From NCBI GenBank assembly GCA_024343425.1, contig BRLC01000019.1, forward strand, positions 1 through 64,000: 64,000 nt of DNA, in the 5' to 3' direction. The DNA comes from Rhizobiaceae bacterium MnEN-MB40S. Lineage in GTDB: Bacteria; Pseudomonadota; Alphaproteobacteria; Rhizobiales; Rhizobiaceae. Positions 1 to 64,000 of this stretch are shown here, in pieces. The notes beneath the pieces were generated by a model. The model searched no databases. It was given only the letters and a program-made list of their open reading frames with translations, and was not told the DNA's origin. The number at the start of each line of letters is the position of its first letter. Position 1 is the stretch's first letter. Position numbers and translations under genes: made by a program.

Positions 1-3000
1 AAGTGGGAATTCTGGATAGACCGCGGCGGGACATTTACCGATGTCATCGGACGGTCGCCGGATGGACGCCTGATCCAGAAGAAGCTCCTGTCGGAGAACC
101 CGCAAGCCTATCGCGACGCCGCCATCAAGGGAATCCGCGACCTCATCGGCGCAGGCCCCGACGATCCCATTCCCTCCGGCGCGATCGGCGACGTGAAAAT
201 GGGCACGACCGTCGCCACCAATGCGCTGCTGGAGCGCAAGGGCGATCGCACGCTTCTGGTCGTCACGAAGGGCTTTCGCGACGCCCTGCGCATCGCATAC
301 CAGGCGCGGCCGGACATCTTCGCCAAGGAAATCATCCTGCCGGAACAGCTCTACGAACGCGTCGTCGAGGTTGACGAACGGGTGCGCGCCGACGGCGCTG
401 TCGAGGCGGCGCCGGACGCCGCGGCGATCCGGCCAGAACTCGAAAAGGCCTATCGCGACGGGATCGATGCGGTCGCCATCGTCTTCATGCATTCCTGGAA
501 CTATCCGGACCATGAAAGGACCGTCGCCGAGATCGCCCGCGAAATCGGCTTTTCCCAGGTTTCCGTCAGCCACGAAGTCTCACCGCTGGCCAAGCTCGTC
601 GGACGCGGCGACACCACTGTCGTCGACGCCTACCTCTCTCCCATCCTGCGGCGCTACGTGAACGAGGTCGCAGGCGAACTCGGCGCTGGCGAAGCGGGCG
701 CCGAGGACACCCCGACGCTGAAATTCATGATGTCCTCAGGCGGCCTGACCACCGCGAAACTGTTTCAGGGAAAGGACGCCATCCTTTCCGGACCGGCCGG
801 CGGCGTCGTCGGCATGGTCGAGACGGCGGCGCTCGCGGGCTTCGAACGCGTCATCGGCTTCGACATGGGCGGCACCTCGACGGATGTGGCGCACTATAAC
901 GGCCGCTACGAGCGCGCCTTCGACACCGAAGTGGCGGGGGTGCGCATCCGCGCCCCGATGATGGATATCCACACCGTGGCCGCCGGCGGCGGCTCGGTTC
1001 TTCACTACGAGTCCGGCCGGTTCCAGGCGGGACCCGATTCCGCGGGCGCCGATCCGGGTCCGGCCTGCTACCGTCGCGGCGGACCGCTGGCGGTCACGGA
1101 CGCCAATGTCATGCTCGGCAAGCTGCAACCGGAATTCTTCCCCGCGATCTTCGGCCCGGATCAGGACCAGCCCCTCGACAGCGACGTCGTGGCCAGTCGC
1201 TTCACCGAACTCGCGGAAAGCATCGGCGACGGCAAGTCGCCGGAAGAGATCGCCGAGGGCTTCATCACGATCGCGGTGGAGAACATGGCGAACGCCATCA
1301 AGAAGATCTCCGTGCAGCGCGGCTATGACGTGACGAAATACCTGCTCAACTGCTTCGGCGGCGCCGGCGGTCAGCACGCCTGCCTCGTGGCCGACGCGCT
1401 GGGCATGGAGGCGATCGTCATTCACCCGTTCTCGGGCTTGCTGTCCGCCTACGGCATCGGGCTCGCAAGCCTCTTCTCCACGCGCCAGCAGGCGCTGGTC
1501 AAGCCGCTGGACGAAAGCTCCGTCGCCGATGTGGACGCGCTCGTCGAACGCCTGTCCGGGGAGACCGCCGAGGAGTTACGAGCGCAAGGCGTCGCCGATC
1601 AGGACATGCGCTGGCGGCCGCAATTGCATCTGCGTTACGACGGAACGGACACCGCCCTGCCCGTCGATTTTACCAGCCGCTCCTTTGCGGATGCCCGCAG
1701 CGCTTTTGAGACCGCCCACAAGGCGCAGTTCGGCTTCATCTACGACGCCAAGCCCGTGGTGGTGGAAGCGGTCGCCGTGGAAGCGACCGAAACACGCAGC
1801 CCGAGCGCTGCCGAAATCGAGCAGGAACTGGCGCCGCGCGACATCGCGTCAGACCGGGTGCGGCCGGTTTTCTCCGGCGGTAGGTGGCATGACGCAGCCA
1901 TCGTCCGGCACGACGATCTTTCTCCGGGCGCGCAGCTCAGCGGGCCGGCCCTCATCATCGAGAAAAACCAGACGATTGTCGTCGAGCACGGCTGGCAGGC
2001 CGAAATCAACGCCTACAATCATGTCGTCATGCGACGCCGCGAAAAGAAGCAGCGGCAGCAGGCGATCGGCACAAGGCAGGCCGATCCGATCCTGCTCGAA
2101 GTGTTCAACAACCTCTTCATGTCGATCGCCGAGCAGATGGGCGTGACGCTGCAGAATACCGCCCATTCCGTCAATATCAAGGAGCGTCTCGACTTCTCCT
2201 GCGCCGTCTTCGACAGCAGCGGAGCGCTGGTCGCCAATGCGCCGCACATGCCGGTCCATCTCGGCTCCATGGACCGCTCCGTCGAAACCGTGATCCGGCT
2301 GAACAAGGGAAAGATAAGACCGGGCGACGTCTTCGCGCTCAACGCGCCCTACAATGGCGGCACCCACCTGCCCGATATCACCGTGGTGACGCCGCTCTTC
2401 GACAAGGCCGGCGAGGAGATCCTCTTCTACACCGCCTCGCGCGGACACCATGCCGACATCGGCGGCACGGCGCCCGGCTCCATGACGCCGCTTGCGACGA
2501 CCGTCGACGAGGAAGGCGTGCTGATCGACAATTTCCTGATCGTCGATCAGGGTCGCTTCCGCGAGAAGGAACTGGTCGACCTTCTGACCGACCATCCCTA
2601 CCCCGCCCGCAACACGTTCCAGAACGTCGCGGACCTGAAAGCCCAGATCGCCGCGAACGAAAAGGGGATCGCCGAATTGCACAGGATGGTCGCCGATTTC
2701 GGCCTCGACGTCGTTCAGGCCTATATGGGCCACGTCCAGGACAACGCCGCCGAAAGCGTGCGCGAAGTCATCGATGCGCTCTCCGACTGCGAATACGAAT
2801 ATCCGACCGACACCGGTCAGGTCATCAAGGTGAAGATCAGCGTCGATCGGGAAGACCGCACGGCGACGGTCGACTTCACCGGCACGTCGCCGGTCATGAA
2901 GAACAATTTCAACGCGCCTGAGCCGGTCACGCGCGCCGCAGTGCTTTACTGTTTCCGGGTCATGGTCGAAGGCTCGATCCCGATGAACGCCGGCTGCCTG

Positions 3001-3624
3001 CGACCGATCAACATCGTGCTGCCCGACGACTGCATGCTGAAGCCCTCTTATCCGGCGGCCGTCGTCGCGGGCAACGTCGAGACGTCGCAGCACGTCACCA
3101 ACGCCATTTTCGGCGCGCTCGGCGCGCTCGCCAACAGCCAGGGCACGATGAACAATCTCACCTTCGGCAATGACCGCTACCAGTATTACGAGACGATCTG
3201 TTCCGGCTCTCCGGCGGGCAGGATGAACAATGGCCGCGGCTTTGCCGGAACCTCCGGCGTGCATGTCCACATGACCAATTCGCGGCTCACCGATCCCGAA
3301 ATCCTCGAGATGCGTTTTCCTGTCCTGCTGGAGGATTTCCATGTTCGGGAAGGCTCCGGCGGCCGCGGCGCCTTCGACGCCGGCGACGGCACGCAGCGCA
3401 CCATCCGTTTCCTCGAAAAAATGGAATGCGCAATCCTGTCGTCCCACCGCAATAGGCCACCGCAGGGCCTGGACGGCGGCGGCGACGGCCAGGTCGGCAA
3501 GACGGAGATCCGTCGTCTCGACGGCAAGATCGAAAAGCTGAAGGCCTGCGACCAGACGGAACTCGAAGCCGGCGAAGCGGTAATCCTCACGACGCCGACC
3601 TCGGGGGGATATGGTGCGGGTTGA
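1..3624 (+). CDS. 5-oxoprolinase, fused HyuA-HyuB type (5' end just outside window)
   Basis: The frame is open from base 1, so the gene starts a few codons outside the window. About 1207 residues are visible, close to the usual 1200-1290 of ATP-dependent 5-oxoprolinase, which opens 5-oxo-L-proline to glutamate. The visible N-terminus has the nucleotide motif GGTFTDV (about residues 9-15). An internal [11 protein letters not shown] motif (about 288-298) marks the ATPase-like HyuA half. The HyuB half begins near residue 690 ([12 protein letters not shown]) and carries [15 protein letters not shown] and [10 protein letters not shown]. Both halves are one polypeptide, unlike the separate hyuA and hyuB genes at 27.9-31.7 kb. 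A substrate other than 5-oxoproline, such as a hydantoin, cannot be excluded from sequence. Confidence 0.93.
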
Positions 3625-3650
3625 AATTATGTCATATTTGATATATTATT
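3621..3650 (+). promoter_or_regulatory. AT-rich promoter-like segment before the toxin-antitoxin pair
   Basis: The 26 bp between the oxoprolinase stop and the toxin ATG is almost pure A/T in a GC-rich setting. TTGAAA (3621-3626) is followed by 17 bp and TATTAT (3644-3649). That spacing is ideal, but it would put the transcription start just inside the toxin gene. A shifted -10 at TATATT (3642-3647) would put it at or near the ATG. No Shine-Dalgarno is present, so a leaderless message is possible. Confidence 0.45.
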
Positions 3651-3971
3651 ATGTGGAAAATTGAGTTTCTGAACGAAACTGTTGAAGCGGAGCTTGAGGC
3701 TCTCCCTGCAGATCAAATAGCCCGCTTTCTGCGTGTTGGCGAACTGATCCGGTCGTTTGGATTGGAGCGCGTTCGAGAACCGCACGTGAAGCACCTGGAA
3801 GGTCATTTATGGGAGATCAGACTGAAAGGCCGTGACGGAATTTCACGTGCGCTCTATGTCACAGCCAAACCGAAACGCATTGTCGTGGTGCGCGTTTTTG
3901 CAAAGAAGACCCAGAAGACTCCGCGTCGCGAAATCGAACTCGCTCTGAAACGGGCAGAGGAAGTAAAATGA
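3651..3971 (+). CDS. HigB-like toxin (RelE superfamily, Gp49-like)
   Basis: This 106-residue basic protein has the pattern of phage-derived Gp49-like/HigB proteins. It has FLNETVEAELEALP near the N-terminus, VKHLEGHLWEIRLKGRDGISRALYV in the middle (H47, W53, E54, R56) and a C-terminal FAKKTQKTPRREIELA. Family members act as ribosome-dependent or free mRNA interferases. The gene overlaps the downstream antitoxin by 4 bp (ATGA), giving the toxin-first order typical of HigBA. The start at 3651 is the first ATG in frame and has no ribosome binding site. Toxicity is inferred from family and context only. Confidence 0.85.
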   Translation: MWKIEFLNETVEAELEALPADQIARFLRVGELIRSFGLERVREPHVKHLEGHLWEIRLKGRDGISRALYVTAKPKRIVVVRVFAKKTQKTPRREIELALKRAEEVK

Positions 3972-4255
3972 AGAACTTTGATGATCTGAAAAAGAAGCTT
4001 CTAGAACGGCCTGACATACGTTCCGAGTACGAGGCGCTGGCGGAGGAATTCTCGATTGCAGAGACACTGATCCGCGCAAGATCGGAAGCCAACATGACAC
4101 AGGAACAGGTTGCTGAAAAAATGCAGACCTCCCAGTCCTATGTGGCGAAACTCGAGAGCGGCCGCGTAAGCCCCTCGATGAAAGCACTGCAACGCTATGC
4201 CGCGGCTACGGGCGCGAGTCTGAAAATCAGCCTTGAACATAAGGTGGCGCCATGA
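3968..4255 (+). CDS. HigA-like antitoxin, XRE family
   Basis: This 95-residue protein has a helix-turn-helix domain at about residues 32-86. It includes the XRE signature MTQEQVAEKMQTSQSYVAKLESGRVSPS. As the second gene of a toxin-antitoxin pair it should neutralise the upstream HigB-like protein and repress the shared promoter. Its start codon overlaps the toxin stop, so the two are translationally coupled. The codons AAAAAGAAGCTT near its start are more A/T-rich than the surrounding chromosome, which fits acquisition as a mobile module. Confidence 0.87.
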   Translation: MKNFDDLKKKLLERPDIRSEYEALAEEFSIAETLIRARSEANMTQEQVAEKMQTSQSYVAKLESGRVSPSMKALQRYAAATGASLKISLEHKVAP

Positions 4256-4369
4256 TGTCGTCGCAAAACTCCGGCGCGGTTCATTCGATAATCCCGTTGC
4301 AGGGGCTGGTTGGAGCATGACTTGGATTCTACCCATCCTCAATAGCTGCATTTAGGGCCTGGATTCCGA

Positions 4370-5038
4370 TCAATACCACTCCAGCGGATGTGGAAGCTCG
4401 GACAAGGCATAATCGATTCTCAAGGCACGTCGCTTATCCGACGATTTTGAAGGCAGCGATCTGTGCAAGGTAAGCATCGCAAGCACGAGAATGTCACCCG
4501 GTTCGGCGTCTGCGAGTTCCCTTTCAAAGCCCTCGGCCGCAGCAACAGCGGCCGAGGAACGGATTAGCCCTGCGCGGTGGCTGTCGAGCGCAATTTCCAT
4601 CGCACCGTTTTCGGCGGTATTCTTATCGATATGAACTCGGACGAACAGCATGGATTGCAAAAAGCTTTCCGGAGGCTCGCAATGCCAAACCCCCGATTTT
4701 TGCGACCAGTTTGTGAACCCGGGAACATCGTGGCGGTCACGAACGGCAATGATCCTGTCCTGATGCCAGGGCACGCTCCAGTTGGCGGAAGGAGTCTTGT
4801 CGAAAGTCACCAGCCGGACCGGTCTCGCACCTGGCCACACCGTCTTCAACTGGCGTGTAAAATCAGCCTCCGCTATCGCCCGGTACAGGGGATCGTCACC
4901 TGCAACCCGGGCTCCCGGTGCGCCTTCTGACGACAGGAGGTCTTCAAGTTTGCGTAATTCGAACTGAGAAACAGCTCGGCGCAACCAGATGCGTCCGCAT
5001 TTCTCGAAGTCTTCAAGTACTCTGCTCTGGTCAATCAT
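4370..5038 (-). CDS. Phytanoyl-CoA dioxygenase (PhyH) family protein
   Basis: This 222-residue protein belongs to the Fe(II)/2-oxoglutarate oxygenases of the PhyH fold. The HxD iron motif is WHQD (H92, D94) and the distal histidine is in LTLHRS (H192). A basic residue for 2-oxoglutarate is probably among R203-R207 (RRALRIDY). The substrate is unknown. Members hydroxylate phytanoyl-CoA, ectoine and many small metabolites, and this one is shorter than ectoine hydroxylases (about 300). It stands alone, transcribed away from btaA. The start is an ATG at 5038. Confidence 0.78.
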   Translation of the reverse strand: MIDQSRVLEDFEKCGRIWLRRAVSQFELRKLEDLLSSEGAPGARVAGDDPLYRAIAEADFTRQLKTVWPGARPVRLVTFDKTPSANWSVPWHQDRIIAVRDRHDVPGFTNWSQKSGVWHCEPPESFLQSMLFVRVHIDKNTAENGAMEIALDSHRAGLIRSSAAVAAAEGFERELADAEPGDILVLAMLTLHRSLPSKSSDKRRALRIDYALSELPHPLEWY

Positions 5039-5359
5039 ATCTTTCAGTTAGAGAAATATCTCCGGACTGCAAAGCTCCAGATCATATCGGATGTTGTAGC
5101 AAGCTTCTTCTGCGCCAAAGGAAAGGTTCACCTCAAGCGATTCGTAGATCGTAAAATCAGGTCTGAGCCTCCTTGAAACGCCTATGTCGGCGCTCATACC
5201 GCGCTTCTGGCAACGCCAAAGGTGTTACAATTCACCCTTTATTTTCAATGGCCTGACATCAATCCACCCCACCGTCACCATTCTGTCACCCATATGTCAT
5301 GTCGATGTCACCGCCCGGAGGTACCCGCTCGGAAATGACGGAATGCGGGGAATTGCGGA
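5039..5359. other. Divergent intergenic region between the PhyH gene and btaA
   Basis: This 321 bp stretch shows no convincing coding sequence. Its right end carries the PHO-type repeat array described separately. The rest holds no hairpin or known motif that I can support. Confidence 0.6.
5273..5312 (+). promoter_or_regulatory. PHO box cluster: four GTCA repeats with 11 bp period
   Basis: CGTCA at 5273, TGTCA at 5284, TGTCA at 5295 and TGTCA at 5306 are spaced exactly 11 bp apart. A PHO box is a pair of TGTCA-type half-sites with 11 bp spacing bound by PhoB, so four in register make two adjacent or overlapping boxes. They end 48 bp before the btaA start. In rhizobia, betaine lipid synthesis by BtaAB is induced by phosphate starvation through PhoB, which fits. 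No clear -10 hexamer is visible downstream. Confidence 0.85.
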
Positions 5360-6610
5360 ATGTCGGATATCGCCACGGAATCGGGATTTGTTCTCAGCGG
5401 CAAGCGCCACCTCGGCAAGGCGCTCTACCAGAACAGGGCGTACACGAAGGAAGGTCTGTCCGAACGGCTCTTCGCGCTGCTCTTCACCGGGCTTGTCTAT
5501 CCGCAGATCTGGGAAGACCCGAAGGTCGACATGGAAGCCATGGCGCTTTGCGAAGGCCACCGGATCGTGACCATCGCGTCCGGCGGCTGCAATGTGCTCG
5601 CCTACCTCACCGCGCGGCCGGAAAGCATTGACGTCGTCGATCTGAACAAGGCGCATATTGCGCTCAACCGCATGAAGCTCACCGCCATGCGGCGCCTGCC
5701 GGGCCACAGCGAGGTCCTGAGCTTCTTCGCCAGGGACAACCAGCGCGGCAACTCGGCCATTTACGACCAGCACATCGCTCCGCATCTCGATCCGGCGTCG
5801 CGATCCTATTGGGAGCGCCGGACCATCAAGGGCCGGCGGCGCATCGAAGCCTTCAACGGCAACTTCTACAAGGGCGGCCTTCTCGGCTGGTTCATCGCAA
5901 CCGGCCACCTGATCGCCCGTCTGCACGGCGTCGACCCGGCCGAAATCATGCAGTCCGGCAGCCTGCGCGAGCAGCGCCGGTTCTTCGACGACCGGCTTGC
6001 GCCGCTATTCGAAAAGCCGCTGGTCAAATGGATGACCGGCCGCAAGGCGTCGCTGTTCGGCCTCGGCATTCCGCCCGCGCAATATGACGAACTGCTCGCC
6101 GGTGAAGAAACGATGGCCGAAGTGCTCAAGGCGCGGCTCGAGAAACTCGCCTGTCACTTCCCCCTCAAGGAAAACTACTTCGCATGGCAGGCCTTCGCGC
6201 GCCGCTATCCGGAGCACGGCGCGGCTGAACTGCCGGCCTACCTGCAGGAAGACCACTACGAGACGATCCGCGATCTGGCCGACAACGTCTCCGTCAATCA
6301 TATCGGCTTCACCGATTTCCTAAGGCACAAGCCCGCCGCGTCCCTCGACCGCTATGTGCTGCTCGACGCCCAGGACTGGATGAGCGACGCACAACTCAAC
6401 GAACTCTGGTCGGAAATCACCCGCACGGCCGATACCGGCGCGCGCGTCATATTCCGCACCGCCGGCGCCCCGACCATTCTGCCCGGCCGCGTCGACGCGG
6501 CCATCCTCGACCAGTGGAATTACCGCGAGACGGAATCCGAAACCTGTTGCCGCCGGGACCGGTCGGCGATCTATGGCGGCTTCCATCTCTACGAGAAGCG
6601 CGCCTCATGA
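5360..6610 (+). CDS. btaA: BtaA: S-adenosylmethionine:diacylglycerol 3-amino-3-carboxypropyl transferase
   Basis: This 416-residue protein is of the DUF3419/BtaA family. BtaA moves the 3-amino-3-carboxypropyl group of S-adenosylmethionine onto diacylglycerol to form diacylglyceryl-homoserine, the precursor of the phosphorus-free betaine lipid DGTS. Family features include GLVYPQIWEDP (about 38-48), a SAM-binding stretch IVTIASGGCNVLAYL (about 70-84) with VVDLNKAH following, and the C-terminal VIFRTAG segment. The gene overlaps btaB by 4 bp (ATGA), as expected for this two-step pathway. PHO boxes lie just upstream. Confidence 0.93.
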   Translation: MSDIATESGFVLSGKRHLGKALYQNRAYTKEGLSERLFALLFTGLVYPQIWEDPKVDMEAMALCEGHRIVTIASGGCNVLAYLTARPESIDVVDLNKAHIALNRMKLTAMRRLPGHSEVLSFFARDNQRGNSAIYDQHIAPHLDPASRSYWERRTIKGRRRIEAFNGNFYKGGLLGWFIATGHLIARLHGVDPAEIMQSGSLREQRRFFDDRLAPLFEKPLVKWMTGRKASLFGLGIPPAQYDELLAGEETMAEVLKARLEKLACHFPLKENYFAWQAFARRYPEHGAAELPAYLQEDHYETIRDLADNVSVNHIGFTDFLRHKPAASLDRYVLLDAQDWMSDAQLNELWSEITRTADTGARVIFRTAGAPTILPGRVDAAILDQWNYRETESETCCRRDRSAIYGGFHLYEKRAS

Positions 6611-7251
6611 GTTCGGCCGCCCATGCTGAGCTGATGGACGGGACCTATCGTCATCAACGGCATATCTACGACCTGTCACGGAAATATTACCTGCTTGGCC
6701 GCGACCGGATGATCGAGGCGATGGAGATGCCTCAGGGCGCGGACGTTCTGGAGCTCGGATGCGGAACGGGCCGCAACCTCGCAGCCGTTGCGAAACGCTG
6801 GCCAAACGCCCGCCTGCACGGGCTGGACATCTCCGCCGAGATGCTGGCGTCGGCGCGCAATACGGCGCGACGCTCAGGTCTGGAGATGAGGCTGGTCCAG
6901 GGCGACGCCTCCGGCTTCGACACGGAGGCGCTGTTCGGAAAGCCCCGTTTCGACCGGGTTTTCATTTCCTATGCGCTGTCGATGATACCCGCCTGGGAAG
7001 AGACGATCGACGCCGCAATGGCGGCGCTGTCGCCGCAGGGCTCCCTGCACATCGTGGATTTCGGTCAGCAGGAACGGCTGCCGTCCCTCTTCAGATCCGC
7101 ACTTCACGCCTGGCTTGCGCGCTTCCACGTTAACCCGCGAGCAACCCTTTTCGATGTAGTAGAAGGCAAGGCCGAAAAGGCCGGATTGAAGGCCAGAAGC
7201 GAACGGCTCTACCGCGGTTATACTTGGCATATGATTGTCTCGCAGGCTTGA
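6607..7251 (+). CDS. btaB: BtaB: diacylglyceryl-homoserine N-methyltransferase
   Basis: This 214-residue class I methyltransferase has motif I VLELGCGTGRNL (about residues 45-56) and an acidic motif II LHGLDISAEML. BtaB methylates the amino group of diacylglyceryl-homoserine three times to give DGTS. I chose the ATG at 6607 because it overlaps the btaA stop (ATGA) and gives the usual BtaB length. The frame is open further upstream only as read-through of btaA. With btaA it forms a phosphate-sparing lipid module. Confidence 0.92.
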   Translation: MSSAAHAELMDGTYRHQRHIYDLSRKYYLLGRDRMIEAMEMPQGADVLELGCGTGRNLAAVAKRWPNARLHGLDISAEMLASARNTARRSGLEMRLVQGDASGFDTEALFGKPRFDRVFISYALSMIPAWEETIDAAMAALSPQGSLHIVDFGQQERLPSLFRSALHAWLARFHVNPRATLFDVVEGKAEKAGLKARSERLYRGYTWHMIVSQA

Positions 7252-7328
7252 ATACGCCTTTTCACTGACGAGAATCTGCATTATTACTGCCGGAGCCGGT
7301 TATCGCCAACCGAATTGGACGGTTCGCC

Positions 7329-8111
7329 ATGCGTCGACGCGCGCTCATTTTCGCACCCCTGCTTTTCATGCTGGCGGCATGCACGACCTACGAATACAGC
7401 TTCGACGACATCAAGGCGCCGTCGCCGATGCGCTATGGCGACCGCGACCCGCAGAATTTCGGCAAGAACCATCCGGCCCGCCATGAGGTGCACGGCGTCG
7501 ACGTGTCCAAATGGCAGGCGGATATCGACTGGCGCAAGCTGCGCAAATCCGGCATCGACTTCGCCTATATCAAGGCGACCGAAGGCGGAGACCTGAAGGA
7601 CGACCGTTTCGACGAGTACTGGCGCCAGTCCAGGCAGGCCGGCATTCCGCGCGGCGCATACCACTTCTACTATTTCTGCACGACGCCGGAAAAGCAGGCG
7701 GCATGGTTCATTCGCAACACGCCGAAGGAACGCGGCGCACTGCCGCCGGTGCTCGACATCGAATGGAACCACGCCTCGCCCACCTGCAAGAAACGTCCCG
7801 ACCCGGCCACAGTGCGCAGGAACATGAAGATCTTCATGGATCGCGTCGAGGCGCATTACGGCCGCAAGCCGATGATCTACACGACGGTGGATTTCCATCG
7901 TGAAAACCTGGTGGGTCACTTCTCCGATTACACCTTCTGGGTCCGTTCCGTCGCCGATCATCCCGACAACATCTATGCCCAGCGCGACTGGCATTTCTGG
8001 CAATACACCGGAACAGGCATCGTGCCCGGCATCCAGGGCGACACCGACATCAACGTCTTTGCAGGCGACCGCAAGGACTGGCTCAAGTGGGTTTCCGCTT
8101 CCGCGCTCTGA
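7329..8111 (+). CDS. GH25 family lysozyme-like lipoprotein
   Basis: This 260-residue protein has a lipoprotein signal peptide (lipobox LAAC, lipidated Cys18). A glycoside hydrolase family 25 domain runs from about residue 54 to the end. GH25 enzymes are beta-1,4-N-acetylmuramidases. The expected catalytic acids are visible as GVDVSKWQ (D58) and VLDIEWN (D143, E145), with GAYHFYYF between. It is probably anchored in the outer membrane facing the periplasm. It is followed 51 bp later by a lytic transglycosylase in the same direction, so the two likely work together on the wall. Confidence 0.88.
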   Translation: MRRRALIFAPLLFMLAACTTYEYSFDDIKAPSPMRYGDRDPQNFGKNHPARHEVHGVDVSKWQADIDWRKLRKSGIDFAYIKATEGGDLKDDRFDEYWRQSRQAGIPRGAYHFYYFCTTPEKQAAWFIRNTPKERGALPPVLDIEWNHASPTCKKRPDPATVRRNMKIFMDRVEAHYGRKPMIYTTVDFHRENLVGHFSDYTFWVRSVADHPDNIYAQRDWHFWQYTGTGIVPGIQGDTDINVFAGDRKDWLKWVSASAL

Positions 8112-8162
8112 GCGCGGCCACAATCCGACGATAAACAGACCGCCACCCTTCCGGAGGAATTC

Positions 8163-9359
8163 ATGATTCGCCTGAACAGACTCGCCGCAGCAACCGCCCT
8201 GATCTTCGCCTGCCAGTTCGCAACAGGCATCGCACAGGCGCAGACCTGCGGGGGCGATCTCGGCTCCTTTCTCGCGGGCGTCAAGCAGGAAGCGGTTGCT
8301 AAAGGCGTGCCGCCGCGCGTCGCAGACCAGGCGCTCGCCAACGCGCGCATCGACAAGACGGTGCTGAGCCGCGACCGGGCCCAGGGCGTCTTCAAACAGA
8401 CATTCCTGGAATTCTCCAAGCGCTCCGTCAGCGGCTACCGCATGCAGCACGGCAAGGCGAATATGGGCAAATACGCCAACGTGTTTGCGCAGGCCCAGCG
8501 GGAATACGGCATTCCGCCGGAAGTCATCACCGCCTTCTGGGCGCTGGAGACCGATTTCGGCGCGGTCCAGGGCGATTTCAACACCATGAACGCCCTTGTG
8601 ACGCTCGCCCATGACTGCCGCCGGCCGGAACTCTTTCGCCCGCAACTGATCGCCGCGATCGAGATGGTCCAGCACGGAGATCTCGATCCGGCCAGGACGA
8701 CGGGCGCCTGGGCCGGCGAGATCGGCCAGGTGCAGTTGCTGCCGGAAGATATTATCCGCTACGGCCGCGACGGCGACGGCGACGGGCACGTCAACCTGAA
8801 GACAAGCGCGCCAGACGCCATCCTCACGGCGGCGGCTTTCATCCACCATCTCGGATGGCGACCGAACGAACCCTGGATGCAGGAGGTCACGGTTCCCTCC
8901 AATCTCGACTGGTCGAAATCCGGCATTGACCAGACCCTGCCCGTCAGCCAGTGGCAGGCGATGGGCGTGAAGGCGCGCAACGGCGCTTTTCCGTCAGGCT
9001 CCCTGCCGGCTTCCCTGCTTCTGCCTCAGGGGCGCAAGGGACCGGCGTTTCTGGTCTATCCGAATTTCGCGATCTATCTCGAATGGAACCAGTCGCTGAT
9101 CTACACCACGACGGCCGCCTATCTCGCGACCCGTCTTGGCGGCGCCCAGCGCTACGACGCCGGAAATCCGGAAACCGGACTGAGCGACGCCCAGATGAAG
9201 CAATTGCAGACCATTCTCCAGGCCCGCGGCTACGATGTCGGCAAGATTGACGGCATTCTCGGCAGCGGCACCCGCAACGCCGTCCAGCAGGAACAGCTTC
9301 GGCTCGGCATGCCTGCCGACGCATGGCCAACCCCGCAACTGCTGTCACGACTGCAATAA
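8163..9359 (+). CDS. Lytic murein transglycosylase, MltB type, with peptidoglycan-binding domain
   Basis: This 398-residue protein has a signal peptide (about 1-26, cleavage after AQA). An SLT_2/MltB-type catalytic domain covers about 28-320, and a C-terminal PG_binding_1 domain about 335-396 (LQTILQARGYDVGKIDGILGSG). The catalytic glutamate is E129 in FWALETDFG. These enzymes cleave the MurNAc-GlcNAc bond to give 1,6-anhydro ends. A strong ribosome binding site (GGAGGAA, 5 bp before the ATG) supports the start. The stop lies only 4 bp from the end of the convergent antiporter gene. Confidence 0.92.
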   Translation: MIRLNRLAAATALIFACQFATGIAQAQTCGGDLGSFLAGVKQEAVAKGVPPRVADQALANARIDKTVLSRDRAQGVFKQTFLEFSKRSVSGYRMQHGKANMGKYANVFAQAQREYGIPPEVITAFWALETDFGAVQGDFNTMNALVTLAHDCRRPELFRPQLIAAIEMVQHGDLDPARTTGAWAGEIGQVQLLPEDIIRYGRDGDGDGHVNLKTSAPDAILTAAAFIHHLGWRPNEPWMQEVTVPSNLDWSKSGIDQTLPVSQWQAMGVKARNGAFPSGSLPASLLLPQGRKGPAFLVYPNFAIYLEWNQSLIYTTTAAYLATRLGGAQRYDAGNPETGLSDAQMKQLQTILQARGYDVGKIDGILGSGTRNAVQQEQLRLGMPADAWPTPQLLSRLQ

Positions 9360-9363
9360 GAAC

Positions 9364-10791
9364 TCAATCGACCTTTTCGTCGGTCTTTTCCGGTTCCGCC
9401 GCTTCGTCTTTTGCGGGATCGGCGTATTTCGCCGCCGCCGCCTCCTGGCGCGCCGCGCGGCGGTGATAGACGGCTAGCCGAACCGCGCGGTACCGTAGCC
9501 GCGTGTGGAATATCGCCACATCGATCACCATGCGGCCGCGCTGCATCTCTTCGATCTCTCGCGCATAGGCCTCCCGAAGCGCGACGCGATAGGACGTGAT
9601 GTGCGACGCGGCGAGATCCTCGATGCGATGCATGAGCCCCGCCCAGACCGGCGACACCAGCAACGATATAGCCGTCACGGCGATCGCCAGCCGATAGGTG
9701 TCGTCGTGCAGGATGTGCGCGCTCATCCCGGCGGCCGCCAGCACGAAGGAGAATTCGCCGATCTGCGCCATGGACAGGCCGGCGACCAGCGCCGTGCGGG
9801 GATCAGAACCCGTCAGCCGCAGGAGGGCGATATTCAGAACCGACTTCGCTGCGATCACGATCAGGCACGCCAGCAGCACGATCAGAAGATTGTCCCAGAT
9901 GAACCACAGATCGATCAGCAGTCCGATCGACAGGAAGAATATGACGAGAAGCACGCTCTGTATCGGTTCGATGACGGGTATGACGCGGCTTCTGAGCGTC
10001 GAATTGCCGATCAGGATGCCCGCCAGGAACGCGCCGTAAACTGGCGACAATCCCGCAAGGCCCGATAGCGAAGCGGCGGTGAAGCAAATCGCCAGCGCCC
10101 CGACCGCGACGATTTCCACATTGCGCTCGATCTTCTCGGTATAGGGCACGCGCAGTTTTCCGCGCGATCCCAGCCACCACAAAAGGCCGCCGAGAAGCCC
10201 CACCGAGATCACGATCTTCAGTGTGACGACCGTATAGTTGACGGACTCGCCCCCAAAACTCGACGCGAAGACCAGCATCGGCACCACGGCGAGGTCCTGG
10301 GCGATGAGCACGGCGATCGCCACCCGGCCTTCTTCGCCGCGCAGCACGCCCATCTCGTCCAGCATCTTCATCGCCACAACGGTGCTGGAAAGCGCGATGA
10401 TGAAGCCGAGGATGATGCCTTCTGCAATCGATGAACCGATCGCGTAACCGATCAGCAGTCCGACCGAGACCGCCGCCGCGATCTGCCCGCCACACACCAG
10501 CACCGCCTGTTTGAGGGTGAGCACGAAGGCCTTGAGCGACAATTCGATGCCGATGAAGAACAACAGCACCAGAACGCCCATTTCCGCCAGCACGTTGACG
10601 TAGGTGGAGCTGGGGATGACCCCGAAACCTGTCGGCCCCAAAGCCATGCCTGCAAGTATGAAGCCGACGAGCGGCGGCTGACGCAGTATGATCAGGCCGA
10701 GTCCCAGGAGGCCCGCGATCGCCGCGACAAAGGCGATATTGCTGAGTGCGGCGCCCTGTGCTGCGTGTTCGGCGGCGGCTGTATGATCCAT
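9364..10791 (-). CDS. Cation:proton antiporter, CPA2 (KefB/KefC-like) without a TrkA-N domain
   Basis: This 475-residue membrane protein has about 12 hydrophobic segments. It carries CPA2 signatures GMALGPTGFG (about 49-58), LLFFIGIELSL (about 76-86), FIIALSSTVVAMKML and a conserved IAQDLAVVPML. Full KefB/C proteins carry a C-terminal RCK/TrkA-N nucleotide-binding domain. Here the tail after about residue 390 is a short charged segment (EEMQRGRMVIDVA... to AEPEKTDEKVD), so the regulatory domain is absent. K+/H+ or Na+/H+ exchange across the inner membrane is likely. The gene converges on the transglycosylase with a 4 bp gap. Confidence 0.88.
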   Translation of the reverse strand: MDHTAAAEHAAQGAALSNIAFVAAIAGLLGLGLIILRQPPLVGFILAGMALGPTGFGVIPSSTYVNVLAEMGVLVLLFFIGIELSLKAFVLTLKQAVLVCGGQIAAAVSVGLLIGYAIGSSIAEGIILGFIIALSSTVVAMKMLDEMGVLRGEEGRVAIAVLIAQDLAVVPMLVFASSFGGESVNYTVVTLKIVISVGLLGGLLWWLGSRGKLRVPYTEKIERNVEIVAVGALAICFTAASLSGLAGLSPVYGAFLAGILIGNSTLRSRVIPVIEPIQSVLLVIFFLSIGLLIDLWFIWDNLLIVLLACLIVIAAKSVLNIALLRLTGSDPRTALVAGLSMAQIGEFSFVLAAAGMSAHILHDDTYRLAIAVTAISLLVSPVWAGLMHRIEDLAASHITSYRVALREAYAREIEEMQRGRMVIDVAIFHTRLRYRAVRLAVYHRRAARQEAAAAKYADPAKDEAAEPEKTDEKVD

Positions 10792-10824
10792 CTTGCGGGT
10801 TTCGGCTCCTTTCGCGGATGCACA

Positions 10825-10841
10825 CGTGCAAGTCTTGCACG
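10825..10841. promoter_or_regulatory. 17 bp palindrome upstream of the antiporter gene
   Basis: CGTGCAAGTCTTGCACG is a perfect inverted repeat of 8 bp arms around one central T. It lies 34 bp before the antiporter start codon, in the 208 bp divergent gap to the EamA gene, where an operator would be expected. No regulator gene is adjacent, so the bound protein is unknown. Confidence 0.5.
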
Positions 10842-10999
10842 CCGTTTTGCGCGCGACAAGTGATCTCGTGCCTTAGGATCATGATTTCGTTGCTTTAATT
10901 GTGGCCTTTAAAACAGTAACGCCCGATTTGAAGCGCAAGAAGCGGATTGTTTCAATTACAGGTTCGGTTAACGTCAGGCCCACAAAGCAAGAGAGACTC

Positions 11000-11905
11000 A
11001 TGCAAAACCGATTGACGCTTTCCACCTGGCTGATGCTTGTCGCACTCGGGCTGATCTGGGGCGCCTCGTTCTTTTTTGCGCGGACCGCCGTTGTCTGGGT
11101 GCCGCCGCTCACCCTGGTTTTCCTGCGCGTGGTTCTGGCCGCGATCGCGCTACATCTGTACCTGCGCGGGCGCAACGGGCTCTATCGGACACTTGCAGCA
11201 CGTTGGCGCTCCTTTCTTGTTCTCGGCGCAATCAACAACGTCATCCCGTTTTCGCTGATCTTCATGGGCCAGACACAGATCGGCGCGGGCCTGGCGGCGA
11301 TTCTCAACGCAACCACCCCGCTCTGGACTCTTGTCATCGCAAATGTCCTCACCGAAGACGAGAAGATGACGACGACGAAAATGCTGGGATGCGTCCTGGG
11401 TCTCGTCGGCGTTCTGGTTCTGACAGGCCCGTCGGCGCTCTCCGGATTCGACGCCCATATCTGGGCCCAACTCGCCATTGTCGGCGCCGCCGTCAGCTAC
11501 GGATTTGCAGCGACATTCGCCAAATCGTTTCGCGGCGTGGCGCCCACGGTCGTCGCCACGGGACAGCTCAGCGCATCGTCCATCATCATGATTCCGCTGA
11601 TCTGCGCCATCGACCAGCCATGGACGCTCGCCGTTCCGCCGATCGAGGTGGTCGGCGCCATCGTCCTCCTGGCGGTGCTGTCGACATCGGTCGCCTATAT
11701 TCTGTTTTTCCGCATTATCGCTGACGCCGGCGCCACCAACGGATCGCTGGTCACGCTTCTGGTGCCGCCGAGCGCCATCCTGCTGGGCGTCCTGTTTCTC
11801 GGGGAAACGCTCACGCCCCACGCCGCGCTCGGCCTCGCCCTGATTGCGGCCGGACTCCTCGTCATTGATGGAAGATTGTTTCGCAGGCGAAGATTTCACA
11901 CATGA
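11000..11905 (+). CDS. DMT superfamily transporter (EamA domains)
   Basis: This 301-residue protein has ten predicted membrane segments in two EamA repeats (about 12-140 and 150-290). GLIWGASFFFAR is near the start and FLGETLTPHAALGLALIAAGLLVI at the end of the second repeat. EamA proteins export metabolites or take up small solutes, and the substrate cannot be read from sequence. I prefer the ATG at 11000, preceded by AAGAGAG, because the family usually begins a few residues before the first membrane helix. A GTG at 10901 in the same frame would add 33 residues. Confidence 0.85.
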   Translation: MQNRLTLSTWLMLVALGLIWGASFFFARTAVVWVPPLTLVFLRVVLAAIALHLYLRGRNGLYRTLAARWRSFLVLGAINNVIPFSLIFMGQTQIGAGLAAILNATTPLWTLVIANVLTEDEKMTTTKMLGCVLGLVGVLVLTGPSALSGFDAHIWAQLAIVGAAVSYGFAATFAKSFRGVAPTVVATGQLSASSIIMIPLICAIDQPWTLAVPPIEVVGAIVLLAVLSTSVAYILFFRIIADAGATNGSLVTLLVPPSAILLGVLFLGETLTPHAALGLALIAAGLLVIDGRLFRRRRFHT

Positions 11906-12177
11906 TTTCAGTGCGTTACAGAATCATTATTCCTCGGCGGATGTGAAAAAATGTCACAAAATCGCCACGAGATCGATTCGCACCTGCAAAAATTGCGTGA
12001 ATCTGTCCCCATGTTCCACATTTTTCTGGCGCCACAGGAATGCGATTGATTTCATGGCGTTAGCACCCCTTAAGGGGGCGGTTATTCCCGCTAATATCGC
12101 ATTGCAGCAACTATTTTTCTTTTCAACACCGCGCATTCCGTCATAGCATTCGACTGTAAACCTCAAGGAGGTCAGCT
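11906..12177. other. Intergenic leader region before the 25-residue microprotein
   Basis: This 272 bp A/T-enriched stretch has no protein-like frame. It contains TGTGA-N7-TCACA (11942-11958) and a short C4/G4 inverted repeat around TTAA at about 12066-12077. The microprotein ribosome binding site lies at its right end. I cannot place a confident promoter. Confidence 0.4.
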
Positions 12178-12255
12178 ATGGGACTAACGCGATCGGTGAA
12201 TGTCCTGATGATCGGTGCAGCGTTCTTGTTCATCTTGGTCATGCTGTTTCTCTAA
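12178..12255 (+). CDS. 25-residue single-pass membrane microprotein
   Basis: ATG at 12178 to TAA at 12255 encodes 25 residues: a short polar start (MGLTRSVNV) and then an unbroken hydrophobic stretch (LMIGAAFLFILVMLFL). That is enough for one membrane helix with the positive residue at the N-terminal side. A near-perfect Shine-Dalgarno (AAGGAGGT, 12165-12172) sits 5 bp before the ATG, much stronger than those of most genes here. A strong hairpin follows 59 bp downstream. Together these look like a complete small transcription unit. I do not recognise a named family. Confidence 0.65.
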   Translation: MGLTRSVNVLMIGAAFLFILVMLFL

Positions 12256-12313
12256 AAAGAACACATGGGTGGCATGAGTCCGAAACCGGGCTCCACAGTT
12301 TCAGCAGGTAAAA

Positions 12314-12337
12314 CGGGGGTGGCGCAAGCCGCCCCCG
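12314..12337 (+). terminator. Terminator-like hairpin after the microprotein
   Basis: A ten-base-pair stem with one G-T pair (CGGGGGTGGC pairing with GCCGCCCCCG) closes a GCAA tetraloop. TCCTCATTTCC follows. It can end the microprotein message. It also lies just beyond the 3' end of metF on the other strand, so it may serve both directions. Confidence 0.6.
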
Positions 12338-12367
12338 TCCTCATTTCCGGATTATTTACAAAATCAG

Positions 12368-13291
12368 CTACGCGGCGGCGTTGCCGGTCACCGGGGTTCC
12401 TGTCACCGGAGCGCGCAGCCCCAGAAGATGGCAGATCGCATAGACGAGCTGCGCCCGGTTCATCGTATAGAAATGGAAATCCTGCACGCCGCGCTCGACG
12501 AGGTCCATGACCTGGTCCGCCGCGACCGTGGCCGAAACAAGCGCCCGGGTCTGCGGATCATTGTCCAGTCCCTCGAAGCGTTTCGCAAGCCAGTCGGGTA
12601 TCGAGGCGCCGCACCGGCCGGCGAACTCCGCCACCTGACCGAAATTATGGATGGGCAGAATGCCCGGCACGATCGGAATGTAGATTCCGGCCCGGCGCAC
12701 CCGCTCGACATACCGCTCATAGCTGTCATTGTCGAAAAAGAACTGGGTGATCGCCCGCGTCGCGCCGTTGTCGACCTTGCGTTTCAGCATGTCGATATCG
12801 GTCATGAAGTCAGGACTTTCGGGATGCTTTTCCGGATAGGCCGACACGGATATCTCGAAATCGGCGAAGGCCTTCAGCCCGGCCACCAGTTCGGCGGCGT
12901 TTCCGTAGCCGTCGGGGTGCGGACGATAGCGCTTGCCGACGCCGTCGGGTGAATCGCCGCGCAGCGCCACGAAGTGCCGCACGCCGGCGTTCCAGAATTC
13001 ACGCGCGACCGCGTCGACCTGGTCCCGCGTCGAGTTCACGCAGGTCAGATGGGCCGCCGGCTTCAGCTCGGTTTCCGAAAGCAGGCGGCGAACCGTCGCA
13101 AGCGTCGGCTGACGCGTCGAGCCGCCCGCGCCATAGGTCACCGAAACGAAATCCGGATTGAACGGCGCAAGCCGCATGACGCTTTCCCAGAGCTGACTTT
13201 CCATGTCACCGCTGCGCGGCGGGAAGAATTCGAACGATACGTTCATGGCTTTGCCGAGCAGAGCCGGGGCCGATCTGTGCAATGTGGACAT
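12368..13291 (-). CDS. metF: 5,10-methylenetetrahydrofolate reductase
   Basis: This 307-residue protein reduces 5,10-methylene-THF to 5-methyl-THF for methionine synthesis, using FAD. The MetF barrel is recognisable from VSFEFFPPRSGDME (about 18-31, catalytic Glu in the FEFFPP motif), SVTYGAGGSTR (about 50-60), HLTCV, ALRGDSP, FFFDND and PGILPI. Length matches the family. The gene begins 2 bp after the stop of the ArsR-methyltransferase gene on the same strand, so the regulator and metF form one operon. Confidence 0.96.
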   Translation of the reverse strand: MSTLHRSAPALLGKAMNVSFEFFPPRSGDMESQLWESVMRLAPFNPDFVSVTYGAGGSTRQPTLATVRRLLSETELKPAAHLTCVNSTRDQVDAVAREFWNAGVRHFVALRGDSPDGVGKRYRPHPDGYGNAAELVAGLKAFADFEISVSAYPEKHPESPDFMTDIDMLKRKVDNGATRAITQFFFDNDSYERYVERVRRAGIYIPIVPGILPIHNFGQVAEFAGRCGASIPDWLAKRFEGLDNDPQTRALVSATVAADQVMDLVERGVQDFHFYTMNRAQLVYAICHLLGLRAPVTGTPVTGNAAA

Positions 13292-13293
13292 GA

Positions 13294-14313
13294 TCAGGCA
13301 GTTCCTTTCGCTTGGGGTGAGAGTGCGGCGTTGTCGGCGATCAGCAGGCGCGGATCGCGGGCAAGCCAGATTGTTACCGTCAGTTTCTCGCCGCTGTTCT
13401 TGCCGGGCGTCAGGCTGACTGTCTTTTCAACCGTCAGACCTGCGTCCTTCAGCCAGCCCGACATTACGTCGGACGCAAAGCCGAGACGAACATGGGCGTG
13501 TTCCTTCTGCAGGACGTCGAGTTCGTGCGGCGCGAAATCCACGACGATCATGCGTCCGCCGGGCGCAAGCATGCGCGCGGCCTCGACAATCGCATCTTCC
13601 GGATTCTGCAGAAAATGCAGCACCTGATGGATCGTGACGAGATCGAAGGAGTCGCGATCAAGCGGCAGGTTGAGAATATCCGCATGACGCACGGAGGCGT
13701 GGGACACGCCCTCCCTGTCGATATGGGCGCGGGCGACGGCCAGCATGTCGCGACTGGCGTCGACGCCGATGCCGCGCCGGTAAAGGCCGGAAAAAAGCTG
13801 CAGGATCCGTCCAGTGCCGGTTCCCAGATCGAGCATGGAGTCAAAGGGCGTCAAGCCGACCAGCTCGACCAGCGCCGCCTCGACCTGCTCGTCGGACACA
13901 TGCAGGGAGCGCAGTTCGTCCCAGCTTGCCGCATTGCGGCTGAAATATTCCTGCGCGCGCGCCGCGCGGGCGGCCTTCACCGCCTCCAGCCGCTCTCCGT
14001 CCCTTTGCAGAAGCGCATCGGCGGGGGAAACGCTTTGAATGACCTGCCGCGCCAGTTCGCCGGCAAGCCCTTCGGAGGCAAGGCGAAAATACGCCCAGGC
14101 GCCTTCCTGGTAGCGCTCCACCAGTCCCGCTTCGCCGAGCAGTTTGAGATGTCTGGAAATGCGCGGCTGCGACTGGCCGAGGATCTCCGTCATGTCGGTG
14201 ACGGTCAGATCGCCTTCGAGCATCAGCGCAAGCAGGCGCATGCGCGTCGGCTCGCCAGCGGCCTTGAGCACGTCCACAGTCCTGTCCAGGCTGAGTTTCC
14301 GACTGTCGAGCAT
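13294..14313 (-). CDS. ArsR-family regulator fused to a SAM-dependent methyltransferase domain (SahR-like)
   Basis: This 339-residue protein has an ArsR winged helix at about residues 12-90 (LGQSQPRISRHLKLLGEAGLV as the recognition region). A class I methyltransferase fold covers about 120-320, with motif I SMLDLGTGTGRIL (159-171) and IVVDFAPHELDVL later. This matches the SahR type, in which the methyltransferase-like domain senses S-adenosylhomocysteine and controls methionine-cycle genes. That assignment is from family knowledge. Its position directly upstream of metF in one operon supports it, as does an AT-rich palindrome 80 bp before its start. Real methyltransferase activity is possible but unproven. 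Confidence 0.85.
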   Translation of the reverse strand: MLDSRKLSLDRTVDVLKAAGEPTRMRLLALMLEGDLTVTDMTEILGQSQPRISRHLKLLGEAGLVERYQEGAWAYFRLASEGLAGELARQVIQSVSPADALLQRDGERLEAVKAARAARAQEYFSRNAASWDELRSLHVSDEQVEAALVELVGLTPFDSMLDLGTGTGRILQLFSGLYRRGIGVDASRDMLAVARAHIDREGVSHASVRHADILNLPLDRDSFDLVTIHQVLHFLQNPEDAIVEAARMLAPGGRMIVVDFAPHELDVLQKEHAHVRLGFASDVMSGWLKDAGLTVEKTVSLTPGKNSGEKLTVTIWLARDPRLLIADNAALSPQAKGTA

Positions 14314-14392
14314 CGATTCCCCGTTTTGGTCGCGGCAATCGGCTGGAACCGGGTCTCAACCTGCAATCAACGCTGCGACGCCATTCAATCAC

Positions 14393-14408
14393 ATAAACAT
14401 ATCTTTAT
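14393..14408. promoter_or_regulatory. AT-rich palindrome, likely operator of the ArsR-methyltransferase/metF operon
   Basis: ATAAACATATCTTTAT is a 16 bp inverted repeat that is symmetric except for the C/C pair at positions 6 and 11. It stands out in a GC-rich sequence and lies 80 bp upstream of the regulator start. An autoregulatory site for a SahR-like protein is the simplest reading. Confidence 0.65.
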
Positions 14409-14475
14409 ATGATTTCGAGACGTGTCGCAACAGCAATATTGTGTGGCGCAAACAGAATCCGCGGCGCGGCTCTCG

Positions 14476-15060
14476 TCAGCCGGTGTAGATCCACTGTTCG
14501 GGGAGTTGCGCGTACATCTTTTCACCCGGCTCAATCACGCCCGGTTTCTCGACCCAGGCAAGCAGGCCACGCTTGCGTTTGGCCGCCGGCACGAAGCCCA
14601 GGGACAGGGTCGCGCGGTCCTTGTCCGGATAGTGATCGGCGATGGCGTTGCCCGATATCCGGCATGGCCCGTTCTGGAAGTCGACCTTGAGGGTCGCGCC
14701 GCCTTCGAAAAACAGCAGCGTCGCGGCCGGCAGCATCGACAGGCTGGCGATCCCGTCAATCGTGATGTTGCCGCCGATCCATTCGGGCGCGATCCGCTCG
14801 ATTTCCATGATCGCGGCGGCTTCCGCCAGTTCTTCCGGCGACAGGATCGTGAGCTGCCGCTCGTTGCGCATCTCGGTGCCGCGCGGATACCAGGGTTCGC
14901 GCGATCCGGATTTGCGAAGGATGCCGGCGTGATGATCGCCGGCGATGCCTTCATAGCTCAGTTCCAGCCGATCCACCGGCTCGGTGGTGAATGTTTCGCC
15001 AAGCGCCGCGAAAACGCCGGCGACCACACCGCTGATCTTGCGCGAGGGAATGATGTCCAT
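14476..15060 (-). CDS. MOSC domain-containing protein
   Basis: This 194-residue protein is a single MOSC (molybdenum cofactor sulfurase C-terminal) domain. Conserved features are the GDHHAG segment, a NERQLTIL segment, EWIGGNITIDGI and a cysteine in NGPCRISG. MOSC domains carry or transfer sulfur or bind molybdopterin, and stand-alone members are mostly uncharacterised. It is transcribed in the same direction as ettA, about 34 bp downstream of its stop, so co-transcription is possible. Confidence 0.82.
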   Translation of the reverse strand: MDIIPSRKISGVVAGVFAALGETFTTEPVDRLELSYEGIAGDHHAGILRKSGSREPWYPRGTEMRNERQLTILSPEELAEAAAIMEIERIAPEWIGGNITIDGIASLSMLPAATLLFFEGGATLKVDFQNGPCRISGNAIADHYPDKDRATLSLGFVPAAKRKRGLLAWVEKPGVIEPGEKMYAQLPEQWIYTG

Positions 15061-15094
15061 GGTCGGCTCCCTTTTTGTGACGGAGTGATGCCCC

Positions 15095-16744
15095 CTACCG
15101 CGTCAGCCGCTTGTAGGTGACGCGTTTCGGATTGACGGAATCCGGTCCGAGGCGGCGGATCTTGTCCTTCTCGTAATCCTCGAAGTTGCCTTCGAACCAT
15201 TCCACGTGGCTGTCGCCTTCGAAGGCCAGGATATGCGTCGCCAGTCGGTCAAGAAACATGCGATCGTGGCTGATGATAACGGCGCAGCCTGCGAAATTCT
15301 CCAGCGCGTCCTCAAGCGCGGCCAGCGTTTCGGTGTCCAGATCGTTGGTCGGTTCGTCGAGCAGGATGACGTTGGACCCCTGTTTCAGGACCTTCGCCAG
15401 GTGCACCCGGTTGCGCTGTCCGCCGGAGAGCGTGCCGACTTTCTGCTGCTGGTCGCCGCCCTTGAAATTGAAGTTCGAGCAGTAGGCGCGCGAATTGACC
15501 TCGTGCTTGCCGAGTTTGATGATGTCGTTTCCGCCGGAGATTTCCTCCCAGACGGTCTTGCCGGCGTCCAGCGCGTCACGGCTCTGATCGACATAGCCGA
15601 GATCGACGGTTTCGCCGATCGTCACATCGCCATCGTCGGGCTTTTCCTGTCCGGTGATCATACGGAACAGCGTCGTCTTGCCGGCGCCGTTCGGGCCGAT
15701 CACGCCGACGATGCCGCCCGGCGGCAGCTTGAAGCTCAGATCGTCGATCAACAGCCGCTCGCCATAGCCCTTGCTGACGTCTTCCACGTCGATCACCTGG
15801 TTGCCGAGGCGTTCTCCGACCGGAATGATGATCTGGGCGTCGCCCGGGCGGCGATCGGCGGCTGCGTCCACCAGTTCGTTATAGGCGCGGATACGCGCCT
15901 TGGATTTCGCCTGCCGCGCCTTCGGGCTGGACGATATCCAGGCCTGTTCCTGCGCCATCGCCTTCTGGCGGTTGGCCTCTTCGCGGCCTTCCTGGACAAG
16001 CCGCTTGGCCTTGGCTTCCAGATAGGCGGAGTAGTTGCCCTCATAGGGAATGCCCCTGCCCCGGTCGAGTTCGAGGATCCAGCCGGTCACGTTGTCGAGG
16101 AAATAGCGATCGTGGGTGATCATCAGCACGGCGCCCGGATATTCGCGCAGATGCTTTTCAAGCCAGGCGATCGTTTCCGCGTCCAGGTGGTTGGTCGGTT
16201 CGTCGAGCAGCAGCAGATCAGGCTGCGAGAGCAGCAGCTTGCACAGCGCGACGCGGCGCTTTTCACCGCCGGACAGATTGTCGACCGCGCTTTCGCCGGG
16301 CGGACAGCGCAGCGCGTCCATCGCCATTTCGACCTGGCTGTCGAGATCCCACAGGTTCTGCGCGTCGATGATGTCCTGAAGCTTAGCGCCCTCGTCCGCC
16401 GTCTCGTCGGAATAGTTCATCATCAGTTCGTTGTAGCGGTCGACGATCGCCTTCTTTTCAGCAACGCCTTCCATGACGTTCTCGGCGACTGTTTTCGTCT
16501 CGTCGAGCTGCGGCTCCTGCGGCAGATAGCCGACGGTCGCGCCCTCCGCGACCCAGGCTTCGCCCGTATATTCATTGTCCAACCCGGCCATGATGCGCAG
16601 CACGGTGGACTTGCCGGCGCCGTTCGGACCCAGAATGCCGATCTTGGCGTCGGGGTAGAAAGACAGGTGGATGTTTTCAAGAACCTTCTTGGAGCCATAG
16701 GCCTTGTTGAGGCCGGCCATATGGTAGATGAACTGGCGTGCCAT
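15095..16744 (-). CDS. ettA: Energy-dependent translational throttle protein EttA (ABC-F)
   Basis: This 549-residue ABC-F ATPase has two nucleotide-binding domains without membrane segments. Walker A motifs are GPNGAGKST (near residue 39) and GPNGAGKTT (near 355). ABC signatures are [12 protein letters not shown] and [12 protein letters not shown], and [11 protein letters not shown] and [11 protein letters not shown] are the Walker B regions. EttA binds the ribosomal E site and gates entry into elongation according to ATP/ADP ratio. I chose the ATG at 16744 ([17 protein letters not shown]), which gives the family length. The open frame upstream to 17014 has no family similarity. Confidence 0.95.
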
Positions 16745-17003
16745 GGCGCGCGTGTTTCCTCGTAACTGATTGCTCGGAATTTTGGCTGCTTGTAGTGCGA
16801 GACGCGGTGAATTGAAAGCATATTGCAACATAAATTCGATGCTGGCGAGACAGCCCCGCGGCATGGTCGAAATCCTTGTCCACTTCACTTTGCTCTCGCA
16901 AAAGCGTGAATTTGTTCGCGGCCATCGTGAGAAAAGGTGAGGAAATGATCGTCTAGATTGCGCGTGCCGAAACTGATTTCGGTCATTTCCAGAGGAGATA
17001 CTC
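16745..17003. other. Divergent promoter region between ettA and the CGA-repeat peptide gene
   Basis: This 259 bp gap must hold promoters in both directions. I see no strong sigma-70 hexamers, known operator or stable hairpin. AGAGGAGA at 16991-16998 is the ribosome binding site of the rightward gene. Confidence 0.4.
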
Positions 17004-17192
17004 ATGAACGGCAAATCCAGAAAAGCACTCGCAATGATGATCGTTGGCGGCGGACTGACGGCTGCAGTCGCAGCGACCCCGGCCTGGTCTTCCTGCGGCG
17101 CATGCGGCGCTTGCGGCGCCTGCGGATCGAAAAAGGAAAAAGTCTGTGGCGCTTGTGGCGCATGCGGCGCTTGTGGCGCGAAGAAAGACTAA
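17004..17192 (+). CDS. Small secreted protein with two blocks of Cys-Gly-Ala repeats
   Basis: This 62-residue protein has a clear Sec-type signal peptide ([17 protein letters not shown] then a hydrophobic stretch, about residues 1-29). The mature part is almost only CGA repeats. Block one has cysteines at 31, 34, 37 and 40, then the charged linker SKKEKV. Block two has cysteines at 48, 51, 54 and 57, and the protein ends AKKD. All eight cysteines are in CxxC register, giving two identical metal-binding-like or disulfide-rich blocks in 32 residues. An excellent ribosome binding site (AGAGGAGA) sits 5 bp before the ATG. It is followed by a hairpin and then the HGHFH-motif gene. Metal binding, a RiPP-like precursor role, or redox buffering are all possible. 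I do not recognise a characterised homolog. Confidence 0.8.
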
Positions 17193-17206
17193 TTCGGCGC
17201 TATGCC

Positions 17207-17229
17207 GGGAGCCGTGTCTTTCGGCTCCC
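17207..17229 (+). terminator. Hairpin between the CGA-repeat gene and the downstream gene
   Basis: GGGAGCCG (17207-17214) and CGGCTCCC (17222-17229) form a perfect 8 bp stem with a 7-base loop. TGCAATTTCTGG follows, a poor U-tract. This looks like a partial terminator or a 3' stabiliser. It would let the small peptide be made in excess over the downstream protein if both are on one transcript. Confidence 0.6.
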
Positions 17230-17270
17230 TGCAATTTCTGGCATAAGCAAAGCGTAGCGGAACCGGACAG

Positions 17271-18014
17271 ATGAATATCACGATACGCGACAAGGCCAGC
17301 ATCGATTTCGCAAGCCTGCCCAAAGACAGGCTGCTCGCAATGCAGAAAGCGGCCGACGACATGATCGGCGTGCTTCAGGAGGCCGCGCAGCAGGACAAGC
17401 ACATCCTGATCGACGTCCTGGGCTCCACCTCCCCCGACCCCTTCACCATGTGGCGGCACTATCCGCCGGGAGACGTCCGCGACAAGAAGAAGGGCGCGGT
17501 CTGGTTCTATCACGCCCATGCGGAAGACAAGGAAGCGCGGCCCTGGACCGAGCACGGCCACTTTCACCTCTTCGTCTACACGGAACATGTCGCTGAGGGC
17601 GTCGAACCGATCGCATTGCCGCCCGAGCCCGATTTCGAGAATGGCGGCCTGTGCCATCTCGTCGCAATCTCATTCGACCATTCGGGAACTCCGATACGGG
17701 TTTTCACCACAAATCGCTGGGTCGCGGCCGAATGGCAGTATCCGGCCGAAGAGGTCATCCGGCTGCTCGACTATTTCGATCTCGACAATGACGAATTCGC
17801 CTTGACGACGCGCTGGCTGAAGGCGGCCCTGCAGCTTTTCCGGCCGCAGATCGAATGGAGCCTGATCGAACGCGACAAGGCGATCGAGGTGATGCGCCGG
17901 CAGGATCCGGAAGGCTTTTCGGAAGACACGTCCGTCGAGGCGTTGTCCTCGTTCGAATTCGATCTCGGCTCCCAGATCGACGGCATAGAAAACGCCCTCG
18001 CGGCAGACGAATAA
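17271..18014 (+). CDS. Uncharacterised HGHFH-motif protein (DUF6969-like)
   Basis: This 247-residue soluble protein has no signal peptide. Its most striking feature is the block WFYHAHAEDKEARPW then EHGHFHLFVYTE (about residues 79-106), with H82, H84 and three histidines in HGHFH. Downstream come LVAISFDHSGTPIRVFTTNRWV and a C-terminal LFRPQIEWSLIERD. From memory this pattern matches the family called DUF6969, whose function is unknown. The histidine cluster suggests a metal site, which is inference. The gene starts 78 bp after the CGA-repeat peptide gene on the same strand, separated by a hairpin. Confidence 0.7.
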   Translation: MNITIRDKASIDFASLPKDRLLAMQKAADDMIGVLQEAAQQDKHILIDVLGSTSPDPFTMWRHYPPGDVRDKKKGAVWFYHAHAEDKEARPWTEHGHFHLFVYTEHVAEGVEPIALPPEPDFENGGLCHLVAISFDHSGTPIRVFTTNRWVAAEWQYPAEEVIRLLDYFDLDNDEFALTTRWLKAALQLFRPQIEWSLIERDKAIEVMRRQDPEGFSEDTSVEALSSFEFDLGSQIDGIENALAADE

Positions 18015-18053
18015 ACGGTTGTTTTCGGCAGCGCCTGCGGGCATTGTCCGGCC

Positions 18054-19016
18054 ATGCCTGATTTCGACGAAAAAAGTGGTCTTGAGTCGCCCACCGGCGC
18101 AACGCTCAATCTCCTGCATATGAAGCCTGTGCAGGACTGTCGCGCGATCGTTCAGATCAATCACGGCATGGGAGAGCACGCCGGCCGGTACGCGCATTTC
18201 GCGTCGTTTCTCGCCAAGCGCGGTTTCGCCGTCTTCGCCCACGACCATCGCGGCCATGGCGAAACGGTCGCTCCGGGCATATCCGTCGGCATGTTCGGCA
18301 AGGGACCGTCTGGCGAAAACTGGAAACTGGTGATCGCCGATGTTCTGGCCGTCAACGAGCATGCGCGGCAGCGTTACGCGGATGTTCCGGTGATCACGTT
18401 CGGACATTCGATGGGAGCGGCCATCGCCTTCAATTTCGCCCTGTCCCATCCCGGACGCCAGGCCGGTCTCGCCGCCTGCAACCACGGCTTTGCTGCCGGT
18501 CTTCCCGCGCACGCGGCGTTGGCGATCCTCAGCGTGGAACGCATGCTCAAGGGCTCCGACACGCCAAGCCGCATCCTGCAGAAACTGACGATCGACGCCT
18601 GGGCCGCAAAGATCAAAGACCGCAAGATCTACGAGGACTGGCTCTCGCACAACGCCGAATCGAACGCCGCCTACGCGGCCGACCCGCTTTGCACCGGTTC
18701 TGAGCAGGTCTCCATATCGATGTGGCGGGACGTCATCGCGATGAATCTGCGCGCCGCCGATCCCAAGATGATCCAGGTCCTGCCGAAAAAACTTCCCGTC
18801 TACCTGACCGGAGGCGGACAGGACGCGGGCGTGGAAAACGGCAAGGCGATCGAAGGTGTGGCAAAGCGCATGCAGGCGGCCGGAATGGAAAAGGTCTCCT
18901 GGCGCATCTACGAGAATATGCGACACGAAACACTGAATGAAACGGCCGAGCCGGGCGCCCGCCAGGTGATGATCGACTTTGTTTCGTGGGCTGACGGGAT
19001 CCCGGAGCTCGCTTGA
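18054..19016 (+). CDS. Alpha/beta hydrolase, monoacylglycerol lipase-like
   Basis: This 320-residue protein has a Hydrolase_4 (serine aminopeptidase S33) fold. The nucleophile elbow is FGHSMGAA (S119) and the oxyanion-region motif is INHGMGEHAGRY (about 35-46). HDHRGHGET is typical of monoacylglycerol lipases and lysophospholipases. The catalytic histidine is probably in MRHETLNE near residue 292, and the acid is probably D266 in GGGQDAGVENGKAI. It is cytoplasmic, with no signal peptide. It follows the DUF6969-like gene by 39 bp, so the two may share a transcript, but the ATG at 18054 lacks a good ribosome binding site. Confidence 0.87.
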   Translation: MPDFDEKSGLESPTGATLNLLHMKPVQDCRAIVQINHGMGEHAGRYAHFASFLAKRGFAVFAHDHRGHGETVAPGISVGMFGKGPSGENWKLVIADVLAVNEHARQRYADVPVITFGHSMGAAIAFNFALSHPGRQAGLAACNHGFAAGLPAHAALAILSVERMLKGSDTPSRILQKLTIDAWAAKIKDRKIYEDWLSHNAESNAAYAADPLCTGSEQVSISMWRDVIAMNLRAADPKMIQVLPKKLPVYLTGGGQDAGVENGKAIEGVAKRMQAAGMEKVSWRIYENMRHETLNETAEPGARQVMIDFVSWADGIPELA

Positions 19017-19095
19017 GCGTTATCCAATGCAAGTGTTCATTTCCCGATCACTTTGCTAACATTTACTGAGGAACACACGTAAAGCGGAGCCGCCG

Positions 19096-19905
19096 ATGCT
19101 GGCCGATCTCTTCACCCTCGACAATCTCACGACTTTTCTCATCCTGACGGCGCTGGAAACAGTGCTGGGTTTCGACAATCTGCTCTACATCTCGATCGAG
19201 GCGAAGCAGGTGGACCCGGCGCGGCAATCCTGGGTCAGGAAGATCGGCATCATCCTGGCGATCGTGTTCAGGATCATACTGCTCTTCGTCGTGCTTCAGC
19301 TTATCAAATTGCTGCAGGCGCCGCTTTTCGTTCTCGACCATCCCTGGATATCGGGAGCGATCAGCGGCCACTCGCTGATCGTTCTCGCCGGCGGCGTCTT
19401 CCTGATCTACACGGCGATGAAGGAAATCTATCACATGATCGGCGTCGAGGACCTCGAGCATCACGAGCTGGAATATACGCGTCGAACCGTGCGCGCTGCC
19501 CTGTTCTGGATCGTCGTCATGAATGTGATCTTCTCCTTCGACACGGTGCTGTCGGCCGTGGCGCTGACCGACCATTTCATCGTCATGACCGCCGCGATCG
19601 TGGTTTCCGGCGGGCTCATGGTGCTGATGGCGGATACGGTCGCCAATTTCCTGCAGAAAAACCGCATGTACGAGGTGCTCGGCCTGTTCGTGCTGCTGCT
19701 CGTCGGCGTCATGCTGATGTCGGATGGCGGCCATATCGGCCATCTGCACTTCTTCGGATACGCCATCGAGCCGATGGCCAAATCCACCTTCTACTTCGTC
19801 CTGTTCACCCTTGTGGCGGTCGAAATCGTGCAGGGGCGCTATCAGAAACGCATCTTGGCGGAGAAGCGCGCCAAGGCCCGCGCGGAAAGGGAGCGCATAG
19901 CCTGA
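19096..19905 (+). CDS. TerC family integral membrane protein
   Basis: This 269-residue protein has about seven membrane segments. TerC signatures are ETVLGFDNLLYISI (about 20-33) and NVIFSFDTVLSAVALT (about 142-157), each with the conserved Asp in a membrane helix. TerC/Alx proteins export metal ions such as manganese, or support metalation of secreted proteins. No yybP-ykoY (manganese) riboswitch can fit in the 79 bp upstream gap, and none is seen. Confidence 0.9.
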   Translation: MLADLFTLDNLTTFLILTALETVLGFDNLLYISIEAKQVDPARQSWVRKIGIILAIVFRIILLFVVLQLIKLLQAPLFVLDHPWISGAISGHSLIVLAGGVFLIYTAMKEIYHMIGVEDLEHHELEYTRRTVRAALFWIVVMNVIFSFDTVLSAVALTDHFIVMTAAIVVSGGLMVLMADTVANFLQKNRMYEVLGLFVLLLVGVMLMSDGGHIGHLHFFGYAIEPMAKSTFYFVLFTLVAVEIVQGRYQKRILAEKRAKARAERERIA

Positions 19906-19915
19906 TTGCAGTCGC

Positions 19916-19937
19916 GTCGGGGCGTTCGCGCCCCGAC
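19916..19937. terminator. Bidirectional hairpin between terC and the DUF442 gene
   Basis: GTCGGGGCG and CGCCCCGAC form a perfect 9 bp stem with a stable TTCG tetraloop. It fills the 40 bp between two convergent genes, where a shared terminator would be expected. There is no clear T-tract on either side. Confidence 0.65.
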
Positions 19938-19945
19938 CAGTCAGG

Positions 19946-20284
19946 TCAGTTGCGGATGTGCAATGTCTGCTGGTAGATGGCTGTGGAGCGCGCGCCGGAG
20001 CGGCAGTAGCCGAGCATAGGGCGATCCAGTTCGTCGAGCGCGTCGACGAAGGCCTGCACCTGCTCGTAGCCCACGCCCGTCGGCCCGACCGGAACGTGCC
20101 GCATTTCCAGGCCAAGCTCCTTCGCCGCCTTTTCGATCTCTGCGAAGTCAGGCTGTCCGGCCGCTTCTCCGTCGGGACGGTGACAGACAATGGACTTGAA
20201 TCCGGCGGCCTTGATGTCCTTCAGATCGTCCACGCTGATCTGGCCCGCAACCGAATATTCCTCGTTGATCTGTCGTATGTCCAT
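19946..20284 (-). CDS. TIGR01244 / DUF442 family phosphatase-like sulfur transferase
   Basis: This 112-residue protein of the DUF442 family (beta-lactamase hydrolase-like domain) has a dual-specificity-phosphatase-like fold. The active-site loop is GYCRSGARS with C94. SVAGQISVDDLKDIKAAGFKSIVCHRPDGE (about 11-40) is the conserved N-terminal pattern. Family members accompany rhodanese or persulfide dioxygenase genes and are suggested to act in sulfur transfer. None of those genes is adjacent here. I chose the ATG at 20284 (MDIRQINEEY), the usual family start. Upstream codons in frame do not look like the family. Confidence 0.82.
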   Translation of the reverse strand: MDIRQINEEYSVAGQISVDDLKDIKAAGFKSIVCHRPDGEAAGQPDFAEIEKAAKELGLEMRHVPVGPTGVGYEQVQAFVDALDELDRPMLGYCRSGARSTAIYQQTLHIRN

Positions 20285-20412
20285 GATCGACCTCACGCTT
20301 TTACGATACGTTGGACTTATAAACTGGATTTGCCGCGCGCCGCCAGACCTGTCACAAAATTGAAGAACAAATTTCGTACCCGGACCCGATTGGCGCAACA
20401 CTGGAGCAAATT

Positions 20413-21438
20413 TTGTCGGTATCGATACGATCGGCAGTCAAGTCCTTCGGCAAGCACGTCGCCGTCAACGACGTCTCGGCGGAAATCGCAGACGGAGAAT
20501 TCTTCGTCATACTCGGCGCTTCGGGCTGCGGCAAGACAACCCTGCTGCGGCTGATCGCCGGGCTCGAGACGCTGGATTCCGGCGAAATCCTGATCAACGG
20601 CAGACCGGTCGCAGGCCCCAACCTGCATTTGCCGCCTGAAGAGCGCCGCGTCGGAATGGTCTTCCAGTCCTATGCGCTGTGGCCACACATGACGGTCGTC
20701 GACAATGTCGCCTTTCCCGTCAAGGCCGCCGGCCTCGGCAAGCGCAAGGCCCACAATATCGCCGCACGTCAGATCGACGCCGTCTCGCTGACCGGTTTCG
20801 AGGAGCGCAAACCGTCCGAACTCTCGGGCGGTCAGCGTCAGCGCGTCGCCCTTGCCCGTTGTCTGGCCGGCAATGCGGACACGATCCTGATGGACGAACC
20901 GCTCGCCAATCTCGATCCACATCTCAGATCCGCGATGGAGGAAGAACTGGCCGCCTTCCACAGGATGGCCGGCGCCACCACGCTCTTCATTACTCACGAT
21001 CAGCGCGAAGGCATGGCGCTCGCAGACCGGATCGCCGTCATGGAAAACGGCCGCTTCCTCCAGGTCGGCGCGCCGGACGACATCTACCGGTTCCCGGAAA
21101 GCGAGAAGGTCGCCCGGTTCGTCGGCCAGAGCGCGATCGTCCCGGCGCTCTACAACGGCAATGGCGCGGCGATGATTGCGGGCAAACCCGTTCCCGTCGA
21201 AACCCGCGACAAGACCGGCCGCAGAGCGCGCGCGGTGATCCGCCCATCGGACGTGACGGTCGACGCGGACGGACTTCCCGCCAACGTCAAGACCATCGCC
21301 TATCGCGGCGGCGTATGGGAGGCCCGGCTGACAGTCGACGGCGTCGACGAGGCGCTGCCGCTCGCGCTCGATCGCAAGGCGAAGCCCGGCGACAGCGTTC
21401 CGGTCGCGATCCGCTCGGCCTGGCTGCTACCGGACTGA
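20413..21438 (+). CDS. ABC transporter ATP-binding protein, iron(III)/putrescine/spermidine type
   Basis: This 341-residue ATPase has Walker A GASGCGKTT (about 34-42), Q-loop VFQSYALWPH, signature LSGGQRQRVALARCL, Walker B ILMDEPLANLD and an H-loop THDQREGMAL. A C-terminal TOBE-like domain covers about 270-340 (RAVIRPSDVTV). The start is a TTG at 20413, supported by GGAG 6 bp upstream, and no ATG exists before the ATPase core. Its likely partners are the FbpB-like permease and binding protein at 21.6-24.3 kb. Those lie on the opposite strand and converge on it. Confidence 0.88.
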   Translation: MSVSIRSAVKSFGKHVAVNDVSAEIADGEFFVILGASGCGKTTLLRLIAGLETLDSGEILINGRPVAGPNLHLPPEERRVGMVFQSYALWPHMTVVDNVAFPVKAAGLGKRKAHNIAARQIDAVSLTGFEERKPSELSGGQRQRVALARCLAGNADTILMDEPLANLDPHLRSAMEEELAAFHRMAGATTLFITHDQREGMALADRIAVMENGRFLQVGAPDDIYRFPESEKVARFVGQSAIVPALYNGNGAAMIAGKPVPVETRDKTGRRARAVIRPSDVTVDADGLPANVKTIAYRGGVWEARLTVDGVDEALPLALDRKAKPGDSVPVAIRSAWLLPD

Positions 21439-21537
21439 GTTCGCTTCCCGGGATAAGGTGAGCCGGTTACTTTCCGGATTGCGCATCAAGTCCGCCAAGA
21501 ATTAGAATATTCCATTATTTTCATATACTTAACCTCA

Positions 21538-21590
21538 TTCCGGACGTGATCCGGCATCCAGCGATCCGCGCGTCTGCGCGGGTGGGAAAT
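21538..21590. repeat. Dispersed two-hairpin repeat, copy A
   Basis: This 53 bp element contains two stem-loops: CCGGA with TCCGG, and CCGCGC with GCGCGG around GTCT. They are separated by the shared string CCGGCATCCAGC. Copy B at 52.5 kb has the same layout with different, still complementary, stem bases. It lies between two convergent genes, a typical place for REP-like elements. Confidence 0.65.
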
Positions 21591-21602
21591 GTGACAGTCT
21601 GC

Positions 21603-23321
21603 TCAGTCGTTGCGCCAGGGAATGACGCCGGCCGGCAGTCTTCCGGAGGCAAGATTAAGCCCGAGCATCAGGACGATCGTCGCCAGAACCGTCAGGCTCG
21701 CCATCGCGGAGGCCAGCGTCGTGTAGCCGCCGTCCTCATAGTTGAAGATCGTCGTGCCAATGGTCTCGTTGCCGGTCGACCAAAGAAGCGCCGACACCGT
21801 CACTTCGTTATAGGCGGTCAGGAACACCAGGATCGCGCCCGACGCCGCGGCCGGCAAAATCAGCGGAAAGAACACCGACCGAATGCGCAGGTAAAAGCGC
21901 GCGCCGGAGACGCGCGCTGCGTCGTCCAGCGAACGATCGAGCTGGGCGTAGGCCGCGCCGACCGGCTTCAGCGCAATGGCGAAGAATGCGCAGAGATAGG
22001 CGATGAGGATGATCCCGCCCGTTCCATAGAGTGACCGGTCGATCAGCGGCAGCGGCCGAATAAAGGCGAGGATGAAGCCGATCGATATCACCAGTCCGGG
22101 AATGGCGTAGGCGATGTCGCCCATACCAGCCACGCCGCCCGCAAGCCACCGGCTGCGTCCGCGTTTCTGCATATAGTAGCCGATCAGGATGGCGAAGAAG
22201 GCAAGCAGCGCGGCCGCGCAGCCCGCAATCAAAGTCGAATTGGCGAAGGCCCTGACGGTCACGGACTGCCGGAACAGGATCTCGGTGAAATTGTCGAGCG
22301 TGAAGGTCTCGAACGCCAGCGGCAAACCATAGGTCTTGACCAGCGAAGTGGCGATCAGCGAGGACAGCGGCAGAACGAGCGTCACAGCGATCACCGCCGC
22401 GAGCAGGATTTCCATCGCCGGTCGCCAGCGCCCGAGCGCGATCTCCAGCGGCCGGCCGCTTTGCCCGACAAGGCCAAGCCGCGTCCGGTTCTGCCACAGG
22501 ATCTGCATCGTGACCGCAAAGATCGCCACAATCGCCACGATGACGGCCAGTACAGCCACATCGCCAAGCACGTCAGGTCCGAAGCTCGCCAGACGCCTCC
22601 AGATCAGCACCGGCAGCGTCGTGTACCGCGCCGGAATGCCGATCAGCGCGGTGATGCCGAAATTGCCGAGCGCTGAAACGAAGGCGAGCGCAAAGCCGGC
22701 CACGAGAGACGGCAAGAGCAGCGGCAGCAATATCCTGTGGCCCAGCATCAGCGCGCCGGCGCCGCTCACCCGCGCCGCGTCGAACAGATCGCGCGGCAGT
22801 CCGCGCAGGCCGGCGCGAACGACCAGAAACACCAGCGGCGAATGCTGGACGGCGAGCAGAAAAACCAGCCCTTCCCGCGAATAGATCGGGTGCGTGGCGC
22901 CAAGTTCCGGCGCAAGGCCCAGCCAGCGCAGAACCGGGCTGGAGGGCCCGAGCGCCTGAATCCATGCGATCGCCGTCACATGCGGCGGGATCATCATCGG
23001 CAGCAGGATCAAAAAGACGGTCACCGCCTTCCAGCGAACATCCGTGAGACCGACGATCAGCGCCAGCACCGCGCCGATGAACAGCGCCAGAAGCGCGGAA
23101 AGAAAGCTGCTTTCCAGCGAATTCCAAAGGGCCCGCAACACAGAGCGGCTTTGAAACGCCTCGAAAACGGGCGTCAGCGACCAGCCCGCGTCACCTGACA
23201 ATCCGGTTTTCAGAAGCAGAAAAAGCGGCAGACCGAACAGGATCGCCGCAATGAAAGCAAGAAAGGCGAGGGTCAGCCCCTCGCCGTCGAAAAGTTTTGG
23301 TCTTGTGTGGCCGTCAGCCAC
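21603..23321 (-). CDS. ABC transporter permease, FbpB-like (two fused MetI domains)
   Basis: This 572-residue membrane protein has about 12 hydrophobic segments and two BPD_transp_1 units (roughly 60-260 and 350-560). EAA-loop-like sequences are LPRDLFDAARVSGAGALMLGHRILLPLLLPS in the first half and LDRSLDDAARVSGARFYLRIRSVFFPLILPA in the second. Fused permeases of this kind serve iron(III) or related ABC importers. The start overlaps the binding-protein gene by 8 bp, so the two are coupled. The ATPase gene is across the convergent junction. Confidence 0.88.
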   Translation of the reverse strand: MADGHTRPKLFDGEGLTLAFLAFIAAILFGLPLFLLLKTGLSGDAGWSLTPVFEAFQSRSVLRALWNSLESSFLSALLALFIGAVLALIVGLTDVRWKAVTVFLILLPMMIPPHVTAIAWIQALGPSSPVLRWLGLAPELGATHPIYSREGLVFLLAVQHSPLVFLVVRAGLRGLPRDLFDAARVSGAGALMLGHRILLPLLLPSLVAGFALAFVSALGNFGITALIGIPARYTTLPVLIWRRLASFGPDVLGDVAVLAVIVAIVAIFAVTMQILWQNRTRLGLVGQSGRPLEIALGRWRPAMEILLAAVIAVTLVLPLSSLIATSLVKTYGLPLAFETFTLDNFTEILFRQSVTVRAFANSTLIAGCAAALLAFFAILIGYYMQKRGRSRWLAGGVAGMGDIAYAIPGLVISIGFILAFIRPLPLIDRSLYGTGGIILIAYLCAFFAIALKPVGAAYAQLDRSLDDAARVSGARFYLRIRSVFFPLILPAAASGAILVFLTAYNEVTVSALLWSTGNETIGTTIFNYEDGGYTTLASAMASLTVLATIVLMLGLNLASGRLPAGVIPWRND

Positions 23322-24294
23322 CGAAGATCTCGGTGAACTTCATCTTGTTCTGCGTGTCGTTTTCAAGCGCGTCTGCGGGATCGAACGGCAGAAGCCTGAT
23401 CTGGTCGCGGGCCGGGAAGCCTTCCGGCGGAGCGACGTCCGGATGCGCCGGCAGATAGCCCTGGCTCGAGGCCAGTTCCTGGCCTTCCTTCGAGATCAGG
23501 AAATCGACGAACGCCTTGGCGGCGGCCGGGTTCTTGGCGGTCGACAGGATCGCCACCGGTTCGGTCACAGCCGATACGCCTTCGGTCGGGAAAACGAACT
23601 CGACGGGCGCGCCGTCCAGCTTGTTGCGGATCGGCAGGAAATCGACAACGAAACCGTACAGCTTCTCGCCGCCGGCGATCGCCTTGTATGTCCCGCCATT
23701 GCCGCCCTGCGGATTGGCGCCCTGCAAGGCCAGGCCTTCATAGAAATCCCAGCCAAGCTCGGGATTGGCGGTGATCGCGGCCATATGGATCGTCGCGGCG
23801 CCCGATGTGAGCGGCGAAGGCATGGCCAGCTTGTCCTTGGCTTCCGGTTTCAGGAGATCCTTGTAGGAGGTCGGCTTCATCGGCGCGTCAGCGTTGTAGA
23901 CGATGCCGGTCGTGATCAGCTTGGTGGAGAAATAGGTCTTGTCGTCGTCCATGATCGCCGGATCGTAGGCCGAGATGTCGGCGTCTTCGTGCGCCATCAG
24001 GCGGCCTTCCTGCTTCAGGCCTTCCATGGTCACCATGTCGGCGATCAAAAGCAGGTCCGGCTGCGGCGCGTCGGCCTCGAACTCGGCCCTGAGCTTCGCC
24101 ATGACCTTCGTTGTGCCGTCGCGAATCCACTCGACGTCGACGTCCGGATACTTCGCCTTGAAAGCGTCGACGGTCGCCTGGGCGTCCTGGTTCGGCTGCG
24201 ATGTGTAGAGCACCAGCTTGCCGGAAACATCCTGGGCCATTGCCTGGCCGGCGATCACCGCGGCGGCAACGAGAGACAGTGCAAGTCTTTTCAT
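23314..24294 (-). CDS. ABC transporter substrate-binding protein, iron(III)-type family
   Basis: This 326-residue periplasmic protein has a Sec signal peptide (cleavage after GQAMA, about residue 20). The mature sequence GKLVLYTSQPNQDAQATVDAFKAKYP is typical of the AfuA/FbpA-like extracellular binding proteins. The FbpA iron-coordinating twin-tyrosine motif is not obvious here, so the ligand could be iron, a phosphonate or a polyamine. It heads a two-gene unit with the permease, 106 bp downstream of hyuB2 on the same strand. It may therefore have its own promoter or be read through from the large operon. Confidence 0.83.
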   Translation of the reverse strand: MKRLALSLVAAAVIAGQAMAQDVSGKLVLYTSQPNQDAQATVDAFKAKYPDVDVEWIRDGTTKVMAKLRAEFEADAPQPDLLLIADMVTMEGLKQEGRLMAHEDADISAYDPAIMDDDKTYFSTKLITTGIVYNADAPMKPTSYKDLLKPEAKDKLAMPSPLTSGAATIHMAAITANPELGWDFYEGLALQGANPQGGNGGTYKAIAGGEKLYGFVVDFLPIRNKLDGAPVEFVFPTEGVSAVTEPVAILSTAKNPAAAKAFVDFLISKEGQELASSQGYLPAHPDVAPPEGFPARDQIRLLPFDPADALENDTQNKMKFTEIFGG

Positions 24295-24400
24295 GGAATC
24301 GTCCTCGTGGTTTGTCGGAAACTGAACTGTTCCGCACTGGTTAAACCGCGAGTATGACGTTCATATTTCAGTGGCGGGCATAACGGCTATTCACCGATAT

Positions 24401-25972
24401 TCAAGCATCCCCCCAGCCGCCGCCATTGGCAGTATGGATGAGCACCGTGTCTCCCGCCTCCAGTTCCACGCCGCTGGCGAATGCGTGACCGGTCGTCGTC
24501 CCGTCGCGGCGGCGGATTGCAAATCCGTTCGTTCCGCCCGCTTCACCGCCATTCAGCCCCCAGACCGGCTGTCTGGTGCGGCTATAGCCCGCGGAAAGCA
24601 GCGCCGGACCTCTGAGCGTGTAGGCGAGCGAAAGCCCCTTGCCTCCCCTGTGGAGACCACGACCCTCCTCGCTGTCGTTGAGCTTCTTGTACTGGACGTC
24701 CAGCCCATACCGCGTCTCCGCGATCTCGACCGGACAGTTGAAGGTTTCGCCGTGACTGCAGGAATACATCGCGTCCAGCCCGTCGCGCTCGGCCGTGGCG
24801 CCCCAGCCGCCCATCTGCGGCTCCACCATGGTGAAGCGACGGCCGTGGTCCGGATGACTGCCGGCAATCACCGTGCCGCAGATCGACGCGAAATGGCCGG
24901 CCGGCAACCGGTCCGGCATCGCCCTGGCGATACATTGCCACAGCATGTCGTAGAGCCGTATCCGGGTTTCGAAATAATATCCGTGCGGCGCGACCCCCGT
25001 CGCATGGAAAATCGTGCCCGGCGACGTCAGCACTTCCAGCATCCGGAACGAACCGGCGTTGGCGAAGAGCGTCGGATCGGACAGCGCCTTGAAAATCATC
25101 TGCGCGGAAATCACCGCGCCGTCGCGGCTGGTGTTGTAAGGAGCGGCCCGCTGCTCCGGATTGCCGCGAAGATCCACCGTGAAGGCATCGCTGGAGACGG
25201 TGATCGACGCGCGCCAGATCGCGCCGTCATCCTGCTCTTCCTCAATTGCGTAAGTCCCTTCCGGAAGCGTCGCAAGGCCTGCCCGGGCGCGCCGCTCGCC
25301 TTCCTCGAAGAGCATGTCGAGCGCCGCTTCAAACGCTGCCGCGCCATAGGTCGCGACCAGTTCGACAAGCCGCTTTTCGGCGATGCGGGACGCGGCGACC
25401 TGCGCCCAGAGGTCGCCACGGGCAAAATCCGGAAGCCTGGAATTGGCGGATATGATGTCGAAGACGGCGGCGATCGGCTTGCCGTCCTGCATCAGCTTCA
25501 CGGCGGGCAGTCTCAGGCCCTCCTGGAATATCTCGCTCGCTTCCGTCGACATGGAGCCGGCCACCCGGCCGCCAATATCGTTCCAGTGCGCGATGGAGGC
25601 CGTCCAGGCGATCAGTTTTCCGTCCGTGAACACCGGAAGCGCGATCACCACGTCGTTGAGATGGGTGACCCCGCCATAATAGGGATCGTTGGTCACGAAC
25701 ATGTCGCCTGGCAGAATCGTCTCCCTGCCGTGCAGTTCGACAATCCGCTTGACCGCCTTGTCGAGCACGCCGACGAATGTCGGAATGCCCGCGCCGGAAC
25801 TCACCAGTTCGCCGTCGGCGTCGGTGACGCCCGTGCCGACATCAAGCACCTCGTAGATAATCGGGCTCATCGCCGTTTTTCTCAAAACGGCGAACATCTC
25901 GTCGGCGGCGGCGACGAGGCTCGCCTGGATCACCGAGGCGGTGAACTGATCCGTGGCGGTTCCGGCTGTCAT
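24401..25972 (-). CDS. Hydantoinase B/oxoprolinase family protein, second HyuB paralog
   Basis: This 523-residue HyuB-type subunit includes IIYEVLDVGTGVTDADG (about 35-51), GDMFVTNDPYYGGVTHLNDV (about 82-101) and a C-terminal GGGWG. It is clearly paralogous to the HyuB at 27.9-29.6 kb (for example, both have FVTNDPYYGGVTHLND and SRDG). No HyuA partner is adjacent, so it either shares the operon HyuA or works with another subunit. I chose the ATG at 25972 (MTAGTATDQF), 4 bp after the M24 peptidase stop. The frame is open further upstream but only as antisense-like sequence within that gene. Confidence 0.88.
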   Translation of the reverse strand: MTAGTATDQFTASVIQASLVAAADEMFAVLRKTAMSPIIYEVLDVGTGVTDADGELVSSGAGIPTFVGVLDKAVKRIVELHGRETILPGDMFVTNDPYYGGVTHLNDVVIALPVFTDGKLIAWTASIAHWNDIGGRVAGSMSTEASEIFQEGLRLPAVKLMQDGKPIAAVFDIISANSRLPDFARGDLWAQVAASRIAEKRLVELVATYGAAAFEAALDMLFEEGERRARAGLATLPEGTYAIEEEQDDGAIWRASITVSSDAFTVDLRGNPEQRAAPYNTSRDGAVISAQMIFKALSDPTLFANAGSFRMLEVLTSPGTIFHATGVAPHGYYFETRIRLYDMLWQCIARAMPDRLPAGHFASICGTVIAGSHPDHGRRFTMVEPQMGGWGATAERDGLDAMYSCSHGETFNCPVEIAETRYGLDVQYKKLNDSEEGRGLHRGGKGLSLAYTLRGPALLSAGYSRTRQPVWGLNGGEAGGTNGFAIRRRDGTTTGHAFASGVELEAGDTVLIHTANGGGWGDA

Positions 25973-25976
25973 GACG

Positions 25977-27062
25977 TCACCCCGCCCGGAATGCGTCGCG
26001 CGGAAGCTCCGACAGGATTTCCGGACCGTCCTCGCGCAGGAAGACGATATCCTCGAGCCGGAGGCCAAAACGATCCGGCAGGTAGATGCCGGGCTCGATG
26101 GAATACACCATTCCGGGTTCAAGGATCGTCTCGGAAGTCGATGTAACCCATGGCGGCTCATGAGGTTCGATGCCCATGCCATGGCCGGTGCGATGTACGA
26201 AATACGGGCCGTATCCGGCGGCCGTGATCACATCCCGGGCCGCTTGATCGACGTCGCGCGCCCGCGCGCCCGGACGGGAAGCCGCGAGAGCGGCCTGCAC
26301 GGCGGCTTCCACAACGGCGTGCACGTCTTCGTACCCTTCCGGACTTTCGCCCACCACCACCATGCGCGTGATGTCGGAGGAAAAATCACCTTTCTGCGCG
26401 CCGATATCGATGACGATGGCGTCGCCCTCGCGGATCACGGTATTGCCAGTATGGTGATGGGGAAACGCTCCATTGCGGCCGGCGCCGACGATCCGGAACA
26501 GCGGCTTTGCGCCATGTTCGTCGAAAACCTTGCCGATGATGTCGGCCGCTTCCAGCTCGCGCATGCCGGGCCGGATGGCGTTGAAAGCGGCCTGCATGGC
26601 CTTGTCGGCGATGCCGGCGTTCATCTTCAGTTCGGCGAATTCGGCCTCGCTCTTCCTCATCCGCAGCGGACCAACGGTCGTGTCGGTAAAGTGATGTTTG
26701 GCGCCCGGCAGCGCGTCGAGCACGGACAGCGCGAAATCCGCGCGCATCGTCTCGTCAATGACGACGTTGCGCGCGCCTTTGGCGCCGACATGCGCCAGCG
26801 TCTTTTCGAGCGCGTCGGCCGGGCCGTCCGCGTCATCCCATTCGAAGAACGCGATATCCGTCGATTCCCGCGAACCTTCGGCGTTGAGGGCCGGCATCAG
26901 AAACGCCTCTTTCTCCGGACCGACCAACAGCATGCAGGGTCTTTCGTCCGCATGCGGATGGAAACCAAGCAGCCAGTGCATGTTGGGTCCCGGCCCGAGC
27001 GCCGCCAGATCCACCGAATTCTGCGCCATCGCCGCGCGCAGCGCCTGCATTTTTTCGCTCAT
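25977..27062 (-). CDS. M24 family metallopeptidase, Xaa-Pro dipeptidase-like
   Basis: This 361-residue protein has a creatinase-like N-terminal domain (1-130) and an M24 pita-bread domain (about 135-355). All five metal ligands are present: D219, D230, H294, E323 and E337. A full metal site argues for an aminopeptidase or prolidase rather than creatinase, which uses the same fold without metal. In this operon it may hydrolyse the open-chain or dipeptide product of the Hyu enzymes. That is inference. It lies 25 bp downstream of the racemase gene. Confidence 0.9.
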   Translation of the reverse strand: MSEKMQALRAAMAQNSVDLAALGPGPNMHWLLGFHPHADERPCMLLVGPEKEAFLMPALNAEGSRESTDIAFFEWDDADGPADALEKTLAHVGAKGARNVVIDETMRADFALSVLDALPGAKHHFTDTTVGPLRMRKSEAEFAELKMNAGIADKAMQAAFNAIRPGMRELEAADIIGKVFDEHGAKPLFRIVGAGRNGAFPHHHTGNTVIREGDAIVIDIGAQKGDFSSDITRMVVVGESPEGYEDVHAVVEAAVQAALAASRPGARARDVDQAARDVITAAGYGPYFVHRTGHGMGIEPHEPPWVTSTSETILEPGMVYSIEPGIYLPDRFGLRLEDIVFLREDGPEILSELPRDAFRAG

Positions 27063-27087
27063 CTCATTCCTCTTTTCTCTGATTCTA

Positions 27088-27915
27088 TCAGGCTGCTTCG
27101 CTCACCGCGGACGCAGCCTCGACCACGATGCGGTTGCCGAAGGCCTCGCCATCGTCGAACCCGCCGAAACGGGCGATTTCCTCTTCAGGCGGCGCTTCGC
27201 AGGACCATTTCCTGCTCGGTTTCCAGCCGCATTGGCGTTTCAGAAGCGCCGCATATTCGGCGCGTTTCAGCGCTGCGATCGACGGATCGATCACCGGCAC
27301 GCCGAGCAGTTTTTCCAGTTCCGTGTAGAACCCGACCTCCAGCGTACAGCCGAGGATCAGCGCCTCTGCATAATCGTCTTCGACCGCCTTGCGGCCGGCG
27401 TCGAGCAGGCATTGCGCGGTGCGGTCATGGTCTGTCTGGAAATCGTTGACCCCGAGCTCAACGTGATAGAAGCCCGAAAGCCGGGCGCCGTGGCCGTAGT
27501 CGCGGACATTTCCCTCCATCTGGTCGACCCATTTACGCCGCCCAACGATGACGCTGAACCGGTTGGCGAGGCTGACCGCGATCTCGCAGGAGGCGAAACA
27601 GGGCGCCGTCACCACCATCTCGCCGGAGATCTCGCGCGCATCATGCAGCGCCGTATCGTAGAAGCAGCCGATCGCAAGCGCATCGAACCCCTCGCGCGCA
27701 GCCGCCCGCACCGCGCGGATGATGCCGCGCGTGACGATCGCCTCGTAGGATCGGTACTCGATATGCGTGAACGCGCCGTCCGTCGCAGGAAGCGACGCAA
27801 CATGCACCTCCGTGCCGGGCAGCTTTCGTTCGCGCGCCATGTCGGCGAAGATTCCGTCATCGCCGCTGTGCCCGATCGGGTTGAGATACATGATCTTCAC
27901 AGGCGCATTGGCCAT
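27088..27915 (-). CDS. Aspartate/glutamate/hydantoin racemase family protein
   Basis: This 275-residue protein of the Asp/Glu/hydantoin racemase superfamily has the two catalytic cysteines seen as ALAIGCFYD (about C84) and LILGCTLE (about C198). The N-terminal IMYLNPIGHSGDD resembles hydantoin racemases (HyuE), which start NPN or NP. Hydantoin racemase would let the pathway use both enantiomers of a 5-substituted hydantoin. It sits between the HyuB and M24 genes in the same operon, with short gaps on each side. The C-terminal 40 residues extend past the usual family length of about 240. Confidence 0.85.
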   Translation of the reverse strand: MANAPVKIMYLNPIGHSGDDGIFADMARERKLPGTEVHVASLPATDGAFTHIEYRSYEAIVTRGIIRAVRAAAREGFDALAIGCFYDTALHDAREISGEMVVTAPCFASCEIAVSLANRFSVIVGRRKWVDQMEGNVRDYGHGARLSGFYHVELGVNDFQTDHDRTAQCLLDAGRKAVEDDYAEALILGCTLEVGFYTELEKLLGVPVIDPSIAALKRAEYAALLKRQCGWKPSRKWSCEAPPEEEIARFGGFDDGEAFGNRIVVEAASAVSEAA

Positions 27916-27936
27916 GTCCGTTCCTCCCGTTTTCGC

Positions 27937-29601
27937 TCAGACCTTGACGCCGTAGACCTCGAGAGCCCGTTCGGCGCTTAAAAGCCCGTTCTTCACGTCG
28001 CTGCGCACCTTGTCCGGATCGCGCTCCTTCGGATCGCCCAATCCGGCGCCATTGCCGGTAACGACGCGAATGACGTCGTCGCGATGCGTGGCGAGACCCG
28101 ACACGAAGGCGAACCGCTCCGGCTCTCCCTCCTTTGGCCGAAACTCGACATAGTTGGGCGAGCCGTCATGGCCGCCCTCGACGCCCCAGGCCGGGAATTT
28201 CGACCGTGTGTAGCCGGCGGTGAGAAAGCCGTTGTCGGCGCGCACCCGGTAATCCATCACGATGCCGCGCCCGCCGGTGAACTTGCCCTCGCCGCCCGGC
28301 TCCATGTTCAGCCGCAGCTGGTCGACATAGAGCCCGTTGCGAGCTTCGTTGATCTCGGCAGGGCAATTATAGGTCTCGCCGTGGAAACCGCAGAAGACGG
28401 CGCTGTTGCCGTCGCCCTGGCGGCTCGCGCCCCAGCCGCCTAGCTGCGGTTCGATGATCGTGTACTGCCGCCCGGTGTCCGGATGAATGCCTCCGATGAA
28501 CGTGCCGCAAACGGATGCGAAATGGCCGGCCGCGAGGCGATCCGGCATATGCGCGGCGAGACACCGCCACATGATGTCGTAGACCCGAAGTTCGATCTCG
28601 TAATAGAAGCCGATCGGCGCCGGCTCCTTCGCATGGAAAACCGAGCCCTCGCGCGTCAGCAGATTGATCGGCCGGAACGAGCCGCCATTCGCCGGCGAAT
28701 AGGGGTCCGTCAGCGATTTGAAGATCATCTGCGCCGCCACCATCACGCCGTCGCGGCTGGTGTTGACCGGATTGTTCGACTGGTCGGGATTGTCGCGCAG
28801 ATCGACAAGGAACTCGTCCGGCCCGATGGTGATCTTGACGTTGAAGGTCCGGCCGTCGTCCTGCTCTTCCGACAGTTCAAACGTTCCCTGGGGCAGTTCG
28901 GCAAGCGCTGCGCGCGACACCTTCTCGCCGAAATCCATGAAGGATTCCATGGCGCGCTCGAAGGTCGCCGTGCCGTATTTGGCGGCGATCTCGCGCAACC
29001 GCTTGTCGCCGACGCGCACGGAGGCGATCGCCGCCCAGACGTCGCCTTCCAGCACGTCGGGCATACGGGAGTTGACCTTGATGATATCCATCACCGGCTT
29101 GATCAGCTCGCCCTTCGAGATGACCTTGACCGCCGGAAGGCGCAGCCCTTCCTGGAAGATCTCGGTCGCCTCGCCGGACAGCGATCCGGGAGCCATGCCG
29201 CCGACATCGGAATTGTGCGCGATATTCGCCGTCCAGGCGATGATGCGGCCGTCGGCGAAAACCGGCATCGCCACCACGATGTCGTTCAGGTGGGTCACCC
29301 CGCCGTAATACGGGTCGTTCGTCACGAAGACGTCGCCGGGTTCGACGTCGCCGGGCTTGTCGAACTTGGCGATGATGACCTGCACCGCCTTGTCGAGAAC
29401 CCCGATAAAGGCCGGAATGCCGGCGCCGGACGAGGCGAGCATGCCCTTGGCGTCCATGATGCCGGTGCCCATGTCGAGCACCTCGTAGATGATCGAGCTC
29501 ATCGCCGTCTTGCGCATGGCGGCGAACATCTCGTCGGCCGTCGCCTGCAGGGAGTTCTGGATGATTTCCAGGGTGATCGGATCGTTCGTCGGATTGCTCA
29601 C
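27937..29601 (-). CDS. Hydantoinase/oxoprolinase B subunit (HyuB)
   Basis: This 554-residue HyuB subunit starts with GTG at 29601, supported by GGGAGG 6 bp upstream. Signatures are IIYEVLDMGTGIMDAKG, GDVFVTNDPYYGGVTHLNDIVVAMP, HNSDVGG and QLGGWGAS. With HyuA it would catalyse ATP-dependent opening of a cyclic amide such as N-methylhydantoin or 5-oxoproline. It begins 12 bp after the hyuA stop. The C-terminal tail (KNGLLSAERALEVYGVKV) is typical of HyuB proteins of this branch. Confidence 0.92.
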   Translation of the reverse strand: MSNPTNDPITLEIIQNSLQATADEMFAAMRKTAMSSIIYEVLDMGTGIMDAKGMLASSGAGIPAFIGVLDKAVQVIIAKFDKPGDVEPGDVFVTNDPYYGGVTHLNDIVVAMPVFADGRIIAWTANIAHNSDVGGMAPGSLSGEATEIFQEGLRLPAVKVISKGELIKPVMDIIKVNSRMPDVLEGDVWAAIASVRVGDKRLREIAAKYGTATFERAMESFMDFGEKVSRAALAELPQGTFELSEEQDDGRTFNVKITIGPDEFLVDLRDNPDQSNNPVNTSRDGVMVAAQMIFKSLTDPYSPANGGSFRPINLLTREGSVFHAKEPAPIGFYYEIELRVYDIMWRCLAAHMPDRLAAGHFASVCGTFIGGIHPDTGRQYTIIEPQLGGWGASRQGDGNSAVFCGFHGETYNCPAEINEARNGLYVDQLRLNMEPGGEGKFTGGRGIVMDYRVRADNGFLTAGYTRSKFPAWGVEGGHDGSPNYVEFRPKEGEPERFAFVSGLATHRDDVIRVVTGNGAGLGDPKERDPDKVRSDVKNGLLSAERALEVYGVKV

Positions 29602-29613
29602 AATACGCCTCCC

Positions 29614-31686
29614 TCAAACCTTCATGTCGATGTGGATATTGCCGTAGGCGTCGATGTCGACGCCGCAGCCCGGATTGACGACGACGGTCGTGCCCGGATC
29701 CTCGATAATCGCCGGTCCGGTGAATTTCATGCCCGGCTTGAGCTTCAAGCCGTCATAGATCGCGCTGTCGTGGCTGCCTTCGAGCGCGAAATCGACCTCG
29801 CGCCGGCCTTTCAGCGCGGCGGATGCGTCGGCGTCGCCCAACGGCTCCGGCTTCATGGTCAGCTTGCCGACCTCGGCGGAGGCGACGAGATGAATGCCGA
29901 CCATCTCGACCGGCGCATCGAGCCGGTAGGTGTATTCCCGCTCGTAGGTCTCGTGGAACAGGTCGCGGATCTTCGCGAGGTCCGCATCGGTCACCTTGCC
30001 TTCGGGAAGTAGCACTTCCGTCGTGTGCTCCTGGTTCTGGTAGCGGAACTTGCCGTAGCGCAGGAAGGTGACCTTCGCCGGATCGATTCCCTCGTCCGCG
30101 AACTGCTTGCGGGCGCCTTCTTCGGTTTCCGCGAACAGGGATTCGATGCTGTCCGCCCCGCCGGCTTCCAGATCGACCAGCCGGGTGATGAAATAGTCGC
30201 GCCGAAGATCCGACATCATCATGCCCCAGGCCGAGAAGACGGAAGCGCCCGCCGGCACCACGACCTTCTTGACGCCGAGTTCCGAGGCGAGCGCCACGGC
30301 GTGCATGGCGCCGCCGCCGCCGAAGGCGACCAGCGTGAAGTCGCGCGGGTCGAAGCCGCGATTGAGCGAGACGAGTTTCAGCGCGTTGACCATGTTGTTG
30401 TTGGCGATGCGCACGATGCCGCGCGCGGCTTCCGCCGCATCGACCCCAAGCTTGTCGGCGACCGCCTCGATGGCGCGGCCCGCGGATTCCATGTCGGCGT
30501 CGATCGCGCCGCCGCAGAAATAGTCCCTGTTGATCCGGCCGAGCCACAGATTGGCGTCCGTGGTGGTCGCTTCCGTTCCGCCCTTGCCGTAGGCGGCCGG
30601 TCCCGGCAGCGCGCCGGCCGATTGCGGACCGACATGCAGCTTGCCAAAATCGTCGACCCAGGCGATCGAACCGCCGCCATTGCCGATCTCGACGAGATCG
30701 ACCACCGGCACCATGATCGGATAGCCGGCGGACGTCCGGTCGCGCTCGATCCAGTAGTCGGTCATGATCTTGACCTGCCCGTCCTCGATCAGCGAGCATT
30801 TGGCCGTCGTCCCGCCGATATCAAGCGCCAGCACGTTGGTCTCGCCGATCAGCTTGCCGAGTTCGGCCGCGCCCCAGAAGCCGGACGCCGGGCCGGATTC
30901 CACCATGGTGATGGGAATGCGCGACACCGCTTCAAGCGAATCCACGCCACAATTCGACTGCATGATATAGGGACTGCCCGAAAAGCCGCGTCCGGCGAGG
31001 CCGTCCTGCAGCCGTTTCAGGTAACGCTCGGCCGTTGGCTGTACGTACGCCGAAAGCACCGCCGTGTTGGTGCGTTCGTATTCGCGCCATTCGCGGGTGA
31101 TCTGGTGCGAGGACACGACAGAGACCTCGGGCCAGAGCTTACCGATCTCTGCGACCACGGTCTGTTCGTGCCCCGGATTCGCATAGGAATGCAGGAAGCA
31201 CACCGCAACGGCTTCAACGCCTTCAGCGCGGAAATCATCCAGGATCGCGCCAAGACCCGACATGTCGAGGGGTTTAAGTTCCTCGCCCTTGTAACTCATG
31301 CGGCCGGGCAGTTCGCGGCGCAGATAGCGCTGCACGAAGGGCGCAGGCTTGCGATAGTGGAGATTGAAGAAGTCGGGCCGGTTGCCGCGCGCGATCTCCA
31401 GGATGTCGCGGAAGCCGTCAGTGGTGATCAGGCCGACCTTCACGCCCTTGCGCTCGGTCAGCGCGTTGATGACGACGGTGGTGCCGTGCGCGAGAAAATC
31501 GATCTCGGAGGGGTCGAGCCCGCCCTTTTCCAGAACGTTCAGCACGCCCTGTTCGAAATTCGGCGGCGTCGTGTCCGACTTGGCGGTCCGGATGGTCGCA
31601 TTGCCGTTTTCATCCGTTTCGAAGCAGACGAGATCGGTGAACGTTCCGCCCACATCCGTCGCAACCCGCATCGTTGAGCCCGTCAT
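29614..31686 (-). CDS. Hydantoinase/oxoprolinase A subunit (HyuA)
   Basis: This 690-residue HyuA subunit has the nucleotide-binding motif ATDVGGTFTDLVCF (about 8-21). It also has DFLAHGTTVVINALTERKG and a second phosphate motif, LALDIGGTTAKCSLI (about 288-302). The tail IIEDPGTTVVVNPGCGVDID is the HyuA C-terminal pattern. I chose the ATG at 31686 because it overlaps the GAF gene stop by 4 bp (ATGA) and sits just before the first beta strand. With HyuB it forms the ATP-dependent cyclic amidase of the operon. Confidence 0.93.
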   Translation of the reverse strand: MTGSTMRVATDVGGTFTDLVCFETDENGNATIRTAKSDTTPPNFEQGVLNVLEKGGLDPSEIDFLAHGTTVVINALTERKGVKVGLITTDGFRDILEIARGNRPDFFNLHYRKPAPFVQRYLRRELPGRMSYKGEELKPLDMSGLGAILDDFRAEGVEAVAVCFLHSYANPGHEQTVVAEIGKLWPEVSVVSSHQITREWREYERTNTAVLSAYVQPTAERYLKRLQDGLAGRGFSGSPYIMQSNCGVDSLEAVSRIPITMVESGPASGFWGAAELGKLIGETNVLALDIGGTTAKCSLIEDGQVKIMTDYWIERDRTSAGYPIMVPVVDLVEIGNGGGSIAWVDDFGKLHVGPQSAGALPGPAAYGKGGTEATTTDANLWLGRINRDYFCGGAIDADMESAGRAIEAVADKLGVDAAEAARGIVRIANNNMVNALKLVSLNRGFDPRDFTLVAFGGGGAMHAVALASELGVKKVVVPAGASVFSAWGMMMSDLRRDYFITRLVDLEAGGADSIESLFAETEEGARKQFADEGIDPAKVTFLRYGKFRYQNQEHTTEVLLPEGKVTDADLAKIRDLFHETYEREYTYRLDAPVEMVGIHLVASAEVGKLTMKPEPLGDADASAALKGRREVDFALEGSHDSAIYDGLKLKPGMKFTGPAIIEDPGTTVVVNPGCGVDIDAYGNIHIDMKV

Positions 31687-32192
31687 TGCTGAACTCCATT
31701 GTTTTCGATTAATCGTTGCAGGAGAAAGCAAATCGAGCCCGGCAGTTTCAGCGCCTCGGCCGCCTCCACCCTCTCTGCGTTGTAGTAGCCCTTCTCATGC
31801 AGGCAGTTGATGGTGCCGAGCACCTCGCCGCAGACTTCCACCGGAATGTTGACGACGGATTCGCAGCCAAGCGACCGGATCAGTTCATGATCGGGGAAAA
31901 CTTCCGCAATGCCCTCGATATCGTTGGCGACGAAGTTCTGTCGGCCGTCCAGGACGTGGCGGCTCCAGTCGCTGCTGTCCATGCCCTTCTTGCCGGAGAT
32001 CGGGTAGGCGTCGGGCATGTTGCTGTAGAGCCGCCGCGCCTCACCCGATGCGCGATCAAAGGTCATCAGGGTGAACAGCTTGGCGCCGACGATCGTGTCG
32101 GCGAGCGTCTCCAGAGCTGCGAAAGCGCCGGTTTCGTCGCCGGATTTCGCGGTCGATCGGTAGAACGTGTCGAACAGTCCTTCAACTGTCAT
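31683..32192 (-). CDS. Stand-alone GAF domain protein
   Basis: This 169-residue protein consists of one GAF domain (about 12-160). The core SSDWSRHVLDGRQNFVANDIEGIAEVFPDHELIRSLGCESVVNIPV is followed by GEVLGTINCLHEKGYY. GAF domains bind small ligands or redox cofactors. There is no output domain, so it may be a ligand sensor, a free-methionine-sulfoxide-reductase relative, or an enzyme accessory. Cysteines include those in SLGCES, VEVCGE and TINCLH, which leaves a redox role open. It is overlapped at both ends by transporter and hyuA genes, so it is firmly part of the operon. Confidence 0.82.
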   Translation of the reverse strand: MTVEGLFDTFYRSTAKSGDETGAFAALETLADTIVGAKLFTLMTFDRASGEARRLYSNMPDAYPISGKKGMDSSDWSRHVLDGRQNFVANDIEGIAEVFPDHELIRSLGCESVVNIPVEVCGEVLGTINCLHEKGYYNAERVEAAEALKLPGSICFLLQRLIENNGVQQ

Positions 32193-33009
32193 TCGTTTCC
32201 TCCATCAGGGAGCGGCGCAGGGTCTCCTCCTCGTCCGAAACAATCGGAATGGCCGAGATCAGGCGTCGCGTGTAGGGGTTTTCAGGATTTATGAAGATCG
32301 TTTCCGTGTCGGATTCCTCGACGAGTTTCCCCTTCTCGAAGACGGCGACACGGTCCGCGATATTGCGGACCACACCCAGATCATGGGTGATGAACACATA
32401 GGTCAGATCGCGCCGGCGCCGCAGTTCGTCGAGCATGCGCAGAACGCGGGCCTGCACCAGAACGTCGAGCGCCGACGTCGGTTCGTCCAGCACGACGATT
32501 TCCGGTTCGCAGGCGAGCGCCCGGGCGACGGCCACGCGCTGGCGCTGGCCGCCGGACAGCGCCGCCGGATAGCGCGCCGCGAAATCGGACGGCAGGCCGA
32601 CCTCTTCCAGAAGCGCGCCGACCCGCTCCTTGCGCCCCTGGCGATCGCCGATGTCGTGGACGTCGAGCGCCAGCCTCAGCGAGGCGCCGACCGTCCGCCT
32701 CGGATTGAGCGAGGACAGCGGGTTCTGCTGCACGAGCTGGATCATGCGTCTGAGCGGCAGCGTGCGATGACCGGGCAGAAGGTTTCCGTCGAGATAGAGA
32801 TCGCCCGTCGTCGGCTGGTGAATGCCGAGCAGCAGATTGGCGAGCGTGCTCTTTCCGGAACCGCTTTCGCCGACCACGGCCAGGCACTGGCCGCGCATCA
32901 CCTTGAGCGATACGGACTCCAGCGCCTTGACCCGGTGTTCGCCGCTGATGAAAGTCTTCGAGACGTTGCGCACGTCGAGAACAGGCGTGGCTTGATCGAC
33001 AGCGCTCAT
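32182..33009 (-). CDS. Oligopeptide-type ABC transporter ATP-binding protein (DppF-like)
   Basis: This 275-residue ATPase has Walker A GESGSGKST (about 45-53), signature LSGGQRQRVAVARAL, Walker B IVVLDEPTSALD and FITHDLGVVRNIADRV. It is the second of two paired ATPases in a Dpp/Opp-type importer. The start overlaps the upstream ATPase stop by 4 bp, and the 3' end overlaps the GAF gene by 11 bp. It is slightly short because the C-terminal oligopeptide extension is reduced. Confidence 0.92.
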   Translation of the reverse strand: MSAVDQATPVLDVRNVSKTFISGEHRVKALESVSLKVMRGQCLAVVGESGSGKSTLANLLLGIHQPTTGDLYLDGNLLPGHRTLPLRRMIQLVQQNPLSSLNPRRTVGASLRLALDVHDIGDRQGRKERVGALLEEVGLPSDFAARYPAALSGGQRQRVAVARALACEPEIVVLDEPTSALDVLVQARVLRMLDELRRRRDLTYVFITHDLGVVRNIADRVAVFEKGKLVEESDTETIFINPENPYTRRLISAIPIVSDEEETLRRSLMEETNDS

Positions 33010-33884
33010 GAGGACGCCTCCGTCGCCGGGTGCACGACGATCGGCTCGGAGAAACTCTCCGACCGGTCCGGAATTTCCGGAATGCCGCCGCCGGTGATCT
33101 TCGGCACCGCGGCCATCAGCGCGCGCGTATAGGCATGACCGGGATCGGAGAAGAGCGCGTGGGTCGGCCCCTCCTCGACGATATTGCCCTTGTAGATCAC
33201 GTAGACCCGGTCGGCGAATTCACGCACCACGCCCAGATTGTGGGAAATGAAGAGAACCGACGTGTGTTTGCGCTCAACGAGGTCGCGCATCAGATGCAGG
33301 GTCTGCGCCTGCACAGTGACGTCGAGCGCCGTTCCCGGCTCGTCGGCGATCAGCAGCTTCGGCTCGTTGGCGAGCGCCATGGCGATCATCACCCGCTGGT
33401 TCATGCCGCCGGAGAGCTGGAACGAATAGGAATCGAGCACCCTTTTCGCATCCTCGATCGAGACGTCGCGCAGCGCCTCCGATGCGCGCTCGCGCGCGGC
33501 GGCCCGCGTGATCTTCGGATCGCGGCGCTTCAGCACTTCGTGGAACTGGACATCGATCGGATAGACCGGGTTGAGCGACGAGGTCGGATCCTGGAAGATC
33601 ATCGAAATGTCGGTTCCGCGCAGCCTGTGGCGCGCCTTGGCAGGCATCGCCTCGAGATCCCGTCCGTCGAACTCGACGGCGCCGGAAACGCGGGTCGAGC
33701 GCTGTTCCTGCAGAAGCCCCAGGATGATGCGCGCCGTCACCGACTTGCCCGAACCGCTCTCGCCGACCAGCGCCACCTTCTCGCCCCGGGCGACATTCAG
33801 CGATATCCCGTGCAGAACCCGGTTCTCGCCCTCGAAGCCGCGGAAGGAGAGCGTCAGGTCGCGAATGTCGAGAAGAGCGGTCAT
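33006..33884 (-). CDS. Oligopeptide-type ABC transporter ATP-binding protein (DppD-like)
   Basis: This 292-residue ATPase has Walker A GESGSGKSV, signature LSGGMNQRVMIAMAL, Walker B LLIADEPGTALDVTVQ and FISHNLGVVREFADRV. The C-terminal EEGPTHALFSDPGHAYTRALMAAVPKI segment is typical of DppD/OppD. I chose the ATG at 33884, which overlaps the DppC stop by 4 bp. GTALD replaces the usual TTALD after Walker B, a conservative change. Confidence 0.92.
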   Translation of the reverse strand: MTALLDIRDLTLSFRGFEGENRVLHGISLNVARGEKVALVGESGSGKSVTARIILGLLQEQRSTRVSGAVEFDGRDLEAMPAKARHRLRGTDISMIFQDPTSSLNPVYPIDVQFHEVLKRRDPKITRAAARERASEALRDVSIEDAKRVLDSYSFQLSGGMNQRVMIAMALANEPKLLIADEPGTALDVTVQAQTLHLMRDLVERKHTSVLFISHNLGVVREFADRVYVIYKGNIVEEGPTHALFSDPGHAYTRALMAAVPKITGGGIPEIPDRSESFSEPIVVHPATEASS

Positions 33885-34714
33885 TGATCGCTCCCCAGCA
33901 CCTGGCGAAGCGCGTCGCCGACGAGATTGAAGCCGAACACCGCGATCAGAATCGCCAGCGACGGAAACACCGTCAGCCACCAACTGTCCGGCAGGTAGTT
34001 GCCGCCTTCGGCGACCATCGAACCCAGATCCGGCGTCGGCGCCTGGACGCCAAGGCCAAGGAAGGACAGCGACGAGGCGATCAGGATGACGAAACCCAGA
34101 TCCAGCGTCATCTTGGTGACGACCGACGGCACGCAGTTCGGCAGGATCTCCATGAACATGATGTGGAGCCGCGACGCGCCGATGATCTGCGCCGCCAGAA
34201 CATAGCCTTCCTGCGCTTCAGATCGTGTCACGTTGTAGACGAGCCGCGCGTACCAGGGCCACCACATCGCCGTCACCGCAAGCATGCCGTTCGTCAGCGT
34301 CGGCTCCAGCACGCCCATGATCGCCATTGCGAGCACCAGCGGCGGGATCGACAGGAACACATCGGTCAAACGCATCAGGACAAAATCCACCCAGCCGCCG
34401 AGATAGCCGGCGGCGAGCCCGATCGTCACGCCGATCGGCACGGCGATCGCCAGAACCACGACGCCGAGCATCAGCGAGATGCGATAGGCGTAGAGAATGC
34501 GGGAAAACAGGTCGCGTCCGACAAGATCGGTGCCGAAGATGTTCGGCCAGTGCGGCGGCTGGTTGAAATTGGTGAAATCCACCACGGCGCCCCGATGCTC
34601 GGGAAACGGCGCGATGAAATCGGCGAAGACAGCCGAGAACACCACGACGCCGATCAGGATCAGCCCGATCAGCGACATCGGATTGGACGCCAGGATCAGG
34701 AAGGTGCGCTTCAT
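33881..34714 (-). CDS. Oligopeptide-type ABC transporter permease (DppC-like)
   Basis: This 277-residue membrane protein has about six membrane helices and an N-terminal OppC_N segment. The EAA loop is VRSEAQEGYVLAAQIIGASRLHIMFMEILPN-like (near residues 160-190). HWPNIFGTDLVGRDLFSRILYAYRISL is the classic DppC signature. It overlaps both neighbours by 4 bp (ATGA). Confidence 0.93.
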   Translation of the reverse strand: MKRTFLILASNPMSLIGLILIGVVVFSAVFADFIAPFPEHRGAVVDFTNFNQPPHWPNIFGTDLVGRDLFSRILYAYRISLMLGVVVLAIAVPIGVTIGLAAGYLGGWVDFVLMRLTDVFLSIPPLVLAMAIMGVLEPTLTNGMLAVTAMWWPWYARLVYNVTRSEAQEGYVLAAQIIGASRLHIMFMEILPNCVPSVVTKMTLDLGFVILIASSLSFLGLGVQAPTPDLGSMVAEGGNYLPDSWWLTVFPSLAILIAVFGFNLVGDALRQVLGSDQ

Positions 34715-35745
34715 GAGCGGCCTCCACTATTGGCGAGCCTGATGCGCGGATTGATATAGGCGATCAGCAGATCGACGATGATGTTGACGATCAGAAACAT
34801 GGCCGAGATGACGAGCACCGTGCCGACGATGGCGTTGAGATCCTTGCGCAGGATCACCTGCACGCCGTAACGCGACAGCCCCGGCCAGGCGAACACCGCC
34901 TCGACCAGGAAGGCGTTGCCGAGCATCGCCGCGAAATCGAGACCGATGATCGTCAGCGACGGGATGAGCGACGGCCGGAAGGCGAACTTGTTGGCGATGC
35001 GCCGCGGCGCGAAACCGTAGGATTCCGCCATTTCGATATAGGGCTTGTCATAGGTCTCGACCATGTTGGCGCGGGTGAGCCGCGCCGCCTGGCCGATGCC
35101 CGAGAGCGCCAGCGCGAAGGCCGGCAATATGATGTGATGCAACGCGTTGAAGAAGGCCTTGAAATCGCCGTCGAGCAGGGAATCCACGAGCAGGAAGCCG
35201 GTGACGCGATGCGGCGTCGGTATCGTGTCGGAGATCTGTCCTGCGATCGGGAAGAGCGGCAGGAAAAACGCGAAGAGCAGCATCAGGATCACCGCCCAGA
35301 CGAAGCTGGGCGCCGAGACGCCGAGCAGAGAGACGACGCGAATGAGGCTGTCGGCCATGCGGCCGCGATAGCGCGCAGACAAAATGCCGAGCGGAATGCC
35401 GAGGCCAACCATGAAGACGCCAGCGACGAAGACGAGTTCGAGCGTGGCCGGCAGAAACTGGGCGATGTCGGTCGTCACCGGCCGGTTCGTATAGAGCGAT
35501 ATTCCGAGGTCGCCATGCGCCAGGTTGCGCACGAAATAGCCGTACTGGACCCAGACCGGATCCTCCAGATGCAGCTTCTGTCTGAGTTGCTCAACCTGCT
35601 CGGCCGTCGCGTTCGGCCCCAGCGCGATGCGCGCGGGGTCGCCCGGTATGACCCGGGCGATCATGAAGATCAGCATGGAGACGCCGATCAGCACGATGAC
35701 CGATATCGAAAGCCGCTTCGCAAGGAGCCGGACGACGGGTGACAT
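34711..35745 (-). CDS. Oligopeptide-type ABC transporter permease (DppB-like)
   Basis: This 344-residue membrane protein begins VVRLLAKRLSISVIVLIGVSMLIFMIARVIPGDPAR, the standard DppB N-terminus (GDPA motif near residue 30). It ends with helix and NPRIRL typical of the family. I chose the ATG at 35745. The upstream in-frame extension lies in the structured intercistronic region. It overlaps dppC by 4 bp and is separated from the binding-protein gene by 99 bp of strong hairpins. Confidence 0.92.
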   Translation of the reverse strand: MSPVVRLLAKRLSISVIVLIGVSMLIFMIARVIPGDPARIALGPNATAEQVEQLRQKLHLEDPVWVQYGYFVRNLAHGDLGISLYTNRPVTTDIAQFLPATLELVFVAGVFMVGLGIPLGILSARYRGRMADSLIRVVSLLGVSAPSFVWAVILMLLFAFFLPLFPIAGQISDTIPTPHRVTGFLLVDSLLDGDFKAFFNALHHIILPAFALALSGIGQAARLTRANMVETYDKPYIEMAESYGFAPRRIANKFAFRPSLIPSLTIIGLDFAAMLGNAFLVEAVFAWPGLSRYGVQVILRKDLNAIVGTVLVISAMFLIVNIIVDLLIAYINPRIRLANSGGRS

Positions 35746-35775
35746 GAAACTTCTTCTGCCAGCAGGAAAGGGCGC

Positions 35776-35845
35776 GGCGGGTTTGCCCGCCACGGGTTTA
35801 TCCGGACGCCGGCCGGCCTGGAGGCCGGCCGAACCGAAGCCGGAT
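35776..35845 (-). promoter_or_regulatory. Strong intercistronic hairpins between binding-protein and permease genes
   Basis: Two stem-loops fill the gap. GGCGGG/CCCGCC (35776-35791) has a TTTG loop. A perfect 10 bp inverted repeat, CGGCCGGCCT/AGGCCGGCCG, lies at 35810-35831. It is flanked by ATCCGG (35800-35805) and CCGGAT (35840-35845), which can extend the stem to the binding-protein stop codon. Such structures downstream of periplasmic binding-protein genes stabilise that part of the message. They thereby raise the ratio of binding protein to permease. Confidence 0.7.
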
Positions 35846-37449
35846 CAGCTTCCTTCCTGCATTTCCATCAGGCGGAAGGTGAAGCCCATGCCGTCGAGGC
35901 CGAAGGCCTTGGACGGGTCGGACAGGGCCGGGACCTTGACGCGGTCGCTTGCGGCGAACACCGACTGGCGATCGTAGCCGTAAATCGTCGGCGCGATTTC
36001 CATCAGCCTCGCGTTAAGCTTTTTGTAGGCCTCCGCGCGGCCCGCCTCGTCGGTGATCGTGCGTCCCTGCGTCAGCAGTTCGTCGACCTCGGCGTCATCG
36101 AGATATTCCGGCGACTGCCAGGTGCCGGCGGCGCCGGAGAAATACATGCCATAGAGCAGCGTATCCGGATCGCCGGTAACGGCGTTGACGAAGAGCTGCG
36201 AAATATGCGGCGTGTTTTCCGGCTTGGACACCTGCTCTGCAAACAGGGCCCACGGCATTTTCTTGATTTCCGACTTCACGCCAAGCTGGGCGAAATTCGC
36301 CTGCATGAGCAGCGCGAAACGCTCTTCCAGAGGCACTTCGGCGATCCAGGAGATTTCAAGATTGAAGTCTTCCGGCGCGGTGGCGCATGCTTCCATGTGC
36401 TTCTTGGCGGCATCCATGTCGGAGGTCAGGATATCGTCCGACGGATTGGCCCCGAGCATGCCGACCGGAATGGCGCCGGTCGCCGGGCTGCCCTGCGACA
36501 CGTCTGGCGTGACCGCGATCATCTTGATTGACGAAGCGTAGTCGAAGGCCTTGGAGAGCGCCAGTCGGCATTCCGGATCGTCGAGCGGCGCCTTTGTGGT
36601 GTTCATCTTGACATAGAAGCCGCCGGTTCCCGATTCCGTCAGCAGTTGCGCGCCGTCGTCGGCAAGGGCTTTCAGCACTTCCGGCGGCAGCCATTGCGAG
36701 GAGATGTCGTGTTCTCCCTGGCTGATCAGGGTGCGAACCGTCGCCGGCTCCAGCCCGTAGCGCAGGCGCACCGTATCCGGCGCGGCGGCCGGGATATCGA
36801 GGAAATAGTCGGCGTTCTTCTGCATGACCGTTTCCTGCTGCGGATTATGCGAGGAAACCGTATAGGCGCCGGAGCCGGCGCTGTTGCCGGAAAGGAAGGC
36901 CTGACCCCAGTCCTTCATTTCGCCGTCGCCGTCGCCGAGATTTTCCATCACCAGTTTCTTGTCGACGATCGGCAGGCGCACCATCGATGCGATGAAGGGC
37001 GCATAGGGCTCCTTCAGCGTGAAGGCGACGGTATTGTCGTCAATGGCTTCCGCTTTCTCGACGACCTTGAACAGATAGGACAGACCCTGGCCGAGCGTCT
37101 GCATGCGTTCGAGAGAGAAAACGACGTCTTCGGCGGTCATCGGGTTGCCGCTCTGAAACTTCACGTCGTCGCGCAGCTTGAAGGTAAAGGTGTTCCCGTC
37201 GGCCGACCAGCTTTCCGCCAGATGCGGCACATGACCGGGCGCGCCCTGCGCCGGGATGACCAGCGTGTCGTAGACGTTGAACATGAGGATCGAATCCGCA
37301 TAGTCGGACGCCTTTCCGGGATCGAGTTCGCCGACCGCAACCTCGTCGAGGCGCAGAACGGTTTCGGCAAGGGCGGGAGCCGCCGCAGCCAGCGTAAGCG
37401 TGCTCGCGCCGAGAAGCGCGGCGGTGAGTGTCCGTGCAAGTATCTTCAT
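35845..37449 (-). CDS. Oligopeptide-type ABC transporter substrate-binding protein (DppA-like)
   Basis: This 534-residue periplasmic protein has a Sec signal peptide (MKILARTLTAALLGAS..., cleavage after PALA, about residue 28). It is of the SBP_bac_5 family: DPGKASDYADSILMFNVYDTLV and LAESWSADGNTFTFKLRDDVKFQSGNPMTAEDVVFSLERM are its signatures. Ligands of the family include peptides, nickel, opines and many cyclic compounds. The operon context suggests a hydantoin- or pyroglutamyl-type substrate. It starts within the regulator gene stop (4 bp overlap). Confidence 0.93.
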   Translation of the reverse strand: MKILARTLTAALLGASTLTLAAAAPALAETVLRLDEVAVGELDPGKASDYADSILMFNVYDTLVIPAQGAPGHVPHLAESWSADGNTFTFKLRDDVKFQSGNPMTAEDVVFSLERMQTLGQGLSYLFKVVEKAEAIDDNTVAFTLKEPYAPFIASMVRLPIVDKKLVMENLGDGDGEMKDWGQAFLSGNSAGSGAYTVSSHNPQQETVMQKNADYFLDIPAAAPDTVRLRYGLEPATVRTLISQGEHDISSQWLPPEVLKALADDGAQLLTESGTGGFYVKMNTTKAPLDDPECRLALSKAFDYASSIKMIAVTPDVSQGSPATGAIPVGMLGANPSDDILTSDMDAAKKHMEACATAPEDFNLEISWIAEVPLEERFALLMQANFAQLGVKSEIKKMPWALFAEQVSKPENTPHISQLFVNAVTGDPDTLLYGMYFSGAAGTWQSPEYLDDAEVDELLTQGRTITDEAGRAEAYKKLNARLMEIAPTIYGYDRQSVFAASDRVKVPALSDPSKAFGLDGMGFTFRLMEMQEGS

Positions 37450-38126
37450 TTTTGGGTTCCCCTGTTGGTGGATTGGGTTTCGGTTTTTTTCCTGGGCCGT
37501 TTCGAGCCTTCTGGGTTATTGGAGTTGTGCAGCGGGACGATGGGTTCTTCGCAAAAGACGTCCATTGTGCCCGCCCAAAGGACTGTCGCCGGCGTGTCGC
37601 CGTGGTTCCAGGTGGAATGCACCCTGGTCGACGGAAAATGCAGGGAGTCGCCGGCTTTCAGAACCGTGCGTTCGCCGTCGAGTTCGACGGTGATCGTGCC
37701 TTGCAGCACATACATCATCTCCTCTCCCTCATGGGAGATCGGCTCGCCGCGATGGCCGGGCGGCTCGTGAATGATGACGCTGCGCAGGATGTTGCCCGGA
37801 AAGGACGCGGAGATGCGCTCATAGGTCAGCGAGTTTTCGCTGATCGCGTAGACCGGCCGCTCGGCATGCCTTGTCACCACATCGCCTCTCGGCTGGGTCA
37901 GGAAGTCGCCGACATTGACCTTGAGGATGCGCGAGACCGCCACCAGCGAGCTCAGCGACGGCGTTGCGATGCCGCGTTCGATCTGGGAAATGAAACCGAC
38001 CGACAATCCGGATGCGTCGGCGACCGCCTTCAGCGTCAGCCCCAGCTCCCGGCGGCGTTCGCGCAACCGGTGGGCGAGCGTGTCATGCGCGTTTTCACGA
38101 GCGGCGGCTGCAGCGGATCGGACCAA
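37446..38126 (-). CDS. XRE-family transcriptional regulator with C-terminal cupin domain
   Basis: This 226-residue regulator has a helix-turn-helix at about residues 18-75 (LTLKAVADASGLSVGFISQIERGIATPSL). A cupin_2 sensor domain covers about 125-195 (SHEGEEMMYVLQGTITVELDGERTVLKAGDSLHFPSTRVHSTWNHG). The start is a TTG at 38126. It is supported by GGAG 7 bp upstream, and an in-frame stop lies a few codons further up. Its gene is first in the large Dpp-Hyu operon. A promoter bracketed by two inverted repeats lies directly upstream, so autoregulation is very likely, with the substrate or product bound by the cupin. Confidence 0.9.
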   Translation of the reverse strand: MVRSAAAAARENAHDTLAHRLRERRRELGLTLKAVADASGLSVGFISQIERGIATPSLSSLVAVSRILKVNVGDFLTQPRGDVVTRHAERPVYAISENSLTYERISASFPGNILRSVIIHEPPGHRGEPISHEGEEMMYVLQGTITVELDGERTVLKAGDSLHFPSTRVHSTWNHGDTPATVLWAGTMDVFCEEPIVPLHNSNNPEGSKRPRKKTETQSTNRGTQK

Positions 38127-38139
38127 ATTTCGTCTCCGG

Positions 38140-38156
38140 TTTTAGTATCACTAAAA
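38140..38156. promoter_or_regulatory. Operator 1 (TTTTAGT-N3-ACTAAAA)
   Basis: A perfect inverted repeat with 7 bp arms and centre ATC. It abuts the -10 element of the promoter on its downstream side and ends 14 bp before the regulator start codon. A protein bound here would cover the transcription start. Confidence 0.8.
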
Positions 38157-38185
38157 ATCATGAAGGCGACTTCGATTTCTGTCAA
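38157..38185 (-). promoter_or_regulatory. Sigma-70-type promoter of the Dpp-Hyu operon
   Basis: On the minus strand, a consensus -35 TTGACA (38185-38180) is followed by exactly 17 bp and CATGAT (38162-38157), four of six matches to TATAAT. It sits between the two operators, with 5 bp to the upstream site and none to the downstream one. Confidence 0.75.
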
Positions 38186-38190
38186 GTGAT

Positions 38191-38207
38191 TTTTAGTCAG
38201 ACTAAAA
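38191..38207. promoter_or_regulatory. Operator 2 (TTTTAGT-N3-ACTAAAA)
   Basis: The same 7 bp arms as operator 1, with centre CAG, located 5 bp upstream of the -35 element. The two centres are 51 bp apart, about five helical turns, so dimers would bind on the same DNA face. Confidence 0.8.
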
Positions 38208-38275
38208 TTTGTGCGGACAGAATAAAATTGAAGCAGCCCGACGCCGAGCGCCCTCGTGTCAAGGACCTTCGGAAT

Positions 38276-39769
38276 CTATCGCTTGGTCAATGTCCGGCTG
38301 ATCGCGTCCTGCCAGCCGGCGAGATCGCGCTGCCTGGTCTCCTCGTCGAGCTGCGGCTCGAAGCGGCGGTCGAGCGCCCAGCCTCTTGCAAAACCTTTCG
38401 CGTCCGGCCACACGCCGGCCCTGTATCCGGCAAGCCAGGCCGCGCCCAGAGCCGTTGTCTCCAGGATCACCGGGCGATCGACGGGCGCCGCCAGAATGTC
38501 GGCGAGACGCTGCATCGTCCAGTCGGATGCCACCATGCCGCCGTCGACCCTGAGCACGGTATGCGCGTCGGTCGCGTCCCAGTCGTCATGGTTCGCCTCC
38601 AGCAGATCGTAGGTCTGGAAGCAGACTGAATCGAGCACCGCTTTCGCCATTTCGGGCGCGCCGAAATTGCGCGTCAGCCCGAACACGGCGCCGCGCGCGT
38701 CGGCGTCCCAGTGCGGCGCGCCGAGCCCGACGAACGCCGGCACGAAATAGACGTGCTGCTGCGGATCGGCCTGTGCGGCAAGCCTGCCGCTTTCGGCGGC
38801 CGAACGAATGATTCCGAGTTTGTCGCGCAACCACTGCACGCCCGCGCCGGCGACGAAGATTGAACCTTCGAGCGCATAGGTGGTTGCTCCGTCCAGCCGA
38901 TAGCCGATCGTCGTCAGGAGCCGGTTTTTCGAGCGCACCAGATCGGACCCGGTGTTGAGCAGCGCGAAACATCCCGTGCCGTAGGTCGATTTCATCATGC
39001 CGGGTTCAAAGCATGCATTGCCGATCAACGCCGCCTGCTGGTCGCCCGCTACGCCCAGGATCGGCGTTCCGGCAAGCGGAAGACCGCTCGCGATTTCGCC
39101 GAAATCGGCCGCGCAGTCATACACCTCCGGCAGCATGGAAGCAGGCACGTCGAGAATTTCAAGCAGCTCCGCGTCCCAGTCGTTCTTTTCGATATTGAAA
39201 AGCAGCGTGCGCGAAGCGTTGGTCGCGTCGGTGACGTGGCGCGCGCCGCCGGTCAGGCGCCAGATCAGGAAGGCGTCGATGGTGCCGAAACATAAATTCC
39301 CGCGCGCCGCACGCTCGCGCGCGCCTTCGACGTTGGCCAGAAGCCAATTGACCTTGGTTCCGGAAAAATACGGATCGAGGAGCAGTCCGGTCTTCTCCGT
39401 GAACATCGCCTCGAGACCGCGCTGCTTGAGCGCGTCGCAATAGGCCGCAGTTCGGCGATCCTGCCAGACGATGGCGTTGTGAATCGGTTCGCCGCTCTCG
39501 CGATCCCAGACCACCACGGTTTCGCGCTGATTGGTGATGCCGACTGCGGCGATGTCGGCGGGCTGGAGCGAGGCCTCCGCCATCGCCTTCTCGACAGACC
39601 AGAGGACGGTTTTCCAGATTTCCTCCGGATCATGCTCCACCCAGCCCGAGTCCGGGAAATGCTGGGCGAATTCCTTCTGGCCGACGGCGACAATCGATTG
39701 CGCGCCGTCGAATATGATGGCGCGGCTCGATGTCGTGCCCTGATCGATCGCAAGAACGTGGTCCGCCAT
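38276..39769 (-). CDS. glpK: Glycerol kinase
   Basis: This 497-residue FGGY kinase phosphorylates glycerol to sn-glycerol 3-phosphate. Signatures are [16 protein letters not shown] (about 5-20), [25 protein letters not shown] (catalytic region), [32 protein letters not shown] and [15 protein letters not shown]. Length matches the family. No glpF or glpD is adjacent. It ends 150 bp before the XRE-cupin gene on the same strand and is probably a separate unit. Confidence 0.96.
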
Positions 39770-39964
39770 TATATCCTCCTCCTGCGGTTATCCGGCGTCT
39801 TCAATGCCGCGGTAGGGCACGAAACATCAAGCGACCGACCTTCGTCAAGCAGCGAGGCCGCCATTTCCTCCCTCGGGCGCCCCTGAAAGATCGCGAAGTC
39901 ACGAACTGTCGAAAATGTGTTGCAGTTTGACTTGTGGAAACAGGAAGGCCTGCCCGATACTGCC

Positions 39965-41137
39965 ATGATGCTGCAGAAAACGCCTGGCGCAGATCTGCCC
40001 GTTCAGCGACCGGTCCTGGTCGCATCGCTGGCGATTGCGTTGCTTCTCGTCCTTGCGACCTGGCGTGAGGGAACGACAAGATCGACTGAAGCCGTTCTGT
40101 TGGGCCTCGTCGCCGGCGTGGCGCTCTATCATGCATCCTTCGGTTTTACCGGAGCCTGGCGTCAACTCGCTGTCGAGGCGAGAAGCGACGGGCTCAGAGC
40201 GCAATTCCTGCTCATTCTTTTGACCTGCGCGGTCTCCTTTCCGCTGCTGGAGGGCGGCGACGTTTTCGGCCGAACCCTTCACGGCGCAGTGGCGCCTTTC
40301 GGCGTGTCGGCTGCGCTCGGCGCCCTCCTGTTCGGCGTCGGCATGCAATTCTCCGGCAGTTGCGCCTCCGGCACGCTCTTCACGGCGGGCGGCGGCAATA
40401 CCAGAATGATTGCGACCCTCGCCGGCTTCATTCTGGGCTCCGTCGTCGCCACCGCGCACATGCCTTTCTGGTGGTCGCTTCCGGCCTTCAGGGCCTATTC
40501 GCTTGTCGATGAATTTGGCGCCATCGGCGCTTTCGCATTCACGGCGCTGGCGCTCGGAGCAATCGCCATGCTGGCGATGCGACGGGAGTTGCGTCGCTAC
40601 GGACATCTCGAAGAGGCTGTCTGGACAGGCGGTCTGCTGCGCGGGCCCTGGCCCAAAACCTGGGGCGCGATCGCGCTTGCCGTGGTGAGCATTCTGACCC
40701 TTGTAACCCTGACGCATCCTTGGGGCATTACGTCGGCCTTTGCCCTGTGGGGCGCCAAGATCGCAAATGGAATTGGCGTTCCGGTCGAGACGTGGCCGTA
40801 CTGGTCGGGCCAGGCGCACCGTATCGAGGCAAGCGTCTTTGCCGATGCAACGTCCGTCATGAATTTCGGCATCGTCGCCGGAGCGTTCCTAGCCGCCTCG
40901 CTCGCCGGCCGGTTCGCTCCGCACTTACGAATTACCGGAAAGGCCCTGCTCCTGTCGATCTGTGGCGGCCTGTTGATGGGATATGGCGCGCGTCTCGCCT
41001 ATGGCTGCAATATCGGCGCCTATATCGGCGGCGTGATATCCGGCAGCCTGCATGGCTGGGGCTGGCTCGTCTTCGGCTTTGCCGGCAGTCTGGCAGGCAT
41101 CCGGATACGATCCCGGATCGCCGGCGGAACCGTCTAG
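39965..41137 (+). CDS. YeeE/YedE family sulfur (thiosulfate) transporter
   Basis: This protein of about 390 residues has about ten membrane segments in the Sulf_transp (DUF395) family. The two conserved cysteine motifs are SGSCASGTLFTAGGG (about residue 140) and YGCNIGAYIGG (near 345). In TsuA-like proteins these pass thiosulfate inward. The start is uncertain: ATG at 39965 or 39968 gives a natural N-terminus, while a GTG at 39917 would add 16 residues. Its position next to manC-cysQ-cysD-cysNC fits sulfur supply, though it is not clearly in that operon. Confidence 0.85.
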   Translation: MMLQKTPGADLPVQRPVLVASLAIALLLVLATWREGTTRSTEAVLLGLVAGVALYHASFGFTGAWRQLAVEARSDGLRAQFLLILLTCAVSFPLLEGGDVFGRTLHGAVAPFGVSAALGALLFGVGMQFSGSCASGTLFTAGGGNTRMIATLAGFILGSVVATAHMPFWWSLPAFRAYSLVDEFGAIGAFAFTALALGAIAMLAMRRELRRYGHLEEAVWTGGLLRGPWPKTWGAIALAVVSILTLVTLTHPWGITSAFALWGAKIANGIGVPVETWPYWSGQAHRIEASVFADATSVMNFGIVAGAFLAASLAGRFAPHLRITGKALLLSICGGLLMGYGARLAYGCNIGAYIGGVISGSLHGWGWLVFGFAGSLAGIRIRSRIAGGTV

Positions 41138-41248
41138 TTTAGCCTGCGTTGAATCCCTGACGTTTCATCCATGTCTTGATAATGTAAACATTTGGGTTCA
41201 TCACACTCAAGCAACGCAACCGACCGCTCTCAGGGAAAACCCGAAAGA

Positions 41249-42664
41249 ATGATTGTACCAGTCATTGTCAGCGGCGGCGTGGGCTCCCGTCTTTGGCCTG
41301 CATCCCGCCAGTCTCATCCGAAACCGTTCCTGCCGCTCGAGAACGGCAAATCCCTCCTGTTCAACACCTTTGAACGCGCAGCATCTCTGGAAGGCGTCTC
41401 CGACGTGGTGACGATCACCGCGCGGGATTCCTCGTTCAAGACGGTCGATGAATACGAGCAGTATGGCGACGGTCCGGTGAAAAACCACTATCTGCTGGAG
41501 CCGCAAGGCCGCGACACGGCCGCGGCGACCGCCGTTGCAGCAGCCTACGTGGCGGAGGCCTTCGGCGACGAGGCGATCATCCTGCTTCTGCCTGCGGATC
41601 ACGTGATCCTCGATCGCGACGGCTTTCGCGCCGCCGTCGCCAAGGCGGCGCAGCGGGCGTCGGAAGGCCGCATCGTCACCTTCGGCATTGAACCGACAGG
41701 GCCGGAAACCGGTTACGGCTATATCGAGGTCGACGGCGAAAACGCGGTGCGCTTCGTCGAAAAGCCGGACGTTGAAACCGCGCAGTCCTATCTGGAATCG
41801 GGCCGTTTCCTCTGGAATTCCGGCATGTTCTGCTTTGCCGCCGGTTCGATGATCGCGGCGATGCAGGAGCTGTGCCCCGAGATCCTCGAAAAGAGCCGCC
41901 TCGCCATCGAAAAGGGCGACAGGGAAGAGTTCGACGACGACCGCATAGAGACGACGCTGGACGGCGAGACATTCGCCACGGTTCCGAAGATCTCGGTCGA
42001 CTACGCGGTGATGGAGAAGGTGGAGACCCTATCCGTCATTCGCGCGGATATCGGCTGGAGCGATGTCGGAACCTGGTCGTCCCTCTCGGAAAGTTTCGCC
42101 CGCGACGCCCACGGCAACTCGGCGATCGGCGACGTCGCCATGGTCGGCGCGCACAACTGTTTCGTTCATTCCGAGAATCGCCTCGTCGGTCTGGTCGGCG
42201 TTGACGACATCGCCGTCGTCGACACCCGCGACGCGACGCTGGTCGTGAAAAAGGACAAGGCGCAGGACGTCAAGGCGCTGTTCGAAAAGCTTCGCGACAC
42301 TGGTCACGAAGCCCACGCAACCTTCCCGAAGGGCCGTCGCCCGTGGGGATCCTACACCGTTCTGGATGAAGGCCCCGGCTACAAGGTCAAGCGGATCGAG
42401 GTCCGGCCCGGCGGCTGTCTCAGCCTGCAGTCGCACAAGCACCGCTCGGAGCACTGGACGGTGGTTCAGGGCGTCGCGCATATCGTCAATGGCGACGCCA
42501 ATCTCGTGCTCGAGGCCAACGAATCGACCTATATCGAGCGCGGCAAGGTGCACCGGATGGAAAACCGCGGCAAAGAACCGATGACCCTCATCGAGGTGCA
42601 GACGGGCGGCTATCTCGGCGAGGACGATATCGTCCGCTACGAAGACATTTACGGCCGCTCGTAA
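41249..42664 (+). CDS. manC: Mannose-1-phosphate guanylyltransferase/mannose-6-phosphate isomerase
   Basis: This 471-residue bifunctional enzyme makes GDP-mannose. The nucleotidyltransferase domain (about 1-285) starts IVPVIVSGGVGSRLWPASR with the G-x-G-x-R loop, then HPKPFLPL and FVEKPDVETA. The C-terminal cupin isomerase domain (about 310-470) has RPWGSYTVLDEGPGYKVKRIEV and SLQSHKHRSEHWTVV with the metal-binding histidines. I chose the ATG at 41249, because the open frame upstream is not family-like. GDP-mannose is used for exopolysaccharide, O-antigen or capsule. Confidence 0.95.
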   Translation: MIVPVIVSGGVGSRLWPASRQSHPKPFLPLENGKSLLFNTFERAASLEGVSDVVTITARDSSFKTVDEYEQYGDGPVKNHYLLEPQGRDTAAATAVAAAYVAEAFGDEAIILLLPADHVILDRDGFRAAVAKAAQRASEGRIVTFGIEPTGPETGYGYIEVDGENAVRFVEKPDVETAQSYLESGRFLWNSGMFCFAAGSMIAAMQELCPEILEKSRLAIEKGDREEFDDDRIETTLDGETFATVPKISVDYAVMEKVETLSVIRADIGWSDVGTWSSLSESFARDAHGNSAIGDVAMVGAHNCFVHSENRLVGLVGVDDIAVVDTRDATLVVKKDKAQDVKALFEKLRDTGHEAHATFPKGRRPWGSYTVLDEGPGYKVKRIEVRPGGCLSLQSHKHRSEHWTVVQGVAHIVNGDANLVLEANESTYIERGKVHRMENRGKEPMTLIEVQTGGYLGEDDIVRYEDIYGRS

Positions 42665-42703
42665 GCGGCTGCCAGCAAGACATTGGAATATGAGGATTGA
42701 AAA

Positions 42704-43513
42704 ATGGCGCAGTCCGTTGGCTCAGCCGAGCGTGAATCACTGACACGACTGTTTCTCGAGGCCGCGCTTGCGGCGGGCGGCGTCGTGATGCGGCACTACC
42801 GCAACCTGTCCGGCGTGGAGACGAAGTCCGACAATTCGCCAGTGACGGCGGCGGACCGCGAGGCCGAAGCAATCATTCTCGACTATCTGTCGAAGGGCGC
42901 CTCCCGATTTCCCGTCGTGGCGGAGGAATCGGTTTCGGCCGGCCGCATTCCGCAGCTGGACGGCGGAAGCTTCATTCTCGTCGATCCGATCGACGGCACG
43001 AAGGAGTTCATCCAGAGCCGGACGGACTTCACCGTCAACATCGCCCTCATCGACAACGGCCAGCCGCTCATCGGCGTTGTGTTCTGCCCCGCGCTCGACA
43101 CGATCTACTGGTCCGACGGCGACCAGGCCTGGAGCGGCGCGGTGAAAGCCGGCGAAGGCGTCGACGCCATCGCCGACCGCAAGGCGCTGCGCGTCCGGCC
43201 CGTTCCCGAAAAGCTGACCGCCGTCGCGAGCCGGTCTCACCGCGACGAAAAGACCGACGCCTTCCTGAACGAAAAAGGCATCACGGACTGCGTTTCGCGC
43301 GGTTCCTCGCTGAAATTCTGCGTGGTGGCCGAAGGCGAAGCCGATATCTATCCGCGCTTCGGCCCGACCATGGAGTGGGACATCGGCGCCGGACACGCCG
43401 TCCTTTCCGGCGCCGGCGGCAGGGTCGTGCGGGAAGACGGATCGGCCTTTGTCTACGGCAAACAAGATGCGGGATTTCGCAATTCCGCCTTTATAGCCTA
43501 CGGCGGTCAGTAA
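42704..43513 (+). CDS. cysQ: 3'(2'),5'-bisphosphate nucleotidase CysQ
   Basis: This 269-residue inositol-monophosphatase-fold enzyme removes the 3'-phosphate of PAP, the by-product of PAPS-dependent sulfation, and may also hydrolyse PAPS. The metal-binding motif is LVDPIDGTKEFI (about 88-99), with VVAEES before it and the second motif GPTMEWDIGAGHAVLSGAGG near residue 222. It lies 39 bp after manC and about 118 bp before cysD on the same strand. PAP removal next to PAPS synthesis makes a functional set. Confidence 0.94.
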   Translation: MAQSVGSAERESLTRLFLEAALAAGGVVMRHYRNLSGVETKSDNSPVTAADREAEAIILDYLSKGASRFPVVAEESVSAGRIPQLDGGSFILVDPIDGTKEFIQSRTDFTVNIALIDNGQPLIGVVFCPALDTIYWSDGDQAWSGAVKAGEGVDAIADRKALRVRPVPEKLTAVASRSHRDEKTDAFLNEKGITDCVSRGSSLKFCVVAEGEADIYPRFGPTMEWDIGAGHAVLSGAGGRVVREDGSAFVYGKQDAGFRNSAFIAYGGQ

Positions 43514-43521
43514 CCTTCTTA

Positions 43522-43617
43522 TGTCGCAATTTGTAATATCTTGTAATTGACTGTCATTTTTGGAGTCATTTACAAGTTGCCCGCATTAATGTTTTAATCA
43601 TTTCGCATTTTGCGACA
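43522..43617 (+). promoter_or_regulatory. Upstream region of cysD with inverted arms TGTCGCAA / TTGCGACA
   Basis: This A/T-rich 118 bp gap holds the 8 bp arms TGTCGCAA (43522-43529) and TTGCGACA (43610-43617). Two TTGTAAT copies and one TTTACAA lie between them. This could be an operator region for a sulfur regulator. I cannot name the regulator. Confidence 0.35.
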
Positions 43618-43631
43618 AAGGGCGACATCAG

Positions 43632-45116
43632 ATGAAACTTCCCGAAGAGGTTCTTAGGAACCGGACGTCCGGCGGCGGCGCAATCCGCTGCTGGACCACG
43701 GACACGCTGTTTTCCGCGCTGGCTGATAAAGGCGACGCGGCCACAAAACGCACCGTCGAACGCACGATCCTGTCGGAAGGCCTCCTGCCGCCGGCGCTGG
43801 AAACGGCCGACCTGCGCGACGAACGCGACCGTCCGGTCAAGAGCTTCGCGGCGGAGACGCTCGCCGAACTGGCGCGCAAGGAACGCGTGCTCTCCCTGCA
43901 TGTCCAGCAGCATGAAACACCGGACGGACGCAGCCTCCTGGTCTCCAATGACGGTCGCGGCGGCCGCCGTTGGGTGTTTTTGTCATCGGATGATCCAACC
44001 GACGAAGAGCTTCTGCAGGCCCTCGGCTCGCTGCGCGAGGATCCGGAGCGCCGGATGCTGGTCTGGCCGCACGGCCGGCTGACTGCACGTCTCAGAAAAC
44101 TGATCGACAGCGAAAACAGGCTCGGCGACGGCGTGACCGCGGCGCTCGCCGCCTATCACCCGATCGTCGACCTGGAGGATATCGTCGCCCGCTCCGGCGG
44201 CGATGTCCCCAGGACCACGCACCTGACCCATCTCGATCGCCTCGAAGCCGAGAGCATTCACATCATGCGCGAGGTGGCCGCCACCGCCGACAATCCGGTC
44301 ATGCTGTATTCGGTCGGCAAGGATAGCGCCGTCATGCTGCATCTGGCGCGGAAGGCCTTCTACCCCTCTCCGCCGCCCTTTCCGCTGCTGCATGTCGACA
44401 CCCGCTGGAAGTTCCAGGAGATGTACCAGTTCCGCGACCGCATGGCCGCCGACGCCGGCATGGACCTGATCGTCCACGTCAATCCGGAGGGCGTCGAAAA
44501 GGACATCAATCCGATCGACCACGGCAGCGCCGTCCACACCGACATCATGAAGACGCAGGGCCTCAAACAGGCGCTCGACAAATACGGTTTCGACGTCGCA
44601 TTCGGCGGCGCCCGTCGCGACGAGGAAAAAAGCCGCGCCAAGGAGCGCGTCTTCTCCTTCCGCACGACGACGCAGCGCTGGGACCCGAAGAACCAGCGTC
44701 CTGAGCTTTGGAACCTCTACAACACGACCAAGAGCAAGGGCGAGAGCATCCGCGTCTTCCCGATCTCCAACTGGACCGAACTCGACGTGTGGCAGTACAT
44801 CTACCGCGAGAGCATCCCCATCGTGCCGCTCTACTTCTCGCATGTCCGGCCGACGGTCGAACGCGACGGCATGCTCATGATGCTCGACGACGACCGCGTC
44901 CGGCCGATGGACGGCGAAACCGTGAGGTTCCGCAAGATCCGCTTCCGCACGCTTGGCTGCTATCCGCTCACCGGCGGCATCGATTCGGAAGCCGAAGACC
45001 TCGGCGCGATCATCCTCGAACTCCTCCAGACCCACAGCAGCGAACGCCAGGGACGCGCCATCGACACCGACAGCGCCGCCTCCATGGAGCACAAGAAGCA
45101 GGAGGGGTATTTCTGA
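43632..45116 (+). CDS. cysD: Sulfate adenylyltransferase subunit 2 (CysD) with ~195-residue extra N-terminal domain
   Basis: The protein has 494 residues, whereas CysD/NodP is normally about 300. Residues 197-494 are a complete Cys[19 protein letters not shown], the PP-loop [20 protein letters not shown] (near 226-245), [14 protein letters not shown] and [20 protein letters not shown]. Residues 1-195 are extra and of unknown function. They are hydrophilic, rich in charged residues, with no signal peptide, membrane segment or motif that I recognise. No in-frame ATG or GTG lies at the expected CysD start, so the extension is probably real. CysD and CysN activate sulfate to APS. Confidence 0.88.
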
Positions 45117-46999
45117 TGAACGTCGAAACGGCAAAGGACATCCAGTCCTATCTGGAGCATCAGGCGGGCCTCGAAACGCTCCGCTTCATCACCTGCGGCA
45201 GCGTCGACGACGGCAAGTCGACCCTCATCGGGCGCATGCTCTACGAATCGAAGATGATCTTCGACGATCAGCTGGCGGAACTTGAAAACACGTCGCGCAA
45301 GATCGGTACGCAGGGCGAAGACATCGACTTCGCGCTGCTTGTCGACGGCCTGAGCGCCGAGCGCGAACAGGGCATCACCATCGACGTCGCCTACCGGTTC
45401 TTTGCGACCGACAAGCGCAAGTTCATCGTCGCCGACACTCCCGGCCACGAACAATACACCCGCAACATGGTCACCGGCGCCTCGACGGCCGACGTCGCCG
45501 TCATCCTGATCGACGCCCGCAAGGGCGTGCTGACGCAAAGCCGGCGCCACAGTTTCATCGCCTCGCTGCTCGGCATCCGCCACATCGTGCTCGCCGTCAA
45601 CAAGATGGACCTCGTTAGTTACGACGAGGCGATCTACGACGCCATCGTCGAGGACTATGGAAAGATGGCAGAGGCGCTCGACTTCGAGACAATCACGGCT
45701 ATTCCCGTCTCTGCGCTCAAGGGCGACAACATCGTCGAACGGTCGAGCAAGACTCACTGGTATCACGGACCCACCCTGCTCGGGTTCCTCGGCGTCGTCG
45801 AGACGCGAAAGGCGCTCGCCGATCACGGCTTCCGCATGCCGGTGCAGTGGGTCAACCGCCCGGATCTCGATTTCCGCGGCTACGCCGGCACGGTCGTCGC
45901 GGGCGGCGTCTCCAGGGGCGATCAGGTTCGCATCCTGCCCTCCGGCGAACTCGCCGCCGTCGACCGCATCCTGCTCGGCATGGGCGACCTCGACACGGCG
46001 CTCACGGACCAGGCCGTCACCATCACGCTCGACCGGGAAGTCGACATATCGCGCGGCGACGTCATCGTCGCCGGACAGGATCCGTGCGAGACATCGGACC
46101 AGTTCGAGACGAAGCTCGTGTGGATGGACCAGGAGGAAGGCTTCATCGGCCGCAGCTACCGCATGAAGATCGGCGCCGCCACGGTCAATGCGACCCTCTC
46201 CGACATCCGGCACAAATACAACATCAACACCTTCGAGGAAGTTCCCGGCCGCAACCTCAAGCTCAACGACATTAGCGTCGTGAAACTCGGTCTCGACCGG
46301 CCGGTCGCCTTCGAGCCCTTCAGGCATTGTCCGGCCATGGGCTCCTTCGTGCTCATCGACCGGCAGACCAACCGCACGGTCGCCGCCGGCATGATCGACT
46401 ACGCGCTGCGGCGCGCCAGCAACGTGCACCGCCAGGCGGTCACCGTCGACAAGGCCGCGCGCGCCCGGCTCAACGGCCACAAGGGCAAGGTCTTGTGGTT
46501 CACCGGCCTCAGCGGCTCCGGCAAGTCGACCATCGCCAATGCGCTCGAACAGCGGTTGCACGCCCAGGGTCTGCGGACCTACATCTTGGACGGCGACAAT
46601 GTCCGCCTCGGCCTCAACCGCGATCTCGGCTTCACGGACGCCGACCGGGTGGAAAACATCCGCCGCATCGCCGAAGTCGCCAAGCTGATGGTCGACGCGG
46701 GGCTGATCGTCATGACCGCCTTCATCTCGCCCTTCCGCGCGGAGCGGCAGATGGCGCGCGAACTCTTCGAGGCCGACGAGTTCGTGGAGATTTTCGTCGA
46801 CACGCCGCTGGAAACCGCCGAAAAGCGCGACCCGAAGGGCCTCTACAAGAAGGCCCGCCGCGGCGAGTTGCCGAACTTCACCGGCATCGACAGTCCCTAC
46901 GAGGCGCCGGAAACCCCTGAATTCCACCTTCTGACGGAGACGGAAACCCTCGACGCGCTGGCCGATCATCTGGCGGCCGGTCTCGACCTCAACCTGTAG
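45116..46999 (+). CDS. cysNC: Sulfate adenylyltransferase subunit 1/adenylylsulfate kinase fusion (CysNC)
   Basis: This 627-residue fusion has a CysN GTPase domain (about 1-440): [16 protein letters not shown] (G1), [32 protein letters not shown] (G3) and NKMD (G4). An APS kinase domain follows (about 450-620), with Walker [10 protein letters not shown] and [15 protein letters not shown]. It regulates CysD and then phosphorylates APS to PAPS. The start overlaps the cysD stop by one base. With a kinase domain the product is PAPS for sulfation or reduction. No sulfite reductase genes are nearby, so sulfated cell-surface molecules are a fair guess. Confidence 0.95.
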
Positions 47000-47738
47000 C
47001 CGCCTCCGCGATCCGGTCGAAGACATAGGCTTTCGCCGACCGGACGCTGCTTTCAAGGCTTTCGCCGCTGGCCAGTCCGGCGGCGATCGCGCTCGCCAGC
47101 ATGCAGCCGGTCCCGCGCAATGATCCGTTCAGCCGGGGAGCCGAAAATGCTATCGTGTCGCTGTCGTGTCGAAACAGCATGTCCGTGGCGACGTCTCCGC
47201 CGGCGTGTCCGCCCTTGACGAGCACGGCCCGGCAGTCCTGCCTCAAAAGCGCCCTGCCCTGACGTTCGGCCTCCGATGCGCATTGCGCTTCCGGCTCTGC
47301 GAGCAGAGAGGCCAGTTCTGGAAGATTGGGCGTCGCAAGCGTGCAGAGCGGCAGGAGACACTTTCCCAGATCGGCGACCGCCGCCTCGTCGGTCAGCCGG
47401 CCTCCCGACGAACTGACGAGAACCGGATCGAGCACCGCCGGAATGTCCCTGTGGTCTTCCAGAAAGGATGCAACGGCTCGGATGGCTTCCGAATGCCCCA
47501 GCATGCCGATCTTGACGACGCCGATCGGGTTCGCCTCCTTCGCCGCATCCATTTGCCGCCGGATCAGGTCCGCGGACATCGCTTCGACATGTCTCACGCC
47601 ATGGTGGGTCTGCGCGGTCACGGCCGTGATCGCCGGACAGGCCGCAACGCCGAACGCCGCCAGCGTCGCCACGTCGCGCGAAATACCGGCGCCGCCCGAG
47701 GAATCCGTTCCCCCGACGACCAGCACATGCGGCCTCAT
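46989..47738 (-). CDS. thiD: Hydroxymethylpyrimidine/phosphomethylpyrimidine kinase
   Basis: This 249-residue ribokinase-fold enzyme phosphorylates HMP and HMP-P in thiamine synthesis. Signatures are [18 protein letters not shown] (start), [38 protein letters not shown] and [17 protein letters not shown] chose the ATG at 47738 because it overlaps the thiE stop (ATGA); an ATG two codons upstream is possible. Its last 11 bp overlap the end of cysNC on the other strand. Confidence 0.94.
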
Positions 47739-48340
47739 CGCCATCGCGCGGTGGTTTCGAACCATGTCGCCGTCCGCGCTTCCGGATCGGGATTGAGCGT
47801 AATGTCGGTCACCACCGCCGCGCTGTCGGCGCCATGCGCGAACACGCCGTCCAGCCGATCGGGCGTCAGCCCGCCGATCGCGACCAGCGGCAGGTCGCCG
47901 ATCCGCGCCTTCCACTCCGCGATGCGATCGAGCCCCTGCGGATCCCACTTCATCTTCTTCAGCCGGGTCGGATAGATCGGACCGAGCGCGACATAGTCCG
48001 GTTCGCTCGACAACGCCGTTTCCAGTTCCTCGTGGTCGTGGGTGCTGATCCCCAGCCGCAATCCGGCGCGCCGGATCGCGGGAAGATCGGCTTCGGCCAG
48101 ATCCTCCTGACCGAGATGCACAAAGTCGCATCCCTCCTCGATCGCCAGCCGCCAGTAGTCATTGACGATCAGCTGGCAGCCATGGGCGCGGCAGAGATCG
48201 CGCGCCTTGCGGATTTCGGCGCGCAGCTCCGCCTCCGCGGCGTCCTTGATGCGCAACTGCACGAGCCTGACGCCGAGCGGAGCCAGCCGCTCGATCCAGG
48301 CGGCGCTGTCGACGATGAGATAGAAAGGATCGAGCGTCAC
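47735..48340 (-). CDS. thiE: Thiamine phosphate synthase
   Basis: This 201-residue TIM-barrel enzyme joins HMP-PP and thiazole phosphate to thiamine phosphate. Visible motifs are [10 protein letters not shown] (about 24-33), [31 protein letters not shown] and the phosphate loop [11 protein letters not shown]. The ATG at 48340 overlaps the thiG stop by 4 bp. Confidence 0.94.
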
Positions 48341-49113
48341 GAAAACACCGCCTTGCCGATCACCGGCGTCGAAGGCACGGCGACGTCGCGCGGTTCGAGC
48401 GGCTGTGCGCCGGCCGCGAGATGTCCCGCCTCGATCGCCAGCGCAAAGGCTTTCGCCATGGCGACGGGATCGCCGGCCGCCGCGACGGCCGTGTTGAGAA
48501 GCACGGCGTCATATCCAAGCTCCATCACCGCGGCCGCATGCGACGGGCGTCCGATGCCGGCGTCGACGATCAGGGGAATGTCCGGAACATGGGCGCGCAG
48601 GCTTCTGAGCGCATCCTTGTCGACCGGCCCCCGGGCCGAGCCGATTGGCGCGCACCAGGGCATGAGCACGCGGCATCCCGCGTCGAGCAGCCGGTCGGCG
48701 ACCACCAGATCGTCGGTCGTGTAGGGGAACACCTCGAACCCGTCGTCGATCAGGATTCGCGCGGCTTCCACCAGCGCGAAGACATCCGGCTGCAGCGTGT
48801 CGTGATGGCCGATCACCTCGAGCTTGATCCAGTTCACGCCGAACACCTCGCGCGCCATTTGCGCGGTCAGCACGGCTTCCTTGACCGAGTGGCAGCCGGC
48901 CGTATTCGGCAATACCTGCACGTCGAGATCGCAGATCAGCGACCAGAAGCCGCCAACCCGACCGCTGCCGCCGGCGATCTCCCGGCGCAGCGACACCGTC
49001 ACGATCTGCGCGCCGGCTTCGCGCACCGCCCGCTGCAGCACGGCGGGCGACGGGTAGTTCGCAGTTCCAAGCAGCAGACGCGAGGAGACCGCCCGGCCAT
49101 AGAGTTCCAGCAT
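48337..49113 (-). CDS. thiG: Thiazole synthase
   Basis: This 258-residue TIM-barrel protein builds the thiazole ring from DXP, dehydroglycine and ThiS thiocarboxylate. Key parts are [43 protein letters not shown] (active-site lysine region), VFPYTTDDL and [18 protein letters not shown] chose the ATG at 49113; a GTG directly before it (49116) is possible. It is preceded closely by thiS, as in many alphaproteobacteria. Confidence 0.95.
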
Positions 49114-49116
49114 CAC

Positions 49117-49297
49117 TCAGCCTCCCTTCATCGGCGACAGGATCTCGATCCGGTCGCCTTCGTTGAGTATCCTCGCCGACCGTCGCGACGCCTTGACCAG
49201 TTCGCCGTTGACGGCCGTCGCAAGCCATTCGCCGCGATAATCGAGCGCGTCCATGAGGTCGGCGAGCGTTGAGGCCGCAACGTCATGGCGTTCGCCG

Positions 49298-49314
<17 letters not shown>
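49117..49314 (-). CDS. thiS: Sulfur carrier protein ThiS
   Basis: This 65-residue ubiquitin-like protein has the C-terminal GG that is adenylated and converted to a thiocarboxylate. It begins MELTVNGERHDV and ends EILSPMKGG. It overlaps the end of thiO by 17 bp and ends just before thiG. Confidence 0.94.
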
Positions 49315-52339
<3,025 letters not shown>

Positions 52340-52347
52340 AAGCGTCA

Positions 52348-52376
52348 AGGATGAGAGAGGACTGCGATCTTGTCAA
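52348..52376 (-). promoter_or_regulatory. Sigma-70-type promoter of the thi operon
   Basis: A consensus -35 TTGACA (52376-52371, minus strand) is followed by exactly 17 bp and CATCCT (52353-52348) as a weak -10. Transcription would start around 52341, right at the 5' end of the riboswitch. Confidence 0.65.
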
Positions 52377-52523
52377 CGGGCAAAGATTGTTCTCTTCTTC
52401 ACAGGAAAAGATTCAGGTTTCCGCGATTGCTACGATGTCTTGCGCGGGACGGGGCGTCGCGAAAAATCGTATTGGGCCCGCGGACGCGGCCCGCTGGATT
52501 ATCCACTTCAAGCAACTTCCTCA

Positions 52524-52577
52524 TGCCGGCCAACGAGCCGGCATCCAGCAGCCCGCACGTCCGTGCGGGCGAAAAAT
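52524..52577. repeat. Dispersed two-hairpin repeat, copy B
   Basis: Same layout as copy A at 21.5 kb. The stems are GCCGGC/GCCGGC and CCCGCAC/GTGCGGG around GTCC, joined by the shared GCCGGCATCCAGC. Stem bases differ from copy A but remain complementary. It lies between the 3' end of the acyl-CoA dehydrogenase gene and the upstream region of the thi operon. Confidence 0.65.
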
Positions 52578-52605
52578 GAGATCGTGGCTCAACGAGAACC
52601 GGGTG

Positions 52606-54390
52606 TCAGAACCCTGCCTCGTTCATCTCCAGGCACGTCCGGTCCATCAAGACGAGCAGCGCGCACTGGCTCTCGATCACCGGCAATTCGTAGCGGAAGA
52701 AGTAGCGGCAGGCCGCGACTTTTCCTTCGTAATAGTCCGGGTCTGCTTCGCCGCCTGTTTCAAGCGCCCTGAGCGCCGCCTGCGCCTGTTTCAGCCACAG
52801 CCAGCCGACGACCACGTGGCCGAGCATGTCGAGATAGATCGTGGCGTTGGCGAGGTATGTTTCGGCGTCGACTTCCCCTGCCTTCGCCCCCATGGACGCC
52901 GTCGTTTCGGCGGCGAGTCGCGACCACTTTTCAAGGGCTTGGGCGCTTTCCCTCAACGCCTCGACATTCGATGCTTCCGCGACGGATGCCGATATTTTCT
53001 TCATCAGCAGCCGGAAGGCCTTGCCGCCCTCCATCGGCACTTTCCGGCCAAGCAGATCGAGCCCCTGGATGCCGCGCGTGCCTTCGTGAATATGATTCAG
53101 GCGATTGTCGCGGTAGAGACGTTCGACCGGATAGTCGCGGGTATAGCCGGCGCCGCCGAACACCTGGACGGCGCTTTCGTTTGCGCGCAGGCCGAATTCC
53201 GATGGCCATGATTTGACGATCGGGGTGAGCATCTCGAGCAGCGTATCGGCCTCTTCCGCCGCCTCACCGTCGCCCGATGCAGCTTCGTCGAAGAGGCTCG
53301 CCGCGAAGAAACACAGCGCCAGCGCGCCCTCCGTATAGGCCTTCTGCTGCATCAGCATGCGGCGCACGTCGGCGTGCCTGATGATCGGTATCATCGGCGA
53401 AGACGGATCGCGATTGGTGAGCGGCCGACCCTGCGTCCTGTCCCTGGCGTAGGCCAGCGCATGCAGGTAGCCTGTATAGCCGGTCGCGGCGGCACTCAGG
53501 CCGACGCCGATCCGCATTTCGTTCATCATCGAAAACATCTGGGCGAGGCCCTTGTGGGGTTCGCCGACGAGATAGCCGACCGCGCCCCCGTTCTCTCCGA
53601 GATTGAGCACGCAGTTGACCGTGCCGCGATTGCCCATCTTGTGATTGAGCCCGGCAAGCATGATGTCGTTGCGCTCGCCGCGCGAACCGTCAGCCTCGAT
53701 CAGGAAGCGCGGCACGATGAACAGCGAAATGCCCTTCACGCCGGGCGGTCCGCCGGGGATCTTCGCCAGCACCAGATTGATGATGTTCTCCGACATTTCG
53801 TGGTCCGCGCCGGAAATCCACATCTTGTTTCCGAAGAGCAGGTAGCGGCCGTCGTCCTGCGGCTCGGCGCGGGTCCGAATGTCGCCGACCGATGAACCGG
53901 CGTGCGGTTCCGACAGCGCCATGGTGCCGAAATACCGGCCCTCGATCATCGGCTTGAGATAGATTTCCTTCTGCTCCTGGTCGCCGTGTTCGGCCAGCAG
54001 ATTGCCCGCCGCCATGGTGAGACCGGCATAGCCGTGGGTGCCCGTATTCGCCGCGCCGAACCAGGCCGAGATCGCCGTATTCAGCAGATAGGGAAGCTGC
54101 AATCCGCCATACGCCTCGTCGAAGCTCACGCCCATCAGGCCGGCTTCCGTGAAGCTCGCGAGCGCCTCCTTCACATCCGGAATGATCGACACGGTCTCGC
54201 CGTCGAAAGTCGGCTCGTTGGCGTCCACCTTGGCTGCGTGCGGTTCGAACTTGTCCTCGGCGATCCGCTCGACGCTTTCCAGGATCGCATCGTAGACGTC
54301 GCGTCCGGCCTCGGCGTACCGAGGCCTGCTTCCGAGCTTTTCCAGATCAAGAAAATCATAGAGAAGAAAGGCGATCTCCTCCCGACGCAT
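52606..54390 (-). CDS. Acyl-CoA dehydrogenase with C-terminal extension
   Basis: This protein of about 594 residues is of the long acyl-CoA dehydrogenase type: N-terminal, middle and C-terminal ACAD domains plus an Acyl-CoA_dh_C extension (about 465-590). FAD and substrate motifs are FGTMALSEPHAGSSVGDIRT and KMWISGADHEMSENIINLVLAKIPG. QVFGGAGYTRDYPVERLYRDNRLNHIHEGTRGIQGLDLLGRK marks the catalytic region with the glutamate in HEGT. It oxidises an acyl-CoA at the alpha-beta bond; chain length is unknown. The ATG at 54390 (MRREEIAFLLYDF) matches family starts; an ATG at 54435 adds 15 residues. Confidence 0.92.
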   Translation of the reverse strand: MRREEIAFLLYDFLDLEKLGSRPRYAEAGRDVYDAILESVERIAEDKFEPHAAKVDANEPTFDGETVSIIPDVKEALASFTEAGLMGVSFDEAYGGLQLPYLLNTAISAWFGAANTGTHGYAGLTMAAGNLLAEHGDQEQKEIYLKPMIEGRYFGTMALSEPHAGSSVGDIRTRAEPQDDGRYLLFGNKMWISGADHEMSENIINLVLAKIPGGPPGVKGISLFIVPRFLIEADGSRGERNDIMLAGLNHKMGNRGTVNCVLNLGENGGAVGYLVGEPHKGLAQMFSMMNEMRIGVGLSAAATGYTGYLHALAYARDRTQGRPLTNRDPSSPMIPIIRHADVRRMLMQQKAYTEGALALCFFAASLFDEAASGDGEAAEEADTLLEMLTPIVKSWPSEFGLRANESAVQVFGGAGYTRDYPVERLYRDNRLNHIHEGTRGIQGLDLLGRKVPMEGGKAFRLLMKKISASVAEASNVEALRESAQALEKWSRLAAETTASMGAKAGEVDAETYLANATIYLDMLGHVVVGWLWLKQAQAALRALETGGEADPDYYEGKVAACRYFFRYELPVIESQCALLVLMDRTCLEMNEAGF

Positions 54391-54555
54391 GACATTCGGC
54401 ACAGCTTCCTCCCGGCCCGTGAATCTTCTGTTCATCCTTGATCTATTTTGACTGTGATCTCAACACGCCTGAGGTGAAAAACTGCGGGTTGTCCGTATCC
54501 TGCAACTCAATTATTCGTGTGGCTTCTTCGAACCGCCTTCTGCCGGAGTCGCAGC

Positions 54556-56190
54556 ATGAACGGGGCCAGATTTGATTTCGTCGTGGTCGGCGCCGGCTCC
54601 GCCGGATGCGTGCTCGCCGAGCGGCTGTCGCGCAGCGGCCGCCATTCGGTTCTGCTGATCGAGGCGGGCGGCGGCGACCGGCGTCCCGACATTCAGGTGC
54701 CGATCGGCTACGGCTTCACCTTCCGCAATCCGGCCGTCAACTGGATGTATTCCGCCGAACCGGATCCCGGCCTCAACGGACGCGTCGCCTACTGGCCGCG
54801 CGGCCGTGTGCTCGGCGGATCGAGTTCGATCAACGCCATGGTTTATTGCCGCGGCCTCCCGCCCGACTTCGACGACTGGTCGGCAACAGGCGCTGAGGGC
54901 TGGGACTGGAAGTCGGTCCTGCCGGTATTCGAGCGCACCGAAACAAAAGTACGGCGCGTTAACGGCAGGCTGGAGACAACCGGCGATGGTCCCCTGTGGG
55001 TGACGGACGAGACCGACCAGGTCCATCCGCTCACGGCGCGGTTCATCGAGGCGGCGCGCGAGGCGCAATGGCCGATCACATCCGATGCCAACAGCGACAA
55101 ATGGGAAGGTCTGGGCTTCTTCCACAACAACACCCGGATGGGATGGCGCTGTTCATCGGCGAGCGCCTTTCTCAGGCCGGCGCTGCGCAGACCGAACCTG
55201 ACCGTGCTGACGAAAGCGATGGTCGACAGGATTCTGTTCGACGGCAAGAAGGCGACCGGGATCTCCATTCGCCAGGGCGGCCGAACGCAAACGGTGTACG
55301 CCAATCGCGAAGTCGTCGTCAGCGCCGGCGCCGTCAACAGCCCCAAGCTCTTGCAGCTTTCGGGCCTTGGACCCGCCGAACATCTGAGAGAAACCGGCGT
55401 CGATGTCGTGCAGGACATGCCGGAAGTCGGCGGCGGCATGCAGGATCATCTCGCCATCACCTATCTCTACGAATCGAACGAACCGTCGCTGAACGGCATG
55501 CTCTATCCTCTGCACGGCCGCGCATGGGCAGCGTTGCGCTATGCCCTCACCCGGCGCGGACCATTGAGCATGAGCATCAACCAGTGCGGCGGCTTTCTGA
55601 AATCCGGTCCGGACCGCGCCTTTCCTGATATGCAGATCTACTGCAATCCGGCGACCTATTCCTCCGGCGGCGGCGACAAGCCGCGGCTCGATCCCGCGCC
55701 CGGTTTCCTCCTTTCATTTCAGCCCTGTCGTCCAACCAGCCGCGGCCGCATCGACATCGCCTCGGCCGACCCGGATGCGCCGCCGCGCATCCGTCCCAAC
55801 TCTCTTTCCACGGAGGATGACCGCGCGGCGGTTCTGCGCGGCGCGCGCCTTCTCGGGCGGCTCATCGACACGCCGACGATTAAGAGACTCGTCAAGCGGT
55901 CGAAGCAGCCCGATCCGTCGACCATGTCCGACGAAGAGATCCATGCCGATTTCACCGAGCGGGCCGCCACCAACTACCACCCGACCTGCACCTGCCGGAT
56001 GGGGTCTGACAGTGCAAATTCCGTTCTCGACAGCCGACTGAAGGTCCACGGCGTCGAAGCGCTCAGGGTCGTCGACGCCTCGGCCTTCCCGAACATCACA
56101 TCCGGAAACACCAACGCGCCGACGATCATGCTTGCACAAAGGGGCGCGGACCTTATTCTCGAAGACGCAGGAGAAACGGTGACGCAATGA
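54556..56190 (+). CDS. GMC family FAD-dependent oxidoreductase (choline dehydrogenase-like)
   Basis: This 544-residue flavoprotein has the Rossmann motif DFVVVGAGSAGCVLAERLS (about 5-23). GMC signature 1 is WPRGRVLGGSSSINAMVYCRG (near 80) and signature 2 is GAVNSPKLLQLSG (near 257). The active-site region is NYHPTCTCRMG and the C-terminal NITSGNTNAPTIMLAQRGADLI. GMC enzymes oxidise alcohols or sugars and pass electrons to quinones or oxygen. I chose the ATG at 54556, with GGAG 8 bp upstream. It is translationally coupled to the next gene (ATGA overlap), so it probably acts on a sugar or sugar acid with it. Confidence 0.92.
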   Translation: MNGARFDFVVVGAGSAGCVLAERLSRSGRHSVLLIEAGGGDRRPDIQVPIGYGFTFRNPAVNWMYSAEPDPGLNGRVAYWPRGRVLGGSSSINAMVYCRGLPPDFDDWSATGAEGWDWKSVLPVFERTETKVRRVNGRLETTGDGPLWVTDETDQVHPLTARFIEAAREAQWPITSDANSDKWEGLGFFHNNTRMGWRCSSASAFLRPALRRPNLTVLTKAMVDRILFDGKKATGISIRQGGRTQTVYANREVVVSAGAVNSPKLLQLSGLGPAEHLRETGVDVVQDMPEVGGGMQDHLAITYLYESNEPSLNGMLYPLHGRAWAALRYALTRRGPLSMSINQCGGFLKSGPDRAFPDMQIYCNPATYSSGGGDKPRLDPAPGFLLSFQPCRPTSRGRIDIASADPDAPPRIRPNSLSTEDDRAAVLRGARLLGRLIDTPTIKRLVKRSKQPDPSTMSDEEIHADFTERAATNYHPTCTCRMGSDSANSVLDSRLKVHGVEALRVVDASAFPNITSGNTNAPTIMLAQRGADLILEDAGETVTQ

Positions 56191-57395
56191 AACTGCAAAC
56201 GATCGAAACCTTCGTCGTCGGCAATCCGCCTCCGCGCTTCGGCGGCAACTATTTCATCTTCGTCAAGCTGGTCACGGCCTGCGGCGTTGTCGGCTACGGC
56301 GAAATCTACAATGCGACCTTCGGCCCGCATCTCTGCGCGAAAATGGCTGAGGACGTGTTCGCCCGCAATTTCGAGGGAGAGGACCCGCACCACATCGAAA
56401 AGCTCTGGCGGCGCACCTATGGCGCCGGCTACACGCTGCGTCCGGACGTGACCGTCATGGGCGTGTTGAGCGGGCTCGAAATGGCCTGCTGGGACATCGT
56501 CGGCAAGGCGGCGAACCGGCCGGTCTACGACCTTCTCGGCGGCAAGGTGCATGAACGGCTGCGCAGCTACACCTATCTCTATCCGGTCGACGGCGACGTC
56601 TATCCGGATCCCGATACGCGCAACGTCTACAACGATCCGGACATGTCGGCCGAGGCCGCCCTTGCCTGCGTCGAGCAGGGCTTCACCGCCGTCAAGTTCG
56701 ACCCGGCCGGCGCCTACACCGTCTATGACGGCCACCAGCCGAGCCTAGAGGATCTCGAACGCTCGGAGCTTTTCTGCAAACGCATCCGCGAAGCCGTCGG
56801 CGCGCGCGCCGACCTTTTGTTCGGCACCCACGGCCAGTTCACCGTGTCGGGCGCAAAACGCATGGCCCGGCGGCTGGAAGCCTATGATCCCCTCTGGTTC
56901 GAGGAGCCGGTGCCGCCGGAAATGCCCGAGCAGATGGCCGAGGTCGCGCGCTACACGTCGATCCCCATATCCACCGGCGAGCGGCTCTGCACGAAATACG
57001 AATTCGCCCGTGTGCTCGACCACGGCGCCGCCTCGATCCTGCAGATGAATCTCGGGCGCGTCGGCGGTCTGCTCGAAGCCCGCAAGATCGCCGGCATGGC
57101 AGAGACGCGTTACGCCCAGCTCGCCCCGCACCTCTATTGCGGACCCATAGTCGGGGCGGCCAACATCCAGCTGGCGACCTGCTCGCCCAACTTCCTGATC
57201 CTCGAAAGCATCCAGACATGGGGCGGCTTTCATTCGGACATACTGAAATCGCCGATCCGCTGGGAAGAAGGCTACGTCATTCCGTCGCCGGAACCGGGTC
57301 TCGGGGTGGAACTGAATGAGGATGTCGCGCGCACGCATCCCTGGACCGGCGACGCGCTGCATCTCGGCATGAAAACAGAACCGCCGGAGTTCTGA
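56187..57395 (+). CDS. Enolase superfamily protein (mandelate racemase/muconate lactonizing type)
   Basis: This 402-residue protein has an MR_MLE capping domain (about 1-125) and barrel domain (about 150-390). The sequence LLFGTHGQFTVSGAKRMARRLEAYDPLWFEEPVPPEMP places the second metal ligand in FEEP, and ISTGERL the third. The first ligand, usually Asp or Glu in a D-x-N or D-x-H pattern, is replaced by GTHG here. Acid-sugar dehydratases of this group take D-galactonate, D-mannonate, fuconate and similar compounds. It is coupled with the GMC gene before it and the dehydrogenase 4 bp after it. Confidence 0.85.
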   Translation: MKLQTIETFVVGNPPPRFGGNYFIFVKLVTACGVVGYGEIYNATFGPHLCAKMAEDVFARNFEGEDPHHIEKLWRRTYGAGYTLRPDVTVMGVLSGLEMACWDIVGKAANRPVYDLLGGKVHERLRSYTYLYPVDGDVYPDPDTRNVYNDPDMSAEAALACVEQGFTAVKFDPAGAYTVYDGHQPSLEDLERSELFCKRIREAVGARADLLFGTHGQFTVSGAKRMARRLEAYDPLWFEEPVPPEMPEQMAEVARYTSIPISTGERLCTKYEFARVLDHGAASILQMNLGRVGGLLEARKIAGMAETRYAQLAPHLYCGPIVGAANIQLATCSPNFLILESIQTWGGFHSDILKSPIRWEEGYVIPSPEPGLGVELNEDVARTHPWTGDALHLGMKTEPPEF

Positions 57396-57399
57396 CGTC

Positions 57400-58401
57400 A
57401 TGGTCGAGGCCGGGAACATGTTCGCAATGGTTTTCGACGGCGTCGGCCAGAAGCTGCGACCGGAAACCCGGCCGGTCCCGAAACCGCAAAAGGGCGAAGT
57501 GCTGGTCGAGGTCCTGGCCTGCGCCGTCTGCCGCACCGATCTGCATCTGATCGACGGCGAACTCGCTGATCCCGAACTGCCTGTCGTGCCGGGTCACGAG
57601 ATCGTCGGCCGCGTGGTTGCGCTTGGCGAAGGCGTCGACAATCACGAGATCGGCGACCGGATCGGAATCCCCTGGCTCGGTTACACCTGCGGAGAATGCC
57701 ACTATTGTCTCTCCGGTCGCGAAAACCTTTGCGATCATGCGCGTTTTACCGGCTGCCATATCGACGGCGGCTACGCGACGCATACGCTCGCCGACGCGCG
57801 CTACTGTTTTCCGCTTCCAGACAATTATGACGATGCGGAAGCCGCGCCCCTGCTCTGCGCTGGTCTCATCGGACACCGCACGCTTTCAGCAGCCGGCGAC
57901 GCGCAACGGCTCGGCATTTACGGCTTTGGCGCCGCCGCCCATATCATCGCTCAGGTCGCCATCCACGAGGGACGGAAGCTCTACGCCTTCACCCGGAGCG
58001 GAGACGAAACCGCCCAGGAATTCGCGACGTCGCTCGGCTGCGTCTGGAGCGGCGGATCGGACGAAGCGCCGCCGGAAGAACTCGAAGCGGCGATGATATT
58101 CGCGCCGGTAGGTTCGCTGGTGCCGACTGCGCTCAAGGCCGTCGAGAAGGGCGGCACGGTCGTGCTGGGCGGGATCCACATGAGCGACATCCCGTCGATG
58201 CCTTACAGCATTCTCTGGGGCGAGCGCACCATTCACTCCATCGCCAATCTCACGCGCAACGACGCTCTCGAATTTCTGGTGACGGCGGGCAAGGTCAAGA
58301 TCGAAACCTCGGTGACGCTGATGCCGCTCAATGAGGCGAACGAGGCGCTCGAACGCCTGCGAAACGGAGAAGTTTCTGGCGCGATCGTCCTGATCCCCTG
58401 A
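57400..58401 (+). CDS. Zinc-dependent alcohol dehydrogenase (medium-chain)
   Basis: This 333-residue MDR enzyme has the catalytic-zinc residues in CAVCRTDLHLIDGE and PGHEIVGRV, and the structural zinc in CGECHYCLSGRENLC. The Rossmann part is LGIYGFGAAAHIIAQVA. The closest type is AdhA-like zinc-binding alcohol dehydrogenases. As third gene after the GMC oxidase and enolase-superfamily protein it likely handles a sugar-derived alcohol or aldehyde. The start may be the ATG at 57400 or at 57418 (MFAMVFDG). Confidence 0.9.
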   Translation: MVEAGNMFAMVFDGVGQKLRPETRPVPKPQKGEVLVEVLACAVCRTDLHLIDGELADPELPVVPGHEIVGRVVALGEGVDNHEIGDRIGIPWLGYTCGECHYCLSGRENLCDHARFTGCHIDGGYATHTLADARYCFPLPDNYDDAEAAPLLCAGLIGHRTLSAAGDAQRLGIYGFGAAAHIIAQVAIHEGRKLYAFTRSGDETAQEFATSLGCVWSGGSDEAPPEELEAAMIFAPVGSLVPTALKAVEKGGTVVLGGIHMSDIPSMPYSILWGERTIHSIANLTRNDALEFLVTAGKVKIETSVTLMPLNEANEALERLRNGEVSGAIVLIP

Positions 58402-58829
58402 GACCGAAATGATCCGGAACATAGCATGAACTTCCTTGCTGCTTTTTGGCGCTGTTTGTGCTAAAAGAGGTCGTCGAAAGTCGAGGAAAACATGGACCGG
58501 CCCAGGCGCCTGCAGTCAATTAAAAAATGCGAAAATGCGGATTCCCGAAACAAAGCCAGATCATGCCGGAGCGTGATAATCGCAGATTCCCGAAACGAAC
58601 CCGGATTGAGTGAATGCCCCAAAATCGCAAATTCCTGAAACAAAGCCAGAGCCCGGCAACGTCGTAAAACGCGGTTTCCCCAAACAAAGCCAGTTTCAGA
58701 TGGCGTCCTCAATTTGCAGAATCCCGAAACAAACCCAGTTTGCTGAAATGTGCTGAAATCACGAATTCCCGAAACAAAGCCAGATTTGCGGATATTTATT
58801 TTTTTTGTAATTAATTCAGTAACTTAACC
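58402..58829. other. Convergent intergenic region holding the 45 bp repeat array
   Basis: This 428 bp stretch lies between the 3' ends of the zinc dehydrogenase and MFS genes. It contains the six-unit array described separately, flanked by an A/T-rich tail (58791-58815) rich in T. I see no convincing coding frame. Confidence 0.6.
58531..58790. repeat. Six-unit repeat array with 45 bp period
   Basis: The core ATTCCCGAAACAAAGCCAG recurs at 58541, 58586, 58631, 58675, 58720 and 58765, giving steps of 45, 45, 44, 45 and 45 bp. Units 1 and 6 are identical in the core; the others differ by two to four bases. The conserved part extends upstream as roughly AAAATCGCGG and downstream by one or two bases, about 29-30 bp in all. 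The remaining 15-16 bp of each unit differ completely. No inverted symmetry is strong in the core. No cas genes are near, and spacers are too short for CRISPR. Confidence 0.9.
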
Positions 58830-60194
58830 TTACTTTCGGCTTCCCTTCCGTGTTTCCACCAGTTGCCAGACAAACAGGGCGGTGATGAAGACCAGCGCGC
58901 CCGTCGTCAGGTAAACCGTCCAGAACTGGCCGGTTTCCAGAAGCAGCGCGCCGCAGAGCGCGATCCCCACGGTCCCGCCGAACATCTGGATCGTGAGATT
59001 GATGCCGCTCGCCTGTCCGCGTTCGGCCTCTGGCACGGCGTTCATCAGCGCCTTGCGCGCAGGCACTGCGAAGAACGGCAGCGAGGCGCCCCAGACGATA
59101 AGCGCCGCGACGATCAGCCAGAATGACTGGACGCCCACGCCAACCGCGATGAGAAGAACGCTGCCGCCGTTGACGGCAAGCGCAATGAGCAACGGAACCC
59201 GCGATCCGTAAAGATCGGAGACCTTTCCGGATCCGTAGGAGGTGACCAGCGTCGGCAGGATGGCGAAGAGCAGCACCGTGCCCGATTCGATCGCCGACGC
59301 CTTCATGACCTGCTGCAGGTAGAGCGGCGTAAAGACGAAGACGACCATCTTCATGAACTGGAACGAGAAGAAGACGATGTTGCCCCCGGTGAAGGTCGCG
59401 ATCTTCAGGAGATCGACATGAAAAAACGCCGTCTCCAGCCGCTTCTCGACCATGACGAAGGTCGCCAGCAGGACAATTCCGGCTGCGAACAAGAGCAGCG
59501 TCAGCCCGGACAGCCAGCCCCAGTCGGCGCCCTGCATCAATGCGACGACGATGAGACTGAGACCGACGATCAGCGTGGGAAGCCCCCAGTGATCCCGTTT
59601 GCCTGCAGGCTTGCGCTCCGCCGGCGGCTGGTCCCAGGCGAGAAACACGAAGGCGGCGACGGCGATCACCACCGGAAGGTTGACCCAGAATATCCAGCGC
59701 CAGGACAGCGTTTCGGTCAAAATGCCGCCGACCAGCGGTCCGAGCGCCATGAAGAGCGCGGATATGTTGGTTTGAAGGCCGAGCGCCACTCCATGCTCTT
59801 CCTTCTTGAAGGCAAGCGTAATCATCGACATGGCCGCGGGGAAGATGATCGCCGCCCCAGCTCCCTGTATCGCCCTGGCGCCGATCAAAAAGGCGCCGTT
59901 CGGCGCAAAGCCGCAGGCGAGCGACGACACCCCGAACAGCAATGCGCCGAAGACGAAAAGCCGCCCGCGGTCTATCGCGTCTCCCATGCGCCCGCCAAGC
60001 GCCACGAAACAGGTGAAGGTCAGGAGATAGGCGTTGACCACCCAGTGTGAGGCAAGCGCGCCCATCGCAAGGTCGGAGCGCATGGTCGGAAGCGCCACGC
60101 CGACGATTGTCTCGTCGAGCACCGTCAGGCCGAGCACGCCGGAGGTAGCGGCCAGTATCCACCATTTCCGGCTGTCTGCGGCGAGTGTAACCAT
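58830..60194 (-). CDS. MFS multidrug-type transporter (DHA2/EmrB-QacA family)
   Basis: This 454-residue membrane protein has 14 predicted helices. Motif C-like LGLTVLDETIVGVALP (about 18-33), HWVVNAYLLTFTCFVALGGRMGD and IQGAGAAIIFPAAMSMI are the DHA2 pattern. SWRWIFWVNLPV precedes the central loop. Members export drugs, dyes or metabolites with protons. I chose the ATG at 60194 (MVTLAADSRKW); upstream codons in frame are not family-like. It lies 22 bp after the mutarotase gene on the same strand, so it may belong to the sugar unit. Confidence 0.9.
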   Translation of the reverse strand: MVTLAADSRKWWILAATSGVLGLTVLDETIVGVALPTMRSDLAMGALASHWVVNAYLLTFTCFVALGGRMGDAIDRGRLFVFGALLFGVSSLACGFAPNGAFLIGARAIQGAGAAIIFPAAMSMITLAFKKEEHGVALGLQTNISALFMALGPLVGGILTETLSWRWIFWVNLPVVIAVAAFVFLAWDQPPAERKPAGKRDHWGLPTLIVGLSLIVVALMQGADWGWLSGLTLLLFAAGIVLLATFVMVEKRLETAFFHVDLLKIATFTGGNIVFFSFQFMKMVVFVFTPLYLQQVMKASAIESGTVLLFAILPTLVTSYGSGKVSDLYGSRVPLLIALAVNGGSVLLIAVGVGVQSFWLIVAALIVWGASLPFFAVPARKALMNAVPEAERGQASGINLTIQMFGGTVGIALCGALLLETGQFWTVYLTTGALVFITALFVWQLVETRKGSRK

Positions 60195-60216
60195 AGGTCC
60201 GTCCCCGGCGGGCTGC

Positions 60217-60663
60217 TTAATCCGGCGGAATAACGCCCTTGCGCAAGGCGAAGCAGCCATAGAACCTGCGTTCGCCGGTCTGGATCACGCAATAGGCCTG
60301 TTTCGCCCGTTCATAGAAAGCGAAGCGCTCGATGGAGATCATCGGCCAGGCCTTGCCTTCCGCCTTGTCGATCTCCGCCTGAACCTCGTGCTGGACAGGC
60401 AAAATCTCGTCCGGAGACCCGACGACTTCCATCCGCGCCGCCGAATCGTCCACGAAACTGTCGAGCGGGTAGACGGAGAGAATGGCCGCTGCGGCTTCCG
60501 CCGCCGGCCGGTCGATGCGCAAAACCTTGCCGCAAGTCGTCTGGCGCGCCACGGCGTCGGCCGGAAAATTGGTGTCGACGATCACGAGATCGTCGCCATG
60601 GCCCATCGCGGCCAGCGCATGAAGCACCTCGGCGTTCAGCAGCGGATTGATTCCCTTGAGCAA
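60217..60663 (-). CDS. RbsD/FucU family sugar mutarotase
   Basis: This 148-residue protein is of the RbsD/FucU family. It starts MLKGINPLLNAEVLHALAAMGHGDDLVIVDTNFPA, with the catalytic-type histidine H22 and D25. The C-terminal YGCFALRKGVI matches FucU. FucU interconverts the anomers of L-fucose, and RbsD those of ribose. Length (about 140) fits FucU better. It follows the SGNH hydrolase gene by 16 bp. Confidence 0.9.
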   Translation of the reverse strand: MLKGINPLLNAEVLHALAAMGHGDDLVIVDTNFPADAVARQTTCGKVLRIDRPAAEAAAAILSVYPLDSFVDDSAARMEVVGSPDEILPVQHEVQAEIDKAEGKAWPMISIERFAFYERAKQAYCVIQTGERRFYGCFALRKGVIPPD

Positions 60664-60679
60664 TAGAGCCTCCCCCTTT

Positions 60680-61330
60680 TCAGATATACAGACCGCTGTC
60701 CTGTTCGATCAGATCGGCGATCGCATTTCCGAGGCGGGCGTGCATGTCCGGTTCGAAATGCACGCCGTCGGTCGCGCTCGATTCGATGATGTCGCCGGCG
60801 TCGAGATAGAGGCAGCCATTGTCGCGCGCCGCCTTTCTGTACAGTTCCCCGAAACGCTCCGATTTCGCCTTGGCGCCGGCGAACATCTCCGCCAGAACGC
60901 CGGTTTCGCGCGCCGGCGGCGGAGCAACCAGCAGGATTTTCGGCGCGCCGCCATCCGGCCCGCACTGGCTTGCCTTCGCGATCATCGCCAGCTTGCCAGC
61001 GGACGCCGCAATCTCGTAGGCGCTGACGCCGAAGCGCGGCTTCAGATCGTTCGTGCCGAGCATGATGATCAGAAGGTCGATGTCCCGGTGGGTCTCGAGC
61101 GAAATCGGCAGGCCGGACTTGCCGTTGCGCTGTGGACCCTCGATCGGATCGTCATGCACGGTCGTGCGGCCGGGAAGGCCTTCCTCGATTACTCGCCATT
61201 GTGGGCGCAGCCTCTTTGCCATCACGCCGGGCCAGCGTTGATCGTGCGCGTAGCGATGGCGATCGCCGAGATTGGTGATCGGAACGGTGCCATGGGTGTT
61301 GGAATCGCCGTAACAAACAATCGTCTTCAT
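60680..61330 (-). CDS. SGNH/GDSL-family hydrolase
   Basis: This 216-residue esterase has block I VCYGDSNTHGTVP (S10 nucleophile), block III IIMLGTNDLK (N in GTND) and block V DGVHFEPDMH (D and H). It has no signal peptide. The family deacetylates or de-esterifies sugars and lipids. Similar proteins with GDSNTHG are arylesterases with acyltransferase activity. It is the first gene of the leftward sugar unit and diverges from the aldo-keto reductase gene. Confidence 0.9.
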   Translation of the reverse strand: MKTIVCYGDSNTHGTVPITNLGDRHRYAHDQRWPGVMAKRLRPQWRVIEEGLPGRTTVHDDPIEGPQRNGKSGLPISLETHRDIDLLIIMLGTNDLKPRFGVSAYEIAASAGKLAMIAKASQCGPDGGAPKILLVAPPPARETGVLAEMFAGAKAKSERFGELYRKAARDNGCLYLDAGDIIESSATDGVHFEPDMHARLGNAIADLIEQDSGLYI

Positions 61331-61462
61331 GCCTCGCCCCTGCCCCGCCTTTTCAAACATCGCCGCCGGTGCTACGTCCGAAGCCGCGTTGCGGGCGGAC
61401 GTTAACACCGGGCATCTGACCTGTCTATCGAATGCAATCAACCACAAAAGCGGAGGCGCGAC

Positions 61463-62485
61463 ATGGAAAAGCGAAACTGGCGGCGTATCGACAATGGCGG
61501 ACTGACCTTCACCGAACTCGGCTTCGGAACCGCGCCTCTCGGCAATCTCTATCGCGCTATTTCCGACGATGACGCCGCCGCGGTTCTGGACGAAGCCTGG
61601 AAAACAGGCTGCCGCTATTTCGACACCGCGCCCCTCTACGGATTCGGCCTCGCCGAAACCCGCATGAACCGCTTTTTGAGAAGCAGGAAGCGCGACGACT
61701 ATGTGCTGTCCACCAAGGTCGGACGGCTGCTCGAGGTCTGTGCGCCGGAAGTCCGCACCGGCATCGGCAAGTTCTTCGACACGCCGAGCCGCCGGGAGAT
61801 CTACGACTACAGCTACGACGGCGTGATGCGGTCCTTCGAATTCTCGCTGGAGCGTCTCGGCGTCGACAAGGTCGATATCCTCTACGCCCACGACATCGAC
61901 GTCTTCAATCACGGTTCGCGCGAGGCCTGCGACGCCCGCATCGACGAACTGATGCGCGGCGGCTACTACGCGCTTCTCTCGTTGCGCGATCAAGGCGTCA
62001 TCAAGGCCTTCGGCGTCGGCATGAACGAGTGGGAGCCTGCCCAGACAATGGCGGAGCGCGGCGATTTCGATATCTTCCTGCTCGCCGGTCGCTACACGCT
62101 GCTGGAACAGGAGGCGCTGGAGACATTCCTGCCGCTGTGCGAGGCGCGCGGCATCGGCATCGCGCTCGGCGGCCCGTACAATTCCGGCATCCTGGCGACC
62201 GGCCCGGTGGAAGGCGCGTACTACAATTACGATCCGGCGCCGCCGGAAATCCTCGACCGTGTCCGCAGAATCCAGGAAATCTGCGGCAAACATGGCGTCG
62301 AACTGCGCGAAGCGGCGATCCGCTTCCCGCTTCTCCATCCGTGCGTCGTGTCGGTCATCCCCGGCGGCCAGAGCGTCGAACAGGTGAAGGACAACAAGGC
62401 GACCATGAGCGCCGAGATTCCCGACGCGCTCTGGTCCGACCTCAAATCCGCCGGCCTGATGCGGGAAGACGCGCCGACGCCCTGA
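61463..62485 (+). CDS. Aldo/keto reductase (L-fucose/D-threo-aldose 1-dehydrogenase-like)
   Basis: This 340-residue AKR has the catalytic tetrad positions in YFDTAPLYGFGLAE (D and Y), VLSTKVGRL (K) and ILYAHDIDV (H). The phosphate-binding end VSVIPGGQSVEQVKDN is present. It resembles the AKRs annotated as pyridoxal 4-dehydrogenase or D-threo-aldose/L-fucose 1-dehydrogenase. A nearby FucU-type mutarotase supports a fucose- or rhamnose-like sugar. It is preceded by GGAGG-like GCGGAGGCG and runs 38 bp upstream of the FGGY kinase. Confidence 0.9.
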   Translation: MEKRNWRRIDNGGLTFTELGFGTAPLGNLYRAISDDDAAAVLDEAWKTGCRYFDTAPLYGFGLAETRMNRFLRSRKRDDYVLSTKVGRLLEVCAPEVRTGIGKFFDTPSRREIYDYSYDGVMRSFEFSLERLGVDKVDILYAHDIDVFNHGSREACDARIDELMRGGYYALLSLRDQGVIKAFGVGMNEWEPAQTMAERGDFDIFLLAGRYTLLEQEALETFLPLCEARGIGIALGGPYNSGILATGPVEGAYYNYDPAPPEILDRVRRIQEICGKHGVELREAAIRFPLLHPCVVSVIPGGQSVEQVKDNKATMSAEIPDALWSDLKSAGLMREDAPTP

Positions 62486-62523
62486 AACAGGCCGGATGAC
62501 CCATAACGCGAGGGGAAGCATTC

Positions 62524-63996
62524 ATGGCGCAGGAAATGTTGATCGGCGTCGACGTTGGAACAACAAGCGTCAAGGCGATCCTGTTCGATCTCGCCGGCGC
62601 CGTCATCGACCATTATGCGGAGCCTTATGAAACGGTTCATGGCAAGCACGGCGTCGTCGAGCAGGATCCCGAACTCTGGATGAAGCATATATTCGCGGCG
62701 CTTTCGCAATTTGCCGCAAACCATGACCTTTCGGAAGTCATGGCGCTGGGCCTGACGTCGCAGGTCAACACCCATCTCTTTGTTGACGAGAATGGCGAGG
62801 CGCTCGCCCCGGCGATAGTCTGGCAGGACGGACGCTGCGCCAATGTCGCCGCGCGACTGGACCATCAGGTGGCGGTAGAAGACCGCGTCCGCTGGTGGGG
62901 CGCGCCACGCCCCATCGACGCCAGCCACTGCATGAGCCGGATGGCCTGGATGTCCGAGAACCGGCCCGACATATGGGAAAAGACCCGCTGGGTTATGCTG
63001 CCGAAGGACTATTGCATCCAGCGTCTTACCGGTGAAGCCGTCTCCGATCAGATTGGCAATCTGGGGCTGGTTGATGCCGCGCTCAGCCCCATTCCGGACC
63101 TTTTCGCCCATGTGCCGGGCGCCGCCGAGCGCGTCGTGCCGCTGGCGCCGATGACCGCGATTGCCGGCAAGGTGCGCGACGGCCTTCCCTGCGCCGGCGT
63201 TCCTGTCGCCGTCGGCACGATGGACGCGTGGGCCGGCATGTTCGGCATCGGCGTTCCGGGCGCTGGCCATGCGATGTATCTCAGCGGCACGAGCGAAGTG
63301 CTCGGCATATTGTCCGACGCCGTCAAGCCCTCGCCCGGCGTGATCGTCTTTCCTTCCTACGACGGGCTGACGCTGCACGCCGGACCAACCCAGTCGGGCG
63401 GCGAATCGCTCCACTGGTGCGCGCGACTGCTCGGTCATTCACCCGAAATGCTGGCCAGCAAGGTTGAAGCGCTCGATTTCGACGCCCCCGCGCCGCTCTT
63501 CCTGCCGCATCTTCAGGGTGAACGCGCACCGCTGTGGGATATTCACGCCCGCGGAACTTTTCTGGGCGTGGACGGCGGCGCGGGGCCGGCCGAAATTGCG
63601 CGCAGCGTGATGGAAGGCGTGGCATGCTCGGCGCGCTGGGTGCAGGAACGGCTCGAGGTTTCCGCCGACGTGACGCCCGACACGATCAATTGCGGCGGCG
63701 GCGGATTCAAATCCGATATCTGGAACCAAATCCGGGCGACTGTGCTCGACAAGCGCCTGAAGCGGGCGTCCGTGGGCGATCCGGGCGTGCTTGGCGCAGC
63801 CGGCATCGCTGCCGTCGCCACCGGGTTGATGCCGGACCTGTCCACCGCCTTCGCCAGTCTTGTCCAATTCGACCACGTCTACGAACCGGACCCCGCGCGG
63901 CGCGGCCACTATGACCGGCTCTTCGACTTGTACAAACAGGCCTACGAGTCGACGAAAGATCTCAGTCACGCGCTGGTCGGTCTGCATGAGAGGTAG
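62524..63996 (+). CDS. FGGY-family carbohydrate kinase (xylulokinase-like)
   Basis: This 490-residue protein has the two FGGY signatures LIGVDVGTTSVKAILFDLAG (about 6-25) and a C-terminal GGGFKSDIWNQIRATVLDKRL (near 395). YETVHGKHGVVEQDPELWM and SGTSEVLGIL are typical kinase motifs. The sugar is unknown; L-fuculose, L-xylulose or a similar ketose would fit the neighbours. A good ribosome binding site (GAGGGGAAG) precedes the ATG. The gene is complete and ends 4 bp before the window edge. Confidence 0.93.
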   Translation: MAQEMLIGVDVGTTSVKAILFDLAGAVIDHYAEPYETVHGKHGVVEQDPELWMKHIFAALSQFAANHDLSEVMALGLTSQVNTHLFVDENGEALAPAIVWQDGRCANVAARLDHQVAVEDRVRWWGAPRPIDASHCMSRMAWMSENRPDIWEKTRWVMLPKDYCIQRLTGEAVSDQIGNLGLVDAALSPIPDLFAHVPGAAERVVPLAPMTAIAGKVRDGLPCAGVPVAVGTMDAWAGMFGIGVPGAGHAMYLSGTSEVLGILSDAVKPSPGVIVFPSYDGLTLHAGPTQSGGESLHWCARLLGHSPEMLASKVEALDFDAPAPLFLPHLQGERAPLWDIHARGTFLGVDGGAGPAEIARSVMEGVACSARWVQERLEVSADVTPDTINCGGGGFKSDIWNQIRATVLDKRLKRASVGDPGVLGAAGIAAVATGLMPDLSTAFASLVQFDHVYEPDPARRGHYDRLFDLYKQAYESTKDLSHALVGLHER

Positions 63997-64000
63997 TTGC

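Follow-up and report, generated by a model that had tools for sequence, protein, structure and literature searches.

In the window, by which we mean the whole 64,000-nt stretch of Rhizobiaceae bacterium MnEN-MB40S DNA analysed here, a small gene for a putatively exported cysteine-repeat peptide stands directly before a gene for a protein of the DUF6969 family, and the two kinds of genes recur together in Alphaproteobacteria and in other classes. The dependence is one-sided: repeat proteins of the CNPCAAK type rarely occur without DUF6969, whereas DUF6969 sometimes occurs without a detected repeat. On the basis of this one-sided dependence, the varied domains attached to the repeat, the similarity of the leaders and the lack of a recognisable signal peptide in DUF6969, we propose that DUF6969 works on the repeat in the cytosol, prior to export, i.e., as a metal-dependent maturation factor (by modification or a comparable action) for Sec-exported Cys-repeat proteins, and we give this interpretation an even chance.

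The two genes of the window locus

The peptide gene, ORF1 (17004–17192, + strand), encodes 62 amino acids of the (CGA)n type and was assigned by reading the sequence and by comparison with relatives having a like leader (L015–L023). A charged start, with Lys/Arg ahead of the hydrophobic part, is followed by a hydrophobic segment within residues 1–30 and an Ala-rich end, a pattern kept in the relatives which we read as a putative signal peptide; the Cys-repeat begins at residue 31 and consists of two identical CGACGACGACG blocks joined by the linker SKKEKV. All eight Cys are contained in the last 32 residues, which is the Cys-rich composition used to define MNIO/bufferin precursors. When we reread positions 16001–20000, the hydrophobic N-terminus, the eight Cys and the two identical blocks were found where a preceding sequence-only reading of this DNA had placed them. 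A ribosome-binding-site-like AGAGGAGA (16991–16998, + strand) lies ahead of the ATG and is identical in all seven aligned sequences, i.e., the window and six others. Cys, Gly and Ala of the repeat are encoded by mixed synonymous codons, and the peptide copies of L015 and L016 have 16 synonymous and 4 non-synonymous differences over 66 codons, indicating that the repeat has been maintained as a protein and is not a product of DNA slippage. No curated family reached its cut-off for the window peptide in the Pfam and NCBIfam scans, and its AF2 model has a mean pLDDT of 48.7 and no predicted fold.

The gap between ORF1 and ORF2 is 78 bp and contains a GC-rich hairpin (17207–17229, + strand) with an 8-bp stem and a 7-nt loop in a folding calculation, in agreement with the spacing and the hairpin that the same reading had described. 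The 91-nt stretch around the hairpin has a folding energy of −34.1 kcal/mol (z −2.7), and none of 200 shuffled sequences was equally stable; comparable GC-rich inverted repeats, judged by eye without pair counts, are present in the gaps of L017, L019, L020 and L021. A terminator-like site was not reported at 17207–17229 and a sigma-70 promoter scan of 16850–18100 gave no match; it is possible that the hairpin serves as an attenuator or an mRNA stabiliser.

ORF2 (17271–18014, + strand) encodes the 247-aa protein that we propose as the maturation factor. Its residues 26–229 match PF22308 (DUF6969) with E 3.3e-58 and 197 bits versus a cut-off of 27, which places it within this family; PF22308 was the sole Pfam match, with none to PF05114 (MNIO), and no NCBIfam model matched at E 1. 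What had been described from the letters as a HAH and HGHFH motif protein of an uncharacterised family is therefore a DUF6969 protein, in which the motifs are H81-A-H83 and E94-H-G-H97-F-H99 and a signal peptide is not evident by eye. The YHxH...EHGHFH segment of residues 80–99 (17508–17567, + strand) is likely to form a metal site with H129, judging from this His/Glu set. In alignment A1, for which 8 of the 13 loci of our relatives search were picked by whole-protein similarity with no part played by the motif, Y80, H81, H83, E94, G96, H97, F98, H99, H129, N148 and W150 are invariant in all eight rows. Among 159 distinct DUF6969 sequences, H129, N148 and R201 are found in all 159 and E94 in 158; the constancy of H81, H83, G96, F98, H99 and W150 in this set is partly selected because the filter partly demanded them, and the GHFH invariance in the set and in alignment A3 is partly due to selection on that motif.

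The AF2 model of DUF6969 is confident (mean pLDDT 90.8, pTM 0.90) and shows a mixed alpha/beta protein having six strands of at least three residues, with H81, H97, H99 and H129 placed on predicted strands. None of 120 Foldseek matches of this model reached E ≤ 0.001, an absence that does not prove a new fold; the top VIA-align match was weak (Z 4.4, 44 residues aligned, rmsd 2.1), and a PDB sequence search gave nothing reliable (top E 0.087). A role in anti-phage defence was rejected, as PADLOC gave no match for the DUF6969 protein or for one FGE-like protein of the kind described below. A literature search, mostly without subscription papers, found no mention of DUF6969 or PF22308 and no occurrence of the strings CNPCNPC and NPCAAK, and yielded nothing else relevant to the pair.

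Recurrence of the pair in Proteobacteria

DUF6969 was found in 13 of 61 genomes, i.e., the window's own genome and 60 relatives, and a Cys-repeat gene was present at 11 of these 13 loci, each read over a stretch of 3.5–3.7 kb (none was seen at L010 and L011). In the congeneric genomes G001 and G002 a CGA peptide lies directly 5' of DUF6969, and the pair is retained in L015–L021 belonging to Flavimaribacter, a Pararhizobium MAG, Hoeflea, Nitratireductor and Rhizobiaceae MAGs. The peptides of L022 and L023 have a leader of the same kind as the window peptide but are composed of CNPCAAK units, and thus link the CGA peptide with a CNPCAAK family that is far larger.

For a wider survey we used the best 80 of 570 confirmed DUF6969 candidates, which were retrieved with the pattern E[HN]GHFH[TLI]F and are therefore selected on that motif, and which include near-duplicates such as L076/L080; a codon-usage gene caller recovered DUF6969 in only 71 of the 80. 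The raw Cys-repeat scan gave 22 matches at 0–0.5 kb from DUF6969 (153 half-kb bins), 11 at 3–6 kb, all of which proved to be off-frame artefacts when read, and zero at 6–7.5 kb (325 bins). After manual reading of the scan, with off-frame artefacts dropped, a genuine Cys-repeat gene remained within about 3 kb of DUF6969 in 37 of the best 80 of 570 loci, i.e., under half. The repeat gene is directly upstream and co-directional in Rhizobiaceae and at several other loci, divergent at others, and downstream in L065, L067 and L074. Twelve Azospirillum loci within the best 80 of 570 have no Cys-repeat gene near DUF6969, and four Azospirillum genomes searched whole with profile A2, built from 14 CNPCAAK-type peptides, gave no match. 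A whole-genome search of seven genomes whose loci have no adjacent repeat, these four Azospirillum genomes included, found repeats elsewhere in three, two of which are, by coordinates, already in the class sample described below. The recurring adjacency that the sequence-only reading expected of a genuine system is thus present and is broader than (CGA)n, the partners being mostly (CNPCAAK)n and its variants, with some fused to other domains.

Co-occurrence at the genome level was counted in a fixed sample of 385 alphaproteobacterial genomes. DUF6969 is present in 90 of them and A2-type repeat proteins in 53; in 50 of these 53 the repeat protein is accompanied by DUF6969 (Fisher p 4e-34, a statistic that treats phylogenetically related genomes as independent). 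Counted by family, DUF6969 is present in 30 of 31 repeat-bearing families, and p is below 1e-18 whether the total number of families is taken as 150 or 174. The pair lies within 2.5 kb in at least 34 and within 8 kb in 38 of the 50 co-carrying genomes; among the remaining 12, three have the two genes on one contig at a large distance, and in the other nine no contig holds the pair. Genomes G184, G356 and G404 have repeat proteins and, searched at E 10, no DUF6969 above the cut-off. Profile A2 misses the window's own peptide, and a CGA-type profile recovers this peptide and adds G124. Of the 38 DUF6969 genomes that the two profiles left without a match, 35 (all except G094, G131 and G185) were read for up to about 5 kb on each side, and this reading added Cys repeats in eight (G321, G064, G442, G063, G276, G205, G181 and G075). 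In total a Cys-repeat gene was found in 60 of the 90 DUF6969 genomes and no repeat in 30, of which three are the genomes not read and some have short contigs. The sequence-only reading had held that absence of the peptide from most members of the downstream family would speak against a system; that part stands for close neighbourhood, a repeat being nearby in fewer than half of the best 80 of 570 loci, and fails at the genome level, where two thirds of the DUF6969 genomes of the class sample have one.

The same sample served as a control for MNIO, which is present in 149 of the 385 genomes, namely in 18 of the 53 repeat-bearing genomes and 131 of the 332 others (p 0.54, no association). This bears on the explanation that the peptide is an MNIO-type (bufferin/oxazolin) RiPP modified in trans by an MNIO encoded elsewhere in the genome, which we reject on the absent co-occurrence and regard as highly improbable. 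According to the available text of PMC12452194, MNIO systems typically have Cys-rich precursors that are exported, and the window genome does have one MNIO match, but that MNIO lies in a cluster of its own with DUF2282 and DUF2063. The statement made from the letters alone that no MNIO, DUF2063 or DoxX partner is present accordingly holds for the four genes scanned at 17.0–19.9 kb, where PF05114, DUF2063 and DoxX were not found, and does not hold for the genome. The cluster elsewhere (G000:C16:149923-150720, locus L014) contains a DUF2282 bufferin-type peptide, MNIO and DUF2063, together with a DoxX-like ORF recognised by eye.

Outside Alphaproteobacteria the pair is also found. Among 388 genomes of the phylum, DUF6969 is present in 19, seven of them outside this class, and a Cys-repeat gene lies beside DUF6969 in six of the seven genomes (7/8 loci); the DUF6969 gene of the eighth locus sits 175 bases from a contig end. 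A search of 72,556 plasmid records gave 167 DUF6969 matches, 104 in Sinorhizobium, 47 in Burkholderia, 13 in Azospirillum and three in others. In the betaproteobacterial plasmid pWSGX3 of Burkholderia glumae, an 89-aa Cys-rich ORF annotated as hypothetical (L217, 4595–4864) immediately precedes DUF6969, and in pSymB of Sinorhizobium meliloti 1021 a Sulf_transp gene, a four-Cys peptide and DUF6969 are consecutive. This latter copy puts the pair within reach of testing in a model organism. Both DUF6969 and the four-Cys peptide (L215, pSymB 1085809–1096315) are unannotated in the PLSDB table, where this record has one feature in all. An alphaproteobacterial-type DUF6969 locus was also seen in a cyanobacterial assembly (L053, Phormidium willei BDU 130791 contig00129), probably on a contaminating contig.

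Coincidence of lineage, i.e., two unrelated families inherited in the same clades, is scarcely credible in view of these distributions. The genomes are related and over half of the best 80 of 570 loci have no nearby repeat gene, as this explanation would have it, but adjacency recurs, with several gene orders, in Alphaproteobacteria, on a plasmid of a betaproteobacterium and in six genomes from further classes, and the relation is one-sided while the MNIO control shows none. The likeness to pairs of an exported Cys-rich precursor and a cytosolic partner, to which the sequence-only reading had drawn attention, is therefore upheld (50/53 genomes of the class sample, 6/7 outside the class, 11/13 relatives' loci).

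Portable repeats, leaders and the proposed role of DUF6969

The repeat is not restricted to small peptides. It makes up the N-terminal region of proteins that have cytochrome P460 (PF16694) at their C-terminal end, precedes a SoxA/TsdA-like cytochrome c domain (PF21342) in others, and is also fused to a TIGR01244/PTP-like domain, for which the TIGR01244 match is below its own cut-off (51 of 85.85 bits). Cytochrome P460 is encoded in 18 of the best 80 of 570 loci, in 16 of them within 2.5 kb of DUF6969, and in 16 of the 18 the repeat is on the P460 protein or beside it (none was seen in L048 and L077). Because it is found on cytochrome P460 and other redox proteins also, the repeat would be a transferable module and not a single peptide. 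In the literature search, mostly without subscription papers, no paper joining Cys-rich repeat fusions with cytochrome P460 was found among the matches listed. Very long Cys-repeat N-terminal regions were observed on the cytochrome P460 proteins at L068:5538-6899, L065:10100-11632 and L067:5895-7634, and additional repeat types beside DUF6969 are CAAEGCC (L166:5710-6006), CAACAAG (L207:5792-6223) and CCGGCCAAKCGG (L064:7536-7961). Among the identities tried for the repeat, MSSP, Mst87F and CXXC zinc finger were discarded since their Pfam scores are below cut-off, and Cornifin, above cut-off for L068 (46.9 versus 34.8 bits), was taken as a composition match to the repeat.

Many repeat-protein leaders share, by inspection, an LLS-x-T-x-x-P-like segment and a short L-A-[AS]-C end. 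At 12 loci encoding both a Cys-repeat protein and an FGE-like protein, the Cys-repeat leaders align better with each other than the FGE-like leaders in 61 of 66 pairs (medians 38 versus 20.5), the pairs being phylogenetically non-independent; for all leaders the difference is smaller (28 versus 22), the figure of 28 being derived from 60 of 77 segments, with a few off-frame artefacts among them. The available text of PMC12452194 proposes the bufferin leader as part of a recognition sequence, and the likeness found in our comparison would be consistent with a similar leader recognition.

In the scheme that we infer, in its metal, catalysis, site and nature of modification, export and physiological role alike, DUF6969 would recognise the leader and the repeat in the cytosol ahead of export and would act on the repeat cysteines, oxidative or other covalent modification being the most likely action. 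The matured repeat, once outside the inner membrane, would use its thiols to buffer or carry a soft metal or sulfane sulfur, and would do so either as a small peptide on its own or as one domain of c-type cytochromes or a sulfur-transferase-like protein. The product may handle sulfur or metal, given that some lineages have sulfur-related neighbours and that CxxC arrays have the potential to bind metals.

The same co-occurrence, adjacency and leader data would be expected also of a non-catalytic chaperone or loader, which binds the nascent repeat, either protects it from oxidation and metals or charges it with metal or sulfur, and passes it to Sec with no covalent change; the eight thiols of an unmodified (CGA)n peptide, for which AF2 predicts no fold, could oxidise or capture cytosolic metals. 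We consider such a chaperone unlikely, because the conserved His/Glu set with N148 and R201 appears to resemble an active site more than a binding surface.

Maturation by DUF6969, if true, would give this family, widespread in the class sample, a client and a testable role, and would mean that the exported Cys-rich precursor strategy of MNIO systems has a second, unrelated solution. A more far-reaching proposal takes DUF6969 as the founding family of a new class of metalloenzymes that modify peptides and proteins and whose fold differs from those solved. Such enzymes would act ahead of export on a Cys-repeat module that is portable (free peptides, c-type cytochrome and sulfur-transferase-like domains), and would thereby create an exported Cys chemistry not seen before in Proteobacteria. 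This proposal is tentative, and we rate it somewhat short of an even chance.

Comparison with known systems helps to place the pair. As far as the available text of PMC12452194 describes them, MNIO (DUF692, PF05114) systems comprise Buf1 (DUF2282), Buf2 and EGKCG/oxazolin types, whose Cys-rich precursors with Sec signals range from small to long and include repeat types, and Buf1 fusions with cytochrome c and FGE-sulfatase domains are reported. Judged against that text, the Cys-rich precursor (putatively exported in our case), the repeats, the cytochrome c fusions and the leader as a recognition candidate are alike here; in contrast, DUF6969 has no PF05114 match and is modelled as a mixed alpha/beta protein, the pair has no adjoining MNIO or DUF2063, and there is no statistical link with MNIO. 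Unlike EGKCG/oxazolin precursors, the window repeat is CGA and those of relatives are mostly CNPCAAK-like, the EGKCG motif being absent. As defining features of MNIO/bufferin systems are lacking, we do not class the pair as bufferin, though the arrangement would work alike. The RiPP peptide CefA (NF038108), with a Cys at every fifth residue, has a Cys spacing similar to that of NPCAA-type repeats; L044, L066 and L092 score below the threshold of this model (top 22.3 versus 30 bits) and the window peptide gives no match. In bacterial metallothioneins and copper storage proteins a high Cys density suits soft-metal binding; unlike these, the window peptide is putatively exported, of low complexity and tied to a dedicated cytosolic partner.

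Neighbouring genes

Downstream of ORF2, Pfam scans assigned an alpha/beta hydrolase (Hydrolase_4; 18054–19016, + strand) and a TerC-family membrane protein (19096–19905, + strand). They neighbour DUF6969 in only 7 and 6 of the best 80 of 570 loci, respectively, all in close relatives (L015–L021), and both were ruled out as core partners; the TerC gene, to which the sequence-only reading had pointed in connection with metals, is thus not borne out as part of the system. A family scan further assigned a TIGR01244/BLH_phosphatase, sulfur transferase-like gene (19946–20284, − strand). A sequence like it is near DUF6969 in 7 of the best 80 of 570 loci, and the copy at L060 is fused to a Cys-repeat.

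Several other neighbours are related to sulfur. Of 76 extra loci, a set that contains duplicates, 13 (12 distinct places) have a Sulf_transp (YeeE/YedE) gene no more than 2.5 kb from DUF6969, and none of the main loci (best 80 of 570) has one; a sulfurtransferase gene is found upstream of YeeE/YedE in S. meliloti ml66, and rhodanese is encoded in 9 of the best 80 of 570 loci. Together with the SoxA/TsdA-like domains, these genes would suit a DUF6969 that functions on its own in the stress pathway of the peptide, as an enzyme or sensor (e.g., of thiol/persulfide chemistry), sharing only regulation with the peptide and having no action on it. Such independence accounts poorly for the rarity of A2-type repeats without DUF6969 even when the two genes are non-adjacent, leaves the alike leaders unexplained, and has to reckon with neighbours that vary by lineage, and we hold it to be rather improbable. 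The sulfur link is suggestive and lineage-bound, and we therefore have not adopted it as a main claim beside maturation by DUF6969. TRAP/TAXI transporter, UspA and ABC clusters near DUF6969 were likewise set aside, being regarded as lineage neighbours.

FGE-type enzymes act on protein cysteines. An FGE-like gene (PF03781) is encoded in 30 of the best 80 of 570 loci, always within 2.5 kb of DUF6969, and was not detected at the window locus by our scans. A GCG[IV]C pair is present in all 27 FGE-like sequences read (near-duplicates included), many of which have a hydrophobic start, and this pair is a candidate counterpart of the FGE copper site. The FGE-like protein is apparently secreted and its gene is often directly upstream of DUF6969, as exemplified by L077:7015-7896. 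DUF2336 is encoded in 22 of the best 80 of 570 loci; at several loci, from Azospirillum and from others, a DUF2336/SpbR-family gene was observed downstream of DUF6969, in some cases with no nearby Cys-repeat, and L041:8854-10044 is one example.
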